This document shows positions 1 through 64,000 of a stretch of DNA of 64,000 bases, piece after piece. The notes below the pieces were generated by a model, which had not been told where the DNA came from, did no database searches, and was given only the letters and a program-made list of their open reading frames with translations. Source of the DNA: an uncultured Opitutia bacterium (lineage in GTDB: Bacteria; Verrucomicrobiota; Verrucomicrobiia; Opitutales; Opitutaceae); the NCBI GenBank assembly GCA_903827245.1, contig CAIKHO010000074.1, positions 124,001 through 188,000 on the forward strand, in the 5' to 3' direction. The translations under genes were made by a program, and so were the position numbers. The stretch's first letter is position 1. Every line of letters begins with the position of its first letter.

Positions 1-2
1 CC

Positions 3-950
3 TTTCGCCTCTTGCTGGGCATCGGGGAATCCGTGGCTTATCCGTGCTACTCAAAGATCTTCGTGCAGCGGCTGGACGAACGGCAGCGGGGCGTCGCAAA
101 CGCGTTGATCGACGCGGGCTCGAAGTTCGGACCGGCGCTGGGCACGCTGGTCGGCGGACTGCTGGTGGCGCGGTACGGCTGGCGCTTTCTCTTCGTCGCC
201 CTGGGATTCGTCGGTCTGCTCTGGGTGCCGGCGTGGCTCAAGTGGATGCCCCGCGGCGACACCGCGGACACCGACGAGCGGCCTGAAACGCGGCCCGGGT
301 TCCGGGAGATTCTTCGCCACCGTTCCGTCCCCGCTACCTTCATCGGTCATTTTTGCGGCAACTATTTCTGGTATTTTCTCCTGACCTGGCTGCCGTACTA
401 CCTGGTCCACGAACGGCACTTTTCCCTCCAGACCATGGCGGTGATCGGCGCCGTGCCCCCGCTGCTCTCGGCCGGCGCCACGATCGTCGCAAGCTGGTTG
501 TCCTATCGCGCCCTGAAGGCGGGGGCCACGCCGACGCGCGTGCGCAAGACCTGTACCGTAACGGGCCTCACGCTGGCCACGGTGGTCGTCTTCGTGCCGA
601 TGGCGTCTGACACCACGACGGCGATGGCCGTGCTGATGTTCGCCAGCATCGCCTACGGGGTCTTCGCCTCGAGCCACTGGACCATCACCCAGACCATCGC
701 CGGTCCCCTCGCGGCGGGCCGCTGGTCCGGGCTGCAGAACTTCGTCGGCAACCTCTCCGGCATCGTGGCACCCGCCCTCACCGGATTCGCGGTCGACCGG
801 ACCGGAAACTTCCTGTGGGCCTTCGCCGCGGTCGGCTTCGTCACCCTGACCGGCGCCGCGGCCTATCTCTTCGGCCTCGGCCCCGTCGAGCCGGCAATCT
901 GGAACTCTTCGCCGCCGGGACCGAAAGAAAGCGCCCGGGACGAGCCATAA
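3..950 (+). CDS. MFS transporter, 3' part (5' end outside window)
   Basis: Inner-membrane secondary transporter of the major facilitator superfamily, probably of the anion:cation symporter (organic acid/sugar acid) type. The frame is open from the first bases, so the N-terminus is missing and the apparent TTG at position 12 is not the true start. Visible are the family-like 'LLGIGESVAYPCYSKIF' segment of an early helix, an 'R-G-ANALIDAGSKFGPALG' helix, a central charged loop (about residues 80-100), and five or six further hydrophobic helices. The C-terminus is short and polar. The substrate cannot be deduced. It ends well before a REP-like palindrome at 1099-1174. Confidence 0.85.
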   Translation, partial: FRLLLGIGESVAYPCYSKIFVQRLDERQRGVANALIDAGSKFGPALGTLVGGLLVARYGWRFLFVALGFVGLLWVPAWLKWMPRGDTADTDERPETRPGFREILRHRSVPATFIGHFCGNYFWYFLLTWLPYYLVHERHFSLQTMAVIGAVPPLLSAGATIVASWLSYRALKAGATPTRVRKTCTVTGLTLATVVVFVPMASDTTTAMAVLMFASIAYGVFASSHWTITQTIAGPLAAGRWSGLQNFVGNLSGIVAPALTGFAVDRTGNFLWAFAAVGFVTLTGAAAYLFGLGPVEPAIWNSSPPGPKESARDEP

Positions 951-1098
951 ACCTGGATTCGACCGTCGGATTTGAATCACGGAGACGCCAAGAGCACAGA
1001 ATGGAAATTTTAAGAAGCCAATCGGGACGGAGAGATTTTCACCTGCGGGGCGAAACGCGTTATCACCCGGTGGTAATGCATCAATTGACCGATGATTG

Positions 1099-1174
1099 AA
1101 TGTAGGAGCGGCTTTGTGCCGCGAGGGTTGGGCCTGCCGCGCGCTCCATCGCGGCATAAAGCCGCTCCTACATT
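1099..1174. repeat. REP-like inverted pair (GTAG-footed)
   Basis: Two copies of a short hairpin face each other. The left arm is 1099-1124 and the right arm 1149-1174; they match at nearly every position. Each copy starts with TGTAG followed by GAGCGGC...GCCGC, which can form its own small hairpin. A GTAG tetranucleotide next to a hairpin is the hallmark of REP sequences processed by RAYT transposases. The pair sits 12 bp beyond the waaA stop, so it may also help end transcription. Confidence 0.8.
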
Positions 1175-1186
1175 TTCAAGCAATCT

Positions 1187-2506
1187 TCAGTGAGACATGC
1201 CCGGGCTCAGCTTCGCCAGCTCCTCGCGGATGACGACCAGGGTGCGCGCCACGGCGCCTTGGTTGGCGCGGTGCCAGGCCTGCGCGGCCGCGGCCATGGT
1301 CGTGCGCCGGGATTCGTCCTGCAACAAAGCGACCGCGCTGGCGGCGAGCTCACCTGCATCGGGCACCGTCCGGGCCGCACCGCCGGCCACGAGATCCCGC
1401 GCGATCTGGCGGAAGTTGCCCATGCCAGTGCCGAACAAGATCGGCTTTTCCAGCGCCGCTGCTTCCACCGGGGTCTGGCCTTCGGTGTGTGGCGGCAGGC
1501 TCTTGCCCACAAACACGAGGTCGGCGAGCTGGGTCAGCTTGCGCAGCTCGCCGGTCGTGTCCGCCACGGCCACATCGACCGGGCCCGCCGCGTTCCCCTG
1601 CGAGCGGAAATGAAACGAATAGCCCGAGGTTTTCAGCCGCGCCTCGATCTCACCGCGGCGCTCCGCGTGGCGCGGCACGATCAGGATCGTCACCGCTAGC
1701 CCCGCCGCCCGGGCCTGCCGGAGCGTCCCGACCAGCGCCTCTTCCTCGCCCCGCCAGGTCGAGGAGCCCAGCAGGACCAGCCCGTCGCCGAGGCCGAGGT
1801 CGCGCCGGAGCTGCGCGCGCTCCGCCGGATCGAGCGGCGCGATCGTTACGTCGAGCTTGATGTTGCCCGTCACGGTGAGGCGCGCCGCCGGAAAACCCAG
1901 CTCGAGGAAACGGGCCTCGTCGGGCGCCGAGCAGGGCAGAAGTCGCGTGATGCCGCCCAGCAGGGGCCGGACGAGGAGCCGCATCCGCCCCAACCGGCGA
2001 AAGCTGCGGTCGGAAAGCCGGGCGTTGATGCACACCACCGGCACGCCGCGCACCCCCGCCTGGTGAATGTGCTCCGGCCAGCGTTCCCCCTCAGTGAGGA
2101 TGACCAGGTCGGGCGCGATGCGCCGCCAGGCCCGCGCCGAGCAGGGCCACCAGTCGAGTGGAAAATAGCCGATCTCGATCGTCTGTCCGGCGTAACGGTC
2201 CCGCGCCAGGCGATAGCCCGTGCTCGTGGTCGTCGTGAGATAGACCTCGACCGAACCCTCGCGCTTCAAGGCCTCAAGCACCGGGGCGATCGCCAGCATC
2301 TCGCCCACGCTCACCGCCTGCAGCCAGATCCGCCGCACCCCCGGGCGCTTGGGGGGCAGCCGCGGCACCGCGCCGAGCCGCTGGGTAAAATTTCCCCGGT
2401 AGCCGCCGCGCCGGCGCATGCGCCACAGGTAGCGCGGCGCCAGCACCACCAGCACGGGTAAAAACATCAGGCGATAAAACCAGAGCATCACGGCAAGGAG
2501 GCCCAT
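1187..2506 (-). CDS. waaA: 3-deoxy-D-manno-octulosonic acid (Kdo) transferase
   Basis: Adds Kdo residues to the lipid A precursor at the cytoplasmic face of the inner membrane. It begins with one membrane anchor (about residues 1-25), followed by a GT-B fold. Family landmarks are 'QAVSVGE' (catalytic Glu), 'ILTEGERWP' (family TEIWP), 'GSSTWRGEE', 'PRHAERR', and 'GELRKLTQLADLVFVGKS' followed by the E-G-Q-T-P-V-E motif. I prefer the ATG at 2506 (439 aa, close to the usual 425) because the anchor normally starts the protein. A GTG at 2569 would add 21 polar residues and leave only 12 bp to the divergent M16 gene. It indicates an LPS-bearing outer membrane. Confidence 0.9.
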   Translation of the reverse strand: MGLLAVMLWFYRLMFLPVLVVLAPRYLWRMRRRGGYRGNFTQRLGAVPRLPPKRPGVRRIWLQAVSVGEMLAIAPVLEALKREGSVEVYLTTTTSTGYRLARDRYAGQTIEIGYFPLDWWPCSARAWRRIAPDLVILTEGERWPEHIHQAGVRGVPVVCINARLSDRSFRRLGRMRLLVRPLLGGITRLLPCSAPDEARFLELGFPAARLTVTGNIKLDVTIAPLDPAERAQLRRDLGLGDGLVLLGSSTWRGEEEALVGTLRQARAAGLAVTILIVPRHAERRGEIEARLKTSGYSFHFRSQGNAAGPVDVAVADTTGELRKLTQLADLVFVGKSLPPHTEGQTPVEAAALEKPILFGTGMGNFRQIARDLVAGGAARTVPDAGELAASAVALLQDESRRTTMAAAAQAWHRANQGAVARTLVVIREELAKLSPGMSH

Positions 2507-2581
2507 CCAAAAGGCCCCGAACGGTTTTCCGAGCCTTTTATGCTTTTGCCGGGCCGCGCGCTCGCTCACGCTCGGCCCACC

Positions 2582-5404
2582 ATGATGAAGCTGCTCCGCC
2601 CCGCCCTTCTCGCCCTTGTCCTCCTGTGCCCCGGCCTGCGCGCCGCGTCCGCCCTCCCCTTCGCCCAGGAGGCGAGCGACCTCAAGCCCGACCCCGCCGC
2701 CCGCTTCGGCACGCTCCCCAACGGCCTGCGCTACGTCGTCCTACCCAACCATGAGCCCAAGAACCGCGCCTCGCTCCGCCTCCTGGTCCAGGCCGGCTCG
2801 CTCTTCGAGACCGAAAGCCAGCGCGGACTCGCCCATTACCTCGAGCACATGGCCTTCAACGGCAGCACGCACTACGCGCCCGACACCCTGGTGAAGTTTT
2901 TCCAGAACATGGGCATGAACTTCGGCGGCGATACCAACGCCTACACGTCCTTCGACCGCACGGTGTACATGCTCGAGCTGCCCGACACCAAGGACACGAC
3001 CCTCGCGGAGGGCCTGCAGGTCTTTGCCGACTACGCCGGCGGCCTGCTGCTGCTCGACAAGATGGTCGACAAGGAGCGCGGCATCATCCTCAGCGAGAAA
3101 CGCACCCGCGACTCCGTGGAGTACCGCACCTTCGAGGCCCAGTTCAACTTCGTCCTCGGCAGCACCCTCTTCCCGCACCGCATGCCGATCGGCCAGCAGG
3201 AGATTATCGAGAAGGCGGACCGGACGCCCTTCCTCGACTTCTACAACACCTGGTACCGCCCGGAGCGCATCGCGGTGATCGTCGTGGGTGACATCGACCC
3301 GGCGAACGTGGAAAAACTGATCACCACCGCGATGTCCGGCGTGACCGATCGCGCTCCTACCCGGCCCCTACCCGACTACGGCAAGGTGGCGGTGCCGACC
3401 GGCCTCCGCGTCGATTTCCACCCCGAACCAGAGGCGGCGGCCACCACGGTCTCCATCGAGACCGTCACACCCTACGCCCATGAGACCGACAACACGGCCA
3501 ACCGCCTGAAATACCTCCCGCGCGAACTTGCCACCGCCATGCTCGACCGCCGCCTCTCGATCCTCGCCAAGACGGAGAACGCCACGTTCACCGAGGGCCA
3601 CAACAACGTCGGCGAACAATACGACTTTTATCGCGAGGCCTCCATCGACCTGACGTGCAAGCCCGGGCAATGGTCCTCTGCGCTCGCCACCGCCGACCAG
3701 GAACTGCGGCGCGCGCTCGAATTCGGCTTCCAGCCCGCCGAGCTCAAGGAGGCCGTGGCCAACTACACCAACGGCCTGGAGCAGGCGGCCAAGACCGCGG
3801 CGACCCGGCACTCCAACCAACTGGCTGGCGAAATCCTCGACTCGCTCGCCGAGAACAACGTCTTCACCACCCCCGCCGACGACCTCGCCCTCTTCGCCCC
3901 CGCCCTCGCCAAGGTCACGCCCGAGGACTGCGCCACCGCGCTGCGCGCCGCCTGGGCCGCGCCACATCGCTACCTGCTGGTGGCCGGCAACGCCGCGATT
4001 CCCGGCGACGCCGTCGCGGCCATCACCTCGACCTACTCGACAGCGCACGCCGTGGCCGTGACGCCGCCGGAAAAGATCGCCGACTCCGCCTGGGCTTACA
4101 CCGATTTCGGGGCGCCCGGCGTCGTGAGCAAGCGCGAGCATATCGACGACCTCGACATCACCCTGGTCACGTTCGCCAATGGCGTCCGCCTCAACCTCAA
4201 GAAAACCGACTTCGAGGCCAACCGCATCCGCGTCAACGTGCGCGCCGGCACCGGCCAGCTTACCGAGCCGCGCAACCAGCCGGGCCTGGCGTTCTTCGCC
4301 AGCAACACCTTTTCCGCCGGCGGCCTCGGCAAGCACAGCACGGACGACCTCCAGACCCTGCTCGCGGGCCGGACCGTCGGCTTCGGCTTCCGCGCCGGCG
4401 TCGACGCGCTCTCCTTTGGCGCCACCACCAACCGCGAGGACCTGCTCCTCCAGCTCCAGTTGATCACGGCCTACATGACCGATCCCGGTTATCGCCCTGA
4501 GGCGCTCCGGCTCGCGCAAAAGGGCATCGACCAGCTCTACACCGGGATGGAGCACACCACCAATGGGCCGCTCCAGACCGAGGTGCCGCGCCTCCTGGCG
4601 GACGGCGACACGCGCTTCGGTCTCCCGCCGAAGGCCGTCACCCTCTCGCGCACGCTCGACGAAGTGAAGGCGTGGCTCGCGCCTCAGCTCGCCAGCGGCC
4701 CCGTCGAGATCGCGCTCGTGGGCGACCTCGACATCGACGCCACCATCGCCGCCGTGGCCCGGACCCTCGGGTCCTTGCCGTCGCGGACCGCCCGCCCAGC
4801 GCTCACTGCGGAACGCCAGGTCAGCTTTCCCGCCAAGGCCTTCACCAAGGACTATGCCGTGCCGACCGAGATCCCGAAGGGCGTGATCGCGATCTACTGG
4901 CCGACAACCGATGCCAACGAGATTCACCGCACCCGACGCCTGACCCTGCTCGGCGAAGTGCTGAGCGACCGGCTCCGCGTGAAGGTGCGCGAGGAACTCG
5001 GCGGCGCCTACAGTCCTGGGGCCGGCAGCCTGCCGAGCGACACCTACACGAACTACGGCTACATGCTGGCCAACGTGACGGTTGACCCGGCCAAGGCCGC
5101 GCAGATTGCCGACGTGGTGGTCGCGGTCGCCACGGACCTCTACAAGAACGGGGTCACCGCCGACGAACTGCAGCGCGCCAAGCAGCCCGTCCTCACGAGC
5201 CTGCGGGAAAGCGCCCGGACCAACGCCTACTGGATCGGCAGCGTGCTGGGCAAGGCCCAGGAAAAGCCCGAGGTCCTCGACTGGTGCCGCTCCCGCTACA
5301 ACGATTTCGAGGCGATCACCAAGGCCGACCTCGACGCCCTCGCCCAGACCTACCTCACGCCCGACCGGGCGTTCCGCGTAATCGTGCTCCCGGAAAAGAA
5401 GTAG
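2582..5404 (+). CDS. M16 (insulinase/pitrilysin) family zinc peptidase, 940 aa
   Basis: Predicted periplasmic metallopeptidase. An N-terminal hydrophobic signal (residues 3-25) is followed by an M16 domain with the inverted zinc motif H85-Y-L-E88-H89 and the third ligand at about E165 in 'KERGIILSE'. Two further M16C domains and a second, inactive M16 half follow; the C-terminal half carries the family segment 'REELGGAYSPGAGS' near residue 805. The length fits PqqL/YmxG-type two-half enzymes. The first in-frame ATG lies at 2540 inside the waaA leader; I chose ATG 2582 because the signal peptide starts there. The next gene is a paralogue 51 bp downstream in the same direction. Substrate unknown. 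Confidence 0.9.
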   Translation: MMKLLRPALLALVLLCPGLRAASALPFAQEASDLKPDPAARFGTLPNGLRYVVLPNHEPKNRASLRLLVQAGSLFETESQRGLAHYLEHMAFNGSTHYAPDTLVKFFQNMGMNFGGDTNAYTSFDRTVYMLELPDTKDTTLAEGLQVFADYAGGLLLLDKMVDKERGIILSEKRTRDSVEYRTFEAQFNFVLGSTLFPHRMPIGQQEIIEKADRTPFLDFYNTWYRPERIAVIVVGDIDPANVEKLITTAMSGVTDRAPTRPLPDYGKVAVPTGLRVDFHPEPEAAATTVSIETVTPYAHETDNTANRLKYLPRELATAMLDRRLSILAKTENATFTEGHNNVGEQYDFYREASIDLTCKPGQWSSALATADQELRRALEFGFQPAELKEAVANYTNGLEQAAKTAATRHSNQLAGEILDSLAENNVFTTPADDLALFAPALAKVTPEDCATALRAAWAAPHRYLLVAGNAAIPGDAVAAITSTYSTAHAVAVTPPEKIADSAWAYTDFGAPGVVSKREHIDDLDITLVTFANGVRLNLKKTDFEANRIRVNVRAGTGQLTEPRNQPGLAFFASNTFSAGGLGKHSTDDLQTLLAGRTVGFGFRAGVDALSFGATTNREDLLLQLQLITAYMTDPGYRPEALRLAQKGIDQLYTGMEHTTNGPLQTEVPRLLADGDTRFGLPPKAVTLSRTLDEVKAWLAPQLASGPVEIALVGDLDIDATIAAVARTLGSLPSRTARPALTAERQVSFPAKAFTKDYAVPTEIPKGVIAIYWPTTDANEIHRTRRLTLLGEVLSDRLRVKVREELGGAYSPGAGSLPSDTYTNYGYMLANVTVDPAKAAQIADVVVAVATDLYKNGVTADELQRAKQPVLTSLRESARTNAYWIGSVLGKAQEKPEVLDWCRSRYNDFEAITKADLDALAQTYLTPDRAFRVIVLPEKK

Positions 5405-5455
5405 GCAGCGTATTCTTGCGCTTGCCTCGCCCAAGGGGCTTTGCCGCGATAGGGA

Positions 5456-8400
5456 ATGGTGCGCCGCTGGTGTGTTACCTTTCTGGGCTGGTTGGCGATC
5501 TGCCTGAGCGCGAGCGCGTCGTCTTGGTCCGCCGTCACCAGCGACTTGCCTCCCGATCCCGCCGTGCGCTGGGGCGCCCTGCCCAACGGCCTGCGTTATG
5601 CCATCCTTCCCAACCCGGTGCCCAAGGGGCGCGTGTCCCTGCGGCTGCTGGTGTCGGCGGGCTCCTTGCACGAGCGCGATGACGAACGCGGCCTCGCCCA
5701 CTTCATCGAGCACATGGCGTTTCGCAGCACCAAGGCCTACCCGCGCGGATCGCTGGTGCCGAGCCTGGAGCACTCCGGCATCGCGCTCGGGCCGGACAAC
5801 ACCGCCTTCACGACCTACAACTACACCATCTATCATCTCGAGCTGCCCAACTCACTCGAGCCCACGCTCCGGCTCGGGCTGGGCGTGTTCCGCGAGTACG
5901 CCGACGGCATCACGTTCGAGCCCGACCTGATCATCCTGGAGCGCGGGGTGATCCTCAGCGAAAAGGCCACGCGCAACACCCCCGACCTCCGGATCGGCCA
6001 GGCCAACCAGGCATTGCTCTGGCCCGCCATGCGCGAGCTGCAGCGCGCACCCATCGGCACCGATGAGATGGTGAAAAACTTCACCCGCGACCGGTTTGTC
6101 GGGTTCTATAACGCGTGGTACCGCCCGGAGCGGATGGCGGTGATCGTCACCGGGGATGTCCCGCCGGACAGCGCCGCCCGCCTGATCGCGGATATCTTCG
6201 GCTCCCTCCAGCCGCGCGCCCCCGCCCGCGAGGAGCCCGCCGACCTCGTCACGCACGAGGCCTCGCCCCCCAATGTGGCCGTCGTCCGTGACCCGGGCTG
6301 GACCGGCGTCACGCTGACGTTCGAGCATCCCTTCACCCTGCCGGACGGCAACGACACCCACGACCGCCGCGTGGCCGCGCTGCATCGCGAGCTGGCCTTC
6401 GCCATGTTCCAGAAACGGCTGGAGCACGCCACGCACGAGGCCGTGGGCAACTACGTGGCGCCCGCGGCCGCGGTGACGAGTTCCCAGCCGCCCTGGCTGC
6501 TCAGCTCGATTACCGTCTCGGGCAACTCCAACAACTGGCAGCCGCTCGCCGCCGAGATCGAGCAGCAGCACCGGCGAGCCTTTGTGCACGGGTTCATCGG
6601 GGAGGAATTGCGCGTGGCCAAGGCCCAATTCGCCGCCGCCTACGAGAACGCCGTCCGCACGGCCGGCACCCGCGCGTCGCCGTTCCTCGCCGAGCAGCTC
6701 GCCGGTGTCATGCTTTACGGCGGCACGTTTGCCACCCCTGCCGCCCTGCAAGCGGATCTCGCGGGGGACCTGGCCGACGCCACCACGGACGAATGCCTCG
6801 CCGCGTTTCGCGAGGCATGGAGCGCGTCCGCGCCGCACGTTTTCCTCGCCGTGAATCCGCAGGCCCGGATCGCCCGGACCGACGTGGCCAACGTCCTGAA
6901 CCAAAGCCGCAATGTCGAGGTGCACCCGCCCGAGGAAAAGGCTCCGGTCACCTTTGCCTACACGGATTTCGGCGCGGCGGGCGCCCTGGCGCACAGCGAG
7001 CACCTCGATGACCTGGACATTCAGCTGGCCCGGTTCGACAATGGCGTGCGGCTGAATTTCAAGCCGACGACCTACGAGGCCGGCAACATCGACATCTGCG
7101 TGCGGGTCGGAAGCGGCCGGCTGGTCCAGCCCAAGGGATTCTCCGGGATCGATCTCTTCGCCAACTCGGCCCTGATGAGCGGGGGCCTGCACCGGCACAC
7201 CGTCGAAGACCTCAACGCCCTCTTCGCCGGGCGTAATTTCAACGTTACGTTCAACGTGGTCGATGACGCCTTTATTTTTTCCGCGCGTTGCTCCTCCCGC
7301 GACCTCCTCCTTTGCCTCCAGGTCATCACGGCCTACCTGACCGATGCAGCCTACGATCCAGGGATGATCCGCGATGTGCGCGCCTCGCTGGCCTCGATCT
7401 ACACGTCACTCGCAAACACCCCCGCCGGACCGATCCAGGCCAAGGCGGAGTTTGTGGTCACCGGGGGCGACCGCCGTTTCGGCCTGCCGGACGAGAACGA
7501 CCTCCTTTCCCGTGATTTTGCGGAGCTGCACCAGTGGCTGGAGCCACAGTTCCAGCATGGCCCCATCGAGCTGGGCATCGTCGGCGACGTAAAGTGGGAC
7601 GAGGTGCTGGCGGCGACCAGCCGCACGCTCGGCGCCCTGCCGGCACGCGACGTGCCAGCCGCATCGAGCCCCGTTCCCGGCGTGCAGTTCGCCAAGCTGC
7701 GCAGCGCCCTCACCTACACCACCAGCAGTGCGCTCACCCAGTCGTCGCTGGCCTTTTACTGGCCCGCGCCCGATGTGACCGATGCGCATCAGGAGCGCCG
7801 TTGCACCCTGCTCGCCGCCGTCCTGGCCGAGCGCGTGCGCGAACGGCTGCGCGAGGAACTCGGCGCCACTTACACGCCGTCGGCGGATTTTGTGCGGCGT
7901 GACGCCTTTCCCGGCCTCAGCTATTTTGCCATCGCGGCCGATGTCAGTCCCGCCGTCACCAACCAAGCCGCCCAGATCGTGGCCCAGGAGATCTCCAAGC
8001 TGCGGACCAAGGGCGTCGACGAGGACACCTTCGTCCGCGTCCGCCAGCCGCTCCTGCGCGCCCGCGAGGACGACGTGCGCACCAACGCCTATTGGCTATA
8101 CACGGTGATCAGCGACGCCCAGCAGCACCCGGCGCGCATCGCAGCCGCGCGGGACCGCCTCGCGGACTACTCGGCTGTCACGCGGGCCGAGATCGACGCG
8201 CTGCTGAAACGCTATTTCACCGCGGACAATGTCTTCCTCTTTTCCACGCATCCTTCCACCGGGGCTGCTGGACAACTTGTGGTGGGGCCGCCGCTAAAGC
8301 AGGCCGCGCCGCTGGCCGGGAATGCGGTCCCGCGGCCCATCCGTCAGAATTACCCGCAATACCCGGTGGCGCTACGAGCCAAAGGAATCAAGGGCACGGT

Positions 8401-8596
8401 CACCGTCGAATTTCTCGTCGGGGCCGACGGCCGGGTTTCCGGCGCCAAGGCCATCAAGTCGCCCGATCCGGCGCTGTCCAAGGCGGCGGAGGACGCCGTG
8501 ATGACCTGGGAGTTTGTCCCGGCCGTGAAGGACGGGAAAAAAACCGGCGCCCTTTTGCGGGTCGATTTGGTCTTCGATCTCAACGCCAAGAAATAG
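5456..8596 (+). CDS. M16 family zinc peptidase fused to a C-terminal TonB domain, 1046 aa
   Basis: Paralogue of the preceding M16 gene. A signal peptide covers residues 1-26. The zinc site is H82-F-I-E85-H86 with the third ligand at E162 ('LERGVILSE'). Two peptidase halves run to about residue 945. Residues 957-1046 form a TonB C-terminal domain: a 'RQNYPQYPVALRAKGIKGT' start, the 'G-T-V-T-V-E-F-L-V-G-A-D-G-R-V' strand pair, and a final 'TWEFVPAVKDGKKTGA' segment. This domain normally ends TonB or receptor-partner proteins. Tandem order and shared start architecture suggest an operon with the upstream gene. The fusion suggests a periplasmic peptidase that touches the TonB box or cell wall; this role is inference. 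Confidence 0.9.
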   Translation: MVRRWCVTFLGWLAICLSASASSWSAVTSDLPPDPAVRWGALPNGLRYAILPNPVPKGRVSLRLLVSAGSLHERDDERGLAHFIEHMAFRSTKAYPRGSLVPSLEHSGIALGPDNTAFTTYNYTIYHLELPNSLEPTLRLGLGVFREYADGITFEPDLIILERGVILSEKATRNTPDLRIGQANQALLWPAMRELQRAPIGTDEMVKNFTRDRFVGFYNAWYRPERMAVIVTGDVPPDSAARLIADIFGSLQPRAPAREEPADLVTHEASPPNVAVVRDPGWTGVTLTFEHPFTLPDGNDTHDRRVAALHRELAFAMFQKRLEHATHEAVGNYVAPAAAVTSSQPPWLLSSITVSGNSNNWQPLAAEIEQQHRRAFVHGFIGEELRVAKAQFAAAYENAVRTAGTRASPFLAEQLAGVMLYGGTFATPAALQADLAGDLADATTDECLAAFREAWSASAPHVFLAVNPQARIARTDVANVLNQSRNVEVHPPEEKAPVTFAYTDFGAAGALAHSEHLDDLDIQLARFDNGVRLNFKPTTYEAGNIDICVRVGSGRLVQPKGFSGIDLFANSALMSGGLHRHTVEDLNALFAGRNFNVTFNVVDDAFIFSARCSSRDLLLCLQVITAYLTDAAYDPGMIRDVRASLASIYTSLANTPAGPIQAKAEFVVTGGDRRFGLPDENDLLSRDFAELHQWLEPQFQHGPIELGIVGDVKWDEVLAATSRTLGALPARDVPAASSPVPGVQFAKLRSALTYTTSSALTQSSLAFYWPAPDVTDAHQERRCTLLAAVLAERVRERLREELGATYTPSADFVRRDAFPGLSYFAIAADVSPAVTNQAAQIVAQEISKLRTKGVDEDTFVRVRQPLLRAREDDVRTNAYWLYTVISDAQQHPARIAAARDRLADYSAVTRAEIDALLKRYFTADNVFLFSTHPSTGAAGQLVVGPPLKQAAPLAGNAVPRPIRQNYPQYPVALRAKGIKGTVTVEFLVGADGRVSGAKAIKSPDPALSKAAEDAVMTWEFVPAVKDGKKTGALLRVDLVFDLNAKK

Positions 8597-8638
8597 ATTC
8601 CAAGCAGGGAATTTTGGAGGAGCGGCCGCAGGACGGTT

Positions 8639-8995
8639 TTAATTTTTCGATTGCAGGCGTTGCAGAATCAGCTCCCGCAGCGGCGCCTCGATCTGGCCGC
8701 CGTTCTCCCGGAAAAGCGCCGTCAACTCCGCCCAGGGTGCCGCGCCGTCGGGCCGGAGGACCGGCGTCTCGTTCTTGAAGGGGGTCGTGTCGCCGGTGTC
8801 GACGCGGTCGTAGGCAAAACCGACGGCGGGCCGCCAGGTCAGGGCGTGCTTGCCATCGGGCCGGTCGTGGCAGAGTTGGAATCCTACCACCTCGTCCGAG
8901 GAACCGTACCAGACAATCAGCTCCAGCCCCTCGGCCTCAAACCAGCGGCGCCGGCTCCCCTGCTCCTGCTTGACGTTGCGGTTCTCGATCAGCAC
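8639..8995 (-). CDS. Conserved hypothetical protein, 118 aa
   Basis: Small soluble protein with no function I can name. Visible are a basic start, 'RRRWFEAEGLELIVWY', 'GFQLCHDRPDGKHALTWRP', and a polar C-terminus ending in a predicted helix ('LRELILQRLQ'). Only a GTG (8995) is available as a start. An in-frame stop lies a little upstream, and between them there is no ATG. The 5' side abuts a nested repeat block, so the N-terminus may have been trimmed by repeat insertion. Converges with the M16-TonB gene, 42 bp away. Confidence 0.6.
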   Translation of the reverse strand: MLIENRNVKQEQGSRRRWFEAEGLELIVWYGSSDEVVGFQLCHDRPDGKHALTWRPAVGFAYDRVDTGDTTPFKNETPVLRPDGAAPWAELTALFRENGGQIEAPLRELILQRLQSKN

Positions 8996-9112
8996 CCCGC
9001 CAGCGTGCGGGAGAACGGCCCCGCTTCAAGCCGCGGAATCCCTGAATGTTTCGCGCAGAGGAGCAGGGACGCAAAGCGGCAAGGGATCGCAGAATCCCAA
9101 TGGCCATTGGTT

Positions 9113-9244
9113 TTAGCCGGAACGATGCAATTGAACCGCAGCGATCGATGTAGCGGCCGAGGTAACGAGGCTGGGTTTGGTGACTCACCTCAAACCAGCC
9201 TCCTCACGTCGGCTACTACAGGCGACTGCATCGTTCCGGCTTAG
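9113..9244. mobile_element. MITE-like palindromic insertion flanked by TTAG
   Basis: A segment of about 124 bp (9117-9240) has terminal inverted repeats of 13 or more bases (AGCCGGAACGATGCA and its complement). It interrupts a sequence that exists uninterrupted at 51884-51922: the left flank CCATTGGTTTTAG and the right flank starting ACCCATGTCTCGC are contiguous there. The TTAG at 9113-9116 is repeated at 9241-9244, as expected for a short target duplication. No transposase is encoded, so mobility would depend on a protein elsewhere. Confidence 0.55.
9149..9219. repeat. REP-like inverted pair inside the MITE-like element
   Basis: The left copy starts TGTAGCGGCCGAGG (9149) and the right copy, on the other strand, starts TGTAGTAGCCGACG (9220 backwards). 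Both continue into GAGGCTGG(G)TTTG. The GTAG foot matches the other REP-like pairs in this window. Confidence 0.6.
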
Positions 9245-9347
9245 ACCCATGTCTCGCCAGGTGGCCGCCGATAACTGAAGCAGCCTCCTTCCGGCTCGGC
9301 GCCTCTGCGCGAAACCTTTGCTCAAATTGCGGACCCGTACGGGCCCG

Positions 9348-10670
9348 TCAGACCCGGCCCACGACCAGCGACGCGTTCGTGCCGCCGAAGCCGAAGCTAT
9401 TGGCGAGGGCGAAATCGACCTTCTTCTCCACTGCCGTGTTCGGGGTGAAGTTGAGGCCCAGCGCCGCACAGGCGGGATCGAGGTTGTCGAGGTTGATGGT
9501 CGGCGGAATCACCCCGTGGTGGATCGCCTGCACGGCCGCGAACGCGCCGAGCGCGCCGGCGCCGCCGAGCAGATGCCCGGTCATCGACTTGACGCCGCTG
9601 ACGTGGAGACGGTCCTTGCCGGCCGCGAAGACCGCGGCGATGGCCGCGGCTTCCTCGCCGTCACCGCCCGGCGTCGACGTGGCATGGGCCGAGACGTAGC
9701 CGACCTCCTCGGGCCGGATGCCCGCATCGGCCACCGCGAGCGCCATCGAGCGCCGTGAGCCCTCCGCCTCGGGGGCGAGCGAGGAAAGATGATAGGCATC
9801 GGCCGTCGCGGAATATCCGCGCAACTCCGCATAAATCCGCGCGCCGCGGCGGCGGGCGTGCTCGTATTCCTCGAGGACAAACACCACGGCACCCTCGCCC
9901 ATCACGAAACCGTCGCGGTCCGCATCATAGGGCCGTGACGCCTTCGTCGGGGCGTCATTGCGGGTGGAAAGCGCCCGCATCTGGGCAAAGGCTCCGACCG
10001 CCAAAGGGGTGATCACCGCTTCGGATCCGCCGGCTATCATCACGTCGGCCTCACCGCGCTGGATCACCCGCAGGGACTCGCCGAGGGCGTGTCCACTGGT
10101 CGCGCAGGCCGAGGCCACGCTCATGTTGGTCCCGCGGAAATCCAGCAGGATGGCCGCCTGCCCGGAGAGGATGTTGGGCGCGATCTGGAGGATCAGGAAC
10201 GGCGAGATCTTTCGGTAGCCGCCCGCCAGCCAAATGTCCTGCATCGCGATGATCTCCGGCAGGCCGCCGAGTCCCACGCCGAGGTTCACCCCGATGCGCT
10301 CGGGCGCAATTGATGCGCGATGGGCGTCGAGCCCTGAATCCGCATAGGCATCCACCGTCGCCGCCAGGCCGAGATGCGTGAACCGGCCCAGTTTCTTGAC
10401 CTCCTTGGGCGAGACCACGCAGGTGACGGGATCGCCCTGCGGCCCGCGCGGATGCAGCGGGCTGGCCAGCGCCGCCGAGGGCTCGAAGCCCTTCACTTCA
10501 CCGGCGATCTGCGCGGTGCAGCCCGTGGGATTGAACCGCGTGATCGGCCCGATGCCGCTGCGCCCTGCCGTGAGGGCGGCCCAAGTGGCGGCGGCCGTGT
10601 TGCCGACCGGTGTGATGGCGCCGAGGCCGGTGATGACCACCCGGCGGCGTGGAGTCGTGTCAGTGCTCAT
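9348..10670 (-). CDS. fabF: 3-oxoacyl-[acyl-carrier-protein] synthase II (KAS II)
   Basis: Condensing enzyme that elongates acyl-ACP with malonyl-ACP in type II fatty acid synthesis; cytosolic thiolase fold. Catalytic Cys sits in 'SVASACATSGHALGES'. The two catalytic histidines are in 'SAHATSTPGGD' and 'KSMTGHLLGGAG', and the C-terminus has the glycine-rich 'NSFGFGGTNASL'. About 440 aa, slightly longer than the usual 412; an extra stretch near residues 60-75 follows 'LHPRGPQG'. The start ATG at 10670 overlaps the tetR stop (ATGA), indicating translational coupling. No other fab gene is adjacent, so it may serve a dedicated lipid rather than bulk synthesis. Confidence 0.9.
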   Translation of the reverse strand: MSTDTTPRRRVVITGLGAITPVGNTAAATWAALTAGRSGIGPITRFNPTGCTAQIAGEVKGFEPSAALASPLHPRGPQGDPVTCVVSPKEVKKLGRFTHLGLAATVDAYADSGLDAHRASIAPERIGVNLGVGLGGLPEIIAMQDIWLAGGYRKISPFLILQIAPNILSGQAAILLDFRGTNMSVASACATSGHALGESLRVIQRGEADVMIAGGSEAVITPLAVGAFAQMRALSTRNDAPTKASRPYDADRDGFVMGEGAVVFVLEEYEHARRRGARIYAELRGYSATADAYHLSSLAPEAEGSRRSMALAVADAGIRPEEVGYVSAHATSTPGGDGEEAAAIAAVFAAGKDRLHVSGVKSMTGHLLGGAGALGAFAAVQAIHHGVIPPTINLDNLDPACAALGLNFTPNTAVEKKVDFALANSFGFGGTNASLVVGRV

Positions 10671-11362
10671 GAAATGGAAGGTGTGGCGGCAATCGCACAC
10701 AGGAAGTCGTTCGCGGGCGCGGCCGGAACAGCCGCGCTCGTCGCTGGCTCCGGCGCCGGCCGCTGCGGAGTGCGGGCCTTGTCGGAGAATTCCGCGCGCA
10801 AATGCCGGCGCATCGAATGCAGGATCGCATCGCTGCGCGCCGGATCGTCAATCGCGCGCGCGAACAGCAGCGCACCGACCAGCGAGCTCATCAGGTGCGT
10901 GACAAGATCGCGGTTGGCCACCGGGTCGGGCGACAGTTTCAGCGCCGCACCCAGGCGGTCGAGATGACCGGTGAACCCCCGCGAGTAACCGGCCCGCACG
11001 CTGCCGCGCAGCCGCGCCATGTCCGCGCCCACCGCCACGACCACGCAGCCCGAGCCACGGTTGTCGCGGTGATGCGCGGAAAGGTAGCTGTCGATCAGCA
11101 TCCGGGCGCGGCGGGCCGGCGTGGGTTGTGCGGCGATGCGGTCGAGATTGATGACCGCCGCATCGAAGGTCGCCGCGCAGGCCTCGGCCACCAGCTCCGA
11201 CTTGTCGCGAAAATGGGCGTAGAACCCGCCATGCGTCAGGCCCGCCCGCCGCATCACCTCATCCACCCCGGTTTCAGTCACCCCGCGCTCCCGAAAGGCC
11301 TGGCTCGCCGCATCCAGGATGCGCCGGCGGGTGGCTGGCTTGTGGGCGGGTGAATAGCGCAT
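10667..11362 (-). CDS. TetR/AcrR family transcriptional regulator
   Basis: DNA-binding repressor-type protein. The helix-turn-helix occupies about residues 12-56: 'RRRILDAASQAFRERG' then 'VDEVMRRAGLTHGGFYAHF', the classic TetR recognition helix with the G-x-F-Y-x-H-F ending. The ligand-binding half (70-200) matches the subgroup with 'GSGCVVVAVGADMAR'. The C-terminal 25 residues are Ala/Pro-rich and probably disordered. It is the first gene of a two-gene unit with fabF (4-bp ATGA overlap). This suggests it senses an acyl or lipophilic compound and controls that KAS II; the ligand is unknown. Confidence 0.85.
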   Translation of the reverse strand: MRYSPAHKPATRRRILDAASQAFRERGVTETGVDEVMRRAGLTHGGFYAHFRDKSELVAEACAATFDAAVINLDRIAAQPTPARRARMLIDSYLSAHHRDNRGSGCVVVAVGADMARLRGSVRAGYSRGFTGHLDRLGAALKLSPDPVANRDLVTHLMSSLVGALLFARAIDDPARSDAILHSMRRHLRAEFSDKARTPQRPAPEPATSAAVPAAPANDFLCAIAATPSIS

Positions 11363-11423
11363 GGCGAGGCTCGGTTAGGTTGGATGACGTTCGTCATATA
11401 AAGCCGCAAGCGCTAAATTGCAG

Positions 11424-11476
11424 CTGTAGCCGGGGTCGGCGACCCCGGGGCCGGCCGCAGCGGGGCCGGTTACAGC
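11424..11476. repeat. REP-like inverted pair (TGTAGCCGGGGTC family)
   Basis: Left hairpin: GTAG at 11426-11429 followed by CCGGGGTC-GGC-GACCCCGG. The right copy on the other strand begins CTGTAACCGGCCCCGC. A close relative lies at 25652-25700. It sits between the divergent tetR and HIT genes. Confidence 0.75.
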
Positions 11477-11566
11477 CCGCCCACGAGGCGGCGAATCAGG
11501 AAAGCCCCTTCCCGAGCGGTTTTGACTTTGCCCGCAATGTCCCTTCTCCTCGGCTTTCCCACCGAC

Positions 11567-12118
11567 ATGCAGCAGCTTCATCCTTACTGGCGCATGGACT
11601 ATATTGAGGCGCCACGTTTTCCGGCCACGAAGCGGCCGTTCACCGAGCTGCCTGCCTTGGGCGATGATGAAACCGCGCTGATCGTCCATCGGTCGCACCT
11701 ATCCTATCTTATCCTCAATCGTTTCCCCTACAATCCCGGCCACCTGCTCGCCGTGCCGTTCCGTGCAGTGGTCGACGTGGAGGAACTCGATCCCACCGAG
11801 CGTGCGGACCTGATGGAAATCATCGTACTGGCCAAAAGCCTGCTTCGCTCGACCCTGAAGCCCGACGGCTTCAATATCGGCTTCAACCTCGGATCGGCGT
11901 CGGGTGGAAGCATCGCCCACCTTCACGCCCACATCGTTCCACGGTGGAACGGCGACAATAACTTCATGCCCGTTATCGGCCACACCCGCATCCTCCCGCA
12001 GGCCTTGAACGAGACTTGGAAGCGCTTGAGCGCCGCCGCTGGCGGCCGGCCGCAGAAACCGGCGTCGAAAAAAACGCCGAAGCCGGCTCGCAAGTCGTCC
12101 GGACGGAAATCCCGCTGA
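11567..12118 (+). CDS. HIT-family nucleotide hydrolase/transferase
   Basis: Histidine triad protein acting on nucleotide phosphoanhydrides (Ap4A- or nucleotidyl-type). The catalytic triad is 'HLHAHIVPRW' near residue 120. The N-terminus 'LHPYWRMDYI' matches the branch that includes AP-4-A phosphorylase-like bacterial proteins. The C-terminal 25 residues are rich in Lys, Pro and Ser and look disordered. Earlier in-frame starts exist at 11522 and 11537; ATG 11567 is chosen because homology-like sequence begins there. It is followed 36 bp later by phoH. Confidence 0.85.
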   Translation: MQQLHPYWRMDYIEAPRFPATKRPFTELPALGDDETALIVHRSHLSYLILNRFPYNPGHLLAVPFRAVVDVEELDPTERADLMEIIVLAKSLLRSTLKPDGFNIGFNLGSASGGSIAHLHAHIVPRWNGDNNFMPVIGHTRILPQALNETWKRLSAAAGGRPQKPASKKTPKPARKSSGRKSR

Positions 12119-12154
12119 CTGCAACCCAGCCCGCGCGGCCGTCCACTCCTCTCC

Positions 12155-13150
12155 ATGTCCAATTCCTCCGCCGTGCCTTCGAAGACGCTCTATTTTCCGA
12201 ATCCACGCCATCTCCACCAGCTTTACGGCGGCCGCGATGAAAACCTGGGGTTGGTCGAGAAGTCGCTCGGCGTCAGGCTGGTCACCCGCGAGGAATGGCT
12301 GAAGATCGACGGTCCGGCCGATGCCATTGCGCGCACCGAGACGCTCTTCGGCCATCTGAGTGAGGCGCGCGGCCAGGGGGTGGTGATCCGCACGCCTGAT
12401 TTCACGCGCATCGTCGAGACCTTCGCACATGGCGACGGCGCGGAGCTCAGGGAACTTTTTGGCGAACCGCTGGTGATCACCACCAACCGCCGGACCGTCG
12501 TCCCCAAGACCCTCGGCCAGAAGCTGTACCTCCAGTCGATCCAGAAGAACCCGATCGTCTTCGGCATCGGTCCCGCCGGCACCGGCAAGACCTACCTCGC
12601 GATGGCCGCCGCGATCTCCGCCCTGCTGCGGAACGAGGTCCAGCGCGTCGTCCTCACCCGGCCCGCCGTGGAGGCCGGCGAGGCGCTCGGCTTCCTGCCT
12701 GGTGACCTGCGCGAGAAGATCCTTCCCTATCTCCGCCCGATTTACGATGCGATGCACGACATGCTCGATGCCGAGGATGTCGTCCGCCTCACCGAGAAGG
12801 GCGTCATCGAGATCGCGCCGCTCGCCTACATGCGCGGCCGCACGCTTTCGAACGCCTTTATTGTCCTCGATGAGGCGCAGAACACCACGCCGGAGCAGAT
12901 GATGATGTTTCTCACCCGCCTCGGCGAGGAGTCGCGCATGGTTATCACCGGCGATGTCACGCAGGTCGACCTGCCCCGCTCGAAGCAAAGCGGCCTGATC
13001 GAGGTCAGCCGTATCCTGGGCAACGTGCCGGGTATCGATTTCCATTATTTCAGCGGAGCCGATGTCGTGCGCCATCCGCTCGTGCTCAAGATCATCGAGG
13101 CCTACGAACGCTACAAGAACCCGATGGGCGACGGCGCCCCGCCCGCCTGA
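12155..13150 (+). CDS. phoH: PhoH-like ATPase (PhoL type)
   Basis: Cytosolic P-loop ATPase linked to RNA metabolism. An N-terminal KH-like segment (residues 20-90) is followed by the helicase-like ATPase: Walker A 'GPAGTGKT' near residue 143 and Walker B 'IVLDEAQNTT' near residue 240. The sensor segments are 'VITGDVTQVDLPR' and 'YFSGADVVRHPLV'. 331 aa, normal for the family. It heads the conserved order phoH-pgpH-ybeY; in many bacteria these genes are cotranscribed and linked to ribosome maturation and stress. RBS not striking. Confidence 0.93.
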   Translation: MSNSSAVPSKTLYFPNPRHLHQLYGGRDENLGLVEKSLGVRLVTREEWLKIDGPADAIARTETLFGHLSEARGQGVVIRTPDFTRIVETFAHGDGAELRELFGEPLVITTNRRTVVPKTLGQKLYLQSIQKNPIVFGIGPAGTGKTYLAMAAAISALLRNEVQRVVLTRPAVEAGEALGFLPGDLREKILPYLRPIYDAMHDMLDAEDVVRLTEKGVIEIAPLAYMRGRTLSNAFIVLDEAQNTTPEQMMMFLTRLGEESRMVITGDVTQVDLPRSKQSGLIEVSRILGNVPGIDFHYFSGADVVRHPLVLKIIEAYERYKNPMGDGAPPA

Positions 13151-13186
13151 GCGGGCCAGGCCCGCATCTTTCACCCTCACCATCCG

Positions 13187-15532
13187 ATGTCACTCCGCCA
13201 AAATCTGAAGCTCCTGCGCGGCGGCCTGCTCGGGCCCCGGCATGCGCGCAAGACGGCGGAGACGTCCGCCGCGATGACTTTTCTCGAGAAGAGCCGCCTC
13301 ATCGCCGGCCTCATCTTCATCGCGACCGTCGCGGCTATCGTGCTGATCAGCTTCGTCGGCGTCACCACCATCGACCTGCCCGTCCTGCCCGGGCAGCTGG
13401 CCACGGTGCGCGTGGCGGCCAGCAGTTCGTTCAGTTATCTCAGCGAGGAAAAAACCCGCGCCGCGCGTGAGGCCCTGGTCCATCGCGTGCCGCCGGTCTA
13501 CCGGCTCGAATTCGTCCCGCTGCAGCAGTTCGAGTCCAATATCCGCGACCTGATCGCACAGCTGGAGCGCTTCGAGCATGATTTCCCCGCGAATGCCCCC
13601 ACCCTGACGAACCGCCACGAGGCGCTCGCGGGTATCGTCGAGGCCTTCAACGTCCGGGGCCCCTACAATGTCAGCGTCGACGATGTCGCCGCGCTCCTCG
13701 CCGCCGGCGATGCCAGGCTGCGCTTCAACCTCGTGGAAAACGGCCTCGCCGCCCTCCGCGAGATCTACGCCGAGGGCGTGCATGACAGCTCGCTCGAGCA
13801 GTCCGGCGAGGTGAACAGCGTGACCGTTTACCAGATCCTCCGGTCGAACGGCGAAATCGCGCAGCGTCCCGTCCAGTCCCTCGAGCAGGCGCTCACCTTC
13901 CTCCGCATCAATCTCGCCGCCGAGGGCACCGGTCGCGACCTCGCGGGCGTGCTCTTCCGCATCTTCCGCAGCGGCGTCACGCCGAACATCATGTTCGACC
14001 AGGCCGCCACCAACCTCCGAGAGACGGAGGCCCTCCGGGCCCTCAAGCCCGTCACCGTCTCCGTCGAGCGCGGGCAGACCCTGATCGAGCCGGGCACCCG
14101 CGTCACGCCCGAGCAGTACGAAATGCTGATGGCCCAGCGGCAGTTCCTGCTCGATTCCAACGACACCGCGGTGGACGAGGGCCTGCGCCTCTTCGGCCGC
14201 ATCCTCCTCGTGCTCGCCATGGTCATGGCCAGCGTCATCTACATCTGCATCGAGGACCGCGAGACGCTCCAGAGCAACGGCCGCCTCGCCCTGCTGGCCC
14301 TCGTGGTCATCGTCAACCTCGCCCTGGTCCGTGTCACCTATTCGCTGCTCACCTTGGAATTTTTCCTCCGCGACAGCCCGTGGGCCTCGACGCTGCCCTA
14401 CATCGCGCCCACCGCGCTCGCGCCGCTCATCGTCGCCATCCTCATCGACGCCGGCTCGGCCATCTTCATGGCGCTGCTCATCTCGATTTTCACCGGCGTC
14501 ATCTACGGCAACCGGCTCGACCTGCTCGTGCTCACGTTTCTCGCCTCGATGGTCGCCATCTTTGCCTGCCGCGATGCGCGCAAGCGCGGCCGCGTCGTCC
14601 GCGCCGCCGGGCTCGGGGGCCTCACGGTCGCCGCCTTCGCCCTCCTGATCGGCATCGTGGACAAGACCCCCCAGCTCGTGCTGCTGCAGGAAATGGGCGC
14701 CGGGCTCCTCACCGGGCTCCTCACCGGCGTGGTCGTCGTGGGCGTGCTGCCCGTGCTCGAGAGCCTGTTCAAGCGCACGACCGACATCACGCTGCTCGAG
14801 CTGACCGACTTCAACCACCCGCTTCTCCGCCTCATGCAGCTCGAGGCGCCGGGCACGTACCACCACTCCCTCGTCGTGGCCCAGCTCGCGGAAAACGCCT
14901 GCAGTGCCATCGGCGCCAATCCGCTGCTGGCCCGGGTCTGCGCGATTTTCCACGACATCGGCAAGACCGTGAAGCCGGAGTTCTTCACGGAGAACCAGCG
15001 GGGCGGCACGACCAGCCCGCATGACCCCGCCACCCCCGCGGTCTCCGCGCTCATCATCAAGAACCATGTGCCGGAGGGCGTGGCCCTCGCCCACAAGCAC
15101 CGGCTGCCGCGCGCCGTGGTCGACGTCATCCAGCAGCACCACGGCACCTCCCTCGTGCGCTATTTTTATGACCGGGCCGTGGCGGCGTCGCGCGCCCCCT
15201 TCGGCGGGGGCGAGGCGGCCACAGTGCCGGTGGCCGATTACCGGTACGACGGCCCCAAGCCGCAATTCAAGGAGAGCGCCGTGATCTCGCTGGCCGACGC
15301 CGTCGAGGCGGCGTCGCGCTCGCTGCGCAAGGTCACGCCCCAGCACCTGGGCGAGCTGATCGACACCATCTTCCGCAACCGCATTGCCGACGGCCAACTG
15401 GACGAAGCCCCGCTCACGTTCGCCGAGCTGGCCCGGGTCAAGAGCAGCTTCACTTTCACCCTGCTCAACATGCTGCACGCGCGGGTGGCTTATCCGGACG
15501 GCGACGAACCGGCCGCCGAGGCCAAGGCGTGA
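13187..15532 (+). CDS. pgpH: 7TM-HD phosphohydrolase, cyclic-di-AMP phosphodiesterase PgpH type
   Basis: Membrane protein predicted to hydrolyse c-di-AMP. A first transmembrane helix lies near residues 35-58, followed by an extracytoplasmic 7TMR-HDED domain (about 70-330), then seven helices (about 340-520). The cytosolic HD domain contains 'TYHHSLVVAQLAE', the H-D pair in 'IFHDIGKT', and 'ADAVEAASR'. 781 aa, typical. It lies 36 bp after phoH and upstream of ybeY, the usual neighbours. The product of c-di-AMP turnover here is family knowledge; specificity is not proven by sequence alone. Confidence 0.9.
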   Translation: MSLRQNLKLLRGGLLGPRHARKTAETSAAMTFLEKSRLIAGLIFIATVAAIVLISFVGVTTIDLPVLPGQLATVRVAASSSFSYLSEEKTRAAREALVHRVPPVYRLEFVPLQQFESNIRDLIAQLERFEHDFPANAPTLTNRHEALAGIVEAFNVRGPYNVSVDDVAALLAAGDARLRFNLVENGLAALREIYAEGVHDSSLEQSGEVNSVTVYQILRSNGEIAQRPVQSLEQALTFLRINLAAEGTGRDLAGVLFRIFRSGVTPNIMFDQAATNLRETEALRALKPVTVSVERGQTLIEPGTRVTPEQYEMLMAQRQFLLDSNDTAVDEGLRLFGRILLVLAMVMASVIYICIEDRETLQSNGRLALLALVVIVNLALVRVTYSLLTLEFFLRDSPWASTLPYIAPTALAPLIVAILIDAGSAIFMALLISIFTGVIYGNRLDLLVLTFLASMVAIFACRDARKRGRVVRAAGLGGLTVAAFALLIGIVDKTPQLVLLQEMGAGLLTGLLTGVVVVGVLPVLESLFKRTTDITLLELTDFNHPLLRLMQLEAPGTYHHSLVVAQLAENACSAIGANPLLARVCAIFHDIGKTVKPEFFTENQRGGTTSPHDPATPAVSALIIKNHVPEGVALAHKHRLPRAVVDVIQQHHGTSLVRYFYDRAVAASRAPFGGGEAATVPVADYRYDGPKPQFKESAVISLADAVEAASRSLRKVTPQHLGELIDTIFRNRIADGQLDEAPLTFAELARVKSSFTFTLLNMLHARVAYPDGDEPAAEAKA

Positions 15533-15541
15533 CCGGCTCCC

Positions 15542-15593
15542 ATCGTTCCTCGTTCTCTCCCTTCCGATCAGAGCCTCGAGAACGAGGAACGAT
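15542..15593. repeat. Perfect 16-bp inverted repeat between pgpH and ybeY
   Basis: Arms ATCGTTCCTCGTTCTC (15542-15557) and the exact complement (15578-15593). It resembles the larger CTTTCTC/GAGAAAG palindrome at 17005-17113. No T-run follows, so it looks like a dispersed repeat rather than a terminator. Confidence 0.75.
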
Positions 15594-15619
15594 AACGAAG
15601 AACGAGAACGATTCTGAAG

Positions 15620-16093
15620 ATGCCCGCCCGCACCCTCGCCCTCGCCAACCGCCATCCGCGCCTGAAGCTGGACCGTCCCGGGCTTGCCCGCGCCGTCGCG
15701 ACGCTCGATGCCCACGCCGCGAAATTCCGCGGCGGCTGCCCGCCCGGCGAGCTTTCCATCGCCTTTCTCACGGATGCCGCGCTCGCGCAGCTGCACGCGG
15801 ACTTCCTGGACGATCCCGCCCCCACCGACGTGATCACCTTCGCCGGTGACGCCAGCCTCGGACTCGCCGGTGAAATCTGCGTCTCCGTCGACACCGCCGC
15901 GGCCTACGCCCGCGCACATGGCGGCGATTTTTCCGCCGAGCTCGCGCTGTACGTGGTCCACGGCTGGCTCCATCTGGCAGGCTACGACGACCTGCAGCCG
16001 ACGAAAAAACGCGCCATGCGCCGGGCCGAGACCCGGGCCCTGCGGCTGCTCGAGGCGGACAAGGCCCTGCCGCGCTTCGCCCGGCGGCGGTAA
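15620..16093 (+). CDS. ybeY: Endoribonuclease YbeY (rRNA maturation)
   Basis: Zinc-dependent RNase involved in 16S rRNA 3' maturation and ribosome quality control. Family blocks seen: 'SIAFLTDAALAQLH', 'DDPAPTDVITFAGD', and the metal site 'HGWLHLAGYDD'. In most homologues the third ligand of H-x3-H-x5-H is His; here it is Asp. 157 aa, normal length. Third gene of the phoH-pgpH-ybeY cluster. Confidence 0.92.
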   Translation: MPARTLALANRHPRLKLDRPGLARAVATLDAHAAKFRGGCPPGELSIAFLTDAALAQLHADFLDDPAPTDVITFAGDASLGLAGEICVSVDTAAAYARAHGGDFSAELALYVVHGWLHLAGYDDLQPTKKRAMRRAETRALRLLEADKALPRFARRR

Positions 16094-16130
16094 GCGCTCT
16101 TCCGTCTTTCAGTGTGGTACGGTTTCACCT

Positions 16131-16270
16131 CGGGCCCCGGAGTTTTGGCCACAAAAAGGCACGAGATGACACAAAAATGCCCAGTCCGTCTGGAGTCCGA
16201 ACCCTCAATCCATTCGGAACGGTTCCTGCCGTGTCATGTCGTGGCTTTTTGTGGCCAAAACTCCGGGGCT
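16131..16270. repeat. Palindrome with about 40-bp arms (GGCCACAAAAAGGCACGA family)
   Basis: Left arm 16131-16172, right arm 16231-16270, almost perfectly complementary (shared core CCGGAGTTTTGGCCACAAAA). A relative is at 60307-60394. It fills the space between ybeY and the DUF502 gene. Confidence 0.75.
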
Positions 16271-16342
16271 TGCAGTTAGCTGTGCCATTGCCGGTTTTTC
16301 CGTGCGTTGACCCGGGGCTGTCTGCTAACGTTTCCCCGTACC

Positions 16343-17002
16343 ATGCCCGCTGAACCGCCCACCTCCCGCACCGTCACCGTCCGCAATGCCTTTTTCTCCG
16401 GCTTGCTGCTCGTGGCTCCGCTGGTGGTCACCGTCTGGGCTTTCAGCACCATCATCGACCTGGTCGGGGGCAAGTTTCATCCGCTCTTCATCCGCTTCCT
16501 GCCGGAGAACCTCCGCGACATCGAGGCCCTCTGGAAAATCCTCGCGACCCTGATCGTCGTCGTCCTCGTCACCCTGCTCGGCTACCTCTCCCACTATGTG
16601 TTCGGGAAGCTGTTCTTCGAGGTCGGCGGCCGTTTCATCCAGGGCATTCCCGGCGTCGGCGCCGTCTACAACACGGTCAAGCAGATCGTGGACACCTTCA
16701 ACACCCAGAACCGCAATCTCTTCAACAAGGTCGTGCTGATCGAATACCCCCGGAAAGGCGTGTGGACCATCGGCTTTCTCACCAGCAAGGAGCCCAGCGA
16801 GGTGCAGAGCCGGATCGGCGGCGAGGTCTGGACGGTCTTCGTGCCGACCACCCCCAATCCGACCAGCGGCTTCCTCCTCATGCTACCCAAGGCGGATATC
16901 GTCGAACTCGAAATGTCCGTCGGCGAGGGCATGAAGATGGTCATCTCCGGCGGCGCCGTCGTGCCGCCCTGGCCGGCCGGCAGCAAGCCGCCTTACCGCT
17001 AA
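16343..17002 (+). CDS. DUF502 family membrane protein
   Basis: Two-helix inner-membrane protein of unknown function. A hydrophobic helix lies at residues 16-38 ('NAFFSGLLLVAPLVVTVWAF') and a second at about 66-90. The family signature 'IPGVGAVYNTVKQIVD' follows, then a beta-rich soluble domain with 'VFVPTTPNPTSGFLLM' and a C-terminal 'MVISGGAVVPP'. 219 aa from ATG 16343, typical for the family. The in-frame upstream extension to 16307 overlaps repeat DNA and was not used. Confidence 0.88.
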   Translation: MPAEPPTSRTVTVRNAFFSGLLLVAPLVVTVWAFSTIIDLVGGKFHPLFIRFLPENLRDIEALWKILATLIVVVLVTLLGYLSHYVFGKLFFEVGGRFIQGIPGVGAVYNTVKQIVDTFNTQNRNLFNKVVLIEYPRKGVWTIGFLTSKEPSEVQSRIGGEVWTVFVPTTPNPTSGFLLMLPKADIVELEMSVGEGMKMVISGGAVVPPWPAGSKPPYR

Positions 17003-17004
17003 AA

Positions 17005-17113
17005 AAATCTTTCTCTTTCCTCTTTATCTTTCTCTTTCTCCCTTCCGCATTCGGGTTCCGGGCTTACTTCGGCGCTGACGAACGAGAAAGATAAAGAGGA
17101 AAGAGAAAGATTT
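17005..17113. repeat. Perfect 30-bp inverted repeat (CTTTCTC-rich)
   Basis: Arms 17005-17034 and 17084-17113 are exactly complementary over 30 bp, with a 49-bp loop. It starts 3 bp after the DUF502 stop and ends 9 bp before the RecO-like start, so any transcript crossing it would fold into a very stable hairpin. Confidence 0.85.
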
Positions 17114-17122
17114 CTGTCCGCC

Positions 17123-17740
17123 ATGCCCGGCCGCATTCTCCAGACCGACGCGTTCGTGCTGTTGCGACGCCCGCCGGCCGACACGTTCCAGTTCTTCTCC
17201 GTCTTTTCCCCCGAGCACGGCGGCCTGTTCGTCCTGCAGCGCATCCCGAAAAAGCCCGCCCCGGGCTCGCAGCCGCTGGACCTCTTCGACGAGGTCTCGC
17301 TGCAGCTGGAAAGTTCCAACCAGGGCCAGACCTGGTTTGTCCGCGAAGCGCGCGTGCAGGAACGGCACGCCGCCATCGGCCGCAGCTACGACGCCCTGCG
17401 CTTTGCCTCCGCCCTGGCCGGGGTTGTCGCCCGGAATCCCGTGCCCGAGGAAAGCCGGCTGCAGGTGGGCGCCCTGCTGCGCGCCGCGTTCACCGCGTTC
17501 GGGACGTCCGCGCGCCCAGACATCGTGTTCTTCAAGGGACTCTATTGTTTCGCCCGTGACGAAGGCTACCCCGTGAAACAGGAATGGGCCGCCGCGCTGC
17601 CCGCCAATGACCGCTCCCAAGTGGCCGTCCTGCTCAACCAGCCGCTCTCCGCCCAATCCGCCCCGGAAGCGGAGGTCTCCCGTCTCCAGCGCCTCCTCGA
17701 GGATTACCTGCGCGGACATACGGAGGTTTTGCTGGATTAG
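17123..17740 (+). CDS. RecO-like DNA repair protein (tentative)
   Basis: 205 aa. The first 75 residues resemble the RecO OB-fold: 'ILQTDAFVLLRRPP', a run of alternating beta residues, and 'EHGGLFVLQRIPKK' in the position of the G-...-v-kG-...-k motif. The rest is helical and lacks an obvious zinc-binding Cys cluster. RecO helps RecF load RecA at gaps; that role is assumed from weak similarity only. Its TAG stop touches a repeat-filled gap. Could also be an unrelated OB-fold protein. Confidence 0.5.
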   Translation: MPGRILQTDAFVLLRRPPADTFQFFSVFSPEHGGLFVLQRIPKKPAPGSQPLDLFDEVSLQLESSNQGQTWFVREARVQERHAAIGRSYDALRFASALAGVVARNPVPEESRLQVGALLRAAFTAFGTSARPDIVFFKGLYCFARDEGYPVKQEWAAALPANDRSQVAVLLNQPLSAQSAPEAEVSRLQRLLEDYLRGHTEVLLD

Positions 17741-18054
17741 CCAGGTGGCCGCCGACCTCCCGCCGCCGCTCTCGCTATGGCGGGCTGCAATGGTCTCGCG
17801 AGGGCACCGTAAGCCTTGGCGAAGGTGGCCGGGCGGCGGCATGGATTTGAGCGAACACTTTTCGCAGTCGGAGGTGAAACCGTCGCCCGGCCTGTCCGCC
17901 GTAGCCCTGGTCGCCTGTGGCGCCGCCGGAGGCGGGTAAACCTTGGCGAAGGCCGAAGGTCGGCGGTCACCTTCTGGTTCCGATCAGGCACAAAAAATAA
18001 ATAAATGCCGTTTCGGTTTTCCTTCCGCGCCTTCCGTGTGTTCCGTGAGCGTCC
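17741..18054. repeat. 314-bp gene-free stretch of nested palindromic repeats
   Basis: Outer arms AGGTGGCCGCCGACCT (17743-17758) and AGGTCGGCGGTCACCT (17957-17972). Inner arms GGCCGGGCGGCGG (17827-17839) and CCGTCGCCCGGCC (17880-17892). Two 'GTAAGCC/GTAGCC-TTGG-CGAAGG' units occur, related to the copy inside pyrR. The last 50 bp (CCTTCCGCGCCTTCCG...) resemble another dispersed intergenic family and run up to the helicase ATG. No gene seen. Confidence 0.7.
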
Positions 18055-20775
18055 ATGCAGTTTGATCTCGATCAGCGCCGCGCCGCCCTGAGCGTGGGCG
18101 AGTTCTCGGACTTCACGTCCGGTCCGCGCGACAGCTCGGGCGGACCGCAGGGTGCCTGGCGGGCGCAACTCGGCACGCACTGGCACCAGCAGCTGCGCGG
18201 GCAGGCCACCGCCGACCACCCCGGCTCCGCGTTTGAAATCCCGCTCACGGGCCAGGTGTTTCACCGCGGGTGGACGCTCACGCTCACCGGCCGCATCGAC
18301 CAGCTGGTCCGCGTCGACAGCGTGCCCGTCATTCGTGAAATCAAGACCGTCACCCGCGCACTCCCGGTAGATGAGCGCGAGTTGCGCGCCGACTATCCCG
18401 GCTATTTCGCCCAGCTCGCCACCTACGTCGCGTTGTGGCGCACCGCCCCTCGTCCCTCGCCCTTGTCCCCCTCTGCCCCTGCCGGGGACGCGACGTCCCC
18501 GTCGCGTTCCTCCGGCGACCGGGAAATCGCCGCTCCATCGCCCGCCCTTCGCGCCGAGCTTGTCTTCGTTGAGACCGGCAGCGGACTCGCCCAGACGGTG
18601 GCGCTGACGCCAGCGGACGACGCGACGTTCCGCACCCAGCTCGATCGCATCGCCGATTTCCTAGACCTGCGCTGGCGCGCCCGCGAACGCCTGCGCCATT
18701 TGCGCTACCGGCCGGCGTTCGCCGGACTTCGCCCCGGACAGGAGACCACCCGCGCCGATCTCGACCGCGCCCTCCGCGAGCACCACGGCCCCATCCTCTT
18801 CGAAGCCCCGACCGGTTTCGGAAAAACCGGCATGCTCCTCGAGTGCGCCCTCGGCCAGCTCCGCTCCGGCCACTTCGAGCGCGTGCTTTACCTCACCAGC
18901 AAATCTACCGGCCAGCTCCAAGTGGTCCGGACGTTGGACGAGATGACGTCGGCGCCGGCCGCCGGCGCAGTTGAAAGTTTGAAATTGAAGGTTGAAAGAC
19001 CGGCCAGCTCCGAACTTTCAACCTTCGACCCTCAACTTTCACCGGCCACCGCCACCGCGGTGGCCGCCTGGCACGTCCGCAACAAGGCTGAGCACTGCAT
19101 CAATCACACCTTCCACTGCGTGCGCGATGAATGTGCCTTTCTCAACGGAGCCGAGGCGCGCTGGGCGCAAAGCGGGCTGGCGCGGTTCTATCTTTTCGAA
19201 AACGAGCCGCACGATCTCGAGACCCTGAAGGCGGCCGGGGGCGCAGCCGTGATCTGTCCCTACGAAATCACGCGCGCCGCCCTCGCGTTCAACGACATTT
19301 GGATCGGCGATTTCAATTATGTCTTCGCTCCCCGCAATCGGGGCCTGTTTTACGAGCAGCCGGGGTTCGACCCGGCGCGTACCCTCCTCGTCCTCGACGA
19401 GGCGCACAACCTGCCTTCGCGCGTGGCCGACGCCCTCTCGCACGTGGCGCGGGCCGACGACGCCCGGGGACTCCTCGCGGAACTGGACCACGTCCATGCC
19501 GCCACTCCGTTGGTCCGCGCCTGGGAAAGCTGGACCCGCCTCCTCGCCGCGCTCGTGCCCGTCGATGCGCTCGATCCCGCGCTCGAGGCCGACGCCGCCG
19601 AAACCCTCTCCGCCATCAACCACCAGCTGGCGGTCCTCCCGCCCGATTCGGCGGCGCTGGGACCGCATTTCGCCGAGGTGCTTTGGCAGACGGCCGCCCT
19701 CGGCGACTGGCTCGCCAACGGCCAGTTGAAAAAACTGCTCTGGTGCCCGCGTGAAGGCGAACTGCACTTCACCTGCTTTGACGCCGCCGAGGCCATCGGC
19801 GAAACGCTGCGCGACTACGGTGGAGTCATATTTGCCAGCGCGACGCTGTCGCCCGCCAGGGAATTTGCCGAGAGCTGTGGGCTTCAGCCAGTTGGCCTCA
19901 GCCCGGTAGGGCGCGGACTCCGTTCCGCGCCGGGCACCACGAAAATCTCAGACGCAGCCGACACACCCCGCCCGTTGGGCACCCCTCTTCTTAGAGGGGA
20001 GCTCGAATCTGGCTCCCCTCTAGAAAGAGGAGTGGCGCCACGCGCCGGGGTGTGTCGGATCGCCGCCCACACCCCTTGGCGCGTCGGCGCCTACGACATC
20101 GCCGTCGACGCCCGGGTCGACACGAGCTTCCAGCAGCGGGCCCGACATCACGCCACCACCGCTGCCGCCGTCGAGGCCCTGCACGCGGCCGCCCAGAATC
20201 CGTCTCCAAGCACAGGCCACCCGCACCCGCCACTCACCGCGACGCGCAGCGTCGCGGTGTTCTTCCCGAGCTACGCCTACGCCGAGACCATCGTGCGCAC
20301 GCTCGACCAGTCCGGTTCCGTGCTCCGCGTGGCCCTGCAGCCGCGCCTGCGCGACCTCGCGGCACAGGCCGCCTGGGTCGAGGAATCCCTGGTGCTCTCC
20401 GATGCGCTCTTTCTCGTCCTCGGGTCGAGCTTCGCCGAGAGCATCGACCTGCTCGGCGGACGCGTGACCCACGCGATGGTCGTCGGCCCCGCCCTGCCCG
20501 AGGTGAACGCCGTGCAACGCGCCCGCCTCGCCGAACTCGCCGGCCTCGGGCGCGAGGAAGCGTTCCGCCGCGTCTACCAGATCCCCGGCATGATCAAGGT
20601 CAACCAGGCCTTGGGCCGCCTCGTCCGTGCACCGGGCCAGCGCGCGCGGGTCATTCTCCACTGCCGGCGTTTCCTTGAGCCAAGCTACGCCAGCCTGCTC
20701 GCGACGGACTACCAGCTCGGGACCAACCTCCTTGAAACCGCGGACCTGACCGCGTGGCTGAACGCGGGTGCGTAG
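18055..20775 (+). CDS. XPD/DinG-type Fe-S DNA helicase with N-terminal PD-(D/E)XK nuclease, carrying palindromic insertions
   Basis: Predicted ATP-dependent 5'-3' DNA helicase. Nuclease part: His43 region, D82 ('GRIDQL'), E95-I-K97 and Q120-x3-Y124, the Cas4/AddB-like motif order. Helicase part: Walker A 'APTGFGKTG' (251-259), four cysteines C347, C354, C359, C400 ('ICPYE') able to hold a 4Fe-4S cluster, and DEAH box D447-H450. The C-terminal half includes 'FFPSYAYAE' and ends with a Q-x-x-G-R-like 'NQALGRLVRAPGQ'. Five palindromic repeats lie inside the frame (residues about 133-163, 305-329, 617-627, 635-668 and 727-735). All keep the frame open and mostly fall in loops between motifs. The TAG stop is part of a GTAG-footed REP. 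Confidence 0.88.
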   Translation: MQFDLDQRRAALSVGEFSDFTSGPRDSSGGPQGAWRAQLGTHWHQQLRGQATADHPGSAFEIPLTGQVFHRGWTLTLTGRIDQLVRVDSVPVIREIKTVTRALPVDERELRADYPGYFAQLATYVALWRTAPRPSPLSPSAPAGDATSPSRSSGDREIAAPSPALRAELVFVETGSGLAQTVALTPADDATFRTQLDRIADFLDLRWRARERLRHLRYRPAFAGLRPGQETTRADLDRALREHHGPILFEAPTGFGKTGMLLECALGQLRSGHFERVLYLTSKSTGQLQVVRTLDEMTSAPAAGAVESLKLKVERPASSELSTFDPQLSPATATAVAAWHVRNKAEHCINHTFHCVRDECAFLNGAEARWAQSGLARFYLFENEPHDLETLKAAGGAAVICPYEITRAALAFNDIWIGDFNYVFAPRNRGLFYEQPGFDPARTLLVLDEAHNLPSRVADALSHVARADDARGLLAELDHVHAATPLVRAWESWTRLLAALVPVDALDPALEADAAETLSAINHQLAVLPPDSAALGPHFAEVLWQTAALGDWLANGQLKKLLWCPREGELHFTCFDAAEAIGETLRDYGGVIFASATLSPAREFAESCGLQPVGLSPVGRGLRSAPGTTKISDAADTPRPLGTPLLRGELESGSPLERGVAPRAGVCRIAAHTPWRVGAYDIAVDARVDTSFQQRARHHATTAAAVEALHAAAQNPSPSTGHPHPPLTATRSVAVFFPSYAYAETIVRTLDQSGSVLRVALQPRLRDLAAQAAWVEESLVLSDALFLVLGSSFAESIDLLGGRVTHAMVVGPALPEVNAVQRARLAELAGLGREEAFRRVYQIPGMIKVNQALGRLVRAPGQRARVILHCRRFLEPSYASLLATDYQLGTNLLETADLTAWLNAGA
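18484..18536. repeat. REP-like sequence inside the helicase gene (1)
   Basis: Contains a GGGGAC-GCGAC-GTCCCC hairpin and, on the other strand, GGAGCGGCGATTTCCCGGTC. The latter matches the intergenic REP at 40084-40107 (GGAGCGGCGACCTCCCGGTC). It encodes a Ser/Pro-rich loop between the nuclease and helicase parts. Confidence 0.6.
18970..19041. repeat. Palindromic repeat inside the helicase gene (2), GTTGAAAG type
   Basis: Left arm 18970-18998 (GTTGAAAGTTTGAAATTGAA...) and right arm 19013-19041 are complementary with few mismatches. The AT-rich GTTGAAAGTT sequence contrasts with the surrounding GC-rich codons. It encodes residues about 305-329, just before the Fe-S cysteines. Confidence 0.75.
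19906..19931. repeat. GTAG-footed REP inside the helicase gene (3)
   Basis: GTAG at 19906-19909, then GGCGCGGA...TCCGCGCC hairpin. The intergenic element at 33843-33868 has the same GTAG-GGCGCG start. Confidence 0.6.
19958..20058. repeat. 101-bp palindrome inside the helicase gene (4)
   Basis: Outer arms CCGACACACCCCG (19958-19970) and CGGGGTGTGTCGG (20046-20058) are exact complements. Inner arms around CACCCCTC...GAGGGG and CCCCTC...GAGGAGTG are also complementary. It encodes residues about 635-668 ('ADTPRPLGTPLLRGE...'). Confidence 0.8.
20235..20259. repeat. 25-bp perfect palindrome inside the helicase gene (5)
   Basis: CACCGCGACGC-GCA-GCGTCGCGGTG. A close intergenic relative, CACCGCGACGCGAACGTCGCG, begins at 44250. 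It encodes 'TATRSVAVF' at the edge of a core strand. Confidence 0.6.
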
Positions 20776-20840
20776 GGGCGTTCCTTGCGAACGCCCGTCT
20801 TCAGACTTCGAACCGGGCGTCCGCAAGGAACGCCCCTACG
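20771..20840. repeat. REP-like inverted pair overlapping the helicase stop codon
   Basis: Arms 20771-20797 and 20814-20840 (CGTAGGGGCGTTCCTTGCGA and complement) match almost perfectly. Each copy has a GTAG foot followed by GGGCGTTC-CTTGC-GAACGCCC. The helicase stop TAG (20773-20775) is the TAG of the left foot. Confidence 0.85.
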
Positions 20841-20884
20841 CCAAGCAAGACGGCTACATTCAATAGCCTGATTCTATCCCGACC

Positions 20885-21322
20885 CTATTGCACGGGCACC
20901 GGATAAAGCACCCGGGCATTGCTGGCGCGCTTCAGCACCGGATCGAGCGAAGACACGAACTCATAGGGCTCCTTGTTCTGCCACGCCCAGGTTTTTCCGG
21001 TCACAAAGATCCGGCGCGGCTTGGCGGGCAGCACAACAGGAATAGCCGTCTTGGCCGGCTGAATCATCTGCGCGGCCGGGCCGGGCTCACGCCGGACCCG
21101 GGCCAGAATCCACACCTCCGAGTCCAGCTCGAGGATGCGTTCGATCCCGAGCTTCCAGCCTCCATCCGGGACCATCACCGCCAGCTCTTCCGTCGCGGAA
21201 GCTTCAGCGGCCGGCAAATTCGGCGGCGCTGCATGGCTGCAGGAAACCACGGCCAAGGCCAAGGTAAGGGAAAACACCCCAGACACGGCTTTTTTCCGTG
21301 CAACATTCGTTCTGATATTCAT
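20885..21322 (-). CDS. Putative lipoprotein, 145 aa
   Basis: Exported lipoprotein candidate. From ATG 21322 the N-terminus is basic (residues 1-11), hydrophobic (15-27), then 'VVSCS', a plausible lipobox with Cys near residue 29. The mature part has a predicted small beta-rich fold ending in 'RASNARVLYPVPVQ'. No enzyme motif. Divergent from the subtilase gene with 61 bp between the start codons, so they may share a control region; a protease-inhibitor role would be speculation. Confidence 0.65.
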   Translation of the reverse strand: MNIRTNVARKKAVSGVFSLTLALAVVSCSHAAPPNLPAAEASATEELAVMVPDGGWKLGIERILELDSEVWILARVRREPGPAAQMIQPAKTAIPVVLPAKPRRIFVTGKTWAWQNKEPYEFVSSLDPVLKRASNARVLYPVPVQ

Positions 21323-21383
21323 GTCAGTTTGTGCCACCCCCAACGTATCTGTCGTATATCGGCAGCGTCTCCTTGCAAATCGT

Positions 21384-24300
21384 ATGATCAACTTTCGCCG
21401 CTGGTTGTTGCTTTTTGTTTTTCTAGCCAAGGGCCTTTGTGCGTTTGGCGCCGTGCCAATCAACCAGGATGGCCTCAGCCTCAGCCCGGAGGAGCAGGCC
21501 CAGGGCTATCGCAACGGCCATGTCCTGGTCAAAATGCGCGACGCCGCCGTCAGCACCGGCGAGGCCGTCCGCCAGGCCGCCGAGACCCGCGTGGGCATTC
21601 GCAGCCGCCGGGTTTTCGAGCACCTGAAGAACCAGGAGATGCTCGAGTTCGATCCCAGCCAGCCTGTGCTCCAGGTGATCAAGCAGCTCCGCGCCACCGG
21701 TCTCTATGAGATCGTCGAGGCGGACCGCGTCGTACACGGCCTCGCCGCGCCCAACGATCCGTCCTTCGGCCAGCAGTGGTCGCTCAGCAACGCCGGCCAG
21801 AACGGCGGCACGCCGGGCGCCGACATCGGCGCCATCGCCGGCTGGAGCATCCAGTCCGGCGCCCCCAATGTCATTGTTGCGATCCTCGACTCCGGCATGC
21901 GCCTCACGCATTCCGACCTGGCGGCCAACCTGTGGACCAACCCCAGCCCGTCCTCCACCTACTCGCCGGCCGATCTCCACGGCATCAATGCCTCCGTCAC
22001 GCCCGCCACCGGCAACCCCAACGACGACAACGGGCATGGCTCCCATGTCTCCGGCATCATCGGGGCCGTCGGCAACAACAGCATCGGCATCAGCGGCGTC
22101 GCCCAGCAGGTGCAGCTCATGCCGCTGAAGTTCCTCGATAGCACCGGGAGCGGTTCGCTCTCCGCCGAGCTCGCCTGCTTCAACTACGCCATCGCGCACG
22201 GGGCTTCCATCATCAACGGCAGCTTCGGTTCCAACGGCTACTCGCCTTCCGAGTTCGCCGGGGTTCAGGCCCTGCAGGCCGCCGGCATCATCTTCGTCGT
22301 GGCCGCCGGCAACGACGGCCTCGCCGTGGAACCGGACGCCGCCTATCCCGCCGGCTACCTGCTGGACAACATCGTCAGTGTCGGCGCCACCACGCACTCC
22401 GACACGCTGGCCAGCTATTCGAACTTCAGCGCCGGCCTCGTGGATCTCGGGGCGCCCGGCGGCGATGCCACGTCGACCGGCGGCATCTATTCGACCTACA
22501 ACCGCAACGACACCGACTATGCCGTGCTCAGAGGCACGTCCATGGCCGCGCCCCACGTGGCCGGGGCGCTCGCCCTGCTGAAAGCCAAGTTTCCCGGCGA
22601 CACCTATCGCCAGTTGATCAACCGGCTCCTGCGTTCGGTGACTCCGCTCTCGAGCCTCAGTGGCCTCGTGCAAAGCGGCGGCCGCCTCAACCTCGCCCAA
22701 GCGCTCAGCTCCACGGTCAACACCCCGATCAACGACAACTTCGCGAACCGCGCCTTCCTCGCCGGTTCCTTCGTCCAGGTCCGTTCCTCCAATGTCGGTG
22801 CATCCGTCGAGTCCGGCGAGCCCGCGATCAGCGGCGCCACCGGCGGAGCTTCCCTCTGGTGGACCTGGACGGCTCCCGCCAGCGGGCCGTTCAAGATCAA
22901 TACCGCCGGCAGCAGCTACGACACCCTCCTCGCCGTCTACACGGGATCGGCGCTCAACGCGCTGCAATCGGTCGCCGCCAACGACGACGTCTCGGCCTCC
23001 GATCACACGAGTGCCATTTCCCTGAATGCCACCGCCGGCACCACCTACCAGATCGCCGTCCAGGGCAAGGCCGGCGTCGCCGGGCCCACTTTCCTCACCA
23101 TCGCCCCGATTCCGCCCAACGATAACTTTGCCGCGGCCCAGGCGTTGTCCGGGTCGAGCGTGACGGCCACCGGGTCGACCCTTGGCGCCAGCCTCGAGAC
23201 GGGCGAGTCCGACCCCACGGGCAAGAGCGGGGGACATTCGGTCTGGTATCAATGGACCGCCCCGGCCGCCGGCCACTACAATCTCGCCGCCTACAGCACC
23301 GCGATTGACACGATCTCCGCGATCTACACCGGCTCCTCCCTCTCCAATCTCGCGCTGGTCGGGGCCAACGACGACTCCATCTCCTACAACACCGACAGCC
23401 TCGTGTCATTCAACGCCACTGCGGGCCAGAAATATTTCATCCAGATCGACAACGTCGACCCGAGCGGCAGCGGCTTCACGGTGTCGATCAACGATTCGCT
23501 CTGGCAATACCCCAGCGGGACCTCCTCGACCACTTCGCCGGCCGTCGGCAGCGATGGCACCGTCTATTTCGCCTCGCAGGACCAATACGTGTACGCCATC
23601 CGGGCCAATGGTACGGAGCTCTGGGAGCGAGCCACCGGCAACTCGGTCGACATCGCCTCGCCGGCCATCGGCTCCGACGGCACCGTCTACGTCGGGTCGG
23701 ATGACGGCTTCCTTTACGCCCTCAACGGTAGCACCGGCATACGCAAATGGCGCTTCGCGGCCGATACCGGCATCTCCAGCACCCCGGCGATCGGCGCCGA
23801 CGGCACCATTTATCTCCGCGATGACAACGGCATCCACGCCCTCACTCCCGGAGCGTCAAGCGCCACCGAGAAATGGAAGTTCTTCATCGGCAGTGGTGGC
23901 ACCTACGGATCGCCCTCCGTCGGGACCGATGGCACCATTTACGTCGGCGCCGCCGCCGGATCCTTTTATGCCTTCAATCCCGATGGCACCCAGAAATGGA
24001 AATTCACCGCGAATGGCGACGTCTACACCACGCCGGCCATCGGCGGTGACGGCACGATCTATTTCGGAACCTATGGCAGCGCGGGCACGCTGTACGCATT
24101 GAATCCCGACAGTTCGAAGAAATGGACCTGGGCCGTGCCCGGCGGCGGCAGCATCACCTCCTCGCCGGCGATCGGCCCCGACGGCACCGTCTACTTCGGC
24201 GCGTACGACCACAAGCTCCACGCCATCAGCAGCGGCGGTGTCGAAAAATGGTCCTATACCGCCGGCGACGAGATCCACGGCTCCTCCCCGGCCGTCGCGT

Positions 24301-25637
24301 CCGACGGCACCGTCTACTTCGGCGATCTCGACGGCAAGGTCTACGCGGTCAACGCCGACGGCTCGCTCAAGCGCACCTATGCCTCGGCGGACGAGGTCCA
24401 TTCCTCGCCCATCGTGGCCAACGGCGTGCTCTATTTCAGCAGCGACGACGCCAAGCTCTACGCCTTCAACGCCACCGGCAACCCCGCGGCGTCCGCCTGG
24501 CCTGTGTTCCACCAGAACGCCCTGCACACGGGCCTCGCTGTCGCCAGCGGGACCCTCACCACGATCAACACCCAGCCGCAGTCCCAGAACGTCACCCCGG
24601 GTTCCGGCTTCACCCTGACCGTTGCCGCCACCGGTCCGGGCACGCTCAGTTACCAATGGTACAAGGACGGCATCGCCATCGCTGGTGCAACCGGCGCGAC
24701 CTACCGCGTGGCCAGCGCCGCGGTCGGTGACGCCGCAACCTACACCGTGGTCATCACCAGTTCCTCGGGCACCGTGACCAGTTCCGGTGCGGTGATCACC
24801 GTCGGCACGAACACCGCCAGCCGCCTCGTCAATATCTCCGCCCGCGCCCAGGTCGGCACCGGCGGCAACGTGCTGATCGTCGGGTTCATCATCTCCGGCT
24901 CCGGCTCGAAACAGGTCCTGCTCCGCGGCGTGGGCCCGACCCTCGGCACCAGCCCCTTCAACGTGCCCGGCGTACTCGCCACTCCGACCCTGAATCTCTT
25001 CGACGCCAACAGCAACCCGCTGCCCTATTCCAACACCGGCTGGGGCGGTGGCGCCACCCTCAGCACTGCGTTCACCAACGCCGGCGCCTTCGCCCTGTCC
25101 TCCTCGTCCGCGGATGACGCGCTGCTCGTCAGCCTGCCCGCCAGCAAATACACCGCCCAGATCAGCGGTGTGAACAGCACGACCGGCGTCGCCCTCGCGG
25201 AGATCTATGACACCGATGCCGGCAACAGCCCGACGCGGCTCGCCAACATTTCCGCCCGGGCCCAGGTCGGCACGGACGGCAATGTCCTGATCGCCGGCTT
25301 CATCATCTCCGGGACCACCCCGAAGCAGGTGCTAATCCGCGCCACCGGCCCGGCGCTCGCCGCCCTCGGTGTGCCGGGTACGCTGTCCGATCCCCGGCTC
25401 GATGTTTACAACGCCGCCAACGTGGTGGTCCAAAGCAACGACAACTGGGGCGACAACGGCGGCGCCGCCGCGCTCAGCGCCGCGTTCAACCAGGTTGGCG
25501 CCTTCCCGCTGCCCGACACCACCAGCAAGGACGCCGCCCTCCTCATCACCCTCGCCCCCGGCGCCTACACCGCGAAAGTCTCCGGCGTAAACAACACCAC
25601 CGGCGTCGCCCTGATCGAGCTCTACGAGATGCCGTGA
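21384..25637 (+). CDS. Secreted S8 subtilisin-like protease with PQQ-type propeller, Ig-like and C-terminal doublet domains, 1417 aa
   Basis: Extracellular serine protease. Signal peptide 1-22; propeptide with 'HVLVKMRD' to about 120. Catalytic triad D169 ('AILDSGMRLTHSD'), H218 ('NGHGSHVSG') and S386 ('GTSMAAPHVAG'), with oxyanion N310. Two PPC-like beta domains start at 'NDNFANRAF' (about 450) and 'NDNFAAAQAL' (about 575). About seven PQQ/propeller blades follow, each with an 'SDGTVYF' or 'ADGTIY' core (about 710-1050). Next is an Ig-like domain ('QPQSQNVTPGSG ... YQWYKDG', about 1055-1145). Two tandem C-terminal repeats of roughly 130 residues begin with 'SRLVNISARAQVG' and 'TRLANISARAQVG'. 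ATG 21384 is chosen because the signal peptide begins there. Confidence 0.92.
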   Translation: MINFRRWLLLFVFLAKGLCAFGAVPINQDGLSLSPEEQAQGYRNGHVLVKMRDAAVSTGEAVRQAAETRVGIRSRRVFEHLKNQEMLEFDPSQPVLQVIKQLRATGLYEIVEADRVVHGLAAPNDPSFGQQWSLSNAGQNGGTPGADIGAIAGWSIQSGAPNVIVAILDSGMRLTHSDLAANLWTNPSPSSTYSPADLHGINASVTPATGNPNDDNGHGSHVSGIIGAVGNNSIGISGVAQQVQLMPLKFLDSTGSGSLSAELACFNYAIAHGASIINGSFGSNGYSPSEFAGVQALQAAGIIFVVAAGNDGLAVEPDAAYPAGYLLDNIVSVGATTHSDTLASYSNFSAGLVDLGAPGGDATSTGGIYSTYNRNDTDYAVLRGTSMAAPHVAGALALLKAKFPGDTYRQLINRLLRSVTPLSSLSGLVQSGGRLNLAQALSSTVNTPINDNFANRAFLAGSFVQVRSSNVGASVESGEPAISGATGGASLWWTWTAPASGPFKINTAGSSYDTLLAVYTGSALNALQSVAANDDVSASDHTSAISLNATAGTTYQIAVQGKAGVAGPTFLTIAPIPPNDNFAAAQALSGSSVTATGSTLGASLETGESDPTGKSGGHSVWYQWTAPAAGHYNLAAYSTAIDTISAIYTGSSLSNLALVGANDDSISYNTDSLVSFNATAGQKYFIQIDNVDPSGSGFTVSINDSLWQYPSGTSSTTSPAVGSDGTVYFASQDQYVYAIRANGTELWERATGNSVDIASPAIGSDGTVYVGSDDGFLYALNGSTGIRKWRFAADTGISSTPAIGADGTIYLRDDNGIHALTPGASSATEKWKFFIGSGGTYGSPSVGTDGTIYVGAAAGSFYAFNPDGTQKWKFTANGDVYTTPAIGGDGTIYFGTYGSAGTLYALNPDSSKKWTWAVPGGGSITSSPAIGPDGTVYFGAYDHKLHAISSGGVEKWSYTAGDEIHGSSPAVASDGTVYFGDLDGKVYAVNADGSLKRTYASADEVHSSPIVANGVLYFSSDDAKLYAFNATGNPAASAWPVFHQNALHTGLAVASGTLTTINTQPQSQNVTPGSGFTLTVAATGPGTLSYQWYKDGIAIAGATGATYRVASAAVGDAATYTVVITSSSGTVTSSGAVITVGTNTASRLVNISARAQVGTGGNVLIVGFIISGSGSKQVLLRGVGPTLGTSPFNVPGVLATPTLNLFDANSNPLPYSNTGWGGGATLSTAFTNAGAFALSSSSADDALLVSLPASKYTAQISGVNSTTGVALAEIYDTDAGNSPTRLANISARAQVGTDGNVLIAGFIISGTTPKQVLIRATGPALAALGVPGTLSDPRLDVYNAANVVVQSNDNWGDNGGAAALSAAFNQVGAFPLPDTTSKDAALLITLAPGAYTAKVSGVNNTTGVALIELYEMP

Positions 25638-25651
25638 GGCCACCCAGTGGA

Positions 25652-25700
25652 TGTAGCCGGGGTCGTTGACCCCGGGCCGGCCTCAGCGAGGCCGGCTACA
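25652..25700. repeat. REP-like inverted pair (TGTAGCCGGGGTC family)
   Basis: GTAG 25653-25656 with CCGGGGTC-GTT-GACCCCGG, and an inverted copy ending GGCCGGCTACA. Nearly identical left half to 11424-11448. It lies between the convergent subtilase and ABC permease genes, 14 bp past the subtilase stop. Confidence 0.8.
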
Positions 25701-25712
25701 ACGCTCCTCGCC

Positions 25713-27404
25713 TCACGGCGTCGCCTCAAACCGCTCCACCTTCAACTCGCGGCTAATGCGTCCCTCCTCCACAAAGCCCACCCTCGTCAAAACGGTGCCG
25801 TCAAACCAAGTCGCTGGCTCCGGCACCCATTTGCCTTCGCGCTGTTCGTTCGGCCGCGAAAACGCCACCGTATTCCATCTGATCTCCACGGTCCCAATCC
25901 TCGTCGTCTGATTCGAACCATAGCCCAAGACCAGCACCGCTTCGTTTTTCTCACGATTGACGAGGGCGTAGACCTTGGGATCCCAAGTCTGCACCGAAGC
26001 CGAGGGCGTAAAGAGAGAAGGATCAGTCCGTGGATCCGGTTTGCTCTCGACCAAGTTGACGAACATCCGCCCGTCCTCGCGCCGCTCGGCTTGGGCAATA
26101 CGTAGCGTATTGGTCCCGTGCTGCTGCCGGGCGCTTATCCGCAGAGGCAGCTCATACTCCACCACGGGCCGCACGAGCAGGTCATTCAATTTGACGGTGT
26201 AGGCCGGCGGTTCCTGAAGCATCCGCGCCGCCATCTCGGTGGAGAGAAAAAACTGCGCTGATAACCGCGGGCCTTCGCGCAATTGCCGCTGAATCGCGAT
26301 CGTGAGCTCGTTCCGTCTTGAATCTGGCTTTAATCCCTGCACGCCCAAGAGATTGCGTACGGCACCATCCGTCCAATCCTCAAAATCGGCGGGCACGCCG
26401 AGATAACCATCGAATTTCAGGAGGGAGCCATCCGGCCATCGCCACGTGTGTTCGGAGAGAAACCCCCGTCTGGACCAAAAGCCCACCAAGTCCAATCCAT
26501 CGGGAATGCCATGCACCGTCATTTGATAGTTCAACTGGGCAGATCGATCAGACTTGGCGAATCGCGGCGGGCCGATCCTGATCCGGTCAACACTGATCGA
26601 AACCTTGTCCTCCACCGCCGACTGCTGCGCGGCTGGCACAGACTCAATTTTGTATAGATCCCACGGCCACAGGATGACAATCAGCGTCGCGAGGGCGAAT
26701 CCCGATCCGCTGATGACGAACGACCGGACCGTTCGGCGCGTGAGGAATTGGTGGCACACGACGACGATAGCCACGCCCATCGCTGCCGCCAGCAAGGTCA
26801 GCCCCGGGCGGGTCTCCGTGAGCCCCGGTGCCGCCGCGGACCAACGCTGGGGTATCGTAAGTGTCGCCGTCAAAAATGCGCTGGCGAGAACCAGCATCAG
26901 GATCGAAGCCAGTGTCCACGTCAGATACCGGCTGAAATTCGCCGTGAGCGCTGCCAGCAATAAGGCAGGAATGATCACGACCCATTTCAAAACCAGCGTC
27001 TCAAAGATCGCTGCCGCGACCTCGTGCCAGCCGTAGCCCGAAGCCAGCCACCACGGCAGCCAGATCGCGACCGGCAGCGCCCCGAACATCAGAACGGCAC
27101 CGACCGATTTCGCGGCCAGGAGCCGCCCGCCGGAGATCGGTCGAGTCAGCCAGAACTCCTGCGACCGGGTCAGCGGGTCCTCATGGATGAGCATGGCCAC
27201 GAGCACATAGCTCACGACCAAATCGAGCGCGAAGAACAGATAACTGTAAAGGCCCATGCGCCCGAACCACTCCAGATTATCGCCATCGCCATGGAGCAAG
27301 CGCACACCGATAAAAATCTGCGCCACAAGCAGCAGCGCCCAAAGCACCAGCGGCACTTGCAAGCGGCGGAAGTCCTTTTTTACGATATGGCAGGTGAGAT
27401 TCAT
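25713..27404 (-). CDS. ABC-2 type exporter permease, 563 aa
   Basis: Membrane subunit of an ABC exporter. About six helices occupy residues 15-270: 'VPLVLWALLLVAQIFIG', 'LFFALDLVVSYVLVAML', a loop with 'RSQEFWLTRPISGGRLLAAK', then more helices. A large soluble C-terminal domain (about 290-563) is probably extracytoplasmic. It is the last gene of the GntR-ATPase-permease unit. The pseudogenised paralogue directly upstream (27 bp away) shares the same helix pattern and 'TRPISGGRLL' motif. Base composition is lower in GC than most of the window. Substrate unknown. Confidence 0.85.
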   Translation of the reverse strand: MNLTCHIVKKDFRRLQVPLVLWALLLVAQIFIGVRLLHGDGDNLEWFGRMGLYSYLFFALDLVVSYVLVAMLIHEDPLTRSQEFWLTRPISGGRLLAAKSVGAVLMFGALPVAIWLPWWLASGYGWHEVAAAIFETLVLKWVVIIPALLLAALTANFSRYLTWTLASILMLVLASAFLTATLTIPQRWSAAAPGLTETRPGLTLLAAAMGVAIVVVCHQFLTRRTVRSFVISGSGFALATLIVILWPWDLYKIESVPAAQQSAVEDKVSISVDRIRIGPPRFAKSDRSAQLNYQMTVHGIPDGLDLVGFWSRRGFLSEHTWRWPDGSLLKFDGYLGVPADFEDWTDGAVRNLLGVQGLKPDSRRNELTIAIQRQLREGPRLSAQFFLSTEMAARMLQEPPAYTVKLNDLLVRPVVEYELPLRISARQQHGTNTLRIAQAERREDGRMFVNLVESKPDPRTDPSLFTPSASVQTWDPKVYALVNREKNEAVLVLGYGSNQTTRIGTVEIRWNTVAFSRPNEQREGKWVPEPATWFDGTVLTRVGFVEEGRISRELKVERFEATP

Positions 27405-27431
27405 GGGGGATTTTGCAGCGTCATGCGTTGA

Positions 27432-29190
27432 TCATGGCTGCACTTCAAAGTGGTCGACCTTCAGCCCACGGGTGAAGCGGGCTACCTCGCTCACCGTGAT
27501 TTTCGCCAGGGTCGCTTGATCGAACCAACCGAACTGTGGCGCCCAATGAGCTTCTTCCGCGTGCCAATCAGAGGGCCGGTTGAATTGCAAAACTCGCCGG
27601 TCTATCTCAACGGTCCCAATCCGCACTGAAGGATTTTGCTCCGTCCGGAAGCTGGCGGTGTTGCCTCGATCCCTATTGACCAAATAATAACGCGTCGGTC
27701 CGCTGTTGGGAAAAAGTGATTCGTTCCCCTCATGCAGAGCCTTGAATGGAGAGAGTCGGCGCAACCCATCTGTCCACGAATTCGGTCGGCTTTCGAGCAA
27801 GGAGAGGCGCATCGTATCCGTGCGATAATCCGATTGGACAATTCGCAAACTTGTCTGATCCGACCAGTGCCGGGTACTCGGCCGCAATGGCAGTTCCGCT
27901 TTCACTTCATATTGGAGAAGCCCAAACTGGGAATTGAGTATGTAAATCGACGGTTCGGCTCGCATCCTCACAGCTTCGGCACGTGTCAGACTAGCTTGCG
28001 CAATCAGCCCGGATGCACCCATTCGGTTCAGTAAGATTTCCAAATAGAGCGCAGAACCTTGAAACCTCGATTCATCACGATCGATCATCGACTTTACCCA
28101 ACTTAAATCCGTCTTTCGCAGAGGCAGCCCGAGGCTCGCTTCAAACCCGCCGATGGAACCGGCTACACCGCGATTGGCGCATGCAGAATCGTGCCATCCG
28201 GCCACTGCCAAGTTTGATCGGAATACCGGCCATATGCCACCAAGCCCAGCCCGTTCGGTATTCCTCGGGCCACCAAGCCCACCGCCACGCTGGCCCGACG
28301 CGGATTCTTCACCACGTCATCCATGTCCCGTGATAATATTGCCTGCTCAAATTCCAATTTTATGCCGTCGGTTAGCACCGGAGCTTGCTTAAGTGTTGGC
28401 TGCTCATCGTCCGGAAGCCAAAGGGTAGAAAAATCCCACGGATAGTACGTGCAAACCAACGTGGCCACGCCGAAACCCGCCAGCACCTGCGCGAAGACCC
28501 AAGCCGGGCGACGTGCCATGAACTGCTGGATCACGGTGATCACGATCACCGCCATCAGGACGGCGAAAGCCATCACGGCACGTGACTCGGTCAGTGCGGC
28601 GCGCGCTTGCTCCCCTTCCATGCCCGTCATTGTCGGCGCATGCGACAATGACGCTAACGCGATGACCAAGGTGGCCAGTGTGATGGCGAGCATGATGGTC
28701 CATCCGAGGAAGCGTCCGAGATTGTCCGTCAGCACAGCGACCAGCAGCGCGGCCATGACCGCCACGGCGTGCATGCCGAGGATTTCCGGAATCGCTCCGG
28801 CTATTTCACGCCAGCCATAATTGCAGGTCAGCCACCACGGGAGCCAGATCAGCACAGGCAGTGCACCAAACATGATCGCGGCTCCCATCAGCTTCGCGCC
28901 CAGCAGCCGACCGCCGGAGATGGGGCGCGTTCGCCAGAAGACCGTCGTGCCGACCAGCGAATCCTCGTGCAGGAGTGCCGAACCAGCACATAGGCAAACA
29001 GCAGATCCAGAGCGACGAGGACGTAATTGTAAGTAATCATCCGCTGGAACCACAGCCCGTCGGCGCTGCCTTGGCCAAAAAGAAGGCTCACTCCCACCCC
29101 CACCTGCGCCACCACCAGCAGCGCCCAGAGTGCCAGCGGCACCCACAGGCGCCGAAGGTCTTTTTTGACGATGTGCCAGATGAGTTTCAT
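27432..29190 (-). pseudogene. Frameshifted paralogue of the ABC-2 permease
   Basis: The same protein as the downstream permease is spread over three frames. 29190 to about 28980 encodes 'MKLIWHIVKKDLRRLW' through 'LLFAYVLVR'. About 28978 to 28165 continues with 'ALLHEDSLVG' and the shared 'RTRPISGGRLLGAK', to 'WPDGTILHAPIAV' and a stop. About 28170 to 27432 carries the soluble C-terminal domain. Both breaks are equivalent to a loss of one base (or gain of two) and neither lies in a homopolymer. The start overlaps the ATPase stop by ATGA, so the position is that of a normal operon member. Sequencing error is the alternative; two in one gene would be unusual. Confidence 0.75.
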
Positions 29191-30092
29191 GCCACGGCCA
29201 TTTTCGTGTCCCCGCGGCCCGTCCGCGCGAAGGAGAGAAAGATTTCGCGCAACGACATGGGATGCGCCGTCACCGCAGCCCCGCTGAAGCGCTCGCGCCA
29301 GGCGCGCTCAGTCGTCTCGCCGGCATACCCTGTCTCGATGAAGCGGGTCAGGCCGCCCGCCTGCTCCCACTCGATCGCGCCCGGCGGCGGAGTCGCGCCC
29401 GCCGGCGCGCCGGTCACTTCCACCCGGCGGAAGCGGCCCTGCAGGGTCTCGGCCGATTCGCTCAGCCGCAGCCGGCCGCCGTCGAGCAGCGCCACGCGGT
29501 CCGCCAGCCGCTCGACTTCCTCGATGTCGTGCGACGAGACCAGCACCGTCCAGTTGCCCAGCGCCGACACCTCGAGGATGCCGCGGACAAATTCATCGCG
29601 CATGAGCGCATCGAGCCCGCTGAACGGCTCGTCGAGCACGAGCAGTTTCGGCCGGTACGGCAGGACCGATAACAGCACCGCATTCATCAGCATGCCGCGC
29701 GAGAGGTGCTTCAGCTTCCGGTCCAGCGGCAGCTGGAGCTTTGCGAGCAGCGCACGCTCGAGTTCGCGGTCCCACGTCGGATAAAACGGACGGCAGTAAT
29801 CCAACAGCTGCCCCACGGTCATCCACAGCGGCTGCTGCTGGTTCTCCGAGACATACCCGATCTGCGCGAACTCCCGCGGCCCCAGCTTGCGCGAATCGAC
29901 CCCCAGCACCCTCGCCTCGCCCGCCGTGGGCGTGAGCAGGTTCATCAGCATCTGGATCGTCGTCGATTTTCCGGCGCCGTTGGGTCCAAGCAGCGCGGTG
30001 ACGCTGCCCTCCGGCACCGCGAGGTCCAGTCCGTGCACCGCCTCCATCTTCCAGAACCGCCGCGTGAGATTGTGGGTTTCGATGATGTTCAT
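29187..30092 (-). CDS. ABC transporter ATP-binding protein
   Basis: Cytosolic ATPase driving the exporter encoded downstream. Walker A 'LLGPNGAGKST' near residue 35, Q-loop region 'GYVSENQQQP' near 80, Walker B 'LLVLDEPFSGLD' near 152, and the H-loop 'VSSHDIEE' near 190. The signature motif is degenerate ('LSRGM' instead of LSGGQ), as often seen in YtrB/EcsA-like exporters controlled by GntR. Stop overlaps the start of the frameshifted permease (ATGA). Two inverted repeats likely bound by the GntR protein lie just upstream at 30140-30204. Confidence 0.9.
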   Translation of the reverse strand: MNIIETHNLTRRFWKMEAVHGLDLAVPEGSVTALLGPNGAGKSTTIQMLMNLLTPTAGEARVLGVDSRKLGPREFAQIGYVSENQQQPLWMTVGQLLDYCRPFYPTWDRELERALLAKLQLPLDRKLKHLSRGMLMNAVLLSVLPYRPKLLVLDEPFSGLDALMRDEFVRGILEVSALGNWTVLVSSHDIEEVERLADRVALLDGGRLRLSESAETLQGRFRRVEVTGAPAGATPPPGAIEWEQAGGLTRFIETGYAGETTERAWRERFSGAAVTAHPMSLREIFLSFARTGRGDTKMAVA

Positions 30093-30139
30093 GGGAAAAG
30101 AAAAATATCCGCGTGCGGCCAGCCACCATACCCGATCCG

Positions 30140-30162
30140 TTTGTCACCTAATAGGTGACAAA
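30140..30162. promoter_or_regulatory. Operator-like palindrome, likely GntR (YtrA-type) site 1
   Basis: TTTGTCACCT-AAT-AGGTGACAAA: perfect 10-bp arms. Core GTCACC-N5-GGTGAC is shared with a second site 45 bp away (centre to centre). It lies between the gntR gene and the ATPase start, 48 bp upstream of the latter, suggesting an internal, regulated promoter for the exporter genes. Confidence 0.7.
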
Positions 30163-30187
30163 CCTTCAGGATCTATCCGGCTTGGAT

Positions 30188-30204
30188 GTCACCGAATGGG
30201 TGAC
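30188..30204. promoter_or_regulatory. Operator-like palindrome, likely GntR site 2
   Basis: GTCACC-GAATG-GGTGAC, same arm sequence and 5-bp spacer as site 1. Weaker flanks (no TTT/AAA extension). Confidence 0.6.
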
Positions 30205-30257
30205 GTTGGCTTCCGGCCGGCTCCGGGTGGTGAGGCACAGGAATTGTTTTCATAGGC

Positions 30258-30641
30258 TCATTTGCCACCGAGTTTCTTCCAGTGCGCGGCGAGGCCGGCC
30301 TGCACTTCGTCGAGCGAGAGCCCGAGTTTCTTCGACTCCACCACCAGCCACTCGAGCTCCGCGCCCAGCAACTCGGCGCGCTCCTTGCGGCCGCCGAGGG
30401 CGCGCTCGGCGATGATGCTGCCGACCGCCGGGGTCGTCACGAGGACGCCCTCGTTGACCAACGCGGCGATGACCTTGTGCGCGGTGTTTGGATTGACGCG
30501 CAATTCCTGGCTCAGCACGCGCACCGAGGGAAACTTGTCGCCCGGCCGCAGCTGTCCTGCCACCACCGCCTTCTTCACCGCAAACAGGATCTGCTCCGCC
30601 ACCGGCAGGCCGGACTTCAGTTCGATGGAAAACGGGAGCAC
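30258..30641 (-). CDS. GntR family regulator, YtrA subfamily
   Basis: Short GntR repressor of 127 aa. The winged helix covers residues 12-75: 'PVAEQILFAVKKAVVAGQL-RPGDKFPSVRVLS', then 'RVNPNTAHKVIAALVNEGVL', the canonical GntR recognition region. Only a short helical tail follows, as in YtrA, which usually controls neighbouring ABC exporters. It is the first gene of the minus-strand exporter unit; two matching inverted repeats follow it at 30140-30204. The effector is unknown. Confidence 0.88.
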   Translation of the reverse strand: MLPFSIELKSGLPVAEQILFAVKKAVVAGQLRPGDKFPSVRVLSQELRVNPNTAHKVIAALVNEGVLVTTPAVGSIIAERALGGRKERAELLGAELEWLVVESKKLGLSLDEVQAGLAAHWKKLGGK

Positions 30642-30716
30642 ACTGTGCTACTCGCACTAGTACGGATGGTACGGCAAGCCTTATTTTAAAAAATGTTCGC
30701 GGATCGTGGGCTCCAT

Positions 30717-30802
30717 CTCGGATCGTCCTCGGACTTCCTCCTGTAAATTTTCATTTCCGATCCCGGTCCGTTACACAGGAGACGAGCCGAGGCCGATCCG
30801 AG
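30717..30802. repeat. Imperfect palindrome upstream of pyrR
   Basis: Left arm from 30717 (CTCGGATCGTCCTCGGAC) and right arm ending 30802 are complementary with a few mismatches. It lies about 100 bp before pyrR. It resembles the other intergenic palindromes more than a pyrimidine attenuator, as no terminator-type T-run follows. Confidence 0.5.
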
Positions 30803-30898
30803 GGGAATTGGATTTTGATGCCGGACCCATGCTGAGGCGCGACCGTTGCTCCAAAAAAACCTTCCCATGGCTGGGACCGGCCGTCACAAAGGGGCTTC

Positions 30899-31486
30899 GT
30901 GGCCAAGCCCAAGACCATCGGCGCCGGGGAGATTCATGCTGCGATCGAGCGGCTGGCGGAGGCCATTTCCCGGCGCCATCCCGGCCCGGAAAAGCTCCTT
31001 CTGCTGGGCATCGCCAACGGCGGCGTCGAGCTCGCCCGCCGGTTAGCCCTGAGCCTATCGAAGGGCCGGACGGCCCCTCGCCTGTCCGCCATAGCCTTGG
31101 CGGCGGCGGACCCCTCGCCTTCCGTTAAGGTCCCTGCCGGAACCCTGGACATCTCCTTCCACCGCGACGACATCGGCCGGCATCCCATTCCCAAAGAGTT
31201 CGCCCCCACCCGCATCCCCGTCGACGTCCACGGCGCCGCGGTCATCATCGTCGACGACGTGCTCTTTTCCGGCCGCACCGTGAAGGCCGCCCTCGACGAG
31301 CTCTTCGACCACGGCCGGCCCGCCAAGGTCGAACTCGCCATCCTCGTCGACCGCGGCGGCCGCCGCCTGCCCTTCGCCCCCGACTATTGCGGCCTGACCC
31401 TCGACACCGGCGAAAAGGAAAAGGTCGTCGTCCGCCTCGACCCCTCCGACCCAAAGAAGGACGCCCTCACCATCCGCCCCGCCTGA
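30899..31486 (+). CDS. pyrR: Bifunctional pyr regulator / uracil phosphoribosyltransferase, with repeat-derived insertion
   Basis: PyrR-type phosphoribosyltransferase at the head of pyrB-pyrC. PRPP loop 'VIIVDDVLFSGRT' (about 114-126) and the family segments 'GIANGGVELARRL' (37-49) and 'LAILVDRGGRRLPFAPDY' are clear. Start is GTG 30899; no better start in frame. 195 aa, longer than the usual 170-180. The excess lies at residues about 50-78 and is encoded by repeat DNA at 31044-31110: 'LSLSKGR' from a CCTGAGCCTATCGAAGGG-type repeat, then 'LSAIALAAADP' from a GTCCGCCATAGCCTTGG-type repeat. The insertion falls between the first helix and the 'GTLDISFHRDD' strand and keeps the frame. Confidence 0.88.
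   Translation: MAKPKTIGAGEIHAAIERLAEAISRRHPGPEKLLLLGIANGGVELARRLALSLSKGRTAPRLSAIALAAADPSPSVKVPAGTLDISFHRDDIGRHPIPKEFAPTRIPVDVHGAAVIIVDDVLFSGRTVKAALDELFDHGRPAKVELAILVDRGGRRLPFAPDYCGLTLDTGEKEKVVVRLDPSDPKKDALTIRPA
31044..31110. repeat. Two dispersed repeat units inside pyrR
   Basis: Unit 1: TAGCCCTGAGCCTATCGAAG (31044-). Unit 2: CTGTCCGCCATAGCCTTGGC (31082-) ending GGCGGCGGA. Unit 2 is closely related to intergenic units at 17891-17910 (CTGTCCGCCGTAGCCCTGG) and, on the other strand, at 38776-38806. Confidence 0.75.
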
Positions 31487-31524
31487 CCACTCGCCACCCG
31501 CCCCGGCCACCCGCCACTTTCCCC

Positions 31525-32469
<945 letters not shown>

Positions 32470-32550
32470 TTTCCCTACAGAATGGACATAATGGCCAAAC
32501 CCGTCCTCCAAGATTTCGTTCATTTTGTTAATTCTGTCTAAATCCTCCCC
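32470..32550. other. Spacer between pyrB and pyrC with a dispersed AT-rich repeat
   Basis: 81 bp, clearly AT-richer than its surroundings. The part ATTTTGTTAATTCTGTCTAA looks like another intergenic repeat. No terminator hairpin, so pyrB and pyrC can be cotranscribed. Confidence 0.4.
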
Positions 32551-33846
32551 ATGCCCAGCCTTTGGATTAAAAACGCCCGCATCGTCGACCCCGCCGCCAA
32601 GCGTGACGCGGTGGGCGACCTCTTCATCGTCGACGGCAAGATCGTCGCCTCGCTCTCCGCCGCCGCCAAGAAACGGGCAAAAAAAATCGACGCGCGCGGG
32701 CTGGTCGCCTGTCCGGGACTCGTCGACATCCACGTCCACTTCCGCGAGCCCGGCCAGACCCACAAGGAGACCATCGCCACGGGTTCGCACTGCGCCGCCG
32801 CCGGCGGCTTCACGACGGTGGTGTGCATGCCCAACACCTCTCCGCCGGCCGACAACGCCGGCACCATCCAGTACATTAACGACGCGATCCGCCGTGATGC
32901 CGTGGTCAAGGTTTACCCCACCGGCTGCATCACCGTCGGCCTGAAGGGCCAGGCCCTCGCCCCCATCGGCTCGCTCAAGCGCGCGGGTGTCGTCGCCATC
33001 ACCGACGACGGCGATTGCGTGCAGAGCAACGAGCTCATGCGCCGCGCCATCGAGTACGCCAAGATGTTCGACCTGCCGGTCATGGACCACTGCCAGGACG
33101 CCTCCATGACGCAGGGCGCGGTGATGAACGAGGGCGTGATGTCCACCCGCCTCGGCCTGCGCGGCTGGCCCAACGCCGCCGAGGACCTGATCGTCGCCCG
33201 CAACGTCGTGCTCTCCGAGTACACCGGCGCCCACATCCACCTGCAGCACATCTCGTCGAAGTTCTCCATCGACGTGATCCGCCGCGGCAAATCGCGCGGC
33301 GCCCGCATCACGGCCGAGGCCACGCCGCATCACATCGCGCTCACCGACGAGTGCCTCGCGGGCTATGACACCAATTTCAAGATGAACCCGCCGCTGCGCA
33401 CCGAGTCCGACCGGCGCGCGATCATCGCGGGCCTCCGCGACGGCACGCTCGACTGCATCAACACCGACCATGCGCCGCACACCGACTATGAGAAGGACAA
33501 GGAGTTCGACTACGCGCCCAACGGCATCATCGGCCTCGAAACCTCGCTCGCCGTCACGCTCGATGTGCTGGTGCGGCAGAACAAATTCAAGCTCGCCCAC
33601 GTCATCGACCTGATGACGCGCAAGCCCGCCGCCATCCTCGGGTTGCCCGCCGGCACGCTGGCCGTCGGGGCTGCGGCCGACATCTGCCTCTTCGATCCGA
33701 ACGAGCAATGGCTCTACGACGCCAAGGCCGGCTTCAGCAAGTCGAGCAATTCGCCCTGGCACGGCCAGACGCTCACCGGTCGCGTGAAGACGACCATCGT
33801 CGACGGGCGGGTGGTTTTCGAAAACGGAAAAATCTCCTCACGGTAG
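32551..33846 (+). CDS. pyrC: Dihydroorotase (class I)
   Basis: Third step of pyrimidine synthesis. Zinc site 'DIHVHFREPG' near residue 61, followed by 'KETIATGSHCAAAGGFTTV'. The metal-bridging position is near 'GVVAITDDGD', further His ligands lie in 'MDHCQDASM' and 'IHLQHISS', and the catalytic Asp is in 'CINTDHAPHT'. 431 aa, normal for class I. The TAG stop is the foot of a GTAG-type REP (33843-33868). Confidence 0.95.
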   Translation: MPSLWIKNARIVDPAAKRDAVGDLFIVDGKIVASLSAAAKKRAKKIDARGLVACPGLVDIHVHFREPGQTHKETIATGSHCAAAGGFTTVVCMPNTSPPADNAGTIQYINDAIRRDAVVKVYPTGCITVGLKGQALAPIGSLKRAGVVAITDDGDCVQSNELMRRAIEYAKMFDLPVMDHCQDASMTQGAVMNEGVMSTRLGLRGWPNAAEDLIVARNVVLSEYTGAHIHLQHISSKFSIDVIRRGKSRGARITAEATPHHIALTDECLAGYDTNFKMNPPLRTESDRRAIIAGLRDGTLDCINTDHAPHTDYEKDKEFDYAPNGIIGLETSLAVTLDVLVRQNKFKLAHVIDLMTRKPAAILGLPAGTLAVGAAADICLFDPNEQWLYDAKAGFSKSSNSPWHGQTLTGRVKTTIVDGRVVFENGKISSR

Positions 33847-33868
33847 GGCGCGCTACCCTTAACGCGCC
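33843..33868. repeat. GTAG-footed REP overlapping the pyrC stop codon
   Basis: GTAG (33843-33846) followed by GGCGCG...CGCGCC (33847-33852 and 33863-33868). The pyrC stop TAG is inside the GTAG foot. It shares GTAGGGCGCG with the element inside the helicase gene at 19906. Confidence 0.65.
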
Positions 33869-33880
33869 GCTCCGGCTGTC

Positions 33881-34705
33881 ATGTCCTCCGTCTCCACGTT
33901 CGCGGACGCCTTCGAGGTCGTCCTGATTCTTTTGGGTCTGGTCGTGCTCTGGCGCGAGGCTCTCAGCCCGGCGGCCCGGGCGCGAACCGCGGCTCCGCTT
34001 CTTCCACATTGGGAGATCCTGCCGGTCAATTTCCTGCTGCTGCTCTGGGCGGTCTACGTGGCCGGATTCCTCGTCCAGTTCGTCGTGTTTCAGTGGCTCA
34101 AATCCGCCGCCCACCTCACCCCCGATATGCGTCTGATGTTCGCGAGTGCGGGCACCGATGCCGGCATGCTGGTCGCGTGGCGCTTCGCGCAACCCCGGCT
34201 CGATGCCAAGCCCATCCCCGGTCAGGCTCCGCCTGCGCGCAAAAATCCCTGGCCATGCGGCGCCCTTACCTTCCTGGCCGCGATGCCCGTGGTCGCCGCG
34301 GCCGGATTCGTCTGGCAGAACGGTCTCCAGGCGCTTGGCTTCCCGCTGGAGAAGCAGGAATCCGTCGATATTTTCGCCAATGCCCGGGCTCCGCTCTGGC
34401 TCGCATTTCTCTTCGGCTTCGCCGTGATCCTCGCGCCGGTCACGGAGGAACTGGTCCATCGCGGCGCCATTTTTCGCTACGCCCGCGGCCGGCTGCCCCG
34501 CTGGCTGGCCCTGCTCGGGCCCGCGCTGCTGTTCGCCGGCCTGCACCTGAATCTCGCCAGTTTCGCACCCCTCGCCGCACTCGGGCTCCTTTTTTCGCTC
34601 GTCTACGAGCGCACCGGCGACCTCCGCGTGACCATGATCGCCCACGGGCTGTTCAATCTCAACACGGCGGTGATGATCTTCGCGGGCATCGGGACGTCAG
34701 GGTGA
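33881..34705 (+). CDS. CPBP family intramembrane glutamic endopeptidase
   Basis: Inner-membrane protease of the CPBP/Abi (Rce1-like) family, about six helices over 274 aa. The E-E-x3-R motif is 'VTEELVHRGAIFRYA' near residue 188. The F-x3-H motif is 'LLFAGLHLN' near 224 and the third is 'MIAHGLFNLN' near 252. These provide catalytic Glu and His. An N-terminal helix (5-25) and a charged linker precede the core. Its position 34 bp after pyrC suggests cotranscription without functional linkage. Confidence 0.85.
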   Translation: MSSVSTFADAFEVVLILLGLVVLWREALSPAARARTAAPLLPHWEILPVNFLLLLWAVYVAGFLVQFVVFQWLKSAAHLTPDMRLMFASAGTDAGMLVAWRFAQPRLDAKPIPGQAPPARKNPWPCGALTFLAAMPVVAAAGFVWQNGLQALGFPLEKQESVDIFANARAPLWLAFLFGFAVILAPVTEELVHRGAIFRYARGRLPRWLALLGPALLFAGLHLNLASFAPLAALGLLFSLVYERTGDLRVTMIAHGLFNLNTAVMIFAGIGTSG

Positions 34706-34753
34706 AGCTTTGCCCACTGCGACAGGACTCCAACCTGTCACTTCGATCCGGCA

Positions 34754-34850
34754 GATTTTGGCCACTGATTGCACGGATGGGCACGGATGGATCGGGTTCG
34801 GATACGCCTGATATTGGTGTTTTATCTGTGTAATCAGTGGCAAAAAAATC
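34754..34850. repeat. Palindrome, TTTTGGCCACTGATT family
   Basis: Left arm from 34754 (ATTTTGGCCACTGATTGCAC) and right arm ending 34850 (complement of GATTTTTTTGCCACTGATTA). A sister copy lies at 58541-58613. It separates the CPBP gene from thiL. Confidence 0.75.
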
Positions 34851-34916
34851 AGGCTACTCGCCCCGGCAAGGATGGTTTGTCTTCACCGTCCGCCCCGTCG
34901 TAATGCGGCGGGATAC

Positions 34917-35882
34917 GTGCAGCCCTTCACCCAAAACGCCCGCGACTCCGTGTCGGCCCTCGGCGAGGAAAAGCTCATTGCGTGCATCCGGCGGTGGCTC
35001 GGGTCGGCTTCGCCCCGCGCCCCCTTCGGCATCGGCGATGATTGCGCAGTGCTGCCGGCCGCGCGGGGACGTCAGTTGATCACGGTCGATCCCGTGATCT
35101 ACGGCCGCCATTTTGATGACACCGTCCCGCCGCGCGCCGCTGGCGCCAAGCTGCTGAAGCGCAACCTCAGCGATCTTGCGGCGATGGGCGGCCGGCCGAC
35201 GGCGGCGGTGCTCTCCCTCATCCTCGACGCGAAGGTGAGTGCCGCGTGGCTGGAACAATTCTACCGCGGCCTCGCCGCCTGCGCCCGCCGTTACCGCGTG
35301 CCCATCGTCGGCGGCGACGTCGCCCAGGCCGACGGCATCCTGGCAGCCAGCCTGACCCTCCTCGGCCAGGCCACGGGTCCGCGCGTGGTAGCCCGCACCG
35401 GCGCGCGCGCCGGCGACTGGATTTATGTCACCGGTGAACTGGGCGGCAGCCTCGGGAGCGGGCATCACTTCAAGTTCACCCCGCGCCTGGCCGAGGGCGC
35501 GTGGCTGGCGCGGCGGCCGGCGGTGCGGGCCATGATGGATGTCAGCGACGGACTCGCGAAGGATCTCCACGCCCTGACCCCGCGCGGCTGCGCCCCGGCC
35601 CTCGATGGCTCGCTGCTCCCGCTCCGCCGCGGCTCGGATGTCCACGGCGCGCTGACCGAGGGCGAGGACTACGAGCTGGTCTTCGCCGTCGCCGCGCGGG
35701 CCGATGGTCCGGCCCTCGCAGAGGACTGGCACCGGGCCTTTCCCCGCACCCGGCTTACGTGCATCGGCCGTTTTCTGCCCGCGAAGAAGCTGCCGCCAGG
35801 AATATTGGCGCTGGATACCTTTCGCGGCTACCAGCACCTGCGCCCAATGGGACCAAGAAAAGATCCGGGCAAAAAGACCTGA
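34917..35882 (+). CDS. thiL: Thiamine-monophosphate kinase
   Basis: Last step of thiamine diphosphate synthesis: ATP-dependent phosphorylation of thiamine phosphate. PurM-like fold. Motifs: 'GIGDDCAVL' (metal/ATP) near residue 38, 'RNLSDLAAMGG' near 84, 'IVGGDVAQADG' near 128, and 'MMDVSDGLAKDL' near 210. The end has 'EGEDYELVFA'. About 321 aa from GTG 34917, which has GGCGGG upstream; ATG 34872 would add 15 residues read from repeat-derived sequence. Confidence 0.9.
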   Translation: MQPFTQNARDSVSALGEEKLIACIRRWLGSASPRAPFGIGDDCAVLPAARGRQLITVDPVIYGRHFDDTVPPRAAGAKLLKRNLSDLAAMGGRPTAAVLSLILDAKVSAAWLEQFYRGLAACARRYRVPIVGGDVAQADGILAASLTLLGQATGPRVVARTGARAGDWIYVTGELGGSLGSGHHFKFTPRLAEGAWLARRPAVRAMMDVSDGLAKDLHALTPRGCAPALDGSLLPLRRGSDVHGALTEGEDYELVFAVAARADGPALAEDWHRAFPRTRLTCIGRFLPAKKLPPGILALDTFRGYQHLRPMGPRKDPGKKT

Positions 35883-35920
35883 CCCCATGCCCCGGGCGTT
35901 CCGGCAGCCAATCACCTCCC

Positions 35921-36355
35921 ATGTCAATTTTAGAGCAACTCCGCGCCGGCGTCATCACGACCTCCGCGGAAGCGATGCAGGCGCTCGCCGTCGAGCTGGC
36001 CCTTGTGCTGCCCGACGACACCACGCTTGCGCTGCACGGGGACTTGGGCGTGGGCAAGACAACCTTTGTGCAGGGACTCGCGCGCGGTCTGGGTATAACC
36101 GAGCCCGTGACGAGCCCCACGTTCACGCTCTACACCCTGCACCGCGGACCGCGACACCTGCTCGCGCATCTCGATGCCTACCGGTTGACCGATGCGGCAC
36201 AGCTGGACGCACTCATGCTCGATGACTTCCTGATATCGCCCTATTGCCTCGCCATCGAATGGCCCGAGAACATCGCGGCGCGACTTCCCTCCAACGCCCT
36301 GCACCTCGACCTCGGCATCACCGCGGACGGGCGCCATCCGATCCGACTGCGCTGA
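35921..36355 (+). CDS. tsaE: tRNA threonylcarbamoyladenosine biosynthesis ATPase TsaE
   Basis: Small P-loop ATPase that works with TsaB and TsaD to make t6A37 in tRNA. Walker A 'LHGDLGVGKTTFVQGLARG' (38-56), then 'VTSPTFTL' (63-70), 'HLDAYRL' (83-89) and 'CLAIEWPE' (109-116). 144 aa, standard. ATG 35921, 38 bp after thiL. Confidence 0.92.
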   Translation: MSILEQLRAGVITTSAEAMQALAVELALVLPDDTTLALHGDLGVGKTTFVQGLARGLGITEPVTSPTFTLYTLHRGPRHLLAHLDAYRLTDAAQLDALMLDDFLISPYCLAIEWPENIAARLPSNALHLDLGITADGRHPIRLR

Positions 36356-36356
36356 G

Positions 36357-36541
36357 CCGGAACGATGTAGCGCCGGCGGCAAAACGCGGCTTGCCCGTGA
36401 AGGGAAGAAACAGGACCGCGGCGTTCGCAGTCCCGGCTTCAGCCGGAAGGTTTTCAGATTCCGGCTGAAGCCGGGACTACCAACAAGGCCTGTTTCGGGG
36501 GGAGCTATGGGAGCCTGAGCTGGCTCCTGCAACTGCACCGG
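36357..36541. repeat. Cluster of REP-like elements between tsaE and the unknown gene
   Basis: Three units. A GCCGGAACGATG-TAGCGCC sequence (36359-) matches the ends of the MITE-like element at 9117. A pair AGTCCCGGCTTCAGCCGG (36430-) / CCGGCTGAAGCCGGGACTAC (36461-36480) has a GTAG foot on the minus strand. A GGAGCC-TGAGCT-GGCTCC hairpin lies near 36510-36530. No gene. Confidence 0.65.
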
Positions 36542-36545
36542 CCGG

Positions 36546-38612
36546 CTAAGCGCCGGGAGTGCTCGCAGGCGGCGTTTCCGATGACGGCGACGAAGACTCC
36601 TCCGCCGCGGGTTCGGTTGCCTCTGGCTCGACCGCGGCCGCTTCTTCCACGGCAGGCGCGATTTGGACCGGTTCAGTCCGCGGCATGGACGGGGTGGAGC
36701 TGGCCGAAGCGGGAGGAGCCTCCGGGAAGTTTTCGGGGTCGTGCTCGGTCGCCTCGATTTCCTTCTTGCGGGACTCCACCATGGGCGGAGCCGCAAAGAG
36801 CCGGCCGTCGATAAACTCCGTGACGTAACCCTCGTGCACGAGCCAGGCGAGGTCGCCCTGCATGCGGCCGAGTTGGGTCCGCTGCTCGACGGTGAGGACA
36901 GGGACGGGCACGGGCGCGGGAGTTACCCCGTCAGCTGCAGCCACAGCCGGCGCAGCGGGCGCGAGACCGAGGAATTTCGCGGGAAGCTCGCTGGCCTTCA
37001 CCATCGGGTGGGCCTCGATAAAAGTGATGAGCGAACCGATGCTCTCGGAGAAGACCTGGCCGGGTACGCGGAATTTCCTTTTCACCGCGCAGACATAACT
37101 GATGCCCTTCGAGCCCTTCTTGAAGATCGTGAAACCCTCGCGGCGCAGCCGGCCGCGCAGCGCGTTGGCGGTATCGAGGGGGAAGCGGCCCTGGCGTTCC
37201 AGGGTGCTCTCCACGGCGCGGCGGATCTCGCCGGCGGGGATCAGTTCGAGCAGCTTGCCGTGAAAGCGCGCGTTCTCGATCGTGCGCACCACCCGGTCGC
37301 GGGCTTGGGTGAGCAAATGGGTACGCGCCTCCTCCAGCGTGTCGAACGCCAGGGCCGGCTCGGATGCCGCGGGAGCGGGGTCAGCGGCAGGTGCCGCAGC
37401 GGCGGGATCGGCAGCGGGCATCGGAGACGCCGCGGCGGCTTCCGTGCCGGCGGCAGGAGTCGGCGGAGGCGTCACATCGCCACCCGTCGGGGCGGCGGGC
37501 ACAGGTGTGCTTTCCGTGTTGGCCGTCACGGCCTCGGCGACCGCGGACTTTTCTGCCAAGACCTCGGGAACGGCGGGCGCCTTTGCCGCGGCCGGCTTGC
37601 CGGAAAGCCTCCACGTGTAACGTGTGACCTTCTTCATTTTCTCGATCCACTGGTTGATCACCTCCGGATCGCGCACGGTCTCGATCTTCGCCCGGAACGA
37701 ATCGAAAGACATGCGGGCCAGCTTCGTCGCATGGTGCTGCTGGATGATCTGGGTGTACCGGTGGTAATTCGGCGGCCCGAGCAATTCGCCCGTGATGCCG
37801 CACTTGTTGACGACCTGAAAGTTTCCCTTGGGCGGTTCGACCACAACCTCGGCCATGTCGAAAAACATGCCGAGATGCTTGCCCAGCACATGGGCCACCG
37901 CGGCCTCGTCGCTCTCAAACGGCACGCCATCGGGCACGGAAAGGTAAAACGGCGCGGGCTTGGCCGCCCCGGCGGCTGCGGCTGGCTCAGCCGGTCCGGC
38001 AGACCGGCCGGGCGCGCCGTCGGCCGGCTTGCGCTGAAGCACCACCACAAAACGGTCGGGCTTGCCGATCACGGTCCGGGCAATGTCAAAAAGCTCGAAG
38101 GTGCGGCAGGACGCCCGGATGGTTTTCGCCAGGGTCGAGAAACTCGTGTCCTCGGGATAAAACGTCGTCAGGAAATACGGGCTCTCATACGGCACCCGGT
38201 CAAACTGCGGGCCCCCGCGAGGAGCAAACCGGCGGTCGCCATCGGGCCCGGGTCCATCGCGGCGCGGTCCACCGCGGAAATCGCCCTGGTCCCGGCGGGG
38301 TCCGCGGGTATCGCCCGCTCCCGGATATTCCCGGCGCGGCGGCCGGGCCTCACCCTCGCCGCCCGCCGGCGCCGGTGCGCCGCTGGGTGCCGGAGTGTCA
38401 CCCGCCGGCTTGCGAAAAGCCCGGCGGTCGCGCCGGTCGGGACCTCCACGATCCTCCCGGCGGTCGGGCATGCCTTCCCGGCGGTCCGGACGGGCTTCGC
38501 GGGCGTTTTTGTCCTGCGTCCACTGCGTGCCAAAGCTGAAGCCTTGGAGCTGGGTCAGGTCGATTTTATTGAAACCCGGCGGCGGGTTTTCCTGCGGAGC
38601 ATTGTCGTCCAT
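36546..38612 (-). CDS. Large protein of unknown function with basic low-complexity N-terminus, 688 aa
   Basis: Not recognised. Residues about 35-140 are rich in Arg, Asp, Gly and Pro with repeated 'PDRRE', 'GPRRD' and 'RGG'-like blocks, typical of disordered nucleic-acid-binding tails. A first folded part (about 145-330) contains 'YFLTTFYPEDTSFSTLAK' and 'PDRFVVVLQRK'. A Pro/Ala/Thr-rich linker follows (about 335-420). A second folded part with 'RTIENARFHGKLLELIP' and 'RQGRFPLDTANALRGRLR' resembles winged-helix-like units. A final acidic Ala/Pro/Ser tail ends the protein. ATG 38612 preferred over 38642. Cytosolic (no signal peptide). Confidence 0.7.
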   Translation of the reverse strand: MDDNAPQENPPPGFNKIDLTQLQGFSFGTQWTQDKNAREARPDRREGMPDRREDRGGPDRRDRRAFRKPAGDTPAPSGAPAPAGGEGEARPPRREYPGAGDTRGPRRDQGDFRGGPRRDGPGPDGDRRFAPRGGPQFDRVPYESPYFLTTFYPEDTSFSTLAKTIRASCRTFELFDIARTVIGKPDRFVVVLQRKPADGAPGRSAGPAEPAAAAGAAKPAPFYLSVPDGVPFESDEAAVAHVLGKHLGMFFDMAEVVVEPPKGNFQVVNKCGITGELLGPPNYHRYTQIIQQHHATKLARMSFDSFRAKIETVRDPEVINQWIEKMKKVTRYTWRLSGKPAAAKAPAVPEVLAEKSAVAEAVTANTESTPVPAAPTGGDVTPPPTPAAGTEAAAASPMPAADPAAAAPAADPAPAASEPALAFDTLEEARTHLLTQARDRVVRTIENARFHGKLLELIPAGEIRRAVESTLERQGRFPLDTANALRGRLRREGFTIFKKGSKGISYVCAVKRKFRVPGQVFSESIGSLITFIEAHPMVKASELPAKFLGLAPAAPAVAAADGVTPAPVPVPVLTVEQRTQLGRMQGDLAWLVHEGYVTEFIDGRLFAAPPMVESRKKEIEATEHDPENFPEAPPASASSTPSMPRTEPVQIAPAVEEAAAVEPEATEPAAEESSSPSSETPPASTPGA

Positions 38613-38772
38613 GTAGTCAGCGGAAAGCGGGCATGAGCCCACGAGGTTGCTTGGTCAGCGTGAGTCGGTGTTGACAGTCGAGCCGCAGTCTCCACGGGGC
38701 CGGAAGTGAAGCAAGCGATTTGTCGGGGGAGAATGCCTCAAGGAGTAGGGATCGTTCGCTGGCCGGCCGACG

Positions 38773-38895
38773 GGTAAAGTCCTCCTTCGCCAAAGGCTAC
38801 GGAGGACAACCCCCGCCACTTGCATCCTTTCTGCGAACCAAGCGCCTTCAACAGCAGAGGCTGGCCGTGCCAACCGTAGCCCATTGGGCGAAGGT
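38773..38895. repeat. REP-like units flanking the tRNA gene
   Basis: GTAAAGTCCTCCTTCGCCAA (38776-) with complement-like TAGCCTTTGGCGAAGG on the other strand, and a second CCGTAGCCCATTGGGCGAAGG at 38875-38895 directly touching the tRNA 3' end. Same family as the unit inside pyrR. Confidence 0.6.
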
Positions 38896-38980
38896 TGGTG
38901 CCCGGGACAGGACTCGAACCTGCACGCCTTACGGCACACGCCCCTCAAACGTGTGTGTCTACCAATTCCACCACCCGGGC
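38896..38980 (-). tRNA. tRNA-Leu (anticodon GAG)
   Basis: On the minus strand the gene starts GCCCGGGTGGTGGAATTGG and ends with the T-arm GGTTCGAGTCC followed by CCCGGGC-A and an encoded CCA (38898-38896). Acceptor stem GCCCGGG/CCCGGGC is perfect. Anticodon loop TTGAGGG places GAG at 38946-38944. A long variable arm (TGCCGTAAGGCG) marks a class II tRNA, as expected for leucine. It reads CUC and CUU codons. Confidence 0.96.
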
Positions 38981-39110
38981 AGTTCCAAACCGAGGAAGGC
39001 GCACTAAGAGCAATCACTTTGGCGCTGTAAAGCCCCAAAAACAAACGGGTGAAATTGGGTTTTGACCCGCCCCCGGGCTTTGCAAACTGTCCCGCCTCCC
39101 GCGCCCGGTC

Positions 39111-40028
39111 ATGCCACACGACGCCATCAAAGCCGCCCTGCTCGCCTCCTATGAGGCCGACGGCGGCATCAACCACCTGGACGGGGTCAACCTGCCTTCC
39201 CAGGAGTCAGTCAACGCGCTCGCCCGCGACGTGATGCACCTGCTATTTCCCGGCTATTTCGAGGAGACCGGGTTCGCCAAGAAGGATGTGCCCGCGATGG
39301 TCACGCGGCTGCTCACCGCGATCGACCTGCGCCTCAACGCCGAGGTGGAGAAATGCCTTCGCTTTGCGCATGCTGCCGATCCGGCGGCACGCGCGCGGAC
39401 CGTCACCACGGAGGTGCTCGGCCGGTTTCCCGAAATGCGGAAACTCATCCAGACCGACGTCACCGCCGCCTATCACGGCGATCCGGCCGCGCGGAGTGTC
39501 GAGGAGATCATCCTCGCCTATCCCTGCGTGCTGGTGATCTCGCTCCAGCGTTTCGCCCATGTGCTGTTCAGGCTCGGCGTGCCGCTGCTGCCGCGAATGA
39601 TTACGGAATACGCCCATGAACGCACGGGTGCGGACCTCCACCCCGGGGCCGAGATCGGCACGCATTTCTTCATCGACCATTGCACCGGCGTCGTGATCGG
39701 CGAAACCGCGCGCATCGGCGACCACGTCAAACTCTATCAGGGCGTCACCCTCGGCGCCAAGTCCTTCGAGGTCGATGGCGCCGGCAATCCCGTGAAGGGC
39801 GTGAAGCGGCATCCCGACATCGGGGCGCATGTGACCATCTACGCCCATGCCACGATCCTCGGCGGCGACACCCACATCGGCGCGCACTCCGTGGTCGGCG
39901 GCAACGTCTGGCTCCTGGAATCGATCCCCGCGAACAGCATCACCTATTACAAGGGTGACGACCTGGTCATCCGCCCGCGCAAGAAGAAGGAAGACCTCGT
40001 CGCCGAGGCGCCGGACTGGGTGATTTGA
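39111..40028 (+). CDS. cysE: Serine O-acetyltransferase
   Basis: Makes O-acetylserine from serine and acetyl-CoA, the first committed step of cysteine synthesis. A helical N-terminal half (1-170) with 'DVTAAYHGDPAARSVEEI' is followed by a left-handed beta-helix of hexapeptide repeats: 'DLHPGAEIGTHFFIDHCTG', 'VVIGETARIGDHVKLYQGV', and 'IYAHATILGGDTHIGAHSVV'. The catalytic His/Asp pair is in 'FIDHCTG'. 305 aa, like EpsC/NifP-type enzymes with the longer N-terminus. Single gene, 130 bp after the tRNA. Confidence 0.93.
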   Translation: MPHDAIKAALLASYEADGGINHLDGVNLPSQESVNALARDVMHLLFPGYFEETGFAKKDVPAMVTRLLTAIDLRLNAEVEKCLRFAHAADPAARARTVTTEVLGRFPEMRKLIQTDVTAAYHGDPAARSVEEIILAYPCVLVISLQRFAHVLFRLGVPLLPRMITEYAHERTGADLHPGAEIGTHFFIDHCTGVVIGETARIGDHVKLYQGVTLGAKSFEVDGAGNPVKGVKRHPDIGAHVTIYAHATILGGDTHIGAHSVVGGNVWLLESIPANSITYYKGDDLVIRPRKKKEDLVAEAPDWVI

Positions 40029-40080
40029 GGGCGGCGTTGCCGACAGCGATAACCGTCGAGGCAACGCGGCCGGTCTTAAC

Positions 40081-40142
40081 GTCGGAGCGGCGACCTCCCG
40101 GTCGCCGTCGCCCCAGTAACGCGACCGGGAGGCCGCGTCTCC
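40081..40142. repeat. REP-like inverted pair (GGAGCGGCGACCTCCC family)
   Basis: Left copy GGAGCGGCGACCTCCCGGTC from 40084; inverted copy GGAGACGCGGCCTCCCGGTC on the minus strand from 40142. A third copy lies inside the helicase gene (18507-18536). It ends 2 bp before the pyrD stop. Confidence 0.7.
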
Positions 40143-40143
40143 A

Positions 40144-41208
40144 TCACACTCGCTGCCGGTCCGCCAAGGCCAGCGCCAGGTCCCGGGCAAAAAACGGTCC
40201 GCGGTAGACCATGCCGGTGTAAACCTGCACGAGGGTCGCGCCCGCATCCAGTTTCTCGCCCGCACTCACGGCATCCGTGATCCCGCCCACCCCGATGATG
40301 GAAAGGCGTCCGCCCGTGGCGCGTGCGATGTAGTTGACGATTTCCGTCGAGCGACGGCGCAGCGGCGCCCCGCTAAGGCCGCCCGCCTCCTTGACCTGGG
40401 CGAACCAGCCCGGGCGGGCGAGCGTGGTGTTCGTCGCGATCACGCCATCGAGGCTGAACTCGGCAATGACTCCCAGCACCGCGTCGATTTGCGGGAACGT
40501 CAGGTCGGGCGCAATTTTCAGGAGCAGCGGCACGCGGCGCCCGCCCGCTGCCGCGGCGCGGTCGAGATTCGCCCGGGTCACGGCACCAAGAAGTTCGCGC
40601 AGCCGGCTCTCATCCTGCAACTGGCGCAGGCCGGGGGTGTTGGGACTGGAGACATTGAGCACGAGGTAATCCGCATGGCCGGCGAGGAGGGCAAAGCTCG
40701 CCAGATAATCCTCAGTGGCCTTTTCGATGTCGGTGACCTTGGATTTTCCGAGATTTATTCCCAGCGGAATCCGGCGCCGGCCGGGGCCAGGCTGCCGCGC
40801 AAGTCGGGCCGCCACCGCCTCGGCCCCATCGTTGTTGAATCCCATCCGGTTGATCACTGCTTCCTCCACCGGGTAGCGGAACATGCGCGGCCGTTCGTTT
40901 CCGCCCTGGGCCAGGGCTGTCACCGTGCCAATTTCCACGTGGCCGAATCCAAGGGCCGCGGCCGCCGGCCAGGCCCGTGCATTCTTGTCGAACCCCGCCG
41001 CCAGCCCGATCGCGTTGGGAAATTTCAGCCCGAAGGCCTCCACCGGTCGATTCCGGTCCGCAGGCAGGCGGGTCCATGCCTCCATCAGGCGGCAAAGCGG
41101 GGTCATCGCACCCAGCGACGCCATGGCCCTGACACCCCGCTCATGCGCCTCCTCTGAATCCATCCGGAAAAGTGCGGGACGAACAATCTTGTCATACAAC
41201 AGGCCCAT
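40144..41208 (-). CDS. pyrD: Dihydroorotate dehydrogenase (quinone), class 2
   Basis: Membrane-associated flavoenzyme, fourth step of pyrimidine synthesis. The N-terminal helix (1-40) is the membrane/quinone segment of class 2. FMN-barrel motifs: 'FPNAIGLAAGFDKNA' near residue 60, 'GTVTALAQGGNERPRMFRYP', 'LGINLGKSK', and 'LNVSSPNTPGLRQLQ' (catalytic Ser) near 185. Then follow 'LLLKIAPDLT', 'IATNTT' and 'IGVGGI'. 354 aa, normal. It is separate from pyrB and pyrC, 6 kb away. Confidence 0.95.
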   Translation of the reverse strand: MGLLYDKIVRPALFRMDSEEAHERGVRAMASLGAMTPLCRLMEAWTRLPADRNRPVEAFGLKFPNAIGLAAGFDKNARAWPAAAALGFGHVEIGTVTALAQGGNERPRMFRYPVEEAVINRMGFNNDGAEAVAARLARQPGPGRRRIPLGINLGKSKVTDIEKATEDYLASFALLAGHADYLVLNVSSPNTPGLRQLQDESRLRELLGAVTRANLDRAAAAGGRRVPLLLKIAPDLTFPQIDAVLGVIAEFSLDGVIATNTTLARPGWFAQVKEAGGLSGAPLRRRSTEIVNYIARATGGRLSIIGVGGITDAVSAGEKLDAGATLVQVYTGMVYRGPFFARDLALALADRQRV

Positions 41209-41463
41209 GGGCGCACAGTGGGACCAGCCCCTGAGAAATCAAGGACGGCGGCCGAAAAACAATCGCGCCAAACGCGTTTTTCATAGGTGAAAGACCTACC
41301 CCCTTTTGTGCTTGTTTTTTACACCTCCCCTCGCACGCTGCGCTCACTTTTACAGTACGCGGTCCTCGGCGGGAGAAAAACCCGGAAAGTCGTCCGAATT
41401 TCACTTTCCACGGTTTGACTCCAGCCGGCTGCGGGTTTCTTCCTACCAAGCAAACTATCACTC

Positions 41464-42258
41464 ATGGCCAAAGTCTCCACTTCCCTCGACTGGTGCGTCG
41501 TGCGCCTCGGCGAAGATCATAATTGGTGGGTCGTCGAAGTCAGCGACCCCGTACGCTGGGACGTGGATGGACTCAGCATCATCGACCCGCGCCAGGTGGC
41601 GCACCTCATCGAGCTTGTCGATCCGCTCCGCGACTACGGCTTCGACCAGGATATCTTCGAGTCGGCCTTCATCCCCTTCCGCATCGAAAAGGATGTCGGT
41701 GCCGGCCGTGTCCGTCTGAAACGCGTCAAGGACTCTCTCTTCGAGTCCGACGAAAAGCTTTTCGTCCTGCCTGACTCGCTCGACGAGGAAAACGGCCCCT
41801 ACGCCGACCTGCTCGACCATCTCACCCGCTGCCGGGTCAAGATGCTCAACGACCTTTTCAATTTCGAGGCCAAGCTCACCGTCGACGAGGTCGAGGATGA
41901 GATCCGCGAGGACCAGAACACCAATTTCATCGAGGGCAAGGCCATCCATACCTTCGAGGAGCTGACCACGATCCTCGACTACGTTCCCGCCGGTTACGAT
42001 ACCGACAAGGAAGAGGCCGAAAAGCCGACCGACGCCGAGGACGAAGACGACGACCTGCCGGAGCTCGACGCCGCCGAGGAGGAAAAACTCAAGAACGACG
42101 AATCCCTCAAGTGGGATGAAGACGAAAAGGACGGCGACGAAGATGACGACGCCAAGAAAAAGGACGGCGATGAGGAGAAGGAGAAGGACGAGGATGAGGA
42201 AAAGGAAGAGTCCGACGACGACGAGAAGCCGAAGCGCAAGTCCCGCGGCAAACGGTGA
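41464..42258 (+). CDS. Protein of unknown function with a highly acidic C-terminal tail, 264 aa
   Basis: Not recognised. Residues 1-170 form a compact domain: 'LDWCVVRLGEDHNWWVVEV', 'RQVAHLIELVDPLRDYGF', 'FIPFRIEKDVG', 'KMLNDLFNFEAKLTVDEVED'. Residues about 182-264 are almost entirely Asp, Glu and Lys, ending in the basic 'KPKRKSRGKR'. The tail is very likely disordered and may act like an acidic chaperone or nucleic-acid-mimic segment (inference). The upstream region (41209-41463, 255 bp) shows no clear element. Confidence 0.75.
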   Translation: MAKVSTSLDWCVVRLGEDHNWWVVEVSDPVRWDVDGLSIIDPRQVAHLIELVDPLRDYGFDQDIFESAFIPFRIEKDVGAGRVRLKRVKDSLFESDEKLFVLPDSLDEENGPYADLLDHLTRCRVKMLNDLFNFEAKLTVDEVEDEIREDQNTNFIEGKAIHTFEELTTILDYVPAGYDTDKEEAEKPTDAEDEDDDLPELDAAEEEKLKNDESLKWDEDEKDGDEDDDAKKKDGDEEKEKDEDEEKEESDDDEKPKRKSRGKR

Positions 42259-42299
42259 CGTTGCTTTCAGGCGGGCTTTGCCCCACTAACTCTGGCCGC

Positions 42300-42893
42300 A
42301 TGGTTTTCGTCACCCGTTTCCGCCTGCTGGCCTCCATTGTCCTCTGTTTGCTGGGCACCGCCGGCTGCACCAGCCCCGGCGCAACCGGGACAAATCCGCG
42401 CATTCCCGAGTCCGCCTCCAGCGCCGTGCTGCGCCCGGGCGACAGCCTGACCGTGACGCTGCAGGGAGTGCCCGATCCCAGCGTCAACACCGTCCAGATC
42501 GACGAGCAGGGCCTCATCTCCCTTCCCTACGTCGGGGCCCTCAGCGCCGCCGGCGTCAGCACCGCAGGGCTTTCCCAGCGCATCCGCGAGACCTACATCG
42601 CGCGGAAAATCTACACTACTCTCGATGTCTCGGTGACCGTCACCGAGCGGTATGTTTACGTCGGCGGCGAAGTCGCCCACCCCGGCCGCATCACGTGGTC
42701 ACCCGACCTGACCGTGGCCAAGGCTGTGCAGGCCGCGGGTGGCTTCACGCTCTATGCACGGGAAACCGCGGTGAATCTCAACCGCGACAACGGCGCCTAC
42801 ATCCTCGATGTGAAGCTCGCGCAAAAAAATCCCGCGCAGGATCCCCGCCTGATGCCGGGCGATTCGCTTCAGGTGCCGCGCTCGCCGTTCTGA
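42300..42893 (+). CDS. Polysaccharide export lipoprotein (Wza/GumB-like, short)
   Basis: Outer-membrane or periplasmic component of polysaccharide export. Lipoprotein signal with lipobox 'LLGTAGC' (Cys about 23). Poly-export domain (about 44-120) starts 'LRPGDSLTVTLQGVPDPS' and contains 'DEQGLISLPYVGAL'. An SLBB domain follows ('VYVGGEVAHPGRITW'). 197 aa, shorter than E. coli Wza (379), so it has only one SLBB unit. Its last 25 bp overlap the end of the convergent small membrane protein gene. No other polysaccharide genes are nearby. Confidence 0.88.
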   Translation: MVFVTRFRLLASIVLCLLGTAGCTSPGATGTNPRIPESASSAVLRPGDSLTVTLQGVPDPSVNTVQIDEQGLISLPYVGALSAAGVSTAGLSQRIRETYIARKIYTTLDVSVTVTERYVYVGGEVAHPGRITWSPDLTVAKAVQAAGGFTLYARETAVNLNRDNGAYILDVKLAQKNPAQDPRLMPGDSLQVPRSPF

Positions 42894-43144
42894 CCGGGAG
42901 CATCATCCGGCTCTTCACGGGGCAGGAAATAGGCCAGCGCCGCAATCCCGCCGCAGACCACGGTGTAGATCAGCGCCCAGACGGTCAGCACCTTGAAGTT
43001 GGAGTCGCCTTCGACTGCATGCCGCAGCCACTTGTACCCGAACTGGAGAAACCGGAACAGGAATCCCAGGGTCAACAGCCCAAAAATAACCGCGACGATC
43101 CACTGGCCGATACTGCGCGGACTGGAGGAGAAGGATTGGCTCAT
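42869..43144 (-). CDS. Small membrane protein, 91 aa
   Basis: Two predicted transmembrane helices: residues about 12-32 ('IGQWIVAVIFGLLTLGFLF') and 55-76 ('VLTVWALIYTVVCGGIAALA'). They are separated by 'GYKWLRHAVEGDSNFK'. The C-terminus is polar. No family recognised. ATG 43144 chosen; the open frame continues to 43195 but would overlap hemB. Overlaps the polysaccharide export gene tail-to-tail by 25 bp. Confidence 0.65.
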   Translation of the reverse strand: MSQSFSSSPRSIGQWIVAVIFGLLTLGFLFRFLQFGYKWLRHAVEGDSNFKVLTVWALIYTVVCGGIAALAYFLPREEPDDAPGQNGERGT

Positions 43145-43163
43145 TGTGATGGTATCGGATGAC

Positions 43164-44174
43164 TCAGGATAATTCGCGGGCCATTTCCTTGGCAAAGTAG
43201 GTCAGAATCATGTCGGCTCCCGCGCGCTTGATCGCAAGCAGCGACTCATGGCGGGTACGGGCGAGGTCAAGCCAGCCCAGCTTCGCGGCAGCGTGAAGCT
43301 GCGCGTATTCGCCCGACACCTGGTAAGCCGCAACCGGCTTGCTCGTGGCATTCCTGACGTCCCGGATAATGTCGAGGTACGGGCCGGCAGGCTTCACCAT
43401 CACGATATCGGCCCCCTCCGCCTCGTCGAGCGCCAGTTCGATCATCGCCTCGCGGCGGTTGGCCGGGTTGAGCTGGTAGGTGTCCTTGCCGAGCAGATGG
43501 GTGCCGGCGGATTTCGCACTGCCCACCGCATCGCGAAAGGGACCATAGTAGGCCGAGGCAAATTTCACGGCATAGGCCATGATGCCGGTCTGCGTGAAAC
43601 CCGCGGCGTCGAGCGACCGCCGGATCGCACCCACGCGGCCGTCCATCATGTCGCTCGGGGCCACCAAATCCACGCCAGCCCGCGCATGGAGGACGGCCAT
43701 TTTCACCAGGATCCCGACCGTGCGGTCGTTCGCCACGTCGTCGCGCGCCGCGGTCAGTACGCCGTCGTGGCCGTGGGTCGTGTAGGGATCGAGCGCGATA
43801 TCCGTCATGACCGTGATCTCCGGCACGGCCTTTTTCACCGCTCGGACCGCCCGCAGGATGAGCGCGTCCTCGTCCAACGCCGCCGTGCCCTCGTCGTTCT
43901 TCAGGCGCGTCTCGAGCTTCGGGAACAACGCCACCGCCGGCACGCCCAGTTTGGCGAGCGCCCGGCATTCCTTCACGAGGTCGGCCACATTGAGGCGGAA
44001 AACGCCCGGCATGGAATGGATCGCCTCGGGTGCGCCCTTGCCTTCCACGACAAAAAGCGGGGCGATGAAATTCCGGGGCTGGAGCACCGTTTCGGCGACC
44101 AAGGCGCGCAGGCTGGGCGTGCGCCGCAGGCGACGGGGGCGGTGGATCAGATCGAGCTTGAAGTTGTCGGGCAT
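43164..44174 (-). CDS. hemB: Delta-aminolevulinic acid dehydratase (porphobilinogen synthase), Cys-less metal site
   Basis: Joins two 5-aminolevulinate molecules into porphobilinogen for haem. Schiff-base lysines lie in 'MAYAVKFASAYYGPFRDA' and 'DIVMVKPAGPYLDI'. Substrate/metal segments are 'APLFVVEG' and 'DIALDPYTTHGHDG'. Zinc enzymes have Cys in the latter block; here it has Ala/Asp, so the enzyme is expected to be of the Mg-type. 336 aa from ATG 44174 ('MPDNFKLDL'). Divergent from cysS. Confidence 0.95.
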   Translation of the reverse strand: MPDNFKLDLIHRPRRLRRTPSLRALVAETVLQPRNFIAPLFVVEGKGAPEAIHSMPGVFRLNVADLVKECRALAKLGVPAVALFPKLETRLKNDEGTAALDEDALILRAVRAVKKAVPEITVMTDIALDPYTTHGHDGVLTAARDDVANDRTVGILVKMAVLHARAGVDLVAPSDMMDGRVGAIRRSLDAAGFTQTGIMAYAVKFASAYYGPFRDAVGSAKSAGTHLLGKDTYQLNPANRREAMIELALDEAEGADIVMVKPAGPYLDIIRDVRNATSKPVAAYQVSGEYAQLHAAAKLGWLDLARTRHESLLAIKRAGADMILTYFAKEMARELS

Positions 44175-44249
44175 ATTCGCGTTCTTCGGCGGACTAGAGC
44201 ACGCCATGCCCTTGGTCGCCACAAGTTTTTGCATCGCCCCCCGCCGCCC

Positions 44250-44276
44250 CACCGCGACGCGAACGTCGCGTGCGGC
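44250..44276. repeat. Hairpin repeat between hemB and cysS
   Basis: CACCGCGACGCGAACGTCGCG; related to the 25-bp palindrome inside the helicase gene (20235-20259). The 249-bp divergent gap also holds CCTCCGGCGGG-type palindromes. No further feature seen. Confidence 0.5.
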
Positions 44277-44423
44277 CTGCCCGCCTCCGGCGGGCTGTTG
44301 AACAGCCGCAACCCGCCCCGGCGGGCTGATCGCCGCAGCCCCGGCCGGGCCTTATCAGGCAAAAACAGCGTTCCGCTGCGGCGGAAATTACGTTAGCAAT
44401 CTCCTTTCTCATTTTCCTTATTC

Positions 44424-45809
<1,386 letters not shown>

Positions 45810-45816
45810 TTAATCA

Positions 45817-45879
45817 CGAAGGCGCCAAGCCGTGAAAGTACCCAGCCAAATTCCCCTTATTTCGAACCTAGCGCCTTCG
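45817..45879. repeat. Short palindrome (CGAAGGCGC) between cysS and thrS
   Basis: Arms CGAAGGCGC (45817-45825) and GCGCCTTCG (45871-45879) in a sequence reading AATCACGAAGGCGCCAAG..., a dispersed intergenic type also seen near 973. Confidence 0.5.
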
Positions 45880-45912
45880 CGCCTTAGCGTTTAATCCGAA
45901 TCCCCTTTCCTC

Positions 45913-47826
<1,914 letters not shown>

Positions 47827-47897
47827 GCCGGCGCCGCTGCGGTCGCCGCGCCGCTCCGTTAAAATTCCTTGCCATGCGACTTTTTTTTTCAAAACTA

Positions 47898-47934
47898 GGA
47901 CACGTGTCCCAAAATACCCGACCCCGGGGACACG
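47898..47934. promoter_or_regulatory. Operator-like GGACACG sites upstream of the TonB-dependent receptor
   Basis: A perfect palindrome GGACACGTGTCC (47898-47909) and a second GGACACG (47928-47934) start exactly 30 bp apart, about three helical turns. They lie 25-60 bp before the receptor start codon. The regulator is unknown. Confidence 0.45.
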
Positions 47935-47958
47935 AGAATTATCCCCCGTAGCATACCC

Positions 47959-50900
47959 ATGAACCCAAGCAAAACCCTACCCTCCGTCCTGCGCCGGCTG
48001 CTCCTTGTGCCCGTCGCCGCGACCCTGTTCAGCCTCGCCCACGCGCAATCGGCGCCGGACGCCGCCACGCTGGCAAAATACGACAAGAACAAGAACGGCC
48101 GGCTCGATCCGGACGAAATCGCCGCCATGCAGGCCGACGAGGCGAAAGCAGCCAAGACGCCCGTCATGGCTGACGAGACGGTCGAGCTCTCCCCTTTCAA
48201 GGTCTCGTCCGACACCAAGGGCTACTACGCCTCCAACACGATGTCCGGGACGCGCTTCAATTCGAAGCTCGATGACCTCGCCTCGTCCATCTCGGTCGTG
48301 ACCAAGGAGCAGATGTCCGACTTCGCGATGCTCGATATCAACGACATCTTCAACTACACCGGCAACACCGAGGGCACGGGCACCTACACCGATTACAGCG
48401 TCGACCGCAACGGCAGCGTGTCGGACAACGTGCAGCTCAACCCGACCCAGGCGAACCGCATCCGCGGCATCGCCCCCGCCAACGTGTCCCTCGACAACAT
48501 CGAGACGATGGGCCGCGTCCCGATCGACCCGCTGAACATCGACGCCATCGAGATCAGCCGCGGGCCGAACGCCAACGTCTTTGGCCTTGGCAATCCCTCG
48601 GGCACCGTCAACCAGGTGCCGGCCGCGGCAAATTTGAGCCGTGATCGCTCACAGGCAGCGTTTCGCACCGACAGCTATGGCGGCTATCGGACCAGTCTGG
48701 ACCTGAACCGCATCATCTTCTCCAACAAGCTCGCCATCCGTGGCAGCGGGGCTTTCCAGCACGATGGGTTTCAACTCAAGCCGTCCGGCGTCGATACCGT
48801 CCGCCTCAACGGCATGCTCAAATACAAGCCCTTCAAATCGACGACGATCTCGGCCTCCGTCTACTACTACCGCATGAACGGAAACCGGCCCAATTCCCTG
48901 CCGCCCCGCGACAACGTGACCTATTGGTACAACAGCGGCCAGCCTACCTGGGATCCGACCACGCAACAAATCCACATCGCGGGCGCCACCGTCGGCACCT
49001 TCACGTCGACCACCTATAACGGCCCGGACTATTTCAGCGCCACCCTGCTCGGCGCCACCCATAGCCAGATGTTCATCGACCAGCATGGCCTGACCTACTG
49101 GGCCGCGCCCCAGGGCTTCACCAACACGGCCGTGCTCGCCGGTGCCACCACCGCGGGCCCGACCTCTGGCGGCACCGCCGACCGCTATGTCCAGACGACC
49201 GGCACGCCCGGTGCGACCGGGACCGCGGCCAAGCCCTCCGCCCAGCCGCTGTTCACCACCACACCGACCCTCAACAACCGGAACATCTACGATTGGTCCT
49301 CCATCAATCTCGCCGCCCCCAACCGCCTGATGGACCGGACGCTGACATCCAGCGTCCAGCTCGAGCAGGTCTTCCTCAACACCCAGCGGCAGATGCTCGT
49401 CGTCCAGGGCGGCGTCATGCGCGAGGATTCGCAGCGCTACCAGCGCAACCTGATCGGCATCGCCAACGACAACGGCCAGTCCGGCCAGCTCGAGATCGAC
49501 CCGAACGAGAAGAACATCGATGGCACCCCGAACCCGTTTTTCCTGCGCCCGTTCATTGGCACGGACAAGCCCCGGACGGTATGGGCGCCGGCGAAATGGG
49601 ACACCTACCGCGCCCAACTCGCCTACAAGCTCGACCTGACCCAGGAGCCCAGCCTGCTGAAGTGGCTCGGCGTACAGCAGCTGACGGCCTACGATGAGTA
49701 CAAGTACCGGGTTAACCGGCAATATTCCTTCCGGGAAGGCTTCCTTGACCAGAAAACCTGGATCCCCACCGGCACTTATATCGGAACGCAAGCCGCTCCC
49801 GCGGGAACGCCGGCCAACCAGGCGCTCAGCTCCGACTTCCTGCGCTACTATGTCGGCGACAGCACCGGCTACAACGTCGAGTACGCGCCCGGCGAATTCA
49901 AGACGGGCCAGTACAACTACGTCTGGGGCAACAATGTCACCGGCAAGTTCAACAGCGAGCCGTCGACCCTGGGCCTCGTCGCCGCCGACAAGAGCGGTGG
50001 CACCCTCAACACAAAGCAGGTCATCAAGACCGGCGGTGCCGTCTGGCAGAGTCACTTCCTCAACGACTCGCTCGTGACGACCTTCGGTATTCGTGAGGAC
50101 AAGGTTTACTCGTTGTTCGGCAACCCGAACCTGGCGAACCTGAATTCCGACGGCACCACATTCAACTACCCGCTCATCAACTCGTGGACGCCGGGCGACT
50201 ACGGCTTCACCAGCGGCAAGACGACCAACGTGCAGTATGTCGTCCGGCCGTTCCGCGACCTGCCCTTCCTGAGCTCGATCGACGGTAGCGGCGGTGTCGG
50301 CCATTTCTTCGCCAGCGCGCTCCGCGGCCTGTCCCTGAATTACAACCGTTCAAACAGCTTCATTCCCGCCACCCCGGCCCAGGATCTGTTCCTGAACAGC
50401 CTGCCAAATCCCACGGGTGAGGACAAGAGCTACGGGCTCGGCCTGAACCTCTTCGATGGAAAGGTCGTGCTGCGTGTGACCCACTACGAGACCGCCCAGC
50501 TCAATAATCGCAACGGCGATGCCAACACGATCGCCCAGCGCGTGATCCGCACCGATCTCCCGCTGCTCGGCACCACCCCCGCCAAGTTCGTGCTTCAGGC
50601 GGTCGCCGGATCCCTCACCGCGACGACCGGGCCGAATAGCAATCAATTCGGCTGGATCAAGACTACCAATCCCAGCTGGACCGACCAGCAGGTCACCGAC
50701 GAGTTGGCCAAGGAAATGGGCATGTCCACCGCGCTCCAGGCCGCCCTCATCAATCCCCAGCCTCCCATCGCCGCGACCAACGACGATCTCGGCCGGGGCA
50801 CTGAGGTCGACCTGAACGTCAATCTTACCCGTTACTGGACCGTGTCCGCGAACTTTAGCGACACGCAGACCTATATCGCGAACGTGTCGAGCACCCTTCA

Positions 50901-51489
50901 GAAGTGGATCGACCAGCGCATGGCGATCTGGACCACGATCAAGGATCCGACGATCAATCCCGCCCTCGAGCCGGCGCAACTCTGGTGGAATCACAACTAC
51001 GGTGGCACGCAGACCGCAGCGCAAAACTTCCTGGTCTTCGTCGCGACACCCTACTCGGTCATCCAGCAGCTCCAGGGCCAAGCCAACCCGCAGACCCGCC
51101 GCTACAACGTCAAGATCAGCAGCAGCCTCCAACTGGCCGGCATCACCGACCAGCGCCTGCTGAAGAAATTCACCGTCGGTGGCGCCCTCCGGTGGGAAGC
51201 CCCGGGCGCGATCGGCTACTATGGCGCGCAAAGCCTCCCCGCCACGATCACGACGCTGAACGTCAAAACGCCGATCTACGACCAGTCGCATGTCTTCGTC
51301 GACACCTTCATCAGCTATCGGACCAAGCTGTGGTCGGACAAGATCGCAGCTACGTTCCAGTTCAACGCACAGAACCTAACGGAAAGCGGCCACCTCCAGC
51401 CGGTCGGCGCCTTCCCCGACGGCTCGATCAGTACCTATCGCATTGTCGATCCAAGGAAGTTCGTCCTTTCGGCATCGTTCGACCTCTAA
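47959..51489 (+). CDS. TonB-dependent outer-membrane receptor with EF-hand-like N-terminus, 1176 aa
   Basis: Outer-membrane active transporter powered by TonB. Signal peptide 1-30 ('LLLVPVAATLFSLAHAQ'). An EF-hand/dockerin-like loop 'DKNKNGRLDPDE' spans 42-53. A TonB-box-like 'ETVELSPFKV' lies at 73-82. The plug domain (about 90-230) contains 'SISVVTKEQM', 'RIRGIAPANVSLDNI' and 'IDAIEISRGPNANVFGLG'. A large beta-barrel ends with the typical aromatic/Phe signal 'KFVLSASFDL'. This architecture is common in Verrucomicrobiota. Ligand unknown; single-gene unit with a terminator at 51514. Confidence 0.93.
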   Translation: MNPSKTLPSVLRRLLLVPVAATLFSLAHAQSAPDAATLAKYDKNKNGRLDPDEIAAMQADEAKAAKTPVMADETVELSPFKVSSDTKGYYASNTMSGTRFNSKLDDLASSISVVTKEQMSDFAMLDINDIFNYTGNTEGTGTYTDYSVDRNGSVSDNVQLNPTQANRIRGIAPANVSLDNIETMGRVPIDPLNIDAIEISRGPNANVFGLGNPSGTVNQVPAAANLSRDRSQAAFRTDSYGGYRTSLDLNRIIFSNKLAIRGSGAFQHDGFQLKPSGVDTVRLNGMLKYKPFKSTTISASVYYYRMNGNRPNSLPPRDNVTYWYNSGQPTWDPTTQQIHIAGATVGTFTSTTYNGPDYFSATLLGATHSQMFIDQHGLTYWAAPQGFTNTAVLAGATTAGPTSGGTADRYVQTTGTPGATGTAAKPSAQPLFTTTPTLNNRNIYDWSSINLAAPNRLMDRTLTSSVQLEQVFLNTQRQMLVVQGGVMREDSQRYQRNLIGIANDNGQSGQLEIDPNEKNIDGTPNPFFLRPFIGTDKPRTVWAPAKWDTYRAQLAYKLDLTQEPSLLKWLGVQQLTAYDEYKYRVNRQYSFREGFLDQKTWIPTGTYIGTQAAPAGTPANQALSSDFLRYYVGDSTGYNVEYAPGEFKTGQYNYVWGNNVTGKFNSEPSTLGLVAADKSGGTLNTKQVIKTGGAVWQSHFLNDSLVTTFGIREDKVYSLFGNPNLANLNSDGTTFNYPLINSWTPGDYGFTSGKTTNVQYVVRPFRDLPFLSSIDGSGGVGHFFASALRGLSLNYNRSNSFIPATPAQDLFLNSLPNPTGEDKSYGLGLNLFDGKVVLRVTHYETAQLNNRNGDANTIAQRVIRTDLPLLGTTPAKFVLQAVAGSLTATTGPNSNQFGWIKTTNPSWTDQQVTDELAKEMGMSTALQAALINPQPPIAATNDDLGRGTEVDLNVNLTRYWTVSANFSDTQTYIANVSSTLQKWIDQRMAIWTTIKDPTINPALEPAQLWWNHNYGGTQTAAQNFLVFVATPYSVIQQLQGQANPQTRRYNVKISSSLQLAGITDQRLLKKFTVGGALRWEAPGAIGYYGAQSLPATITTLNVKTPIYDQSHVFVDTFISYRTKLWSDKIAATFQFNAQNLTESGHLQPVGAFPDGSISTYRIVDPRKFVLSASFDL

Positions 51490-51513
51490 GGCCATCCAGA
51501 GCCGGTTTTACGT

Positions 51514-51550
51514 CGCCGCCGATCATCACGATCGGCGGCGATCTTATTTT
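51514..51550 (+). terminator. Rho-independent terminator of the TonB-dependent receptor
   Basis: Hairpin CGCCGCCGAT (51514-51523), loop CATCACG, ATCGGCGGCG (51531-51540), followed by ATCTTATTTT. 25 bp beyond the stop codon. Confidence 0.85.
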
Positions 51551-51575
51551 CCCCTGCTGACTGAGTCGTGGTAGA

Positions 51576-51738
51576 GTTTCACGCAGAGGCGCAGGGACGC
51601 AGAGAAAGCCAAAAAAACAAGGGATCGGAAGTAGTGGTCTGGGCCTGCGTCATGGCTGGATTTCCTGATTTCTCCGTTCCAAGCATTGATGCCATTCTCA
51701 TTGTTCCAGCCCTGCGACTTGGCGCCTCTGCGCGAGAC
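51576..51738. repeat. Palindrome of the 'CGCAGAGGCGC' family, second copy
   Basis: Left arm GTTTCACGCAGAGGCGC (51576-), right arm GGCGCCTCTGCGCGAGAC (51721-51738). Same arms as at 9049-9314, without the nested insertion. Confidence 0.7.
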
Positions 51739-51883
51739 CGGCTTGGAATGATCCATTGCAAACTGTAGCATTGCTCCTGATCGGCGGCTTCTTGACTGCC
51801 TCTCCGTCACCGCCAACCTCGAACCCGCGCCCGTGGTAAATCACCCCCATTTCGATCAGCCGGTGACGCGTGATACCAACGCC

Positions 51884-51925
51884 CCATTGGTTTTAGACCT
51901 ATGTCTCGCAGGGTGGCCGCCGCGG
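51884..51925. repeat. Uninterrupted copy of the repeat split at 9.1 kb
   Basis: CCATTGGTTTTAG continuing directly into ACCTATGTCTCGCAGGG. At 9104-9116 and 9245-9270 the same two halves are separated by 128 bp. The candidate start ATG of the TPR gene (51901) lies inside this repeat. Confidence 0.6.
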
Positions 51926-53946
51926 TTCTTGCCGTCATGAAACGATCTGCCATTCCACGGGGATCCCCCAGGCCCGCGGCTGCCGGCACCTCGCTGCTAC
52001 AACCGGCCGAATTGTTGCCATGGCCGGCGCGAGGGATGTGGGTGTTGATTTTTACCCTGACCCTCATCGCGTATTTTCCGGCCTTGAAAGGCGGGTTCAT
52101 CTGGGATGACGCCGGCCATGTCACCCGGCCCGAGCTGCGCTCGTTTTCCGGTCTGGCCCGCATCTGGACCGAGGTGGGGGCCACCCAGCAATACTATCCG
52201 CTCCTCCATACCGCGTTCTGGTTCGAGCATCGGCTGTGGGGCGACTCGGCCCTCGGCTATCATTTGCTCAACGTCTTCCTCCATGCGACTGCCGCGGGAC
52301 TCTTCGGATTGATCCTTCGCCGGCTGGCAGTGCCCGGGGCTTGGCTGGCCGCACTCCTGTTCGCCCTTCATCCGGTCGGAGTCGAGTCGGTGGCCTGGGT
52401 TTCCGAGCAAAAAAACACCCTCTCGGCCGTCTTCTATCTGGCCGCGGTTCTCGCCTATCTGCGCTTCGATGCAGGGCGGACTGGCCGGTCCTATGCACTG
52501 GCCACCGGTTTCTTCCTCATGGCGCTGCTGACGAAATCCGTCACCGCCACGCTCCCCGCCGCCTTGCTGGTGATTTTCTGGTGGCAGCGCGGTCGCCTGT
52601 CCTGGCGCCGCGATATACAACCGCTGCTGCTCTGGTTTGCACTCAGCGCGACCGCCGGCTGGATCACCGCCACGGTGGAACACACCCAGATCGGCGCGCA
52701 GGGGGCGGACTTTACGCTGACTGCCGTCGAGCGCTGCCTGGTCGCAGGGCGGGCGATCTGGTTTTATCTCGGGACGCTGCTCTGGCCGGCCGATCTGGTT
52801 TTTATCTACCCGCGCTGGACGATCGATGCCTCCGCGGCCTGGCAATATCTGTTCCCGCTGGGCGTGCTGGCCCTGTTCGCCCTGCTCATCGGGCGGCGCC
52901 GGCAACGCGGGCCGCTGGCGGCGCTGCTCCTTTTTGTCGGCACCCTTTTCCCCGCGCTCGGCTTCATCAACGTCTATCCCTTCATCTATTCGTTCGTCGC
53001 GGACCACTTCCAGTACCTGGCCTGCCTCGGGTTGCTCGCCCTGGCTGCCAGCGGACTCACGCGGGTATTCGCCCTCCTGCCACGCTGGGGCGGGTTCACG
53101 GCGGTGGCGACACTGCTGACCACGCTGGGCGGGCTCACCTGGGCACAAAGCAGCACCTACCGCGATGTCTTCATCCTCTACGAGACCACCATCGCCCGCA
53201 ACCCGGCGTGCTGGATGGCGCACAACAACCTCGCCATGGCGCTGGCCGACGCCGGCCGGCTGCCGGAGGCGATTCCTCACCTTGAGACCGCCCTCAAGCT
53301 ACGGCCCGGTTTCGCGGAGGCGGAAAGCAATCTCGGCGATGATCTGACCCGGGCCGGCCGGCCGGCCGACGCTATTCCCCACCTCGAGCGGGCGCTGCAA
53401 TTGCAACCGGGCTACGCGGAAGCCTGCAACAATCTCGGTGCCGCCCTCATGGCTGTCGGCCGGTCGGCCGAGGGACTCAGCCGGTTTGCCGAGGCCGTGC
53501 GTCTGAAGCCCGACTATGCCGTGGCCCACGTCAATCTCGGCCTCGCCCTGGCCAGTACGGGTCGCCCCGCGGAGGCGATTCCGCATTTTTCCACGGCAGT
53601 GCGCCTGAATCCGGACTATTCCGAAGCCCAGCTCGATTGGGGCATCGGCCTGACCCTCACCGGGCGGTTTGGCGAGGCGATCGCCCACTTTGAGGAGGCA
53701 CTCCGGCTGCAACCCGACTCGGCCGAGACCCATCACACCTATGGACGGGCTCTGGCCAGCGCCGGACGAACGGATGACGCCATTCGCCACTACGAGCTGG
53801 CCTTGCAGCTTAAGCCTGACTTTGCCGAGGCCCACCTCAACCTCGCGCTCGCGCTTCGACAAGCCGGCCGGATGCAGGAAGCGAATACCCATTACCTCGA
53901 GGCCATGCGTCTTGGGGCCGTGCCGGGCGCACCCGTCCGCAACTAG
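51901..53946 (+). CDS. TMTC-like membrane protein with C-terminal TPR repeats, 681 aa
   Basis: Polytopic N-terminal part plus seven tetratricopeptide repeats. About ten helices between residues 42 and 425; the family block 'HPVGVESVAWVSEQKNTLS' near residue 156 and an early loop Asp pair 'GGFIWDDAGH' resemble the TMTC/DUF1736 O-mannosyltransferase group. TPRs run from about 430 to 675 ('AHNNLAMALADAGRLPEAI' and six more, each ending '-L-x-P-'). Which substrate it might glycosylate is unknown. ATG 51901 lies inside a dispersed repeat; ATG 51937 ('MKRSAIPRG') or a later Met (52036) may be the true start. Confidence 0.85.
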   Translation: MSRRVAAAVLAVMKRSAIPRGSPRPAAAGTSLLQPAELLPWPARGMWVLIFTLTLIAYFPALKGGFIWDDAGHVTRPELRSFSGLARIWTEVGATQQYYPLLHTAFWFEHRLWGDSALGYHLLNVFLHATAAGLFGLILRRLAVPGAWLAALLFALHPVGVESVAWVSEQKNTLSAVFYLAAVLAYLRFDAGRTGRSYALATGFFLMALLTKSVTATLPAALLVIFWWQRGRLSWRRDIQPLLLWFALSATAGWITATVEHTQIGAQGADFTLTAVERCLVAGRAIWFYLGTLLWPADLVFIYPRWTIDASAAWQYLFPLGVLALFALLIGRRRQRGPLAALLLFVGTLFPALGFINVYPFIYSFVADHFQYLACLGLLALAASGLTRVFALLPRWGGFTAVATLLTTLGGLTWAQSSTYRDVFILYETTIARNPACWMAHNNLAMALADAGRLPEAIPHLETALKLRPGFAEAESNLGDDLTRAGRPADAIPHLERALQLQPGYAEACNNLGAALMAVGRSAEGLSRFAEAVRLKPDYAVAHVNLGLALASTGRPAEAIPHFSTAVRLNPDYSEAQLDWGIGLTLTGRFGEAIAHFEEALRLQPDSAETHHTYGRALASAGRTDDAIRHYELALQLKPDFAEAHLNLALALRQAGRMQEANTHYLEAMRLGAVPGAPVRN

Positions 53947-54009
53947 GCCGTTTGCCCAAAGCGGCAGGCCCTTCCGGTGAAGCTACACGGTATTTGGTAA
54001 TCGAGACGG

Positions 54010-54039
54010 AAAAGCCGGCATCCGGAAAGGGATGCCGGC
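54010..54039 (-). terminator. Rho-independent terminator of the amtB-glnK unit
   Basis: On the minus strand: GCCGGCATCC, loop CTTTCC, GGATGCCGGC, then TTTTCC. About 28 bp after the glnK stop. Confidence 0.75.
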
Positions 54040-54067
54040 CATTGAACGATCGAATCGACCCGGCGGC

Positions 54068-54412
<345 letters not shown>

Positions 54413-54426
54413 TCAGGGTTGGTGGT

Positions 54427-55920
54427 TTATGAGACGTAGCCTTCTTCACCGTGCTCGTTGATATCGAGCCCCTGGGTTTCAACCTCGGGCGACGGGCGAA
54501 GGCCGGTGACCGCCTTGACCAGGTAGGCCAGCACCACGGTGGCGACCACGGCGAGGATGAGCGTGATCCCGATGGCCTTGAGCTGCTCAAGGTAAAGCGT
54601 CTTGCCCACGACCTCCTTGAGGTTGGTCGTCAGGTTGCTGTTGACGTCGGCCGTGGCCAAGAAACCCGTCAGAAGCGCGCCGAGCGTCCCACCCACCGCG
54701 TGAACGCCAAAGGTGTCGAGCGCATCGTCATAGCCGATCCAGCCCTTGACCTTGGTCACGAAGAAATACGGCACGATCGCGGCGAAGATGCCGATGATGA
54801 CCGCTCCGGTGGAATTCACAAAGCCGCAGGCCGGCGTTATGACCACGAGGCCAGCCACCGCGCCCGAGCAGAAGCCGAGGATCGAGGCGTGACCGCGGGT
54901 GACCTTCTCGATCATGCCCCAAGTGAAGCAGGCGACGGCCGTCGCCAGCGTGGTGGTGGTGAAGGCATTGGCCGCCACCACGTCGGAAGCGACCGCCGAT
55001 CCCGCGTTGAAGCCGTACCAGCCGACCCACAGCATGCCGGTGCCGACCATGCAGAGCACCATGCTGTGCGGTGCCATCTTTTCCCGGCCAAAGCCGAGGC
55101 GCGGCCCGAGGACGAGGCACAGGATGAGGGCGGACCAGCCGGAGCTCATGTGCACCACGGTGCCACCGGCGAAGTCAATGGCCTTGATCGAGGCCCCGGC
55201 GTTCCACACGCCATTCATGTAGCCGTTGATGCCCCAGACCATGTGCGCCAGCGGGAAATAAACCACGAACATCCAGAGCGTCACGAAGAGCATGATCGCG
55301 CTGAATTTCATGCGCTCCGCAATCGCGCCCACGATGAGCGCGGGCGTGATGATCGCGAACATGAGCTGGTACATCGAAAACACATTTTGCGACACCCAGG
55401 CCGCATAGTCCGGGTTGGGCACCGAGGTCACATCCTTCAGGAGGAAAAACTCGCTGCCGCCCAGGAACGCACTGCCATAGCTTTTCCCGAAGACGAAACT
55501 GTAGCCCACCGCCCACCACAGGATCGTGACGAGCCCGGCAATAGCGAGGCACTGGGCAAGAACCGACAGGACATTCTTCTTGCGCACCAGCCCGCCATAG
55601 AAAAGCGCGAGGCCCGGCAGGGTCATGAAAAGCACCAGCGCCGTACTCGTCATCATCCAGGCGTTGTGCCCGGGTCCCGGCACTCCCACGGACGGCGTGG
55701 TCAGGCCCGCCGGCAGGTTGCCCTTGGCATCCTTGAGCGAGGCGGTGGGGTCGCCATTGGCCAGGTAAGCCTCCAGTCCGGCTATTCTTTGTTCCAAGGA
55801 GGGAACGGGCGCGGCGGCCACCGCCGGGGCAGAGGCTTGGGCAAAAGCGGGGCCGGCGGCAAAGCCCGCGAGCAGCGCGACAACAGCATAACAACGAAGT
55901 TGGATAAGCAGGGGTTTCAT
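54427..55920 (-). CDS. amtB: Ammonium transporter (Amt/AmtB family)
   Basis: Inner-membrane ammonium channel, 497 aa. Cleavable signal peptide (about 1-28, ending 'GPAFAQA'), then a periplasmic stretch of about 60 residues. Eleven helices start at 'NAWMMTSTALVLFMTLPGLALFYGGLVRKK' region. Conserved 'GGTVVHMSSGWSALI' and 'GVHAVGGTLGALLTG' carry the twin pore histidines. C-terminal tail 'LRPSPEVETQGLDINEHGEEGY' is the PII-interaction region. Flanked on both sides by glnK copies. Confidence 0.96.
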   Translation of the reverse strand: MKPLLIQLRCYAVVALLAGFAAGPAFAQASAPAVAAAPVPSLEQRIAGLEAYLANGDPTASLKDAKGNLPAGLTTPSVGVPGPGHNAWMMTSTALVLFMTLPGLALFYGGLVRKKNVLSVLAQCLAIAGLVTILWWAVGYSFVFGKSYGSAFLGGSEFFLLKDVTSVPNPDYAAWVSQNVFSMYQLMFAIITPALIVGAIAERMKFSAIMLFVTLWMFVVYFPLAHMVWGINGYMNGVWNAGASIKAIDFAGGTVVHMSSGWSALILCLVLGPRLGFGREKMAPHSMVLCMVGTGMLWVGWYGFNAGSAVASDVVAANAFTTTTLATAVACFTWGMIEKVTRGHASILGFCSGAVAGLVVITPACGFVNSTGAVIIGIFAAIVPYFFVTKVKGWIGYDDALDTFGVHAVGGTLGALLTGFLATADVNSNLTTNLKEVVGKTLYLEQLKAIGITLILAVVATVVLAYLVKAVTGLRPSPEVETQGLDINEHGEEGYVS

Positions 55921-56029
55921 GGGTTACGCCGCTGTTGTAAGCAGAACCGGATCGAGAAATCCATGAATAATATTCATTGCCATGACCTAATGAATGCATC
56001 GTTTGCCGGGAATCATCCCGTGCAGGCAT

Positions 56030-56061
56030 AAAAAGGCCGGCTTCCGTTGTGGAAGCCGGCC
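56030..56061 (-). terminator. Terminator between glnK copy 2 and amtB
   Basis: On the minus strand: GGCCGGCTTCC, loop ACAAC, GGAAGCCGGCC, then TTTTTA. About 30 bp after the glnK copy 2 stop. It may let the upstream glnK be made in excess over amtB. Confidence 0.8.
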
Positions 56062-56090
56062 GGAAAAGGATGGAGAAATCGCCCGGAGAC

Positions 56091-58426
<2,336 letters not shown>

Positions 58427-58540
58427 GGGCAGGTTCGCGGGTGCAAACGCCAAGCTAAGCGGATGCGTTGGCTCGCCGGCAAATAGATTTTACCGGCGCC
58501 AGGCAGGCCCTCGAAGCCGCCCCTGAATCCCGCAGAGAGT

Positions 58541-58613
58541 TTGGCCACTGATTCCACAGATGGCACGAATAGCGCATGCGCATCTGTGCCATGTGTGCAA
58601 TCAGTGGCCAAAA
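58541..58613. repeat. Palindrome, TTGGCCACTGATT family (second copy)
   Basis: Left arm TTGGCCACTGATTCCACAGA (58541-), right arm ending TCAGTGGCCAAAA (58613). Arms are complementary with few mismatches. Sister of 34754-34850. Between gpmI and aspS on the same strand. Confidence 0.75.
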
Positions 58614-58650
58614 TCCGAATGGACCATGGGTAAGGGGCCGGAGACCCGCG

Positions 58651-60234
58651 CTACCCCAAAATCAAACTCTCTCCCGTCATCTCCTTCGGCTTGGGCAGGC
58701 CCATGAGTTGCAGGACCGTCGGCGCGATATCCGCCAGCCGGCCACCCGTGCGCATCTTGGTTTTCCCCGCGACCAGCCCGTCGCCCACTGCAAAGACTTC
58801 CACCAAGTTTAACGTATGCGAGGTGTGCGGCACGTTGTTGATCGTATCCCACATCTGCTCGGCGTTGCCATGGTCGGCGAGGATCACCGCCTTGCCGTGC
58901 ACCGAGTCGAGCGCGGCCAGCAATTCCCCCACCCCGCGGTCGGTCGCCTCCACCGCCTTGATCGCGGCCGGCAGCGAACCGGTATGGCCGACCATGTCCG
59001 GATTCGCGTAATTCACCACAATCAGGCCGTACTTGCCGGAAAGGATCGCCGCCTTCGCCGCCTTCGTTACCTCGGCCGCGGACATCTCGGGCTGCATGTC
59101 GTAAGTCGGCACCTTGGGGCTCGGCGGACACGCGCGGTCCTCGCCGGGAAACGGCTCCGCGCGGTAGTTGTTGAAGAAAAACGTCACGTGCGGGTTCTTC
59201 TCCGTCTCGGCGCAGCGAAACTGGGCGATGCCGGCGTCGGCCACCACCTGCCCGAGGATATTCTTCAACTGCTCGGGCTTGGGCGAAATCACCTTCACCG
59301 GCAGGCCGGCCTCATACTCCGTCATCGTTGCATAGTAGAGATCGAGCTTGGGCCCGCGATCGAAGCCCTTGAAGTCGTCGAGCACGAACGCCTTCGTGAT
59401 CTCGCGCGGGCGGTCGCCGCGGTAGTTGTAGAAGAGAATCGCATCGCCGTTGTCGATCGTCGCCACCGGCTTGCCATCCGGGCCGACCACCCAGGTGGCC
59501 GCCACGAACTCGTCGCCGTGCTGCGTCGCGCTGAGCGGTGCATCGTAATACTGCTGCACGGCCGCCACCGCATTCGGCGCCGTGGCCTCGGCCTTGCGGC
59601 CGGTCAGCATGTCGTAGGCCTTCTGCACGCGCTCCCAGCGGTTGTCGCGGTCCATCGCCCAGAAACGGCCGCAAACCGTGGCGATCCGGCCCACTCCGAT
59701 TTTTTTGCACTCGGCGTCGACCTCGGCCACATAGCGCAGCCCGCTCATCGGCGGCGTGTCGCGGCCGTCGGTGAACGCATGGATGAACACGTCCTTCACC
59801 CCGTCCTCCTTCGCCTGGCGCAGGATGCCGTAGAGATGCTCGAGCATGCCGTGCACGCCGGCGTCGCTGACGATGCCCATCAGGTGCAGGCGCGAGCCGC
59901 GCGACTTCACGCGCTCGACCGCGCCGCGCCACACCGGGTTGGACGCCAGCCGTTTTTCCGAAAAAAGCTTGTTCAGCCGCACCAGCTCCTGGTCGACGAT
60001 GCGCCCCGCGCCGATGTTCTCGTGACCGACCTCGCTGTTGCCCATGATGCCGTCCGGCAGGCCCACATCGAGGCCCGACGCCTTCACCAGCGCGACGGGA
60101 TATTTTGCGTGCAGCAGGTCATCGCAGGGTTTCTGCGCGAGGACGGTCGCATTGAACTTGTCCTGCCCGGGATCGGGATTCTTGCCCCAGCCGTCGCGGA
60201 TGACGAGGAGAACGGGTGTGCGCGGAGTACTCAT
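58651..60234 (-). CDS. gpmI: 2,3-bisphosphoglycerate-independent phosphoglycerate mutase
   Basis: Glycolysis/gluconeogenesis: interconverts 3- and 2-phosphoglycerate through a phosphoserine. Alkaline-phosphatase fold with two metal sites: 'VIRDGWG' (Asp12), nucleophile Ser in 'GNSEVGHENIGAGR' near 66, 'HAFTDGRDTPP', 'NYRGDRPREIT', 'YANPDMVGHTG', 'LADHGNAEQMWD' and 'PHTSHTLNLV'. 527 aa, standard. ATG 60234; upstream is repeat DNA. Confidence 0.96.
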   Translation of the reverse strand: MSTPRTPVLLVIRDGWGKNPDPGQDKFNATVLAQKPCDDLLHAKYPVALVKASGLDVGLPDGIMGNSEVGHENIGAGRIVDQELVRLNKLFSEKRLASNPVWRGAVERVKSRGSRLHLMGIVSDAGVHGMLEHLYGILRQAKEDGVKDVFIHAFTDGRDTPPMSGLRYVAEVDAECKKIGVGRIATVCGRFWAMDRDNRWERVQKAYDMLTGRKAEATAPNAVAAVQQYYDAPLSATQHGDEFVAATWVVGPDGKPVATIDNGDAILFYNYRGDRPREITKAFVLDDFKGFDRGPKLDLYYATMTEYEAGLPVKVISPKPEQLKNILGQVVADAGIAQFRCAETEKNPHVTFFFNNYRAEPFPGEDRACPPSPKVPTYDMQPEMSAAEVTKAAKAAILSGKYGLIVVNYANPDMVGHTGSLPAAIKAVEATDRGVGELLAALDSVHGKAVILADHGNAEQMWDTINNVPHTSHTLNLVEVFAVGDGLVAGKTKMRTGGRLADIAPTVLQLMGLPKPKEMTGESLILG

Positions 60235-60557
60235 GGAAAATCAGAAGACCACGGATGACACGGATAGACACGGATAAAAGGCAGAATTCATTCCAATTCG
60301 GTCGCATTTTTTGCCGCGAAAAAGCACGAGATGACACAAAAACAGAATCTCGGGATGGATCGCTTTCATGTCATTTTGAGGCTTTTCGTGGCAAGGCTCC
60401 GGGGATTCTGCGCCTTGGTTTGAAATCGCCCTGCTCCCCAAACCCACTCCTGTTCCGGTTCACACTAGGTGCAGCAGCTGGGCCACTGATCGTTTCGGCT
60501 TAAAAATTTCCGCGTTGTGCCGTAGTTGGCAGCAGTAATGCTAGAAGGGAGTACGAG
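60235..60557. other. 323-bp gene-free gap with dispersed repeats
   Basis: 60251-60283 reads CCACGGATGACACGGATAGA..., a variant of the ...CTGATT-CACGGATGG... family. A palindrome TTTTTTGCCGCGAAAAAGCA (60307-) / GGCTTTTCGTGGCAA (60380-60394) is the second copy of the 16131-16270 family. Near 60485-60501 a GATCGTTTCGGCTTAA sequence resembles the MITE-like end at 9231. A GGGAG ribosome-binding site lies at 60547-60551. Confidence 0.65.
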
Positions 60558-60875
60558 ATGACACTCATCATCCGGGATCAATTGGTGAATCCGCCGACGT
60601 GGTTCGCCTCATTCCGCGACCTGACGCTTTACTGCCACGTCTTCCTGCGCGACGACATCGTGATCGAATCCGAGGACCCGGACCCGTATTATTCCTGGAT
60701 GCGCCCCCGCGGCGGCATGGACTTCGTCGAGGACTTTGTCCGACCCGGCACCGAGGACGGCGTCCACCTAGATGTGGAGCACAACTACCCCCGCTCGATC
60801 ATCACCGACCGCATCGCCCCCGAAAACGTCCACCGCCTCATCGCCCGCATCCGTTACTGCCGCGGATTGGTCTAA
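60558..60875 (+). CDS. Hypothetical protein, 105 aa
   Basis: Small soluble protein, not recognised. The sequence is rich in aromatic and acidic residues ('DPDPYYSWMRPRGGMDFVEDF') and ends 'RLIARIRYCRGLV'. A good Shine-Dalgarno (GGGAG, 7 bp before ATG) supports it as a real gene. A hairpin at 60882-60910 follows, so it is likely a single-gene unit. Confidence 0.6.
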   Translation: MTLIIRDQLVNPPTWFASFRDLTLYCHVFLRDDIVIESEDPDPYYSWMRPRGGMDFVEDFVRPGTEDGVHLDVEHNYPRSIITDRIAPENVHRLIARIRYCRGLV

Positions 60876-60881
60876 GCAGAC

Positions 60882-60910
60882 AGGCCAAACGGACCAAACT
60901 CGTTTGGCCT
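60882..60910 (+). terminator. Hairpin after the 105-aa gene
   Basis: AGGCCAAACG (60882-60891), 9-nt loop, CGTTTGGCCT (60901-60910), then TCGTTT. Perfect 10-bp stem with only a weak T-run. Confidence 0.5.
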
Positions 60911-60951
60911 TCGTTTGACTTCGCCCCAAAACTATCGACCAATTCCGGCGC

Positions 60952-61986
60952 ATGCCCAAACGCGCCGTTCTCCTCGTCAACCTCGGCTCGCCTGACTCCA
61001 CGTCAGTGCCGGATGTTCGCCGCTACCTGCGCGAGTTTCTGGGCGATGACCGCGTGCTCGACATGAATCCCGCGCTGCGCTGGATCCTCCTCGAGGGCAT
61101 CATTCTTCGCACCCGGCCAAAAAAATCCGCCCACGCCTATGCGCAGGTCTGGACGAAGGACGGCTCACCCCTCGTCGTCACGTCCCGGAGCGTCCGCGAC
61201 AAGCTCGCGGCTGCACTCGGTCCCACCACGCCTGTCTATCTCGCCATGCGTTATGGCAACCCGTCCATCGCCTCCATCGTCGCCAAAATTGCCGCGGATG
61301 GCGTGGAGGAGATCCTGCTTTTCCCCCAGTACCCGCACTACGCGATGTCGTCGTGGGAGACGGTGGTCGTGAAGGTTTTCGAGGAAGCAGCCCGACAGGC
61401 TCCCGGCTTGAAGCTGAAGACAGTCCAACCGTTCTTTGCCGATGACGACTATATCAAGGCCATGCACGCCGTCGCCGCTCCTTACCTGGCCCAGCCCCAC
61501 GATCATGTGCTGTTCAGCTATCATGGGCTGCCCGAGCGACACATGCGCAAAGCCGACTCGTCGCACGCCCACTGCCTGACCGTCGCTGATTGCTGCAACA
61601 CCTGCTCGCCGGCCCACGCCACGTGTTATCGGGCGCAGATCGTGAAAACCACTCAGGCCTTCGCCCGCGAAGCCGGGCTCGCACCGGAAAAGCATTCCGT
61701 CTCGTTTCAATCCCGACTCGTCGGCGAACCCTGGCTCAGGCCCTTCACCGACAAGGAATTGGTCCGATTGCCTGCCGAAGGCAAAAAGCGGTTGCTCGTG
61801 CTCTGCCCGGCGTTTGTTGCCGACTGCCTGGAGACCCTTGAGGAGATCGCCATGCAAGGCCGTGAAACATTTTTAGCGGCCGGAGGGGAATCATTTACGC
61901 AAATTCCATGCCTCAACGATCAGCCCGCCTATATTGATTTTCTCGCAAATCGTGTGCATTTCTGGCTGACTGGCAGGCCTACTTGA
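60952..61986 (+). CDS. hemH: Ferrochelatase
   Basis: Inserts ferrous iron into protoporphyrin IX, the last step of protohaem synthesis. Family blocks: 'AVLLVNLGSPDS', 'YGNPSIAS', 'LFPQYPHYAMSSWE', catalytic His in 'VLFSYHGLPERHMRK', and 'SFQSRLVGEPWLRPF' with 'CPAFVADCLETLEEI'. A Cys-rich insert 'CLTVADCCNTCSPAHATCY' (about 205-225) follows the catalytic His, as in some Bacteroidota-like ferrochelatases. 344 aa. Its TGA stop overlaps the TTG start of the next gene. Confidence 0.95.
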   Translation: MPKRAVLLVNLGSPDSTSVPDVRRYLREFLGDDRVLDMNPALRWILLEGIILRTRPKKSAHAYAQVWTKDGSPLVVTSRSVRDKLAAALGPTTPVYLAMRYGNPSIASIVAKIAADGVEEILLFPQYPHYAMSSWETVVVKVFEEAARQAPGLKLKTVQPFFADDDYIKAMHAVAAPYLAQPHDHVLFSYHGLPERHMRKADSSHAHCLTVADCCNTCSPAHATCYRAQIVKTTQAFAREAGLAPEKHSVSFQSRLVGEPWLRPFTDKELVRLPAEGKKRLLVLCPAFVADCLETLEEIAMQGRETFLAAGGESFTQIPCLNDQPAYIDFLANRVHFWLTGRPT

Positions 61987-64000
61987 GTGAGCCCGTCTCC
62001 AGTCCAATTTTAGCGATCAATTCCGGACGCATTACGCCTCCGGAATATCCGGCTGTTCTCCTGCTCAATGCCGGCGGAGCCATCACGACGGCTAACGCCT
62101 CGGCCCGCACCCTCTGGCAGACCGCCGAGGCGGAACTCATCGGCGAGCACTTTGCCAGTCTGTTCGCGTTCGACGTCGTTTCCAATGAACCGGACTGGCT
62201 CGAGGCGCAGTGGGACGTCCTGCTCTCTGCCGCGCTGGAGCAGTCCATCCCGCTGAAAGCCCAGCCGCGCGAGGGCGCACCGCGCGCCGTCCGCGTGCGC
62301 CTGGAAAAGGCTCTCGCCGCCACGCCGGGATATTTCGCCGTTGTGGAAACATCGGCGCCCGTCACGTCCGCTACTGCCTCCGCCGTGCCAGCCAAGGCCG
62401 ATGGCCTCGCGTTGCTCGCCGAGAAAGGCACCGCCGGTTTCTTCGACCTGCACTTCAAGGAGAACCGCATCCATTACTCCCCGGCGTGGAAAAAACTCCT
62501 CGGCTATGTCGACGCGGAACTGCCCAACACCTACGCCACCTGGCTGAAACTGATTCATCCCGACGATTCCGGCGCCGCTCCCGACAAGCTCGGCAAGAAA
62601 CCCGGCGCCGGGCCGCGCCCCTTCACCGTCGAGTTTCGGATGAAACACCGCCGCGGCCACGATGTGTGGATCCAAGCGGTCGGCCTGCAGGTTGTCGGGG
62701 AGGACGGCACCCTTGAACGTGTGGTCGGCACCCATCTCGATATCACCGAACGCAAGGAACTCGAGGAGGCCAGCCTGGCCAACGACGACCGTTTCCAGGC
62801 CTTGAGCGACGAGGCCGGTCCGCTCGGCGCCTTCGAGCTCGATTTCGGCCAGAAGCGTTTCTGGTTCTCCTCTGCGTGGAAAAAGCTTCTCGGGTACGCG
62901 GATGAGGAGCTCCCCGATGGTCCGGACACGCTGCTCGCCGTGCTGCCGCCCGCGGACGTTGAAGCGGGAGTGACCGCCTATTTTCTCGGCCGCGCGACCG
63001 GGCAGACGTCCTTTGTCGAAACCGTCCAACTGCGGCACAAGGACGGCAGCCTGCGCCCGATGTTGCTCGGGGTGCATCGCTCACTCACCCGCAAGCGCGA
63101 ACTCGCGCGGGTCGTGGGCTTTTGCTGTCCGCTGCCGGCCACCGCGGCCGGCGGCAGTGCGACGGGTGACAGCCTGACTTCGGACAAGCTGATCGAGGCG
63201 GCCTTTGATGCGGTGGCCGAGGGTGTGTTGGTGACCGATGGCAAAGGCCGGATTCTCCAGCTCAATTCCACCGCGGCCCGGCTGCTCAACCTGGCGGCCG
63301 CAAAGGCGCGCGGCCAGCCGGTCGCGGACGTCTTCCGCCTTGTGAACCGCCAGACCGGACGACCGGGCGATGACCCGGTCGACCGCGCACTCAGCACCGA
63401 CGAACCGCTGCCTTTGATCAACGATCAAGCGCTCGCACCCGCCGTGGAAGGCGGAAACCCGACGCCCATCTCCTGGACCGCCCGCCCCGCCCTCGACCAA
63501 GGCGGCCGTGCCCTCGGGGTCGTCATCGTCTTCCGCGACCCTGACGAAATGCGCCTCACACCGGACGAGCTCGTGAAGGCCAATCGTTTCGAGTCGCTCG
63601 GTCTGCTCGCCGGCGGCATCGCCCACGATTTCAACAACCTGCTCACTACGATCCTCGGCGGCGTCTCGCTCGCCAAGGACAACCGCAACTACTCCTCCCT
63701 CGAGGACGCCGAGAAAGCCTGCCTCACCGCGAAAGGACTGACCAAGCAGCTGCTCGCCTTCGCCAAGGGCGGCTCCGGCACCCAGGTGGTCGCCGGCGTG
63801 AAGGAGATCCTCGAGGACACCGTCAAGATCGCCGCCGCCGGCTCCGTCGCCACTGTCACGATCGAGGTGGCGGAGGGGATCCATCCGGTGCTGGTTGATC
63901 GTGCGCAGATCCTCCAGGTGTTTCAGAACCTGGTCGTCAATGCCCTCCAGGCCATGCCGCCGGCGCCGCACCCGGGCCAGGTGCAGCTGCGCGCGGCCAA
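61983..64000 (+). CDS. PAS-domain sensor histidine kinase, 3' end outside window
   Basis: Runs off the right edge (672 codons visible, no stop). Three or four PAS/PAC modules: about residues 15-95 ('VLLLNAGGAITTANASART'), 140-260 ('FFDLHFKENRIHYSPAW', with PAC 'THLDITERKEL'), 270-380 ('FELDFGQKRFWFSSAW') and 405-515 ('GVLVTDGKGRILQLNSTAA'). The phospho-acceptor is His548 in 'LAGGIAHDFNNLLTTILGG', and the N-box 'FQNLVVNALQAM' is reached before the edge. The H-D-F-N-N type often carries a C-terminal receiver. The start is TTG 61983, overlapping the hemH stop (TTGA); GTG 61987 in another frame stops at once. Confidence 0.85.
   Translation, partial: MSEPVSSPILAINSGRITPPEYPAVLLLNAGGAITTANASARTLWQTAEAELIGEHFASLFAFDVVSNEPDWLEAQWDVLLSAALEQSIPLKAQPREGAPRAVRVRLEKALAATPGYFAVVETSAPVTSATASAVPAKADGLALLAEKGTAGFFDLHFKENRIHYSPAWKKLLGYVDAELPNTYATWLKLIHPDDSGAAPDKLGKKPGAGPRPFTVEFRMKHRRGHDVWIQAVGLQVVGEDGTLERVVGTHLDITERKELEEASLANDDRFQALSDEAGPLGAFELDFGQKRFWFSSAWKKLLGYADEELPDGPDTLLAVLPPADVEAGVTAYFLGRATGQTSFVETVQLRHKDGSLRPMLLGVHRSLTRKRELARVVGFCCPLPATAAGGSATGDSLTSDKLIEAAFDAVAEGVLVTDGKGRILQLNSTAARLLNLAAAKARGQPVADVFRLVNRQTGRPGDDPVDRALSTDEPLPLINDQALAPAVEGGNPTPISWTARPALDQGGRALGVVIVFRDPDEMRLTPDELVKANRFESLGLLAGGIAHDFNNLLTTILGGVSLAKDNRNYSSLEDAEKACLTAKGLTKQLLAFAKGGSGTQVVAGVKEILEDTVKIAAAGSVATVTIEVAEGIHPVLVDRAQILQVFQNLVVNALQAMPPAPHPGQVQLRAA

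Follow-up and report, generated by a model that had tools for sequence, protein, structure and literature searches.

Palindromic repeats in the loops of a nuclease-helicase gene of Opitutaceae

Results

A conserved nuclease-helicase with free loops

How does one helicase gene come to hold several palindromes without losing its reading frame, and where do these palindromes come from? The gene lies in the window, the 64,000-nucleotide stretch of DNA analysed here, which is part of a genome (G000) assembled to 3.55 Mb in 91 contigs. The open reading frame at 18055–20775 (+ strand) encodes 906 aa in a single uninterrupted frame, and its product is an N-terminal RecB/Cas4-like PD-(D/E)XK nuclease fused to an XPD/DinG-type SF2 FeS helicase. 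Pfam matches were obtained for the PD-(D/E)XK nuclease (residues 34–146), DEAD_2 (340–463) and Helicase_C_2 (731–883), and rad3 was the top NCBIfam match. In 27 orthologues the nuclease residues D82, E95-x-K97 and Q120-x3-Y124, the Walker A motif APTGFGKTG, the DEAHN box and four FeS cysteines (348/355/360/401) are invariant. The AlphaFold model has a mean pLDDT of 82.5, and its best structural match is DinG of Finegoldia magna (9kqh), followed by XPD; SF2 motifs, FeS cysteines, domain matches and fold thus all identify an XPD/DinG FeS helicase.

Compared with the sister species G002, the core codons show a dN/dS of 0.12, whereas the alignable loop codons reach about 0.65–0.70, roughly five times the core value. 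The helicase core is under purifying selection. In the AlphaFold model pLDDT falls below 50 at residues 137–159, 304–329 and 619–662 and in two other short stretches, and the loops at the first four inserts are predicted to be disordered. The low dN/dS of the core and the high dN/dS of the loops indicate that the gene is conserved while its loops are free.

Four dispersed repeats and one unique palindrome

The preliminary description reported five in-frame palindromes in this gene, lying between conserved motifs. A palindrome is present at all five places and the frame is kept throughout; the fifth is not a repeat. The genome search that it proposed found other copies of palindromes 1 to 4, while the fifth is unique in a 766-kb sample of G000. 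All copy numbers given below depend on the match thresholds.

Palindrome 1 (18484–18536) belongs to the TGGAGC-GCGACCTCCCGGTCGC family and lies between nuclease core elements; it had been assigned to residues 133–163, and the exact motif occupies residues 144–161. Its family is found at about 29 places in G000, the helicase copy counted, and it is absent from the helicase orthologues of G002 and of G029, which represents the nearest genus. Palindrome 2 (18970–19041, residues 306–329) is an AT-rich GTTGAAAG...CTTTCAAC repeat with weak matches at 4 places in G000, again including the helicase copy; it is common to G002, and related repeats occupy the same loop in G005 and G017.

Palindrome 3 (19906–19931, + strand, residues 618–626) is the GTAG-tagged REP GTAGGGCGCGGACTCCGTTCCGCGCC, located inside a 66-nt stretch that the G002 gene is without. 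With up to 2 mismatches it occurs at 29 places in G000 and 37 in G002, while a reversed control pattern gave 0, and many of the copies form +/- pairs 80–90 bp apart. It has the features of a GTAG-REP: GTAG at one end, multiple dispersed copies and inverted pairs, and a hairpin (stem score 8 in our stem search) that agrees with the 5–13 bp stem and short loop of this class.

Palindrome 4 (19958–20058, residues 635–668) is a 101-bp inverted dimer of a ~45-nt unit, whose family occupies 17 places in G000, the helicase copy included, and is almost confined to the genus. Its perfect 13-bp outer arms (19958–19970/20046–20058) are terminal inverted repeats such as MITEs have, and no target-site duplication was apparent by eye in the flanks of the copies inspected. 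Most copies of this family have at least two open frames, so that the choice of frame is a weak filter; the idea that a single open reading frame constrains insertion was dropped for this reason. Neither palindromes 1 and 2 nor the 101-bp element carries GTAG at either end, and they were not classed as GTAG-REPs. A further GTAG repeat lies at the end of the gene, where an inverted pair (20770–20841) supplies the stop codon of the helicase through the TAG of its GTAG (20772–20775).

Palindrome 5 (20235–20259, residues 727–735) has a different character. Its neighbourhood at 717–732 is variable, but its 3' arm codes for RSVAV, the start of a conserved beta-strand (733–737), and no second copy was found in the 766-kb sample. 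Given its uniqueness in the sample and the conserved strand in its 3' arm, we rejected it as an insertion. The statement that the palindromes lie between conserved motifs therefore holds for the first four and fails for the fifth.

Palindromes are depleted from genes in the window's genome

The 766-kb sample of G000 was taken in stretches and its genes were called with a home-made codon-usage gene caller, so the gene counts are approximate. Strong inverted repeats (score at least 14) numbered 93 in 122 kb of intergenic DNA versus 8 in 644 kb of predicted genes; palindromes are thus depleted from genes in this sample, and those of the helicase exceed what chance would give. Other copies of the helicase palindromes are mostly intergenic where inspected. 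When the intergenic palindromes were compared by BLAST with 620 predicted genes, 8 genes matched. Four of the 8 matches lie no further in than about codon 32 and probably reflect misassigned starts; the internal ones are confined to the helicase, mutL, mnmA and a sufB/D-family gene, two of which (the helicase and mutL) are of repair type.

Several individual genes deserve mention. The REP of the helicase recurs in a second repair gene, mutL (L094:14869-16725, - strand; G000:C74:214869-216725), where an in-frame copy of the GTAGGGCGCGGACTCCG repeat at about aa 397–409 lies in the linker between the N-terminal and MutL_C domains. The mnmA gene (tRNA 2-thiouridylase; L085:1176-2321, + strand) carries an in-frame palindrome of the GCGACCTCCCGGTCGC family directly before its KDQSYFL motif (G000:C74:21592-21630), and the SufB/SufD-family gene (L100:11064-12404, + strand; G000:C86) includes the GTGGAGCGCGTTGACCCCAACGCGC repeat in frame at aa 73–82 as an exact 28-nt copy. 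A VWA-domain, BatB-like gene (L064:16499-18379, + strand) appears to be joined to a downstream Gln/Pro-rich segment via a palindrome (G000:C30:17546-17637) that codes for a hydrophobic, signal-peptide-like stretch. Finally, the C-terminus of a YegS/DagK-like kinase (G000:C74:121629-122696, + strand) is made by a GTCACCTATTCGGTGAC palindrome at 122643–122685 (RAQHPKPVCHLFGDKPAWAESY).

Compact outgroups and grown loops in Opitutaceae

We aligned 92 orthologues, one identical pair among them. Those from outside Opitutaceae are compact, at about 743–794 aa, and orthologues with less than 50% identity, about 743–804 aa long in total, have 0–10 residues at each insertion site, while the window gene has more than 110 extra residues at 133–160, 300–335, 611–666 and 717–732, and Opitutaceae orthologues reach about 1000 aa. 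Nearly all of the difference in length falls at residue 90, 133–160, 240, 300–335, 611–666 and 717–732; four of these six length-variable sites, identified from the alignment alone, are palindrome sites. The preliminary description had proposed alignment with orthologues as a check, and gaps or different inserts were indeed found at the palindrome sites. The inserts are lineage-specific, and neither their sequence nor their length is kept between genera, the sites holding different peptides or none.

Across 55 distinct Opitutaceae orthologues, in counts uncorrected for phylogeny, the loops (16.2 kb) contain 29 palindromes of score at least 12 and the core (125.5 kb) contains 6; codon-shuffled genes predict 5.4 in all. 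This inverted-repeat scan is our main statistic, and MFE z-scores on the inserts agree with it. A strong loop palindrome is present in 22 of the 55. Loop growth is not all palindromic, since many inserts are without a palindrome.

At 611–666 about 11 of 27 orthologues have a conserved non-repetitive segment instead of palindromes, which suggests that replacement as well as insertion may have occurred there. This segment reads LGxLNKRxTKKLxxxLTSAADLLRVEEAR and is found in L017, L018, L020-L022, L026, L028, L030, L031, L033 and L034. The same hot spot holds a repeat of another, non-palindromic kind in L023, from G023: a low-complexity run, GQRPGDRGQRTEDGGQRPEVRGQ.

These data bear on two other readings of the gene. 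If the insertions were an artefact, arising from assembly error or a mis-called gene, the palindromes would truly be intergenic; the assembly does consist of 91 contigs, and half of the 8 repeat-matched predicted genes look like start misassignments. However, all insertions in the helicase are internal, with conserved blocks on both sides in one frame, G002 independently carries the 101-bp and GTTGAAAG repeats at the same sites, and dozens of independent assemblies, single-contig genomes included, show the same loop growth. The independent orthologues refute an artefact, which we regard as extremely unlikely.

The insertions could instead be functional, kept in repair genes as modifiers of activity or expression, either through mutator-type modulation or through mRNA hairpins acting on translation of the gene itself. 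Intragenic REPs are over-represented in repair genes, and mutator effects have been speculated upon, in the catalogue available as PMC3733652; among the four sampled genes with internal repeats, two are of repair type. Against this, insert sequence and length are not conserved between genera, other families or none are tolerated, and the loop codons evolve with a dN/dS ~5 times that of the core, so that we consider a functional role quite unlikely. It is likewise highly doubtful that hairpin elements land preferentially in repair genes such as the helicase and mutL, or that selection favours repair genes which carry them. Were this true, for example through an altered mutation rate, repeat insertion would be a recurrent, selected form of protein remodelling in Opitutaceae.

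Unrelated families in the same loops

Comparison with the sister species shows both shared and separate repeats. The G002 helicase shares two repeats with the window gene, each at the same site: the 101-bp element and the GTTGAAAG repeat. The loop that follows residue 90 in G002 contains in addition half a copy of the 101-bp family, and neither the window gene nor G029 has anything there; the G002 gene is without palindrome 1 and without the 66-nt stretch bearing palindrome 3. These differences between G000 and G002 indicate that insertion, or loss, has been ongoing since the species split.

More distant relatives carry other families. The motif GTnACCyATTrGGTnAC is found in the 300–335 loop of G011 (twice), G023 and G036, each of whose genomes holds 23–35 matches, while the reversed control gave none. 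In G025 a GTAG family with dozens of matches in that genome occupies 611–666, and the helicase loop of G003 contains a third, separate family with many near-identical copies elsewhere in G003. At 611–666 three MAG orthologues (L131, L150 and L168) have an inserted GTGGGAGCGAGCTTGCTCGCGA. This last sequence closely resembles Pseudomonas REPs listed in PMC2817692, for which convergence or horizontal REP/RAYT transfer is conceivable. The loop palindromes belong to many unrelated families, which indicates that unrelated elements repeatedly colonise the same loops.

Quasi-palindrome formation offers another possible origin: as relaxed linkers expand, template switching or snap-back replication could create the palindromes on the spot. 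The 103-bp helicase palindrome of G029 has no other copy in G029, which suggests that local formation may contribute for some loop palindromes; one arm of palindrome 5 is the inverse of the adjacent conserved coding sequence and unique in the sample, and a longer form of palindrome 5 occupies this position in G022. What in-place formation does not predict is that palindromes 1, 3 and 4, and those of G003, G011, G023, G025 and G036, have many near-identical genome copies. These copy numbers rule it out as a general cause, and we judge it an unlikely account of the gene.

A REP-bracketed RAYT in the sister species

RAYTs are defined by flanking inverted REPs, which consist of a GTAG head and a GC-rich palindrome with a short loop (Nunvar et al. 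2010, PMC2817692). With a long-stem detector the flanks of the RAYT genes showed little; a short-stem GTAG detector then revealed a REP bracket in G002. There, on L114, a REP on the + strand at 1428 and another on the - strand at 1918 enclose a RAYT (Y1 transposase) domain at 1566–1760. The copy just after the gene is letter for letter palindrome 3 (GTAGGGCGCGGACTCCGTTCCGCGCC), and the inverted copy before the conserved domain differs by one base; palindrome 3 thus has, in G002, a cognate RAYT flanked by two inverted REPs. The RAYT genes of G023 and G005 adjoin GTAG palindromes of other families, and at the threshold applied, GTAG palindromes were not seen beside most of the relatives' RAYT loci examined. 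In G000, whose assembly is 97% complete, a PF01797 search detected no Y1 transposase. Because the REP brackets the G002 RAYT, and GTAG palindromes adjoin those of G023 and G005, RAYT-mediated movement appears to be the best-supported route for the GTAG elements.

Discussion

Very probably, the gene encodes a conserved nuclease-helicase of ordinary kind, and short palindromes drawn from the REP-like pool of its own genome have entered its surface loops again and again. The inserts belong to dispersed repeats, and orthologues are without them or have others at the same sites. Repeat-driven protein growth by several families in one gene, as the preliminary description put it, is well supported for four of the palindromes and does not extend to the fifth. 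The GTAG-REPs would have entered the gene by RAYT-type (Y1, IS200/IS605-like) hairpin transposition, and the non-GTAG palindromes (the 101-bp element, the GTTGAAAG repeat and the GCGACCTCCCGGTCGC family) may have moved by another route. Purifying selection would then have removed out-of-frame, stop-containing or core insertions, leaving those in the loops; in-frame, stop-free insertions may have survived because they are located in disordered linkers between conserved blocks, and the added residues are presumably neutral or nearly so.

With palindromic insertions in more than 20 lineages, in the same few loops, the gene offers a replicated natural experiment in selfish repeats becoming protein. 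The compact outgroups represent the starting state, which lets tolerated insertions and the rate of decay be measured directly. The question from 2013 of whether insertions favour repair genes becomes measurable as well, and repeats should be considered when gene lengths and "orphan" peptide segments in Opitutaceae annotations are interpreted.

Relation to known systems

The best sequence and fold matches to the window protein are Finegoldia magna DinG (PDB 9kqh) and an archaeal XPD (4a15), the profile match to 9kqh extending over nuclease and helicase alike. At ~740 and ~600 residues respectively both are shorter than the window protein, whose greater length is due in part to the disordered loop inserts.

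A catalogue of in-frame intragenic GTAG/CGTC REPs dates from 2013 (Di Nocera, De Gregorio and Rocco, PMC3733652). According to this article, short GTAG-tagged palindromes are mostly intergenic and sometimes lie in frame within ORFs, often in repair genes; Opitutus terrae has the highest number of intragenic GTAG units, with double insertions in its two uvrA genes, and GTAG REPs supply the TAG stops of genes. The window helicase, with its TAG stop from a GTAG repeat, is an instance of such in-frame intragenic repeats, and the main text of the article does not mention it. Site reuse also has a precedent there, in recB of two Xanthomonas species, where different REPs lie at about the same site. 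The window gene differs in combining four families, with one repeat of each, of which three do not have GTAG, and in that unrelated families in many genera have used the same helicase loops again.

With REP/RAYT systems (REPtron, BIME) it shares a RAYT bracketed by two inverted copies of the helicase REP, in G002; however, G000 has no detectable RAYT, and the elements here are intragenic. The comparison with Rickettsia palindromic elements that was drawn at the outset is apt in principle, although the nearest known kind is REP/RAYT, one insert being a GTAG-REP. The Rickettsia elements (Ogata et al. 2000, 2002, as reviewed in PMC10969869) lie in frame in unrelated genes, add tens of residues and comprise several families per genome, and RPE-4 and RPE-6 of R. 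conorii carry a CGTC tag (PMC3733652). Here, too, palindromic repeats lie in frame in unrelated genes (the helicase, mnmA, mutL and the sufB/D-family gene). By eye, a 5' CGTC tag is absent from all four window elements, which work in the manner of Rickettsia elements but were not classed with them; the lineage also differs, and here many families share the same loops of one gene across genera. In-frame intragenic REPs and Rickettsia palindromic elements were thus already known; the novelty lies in the colonisation of one gene's loops by many repeat families, across a bacterial family.
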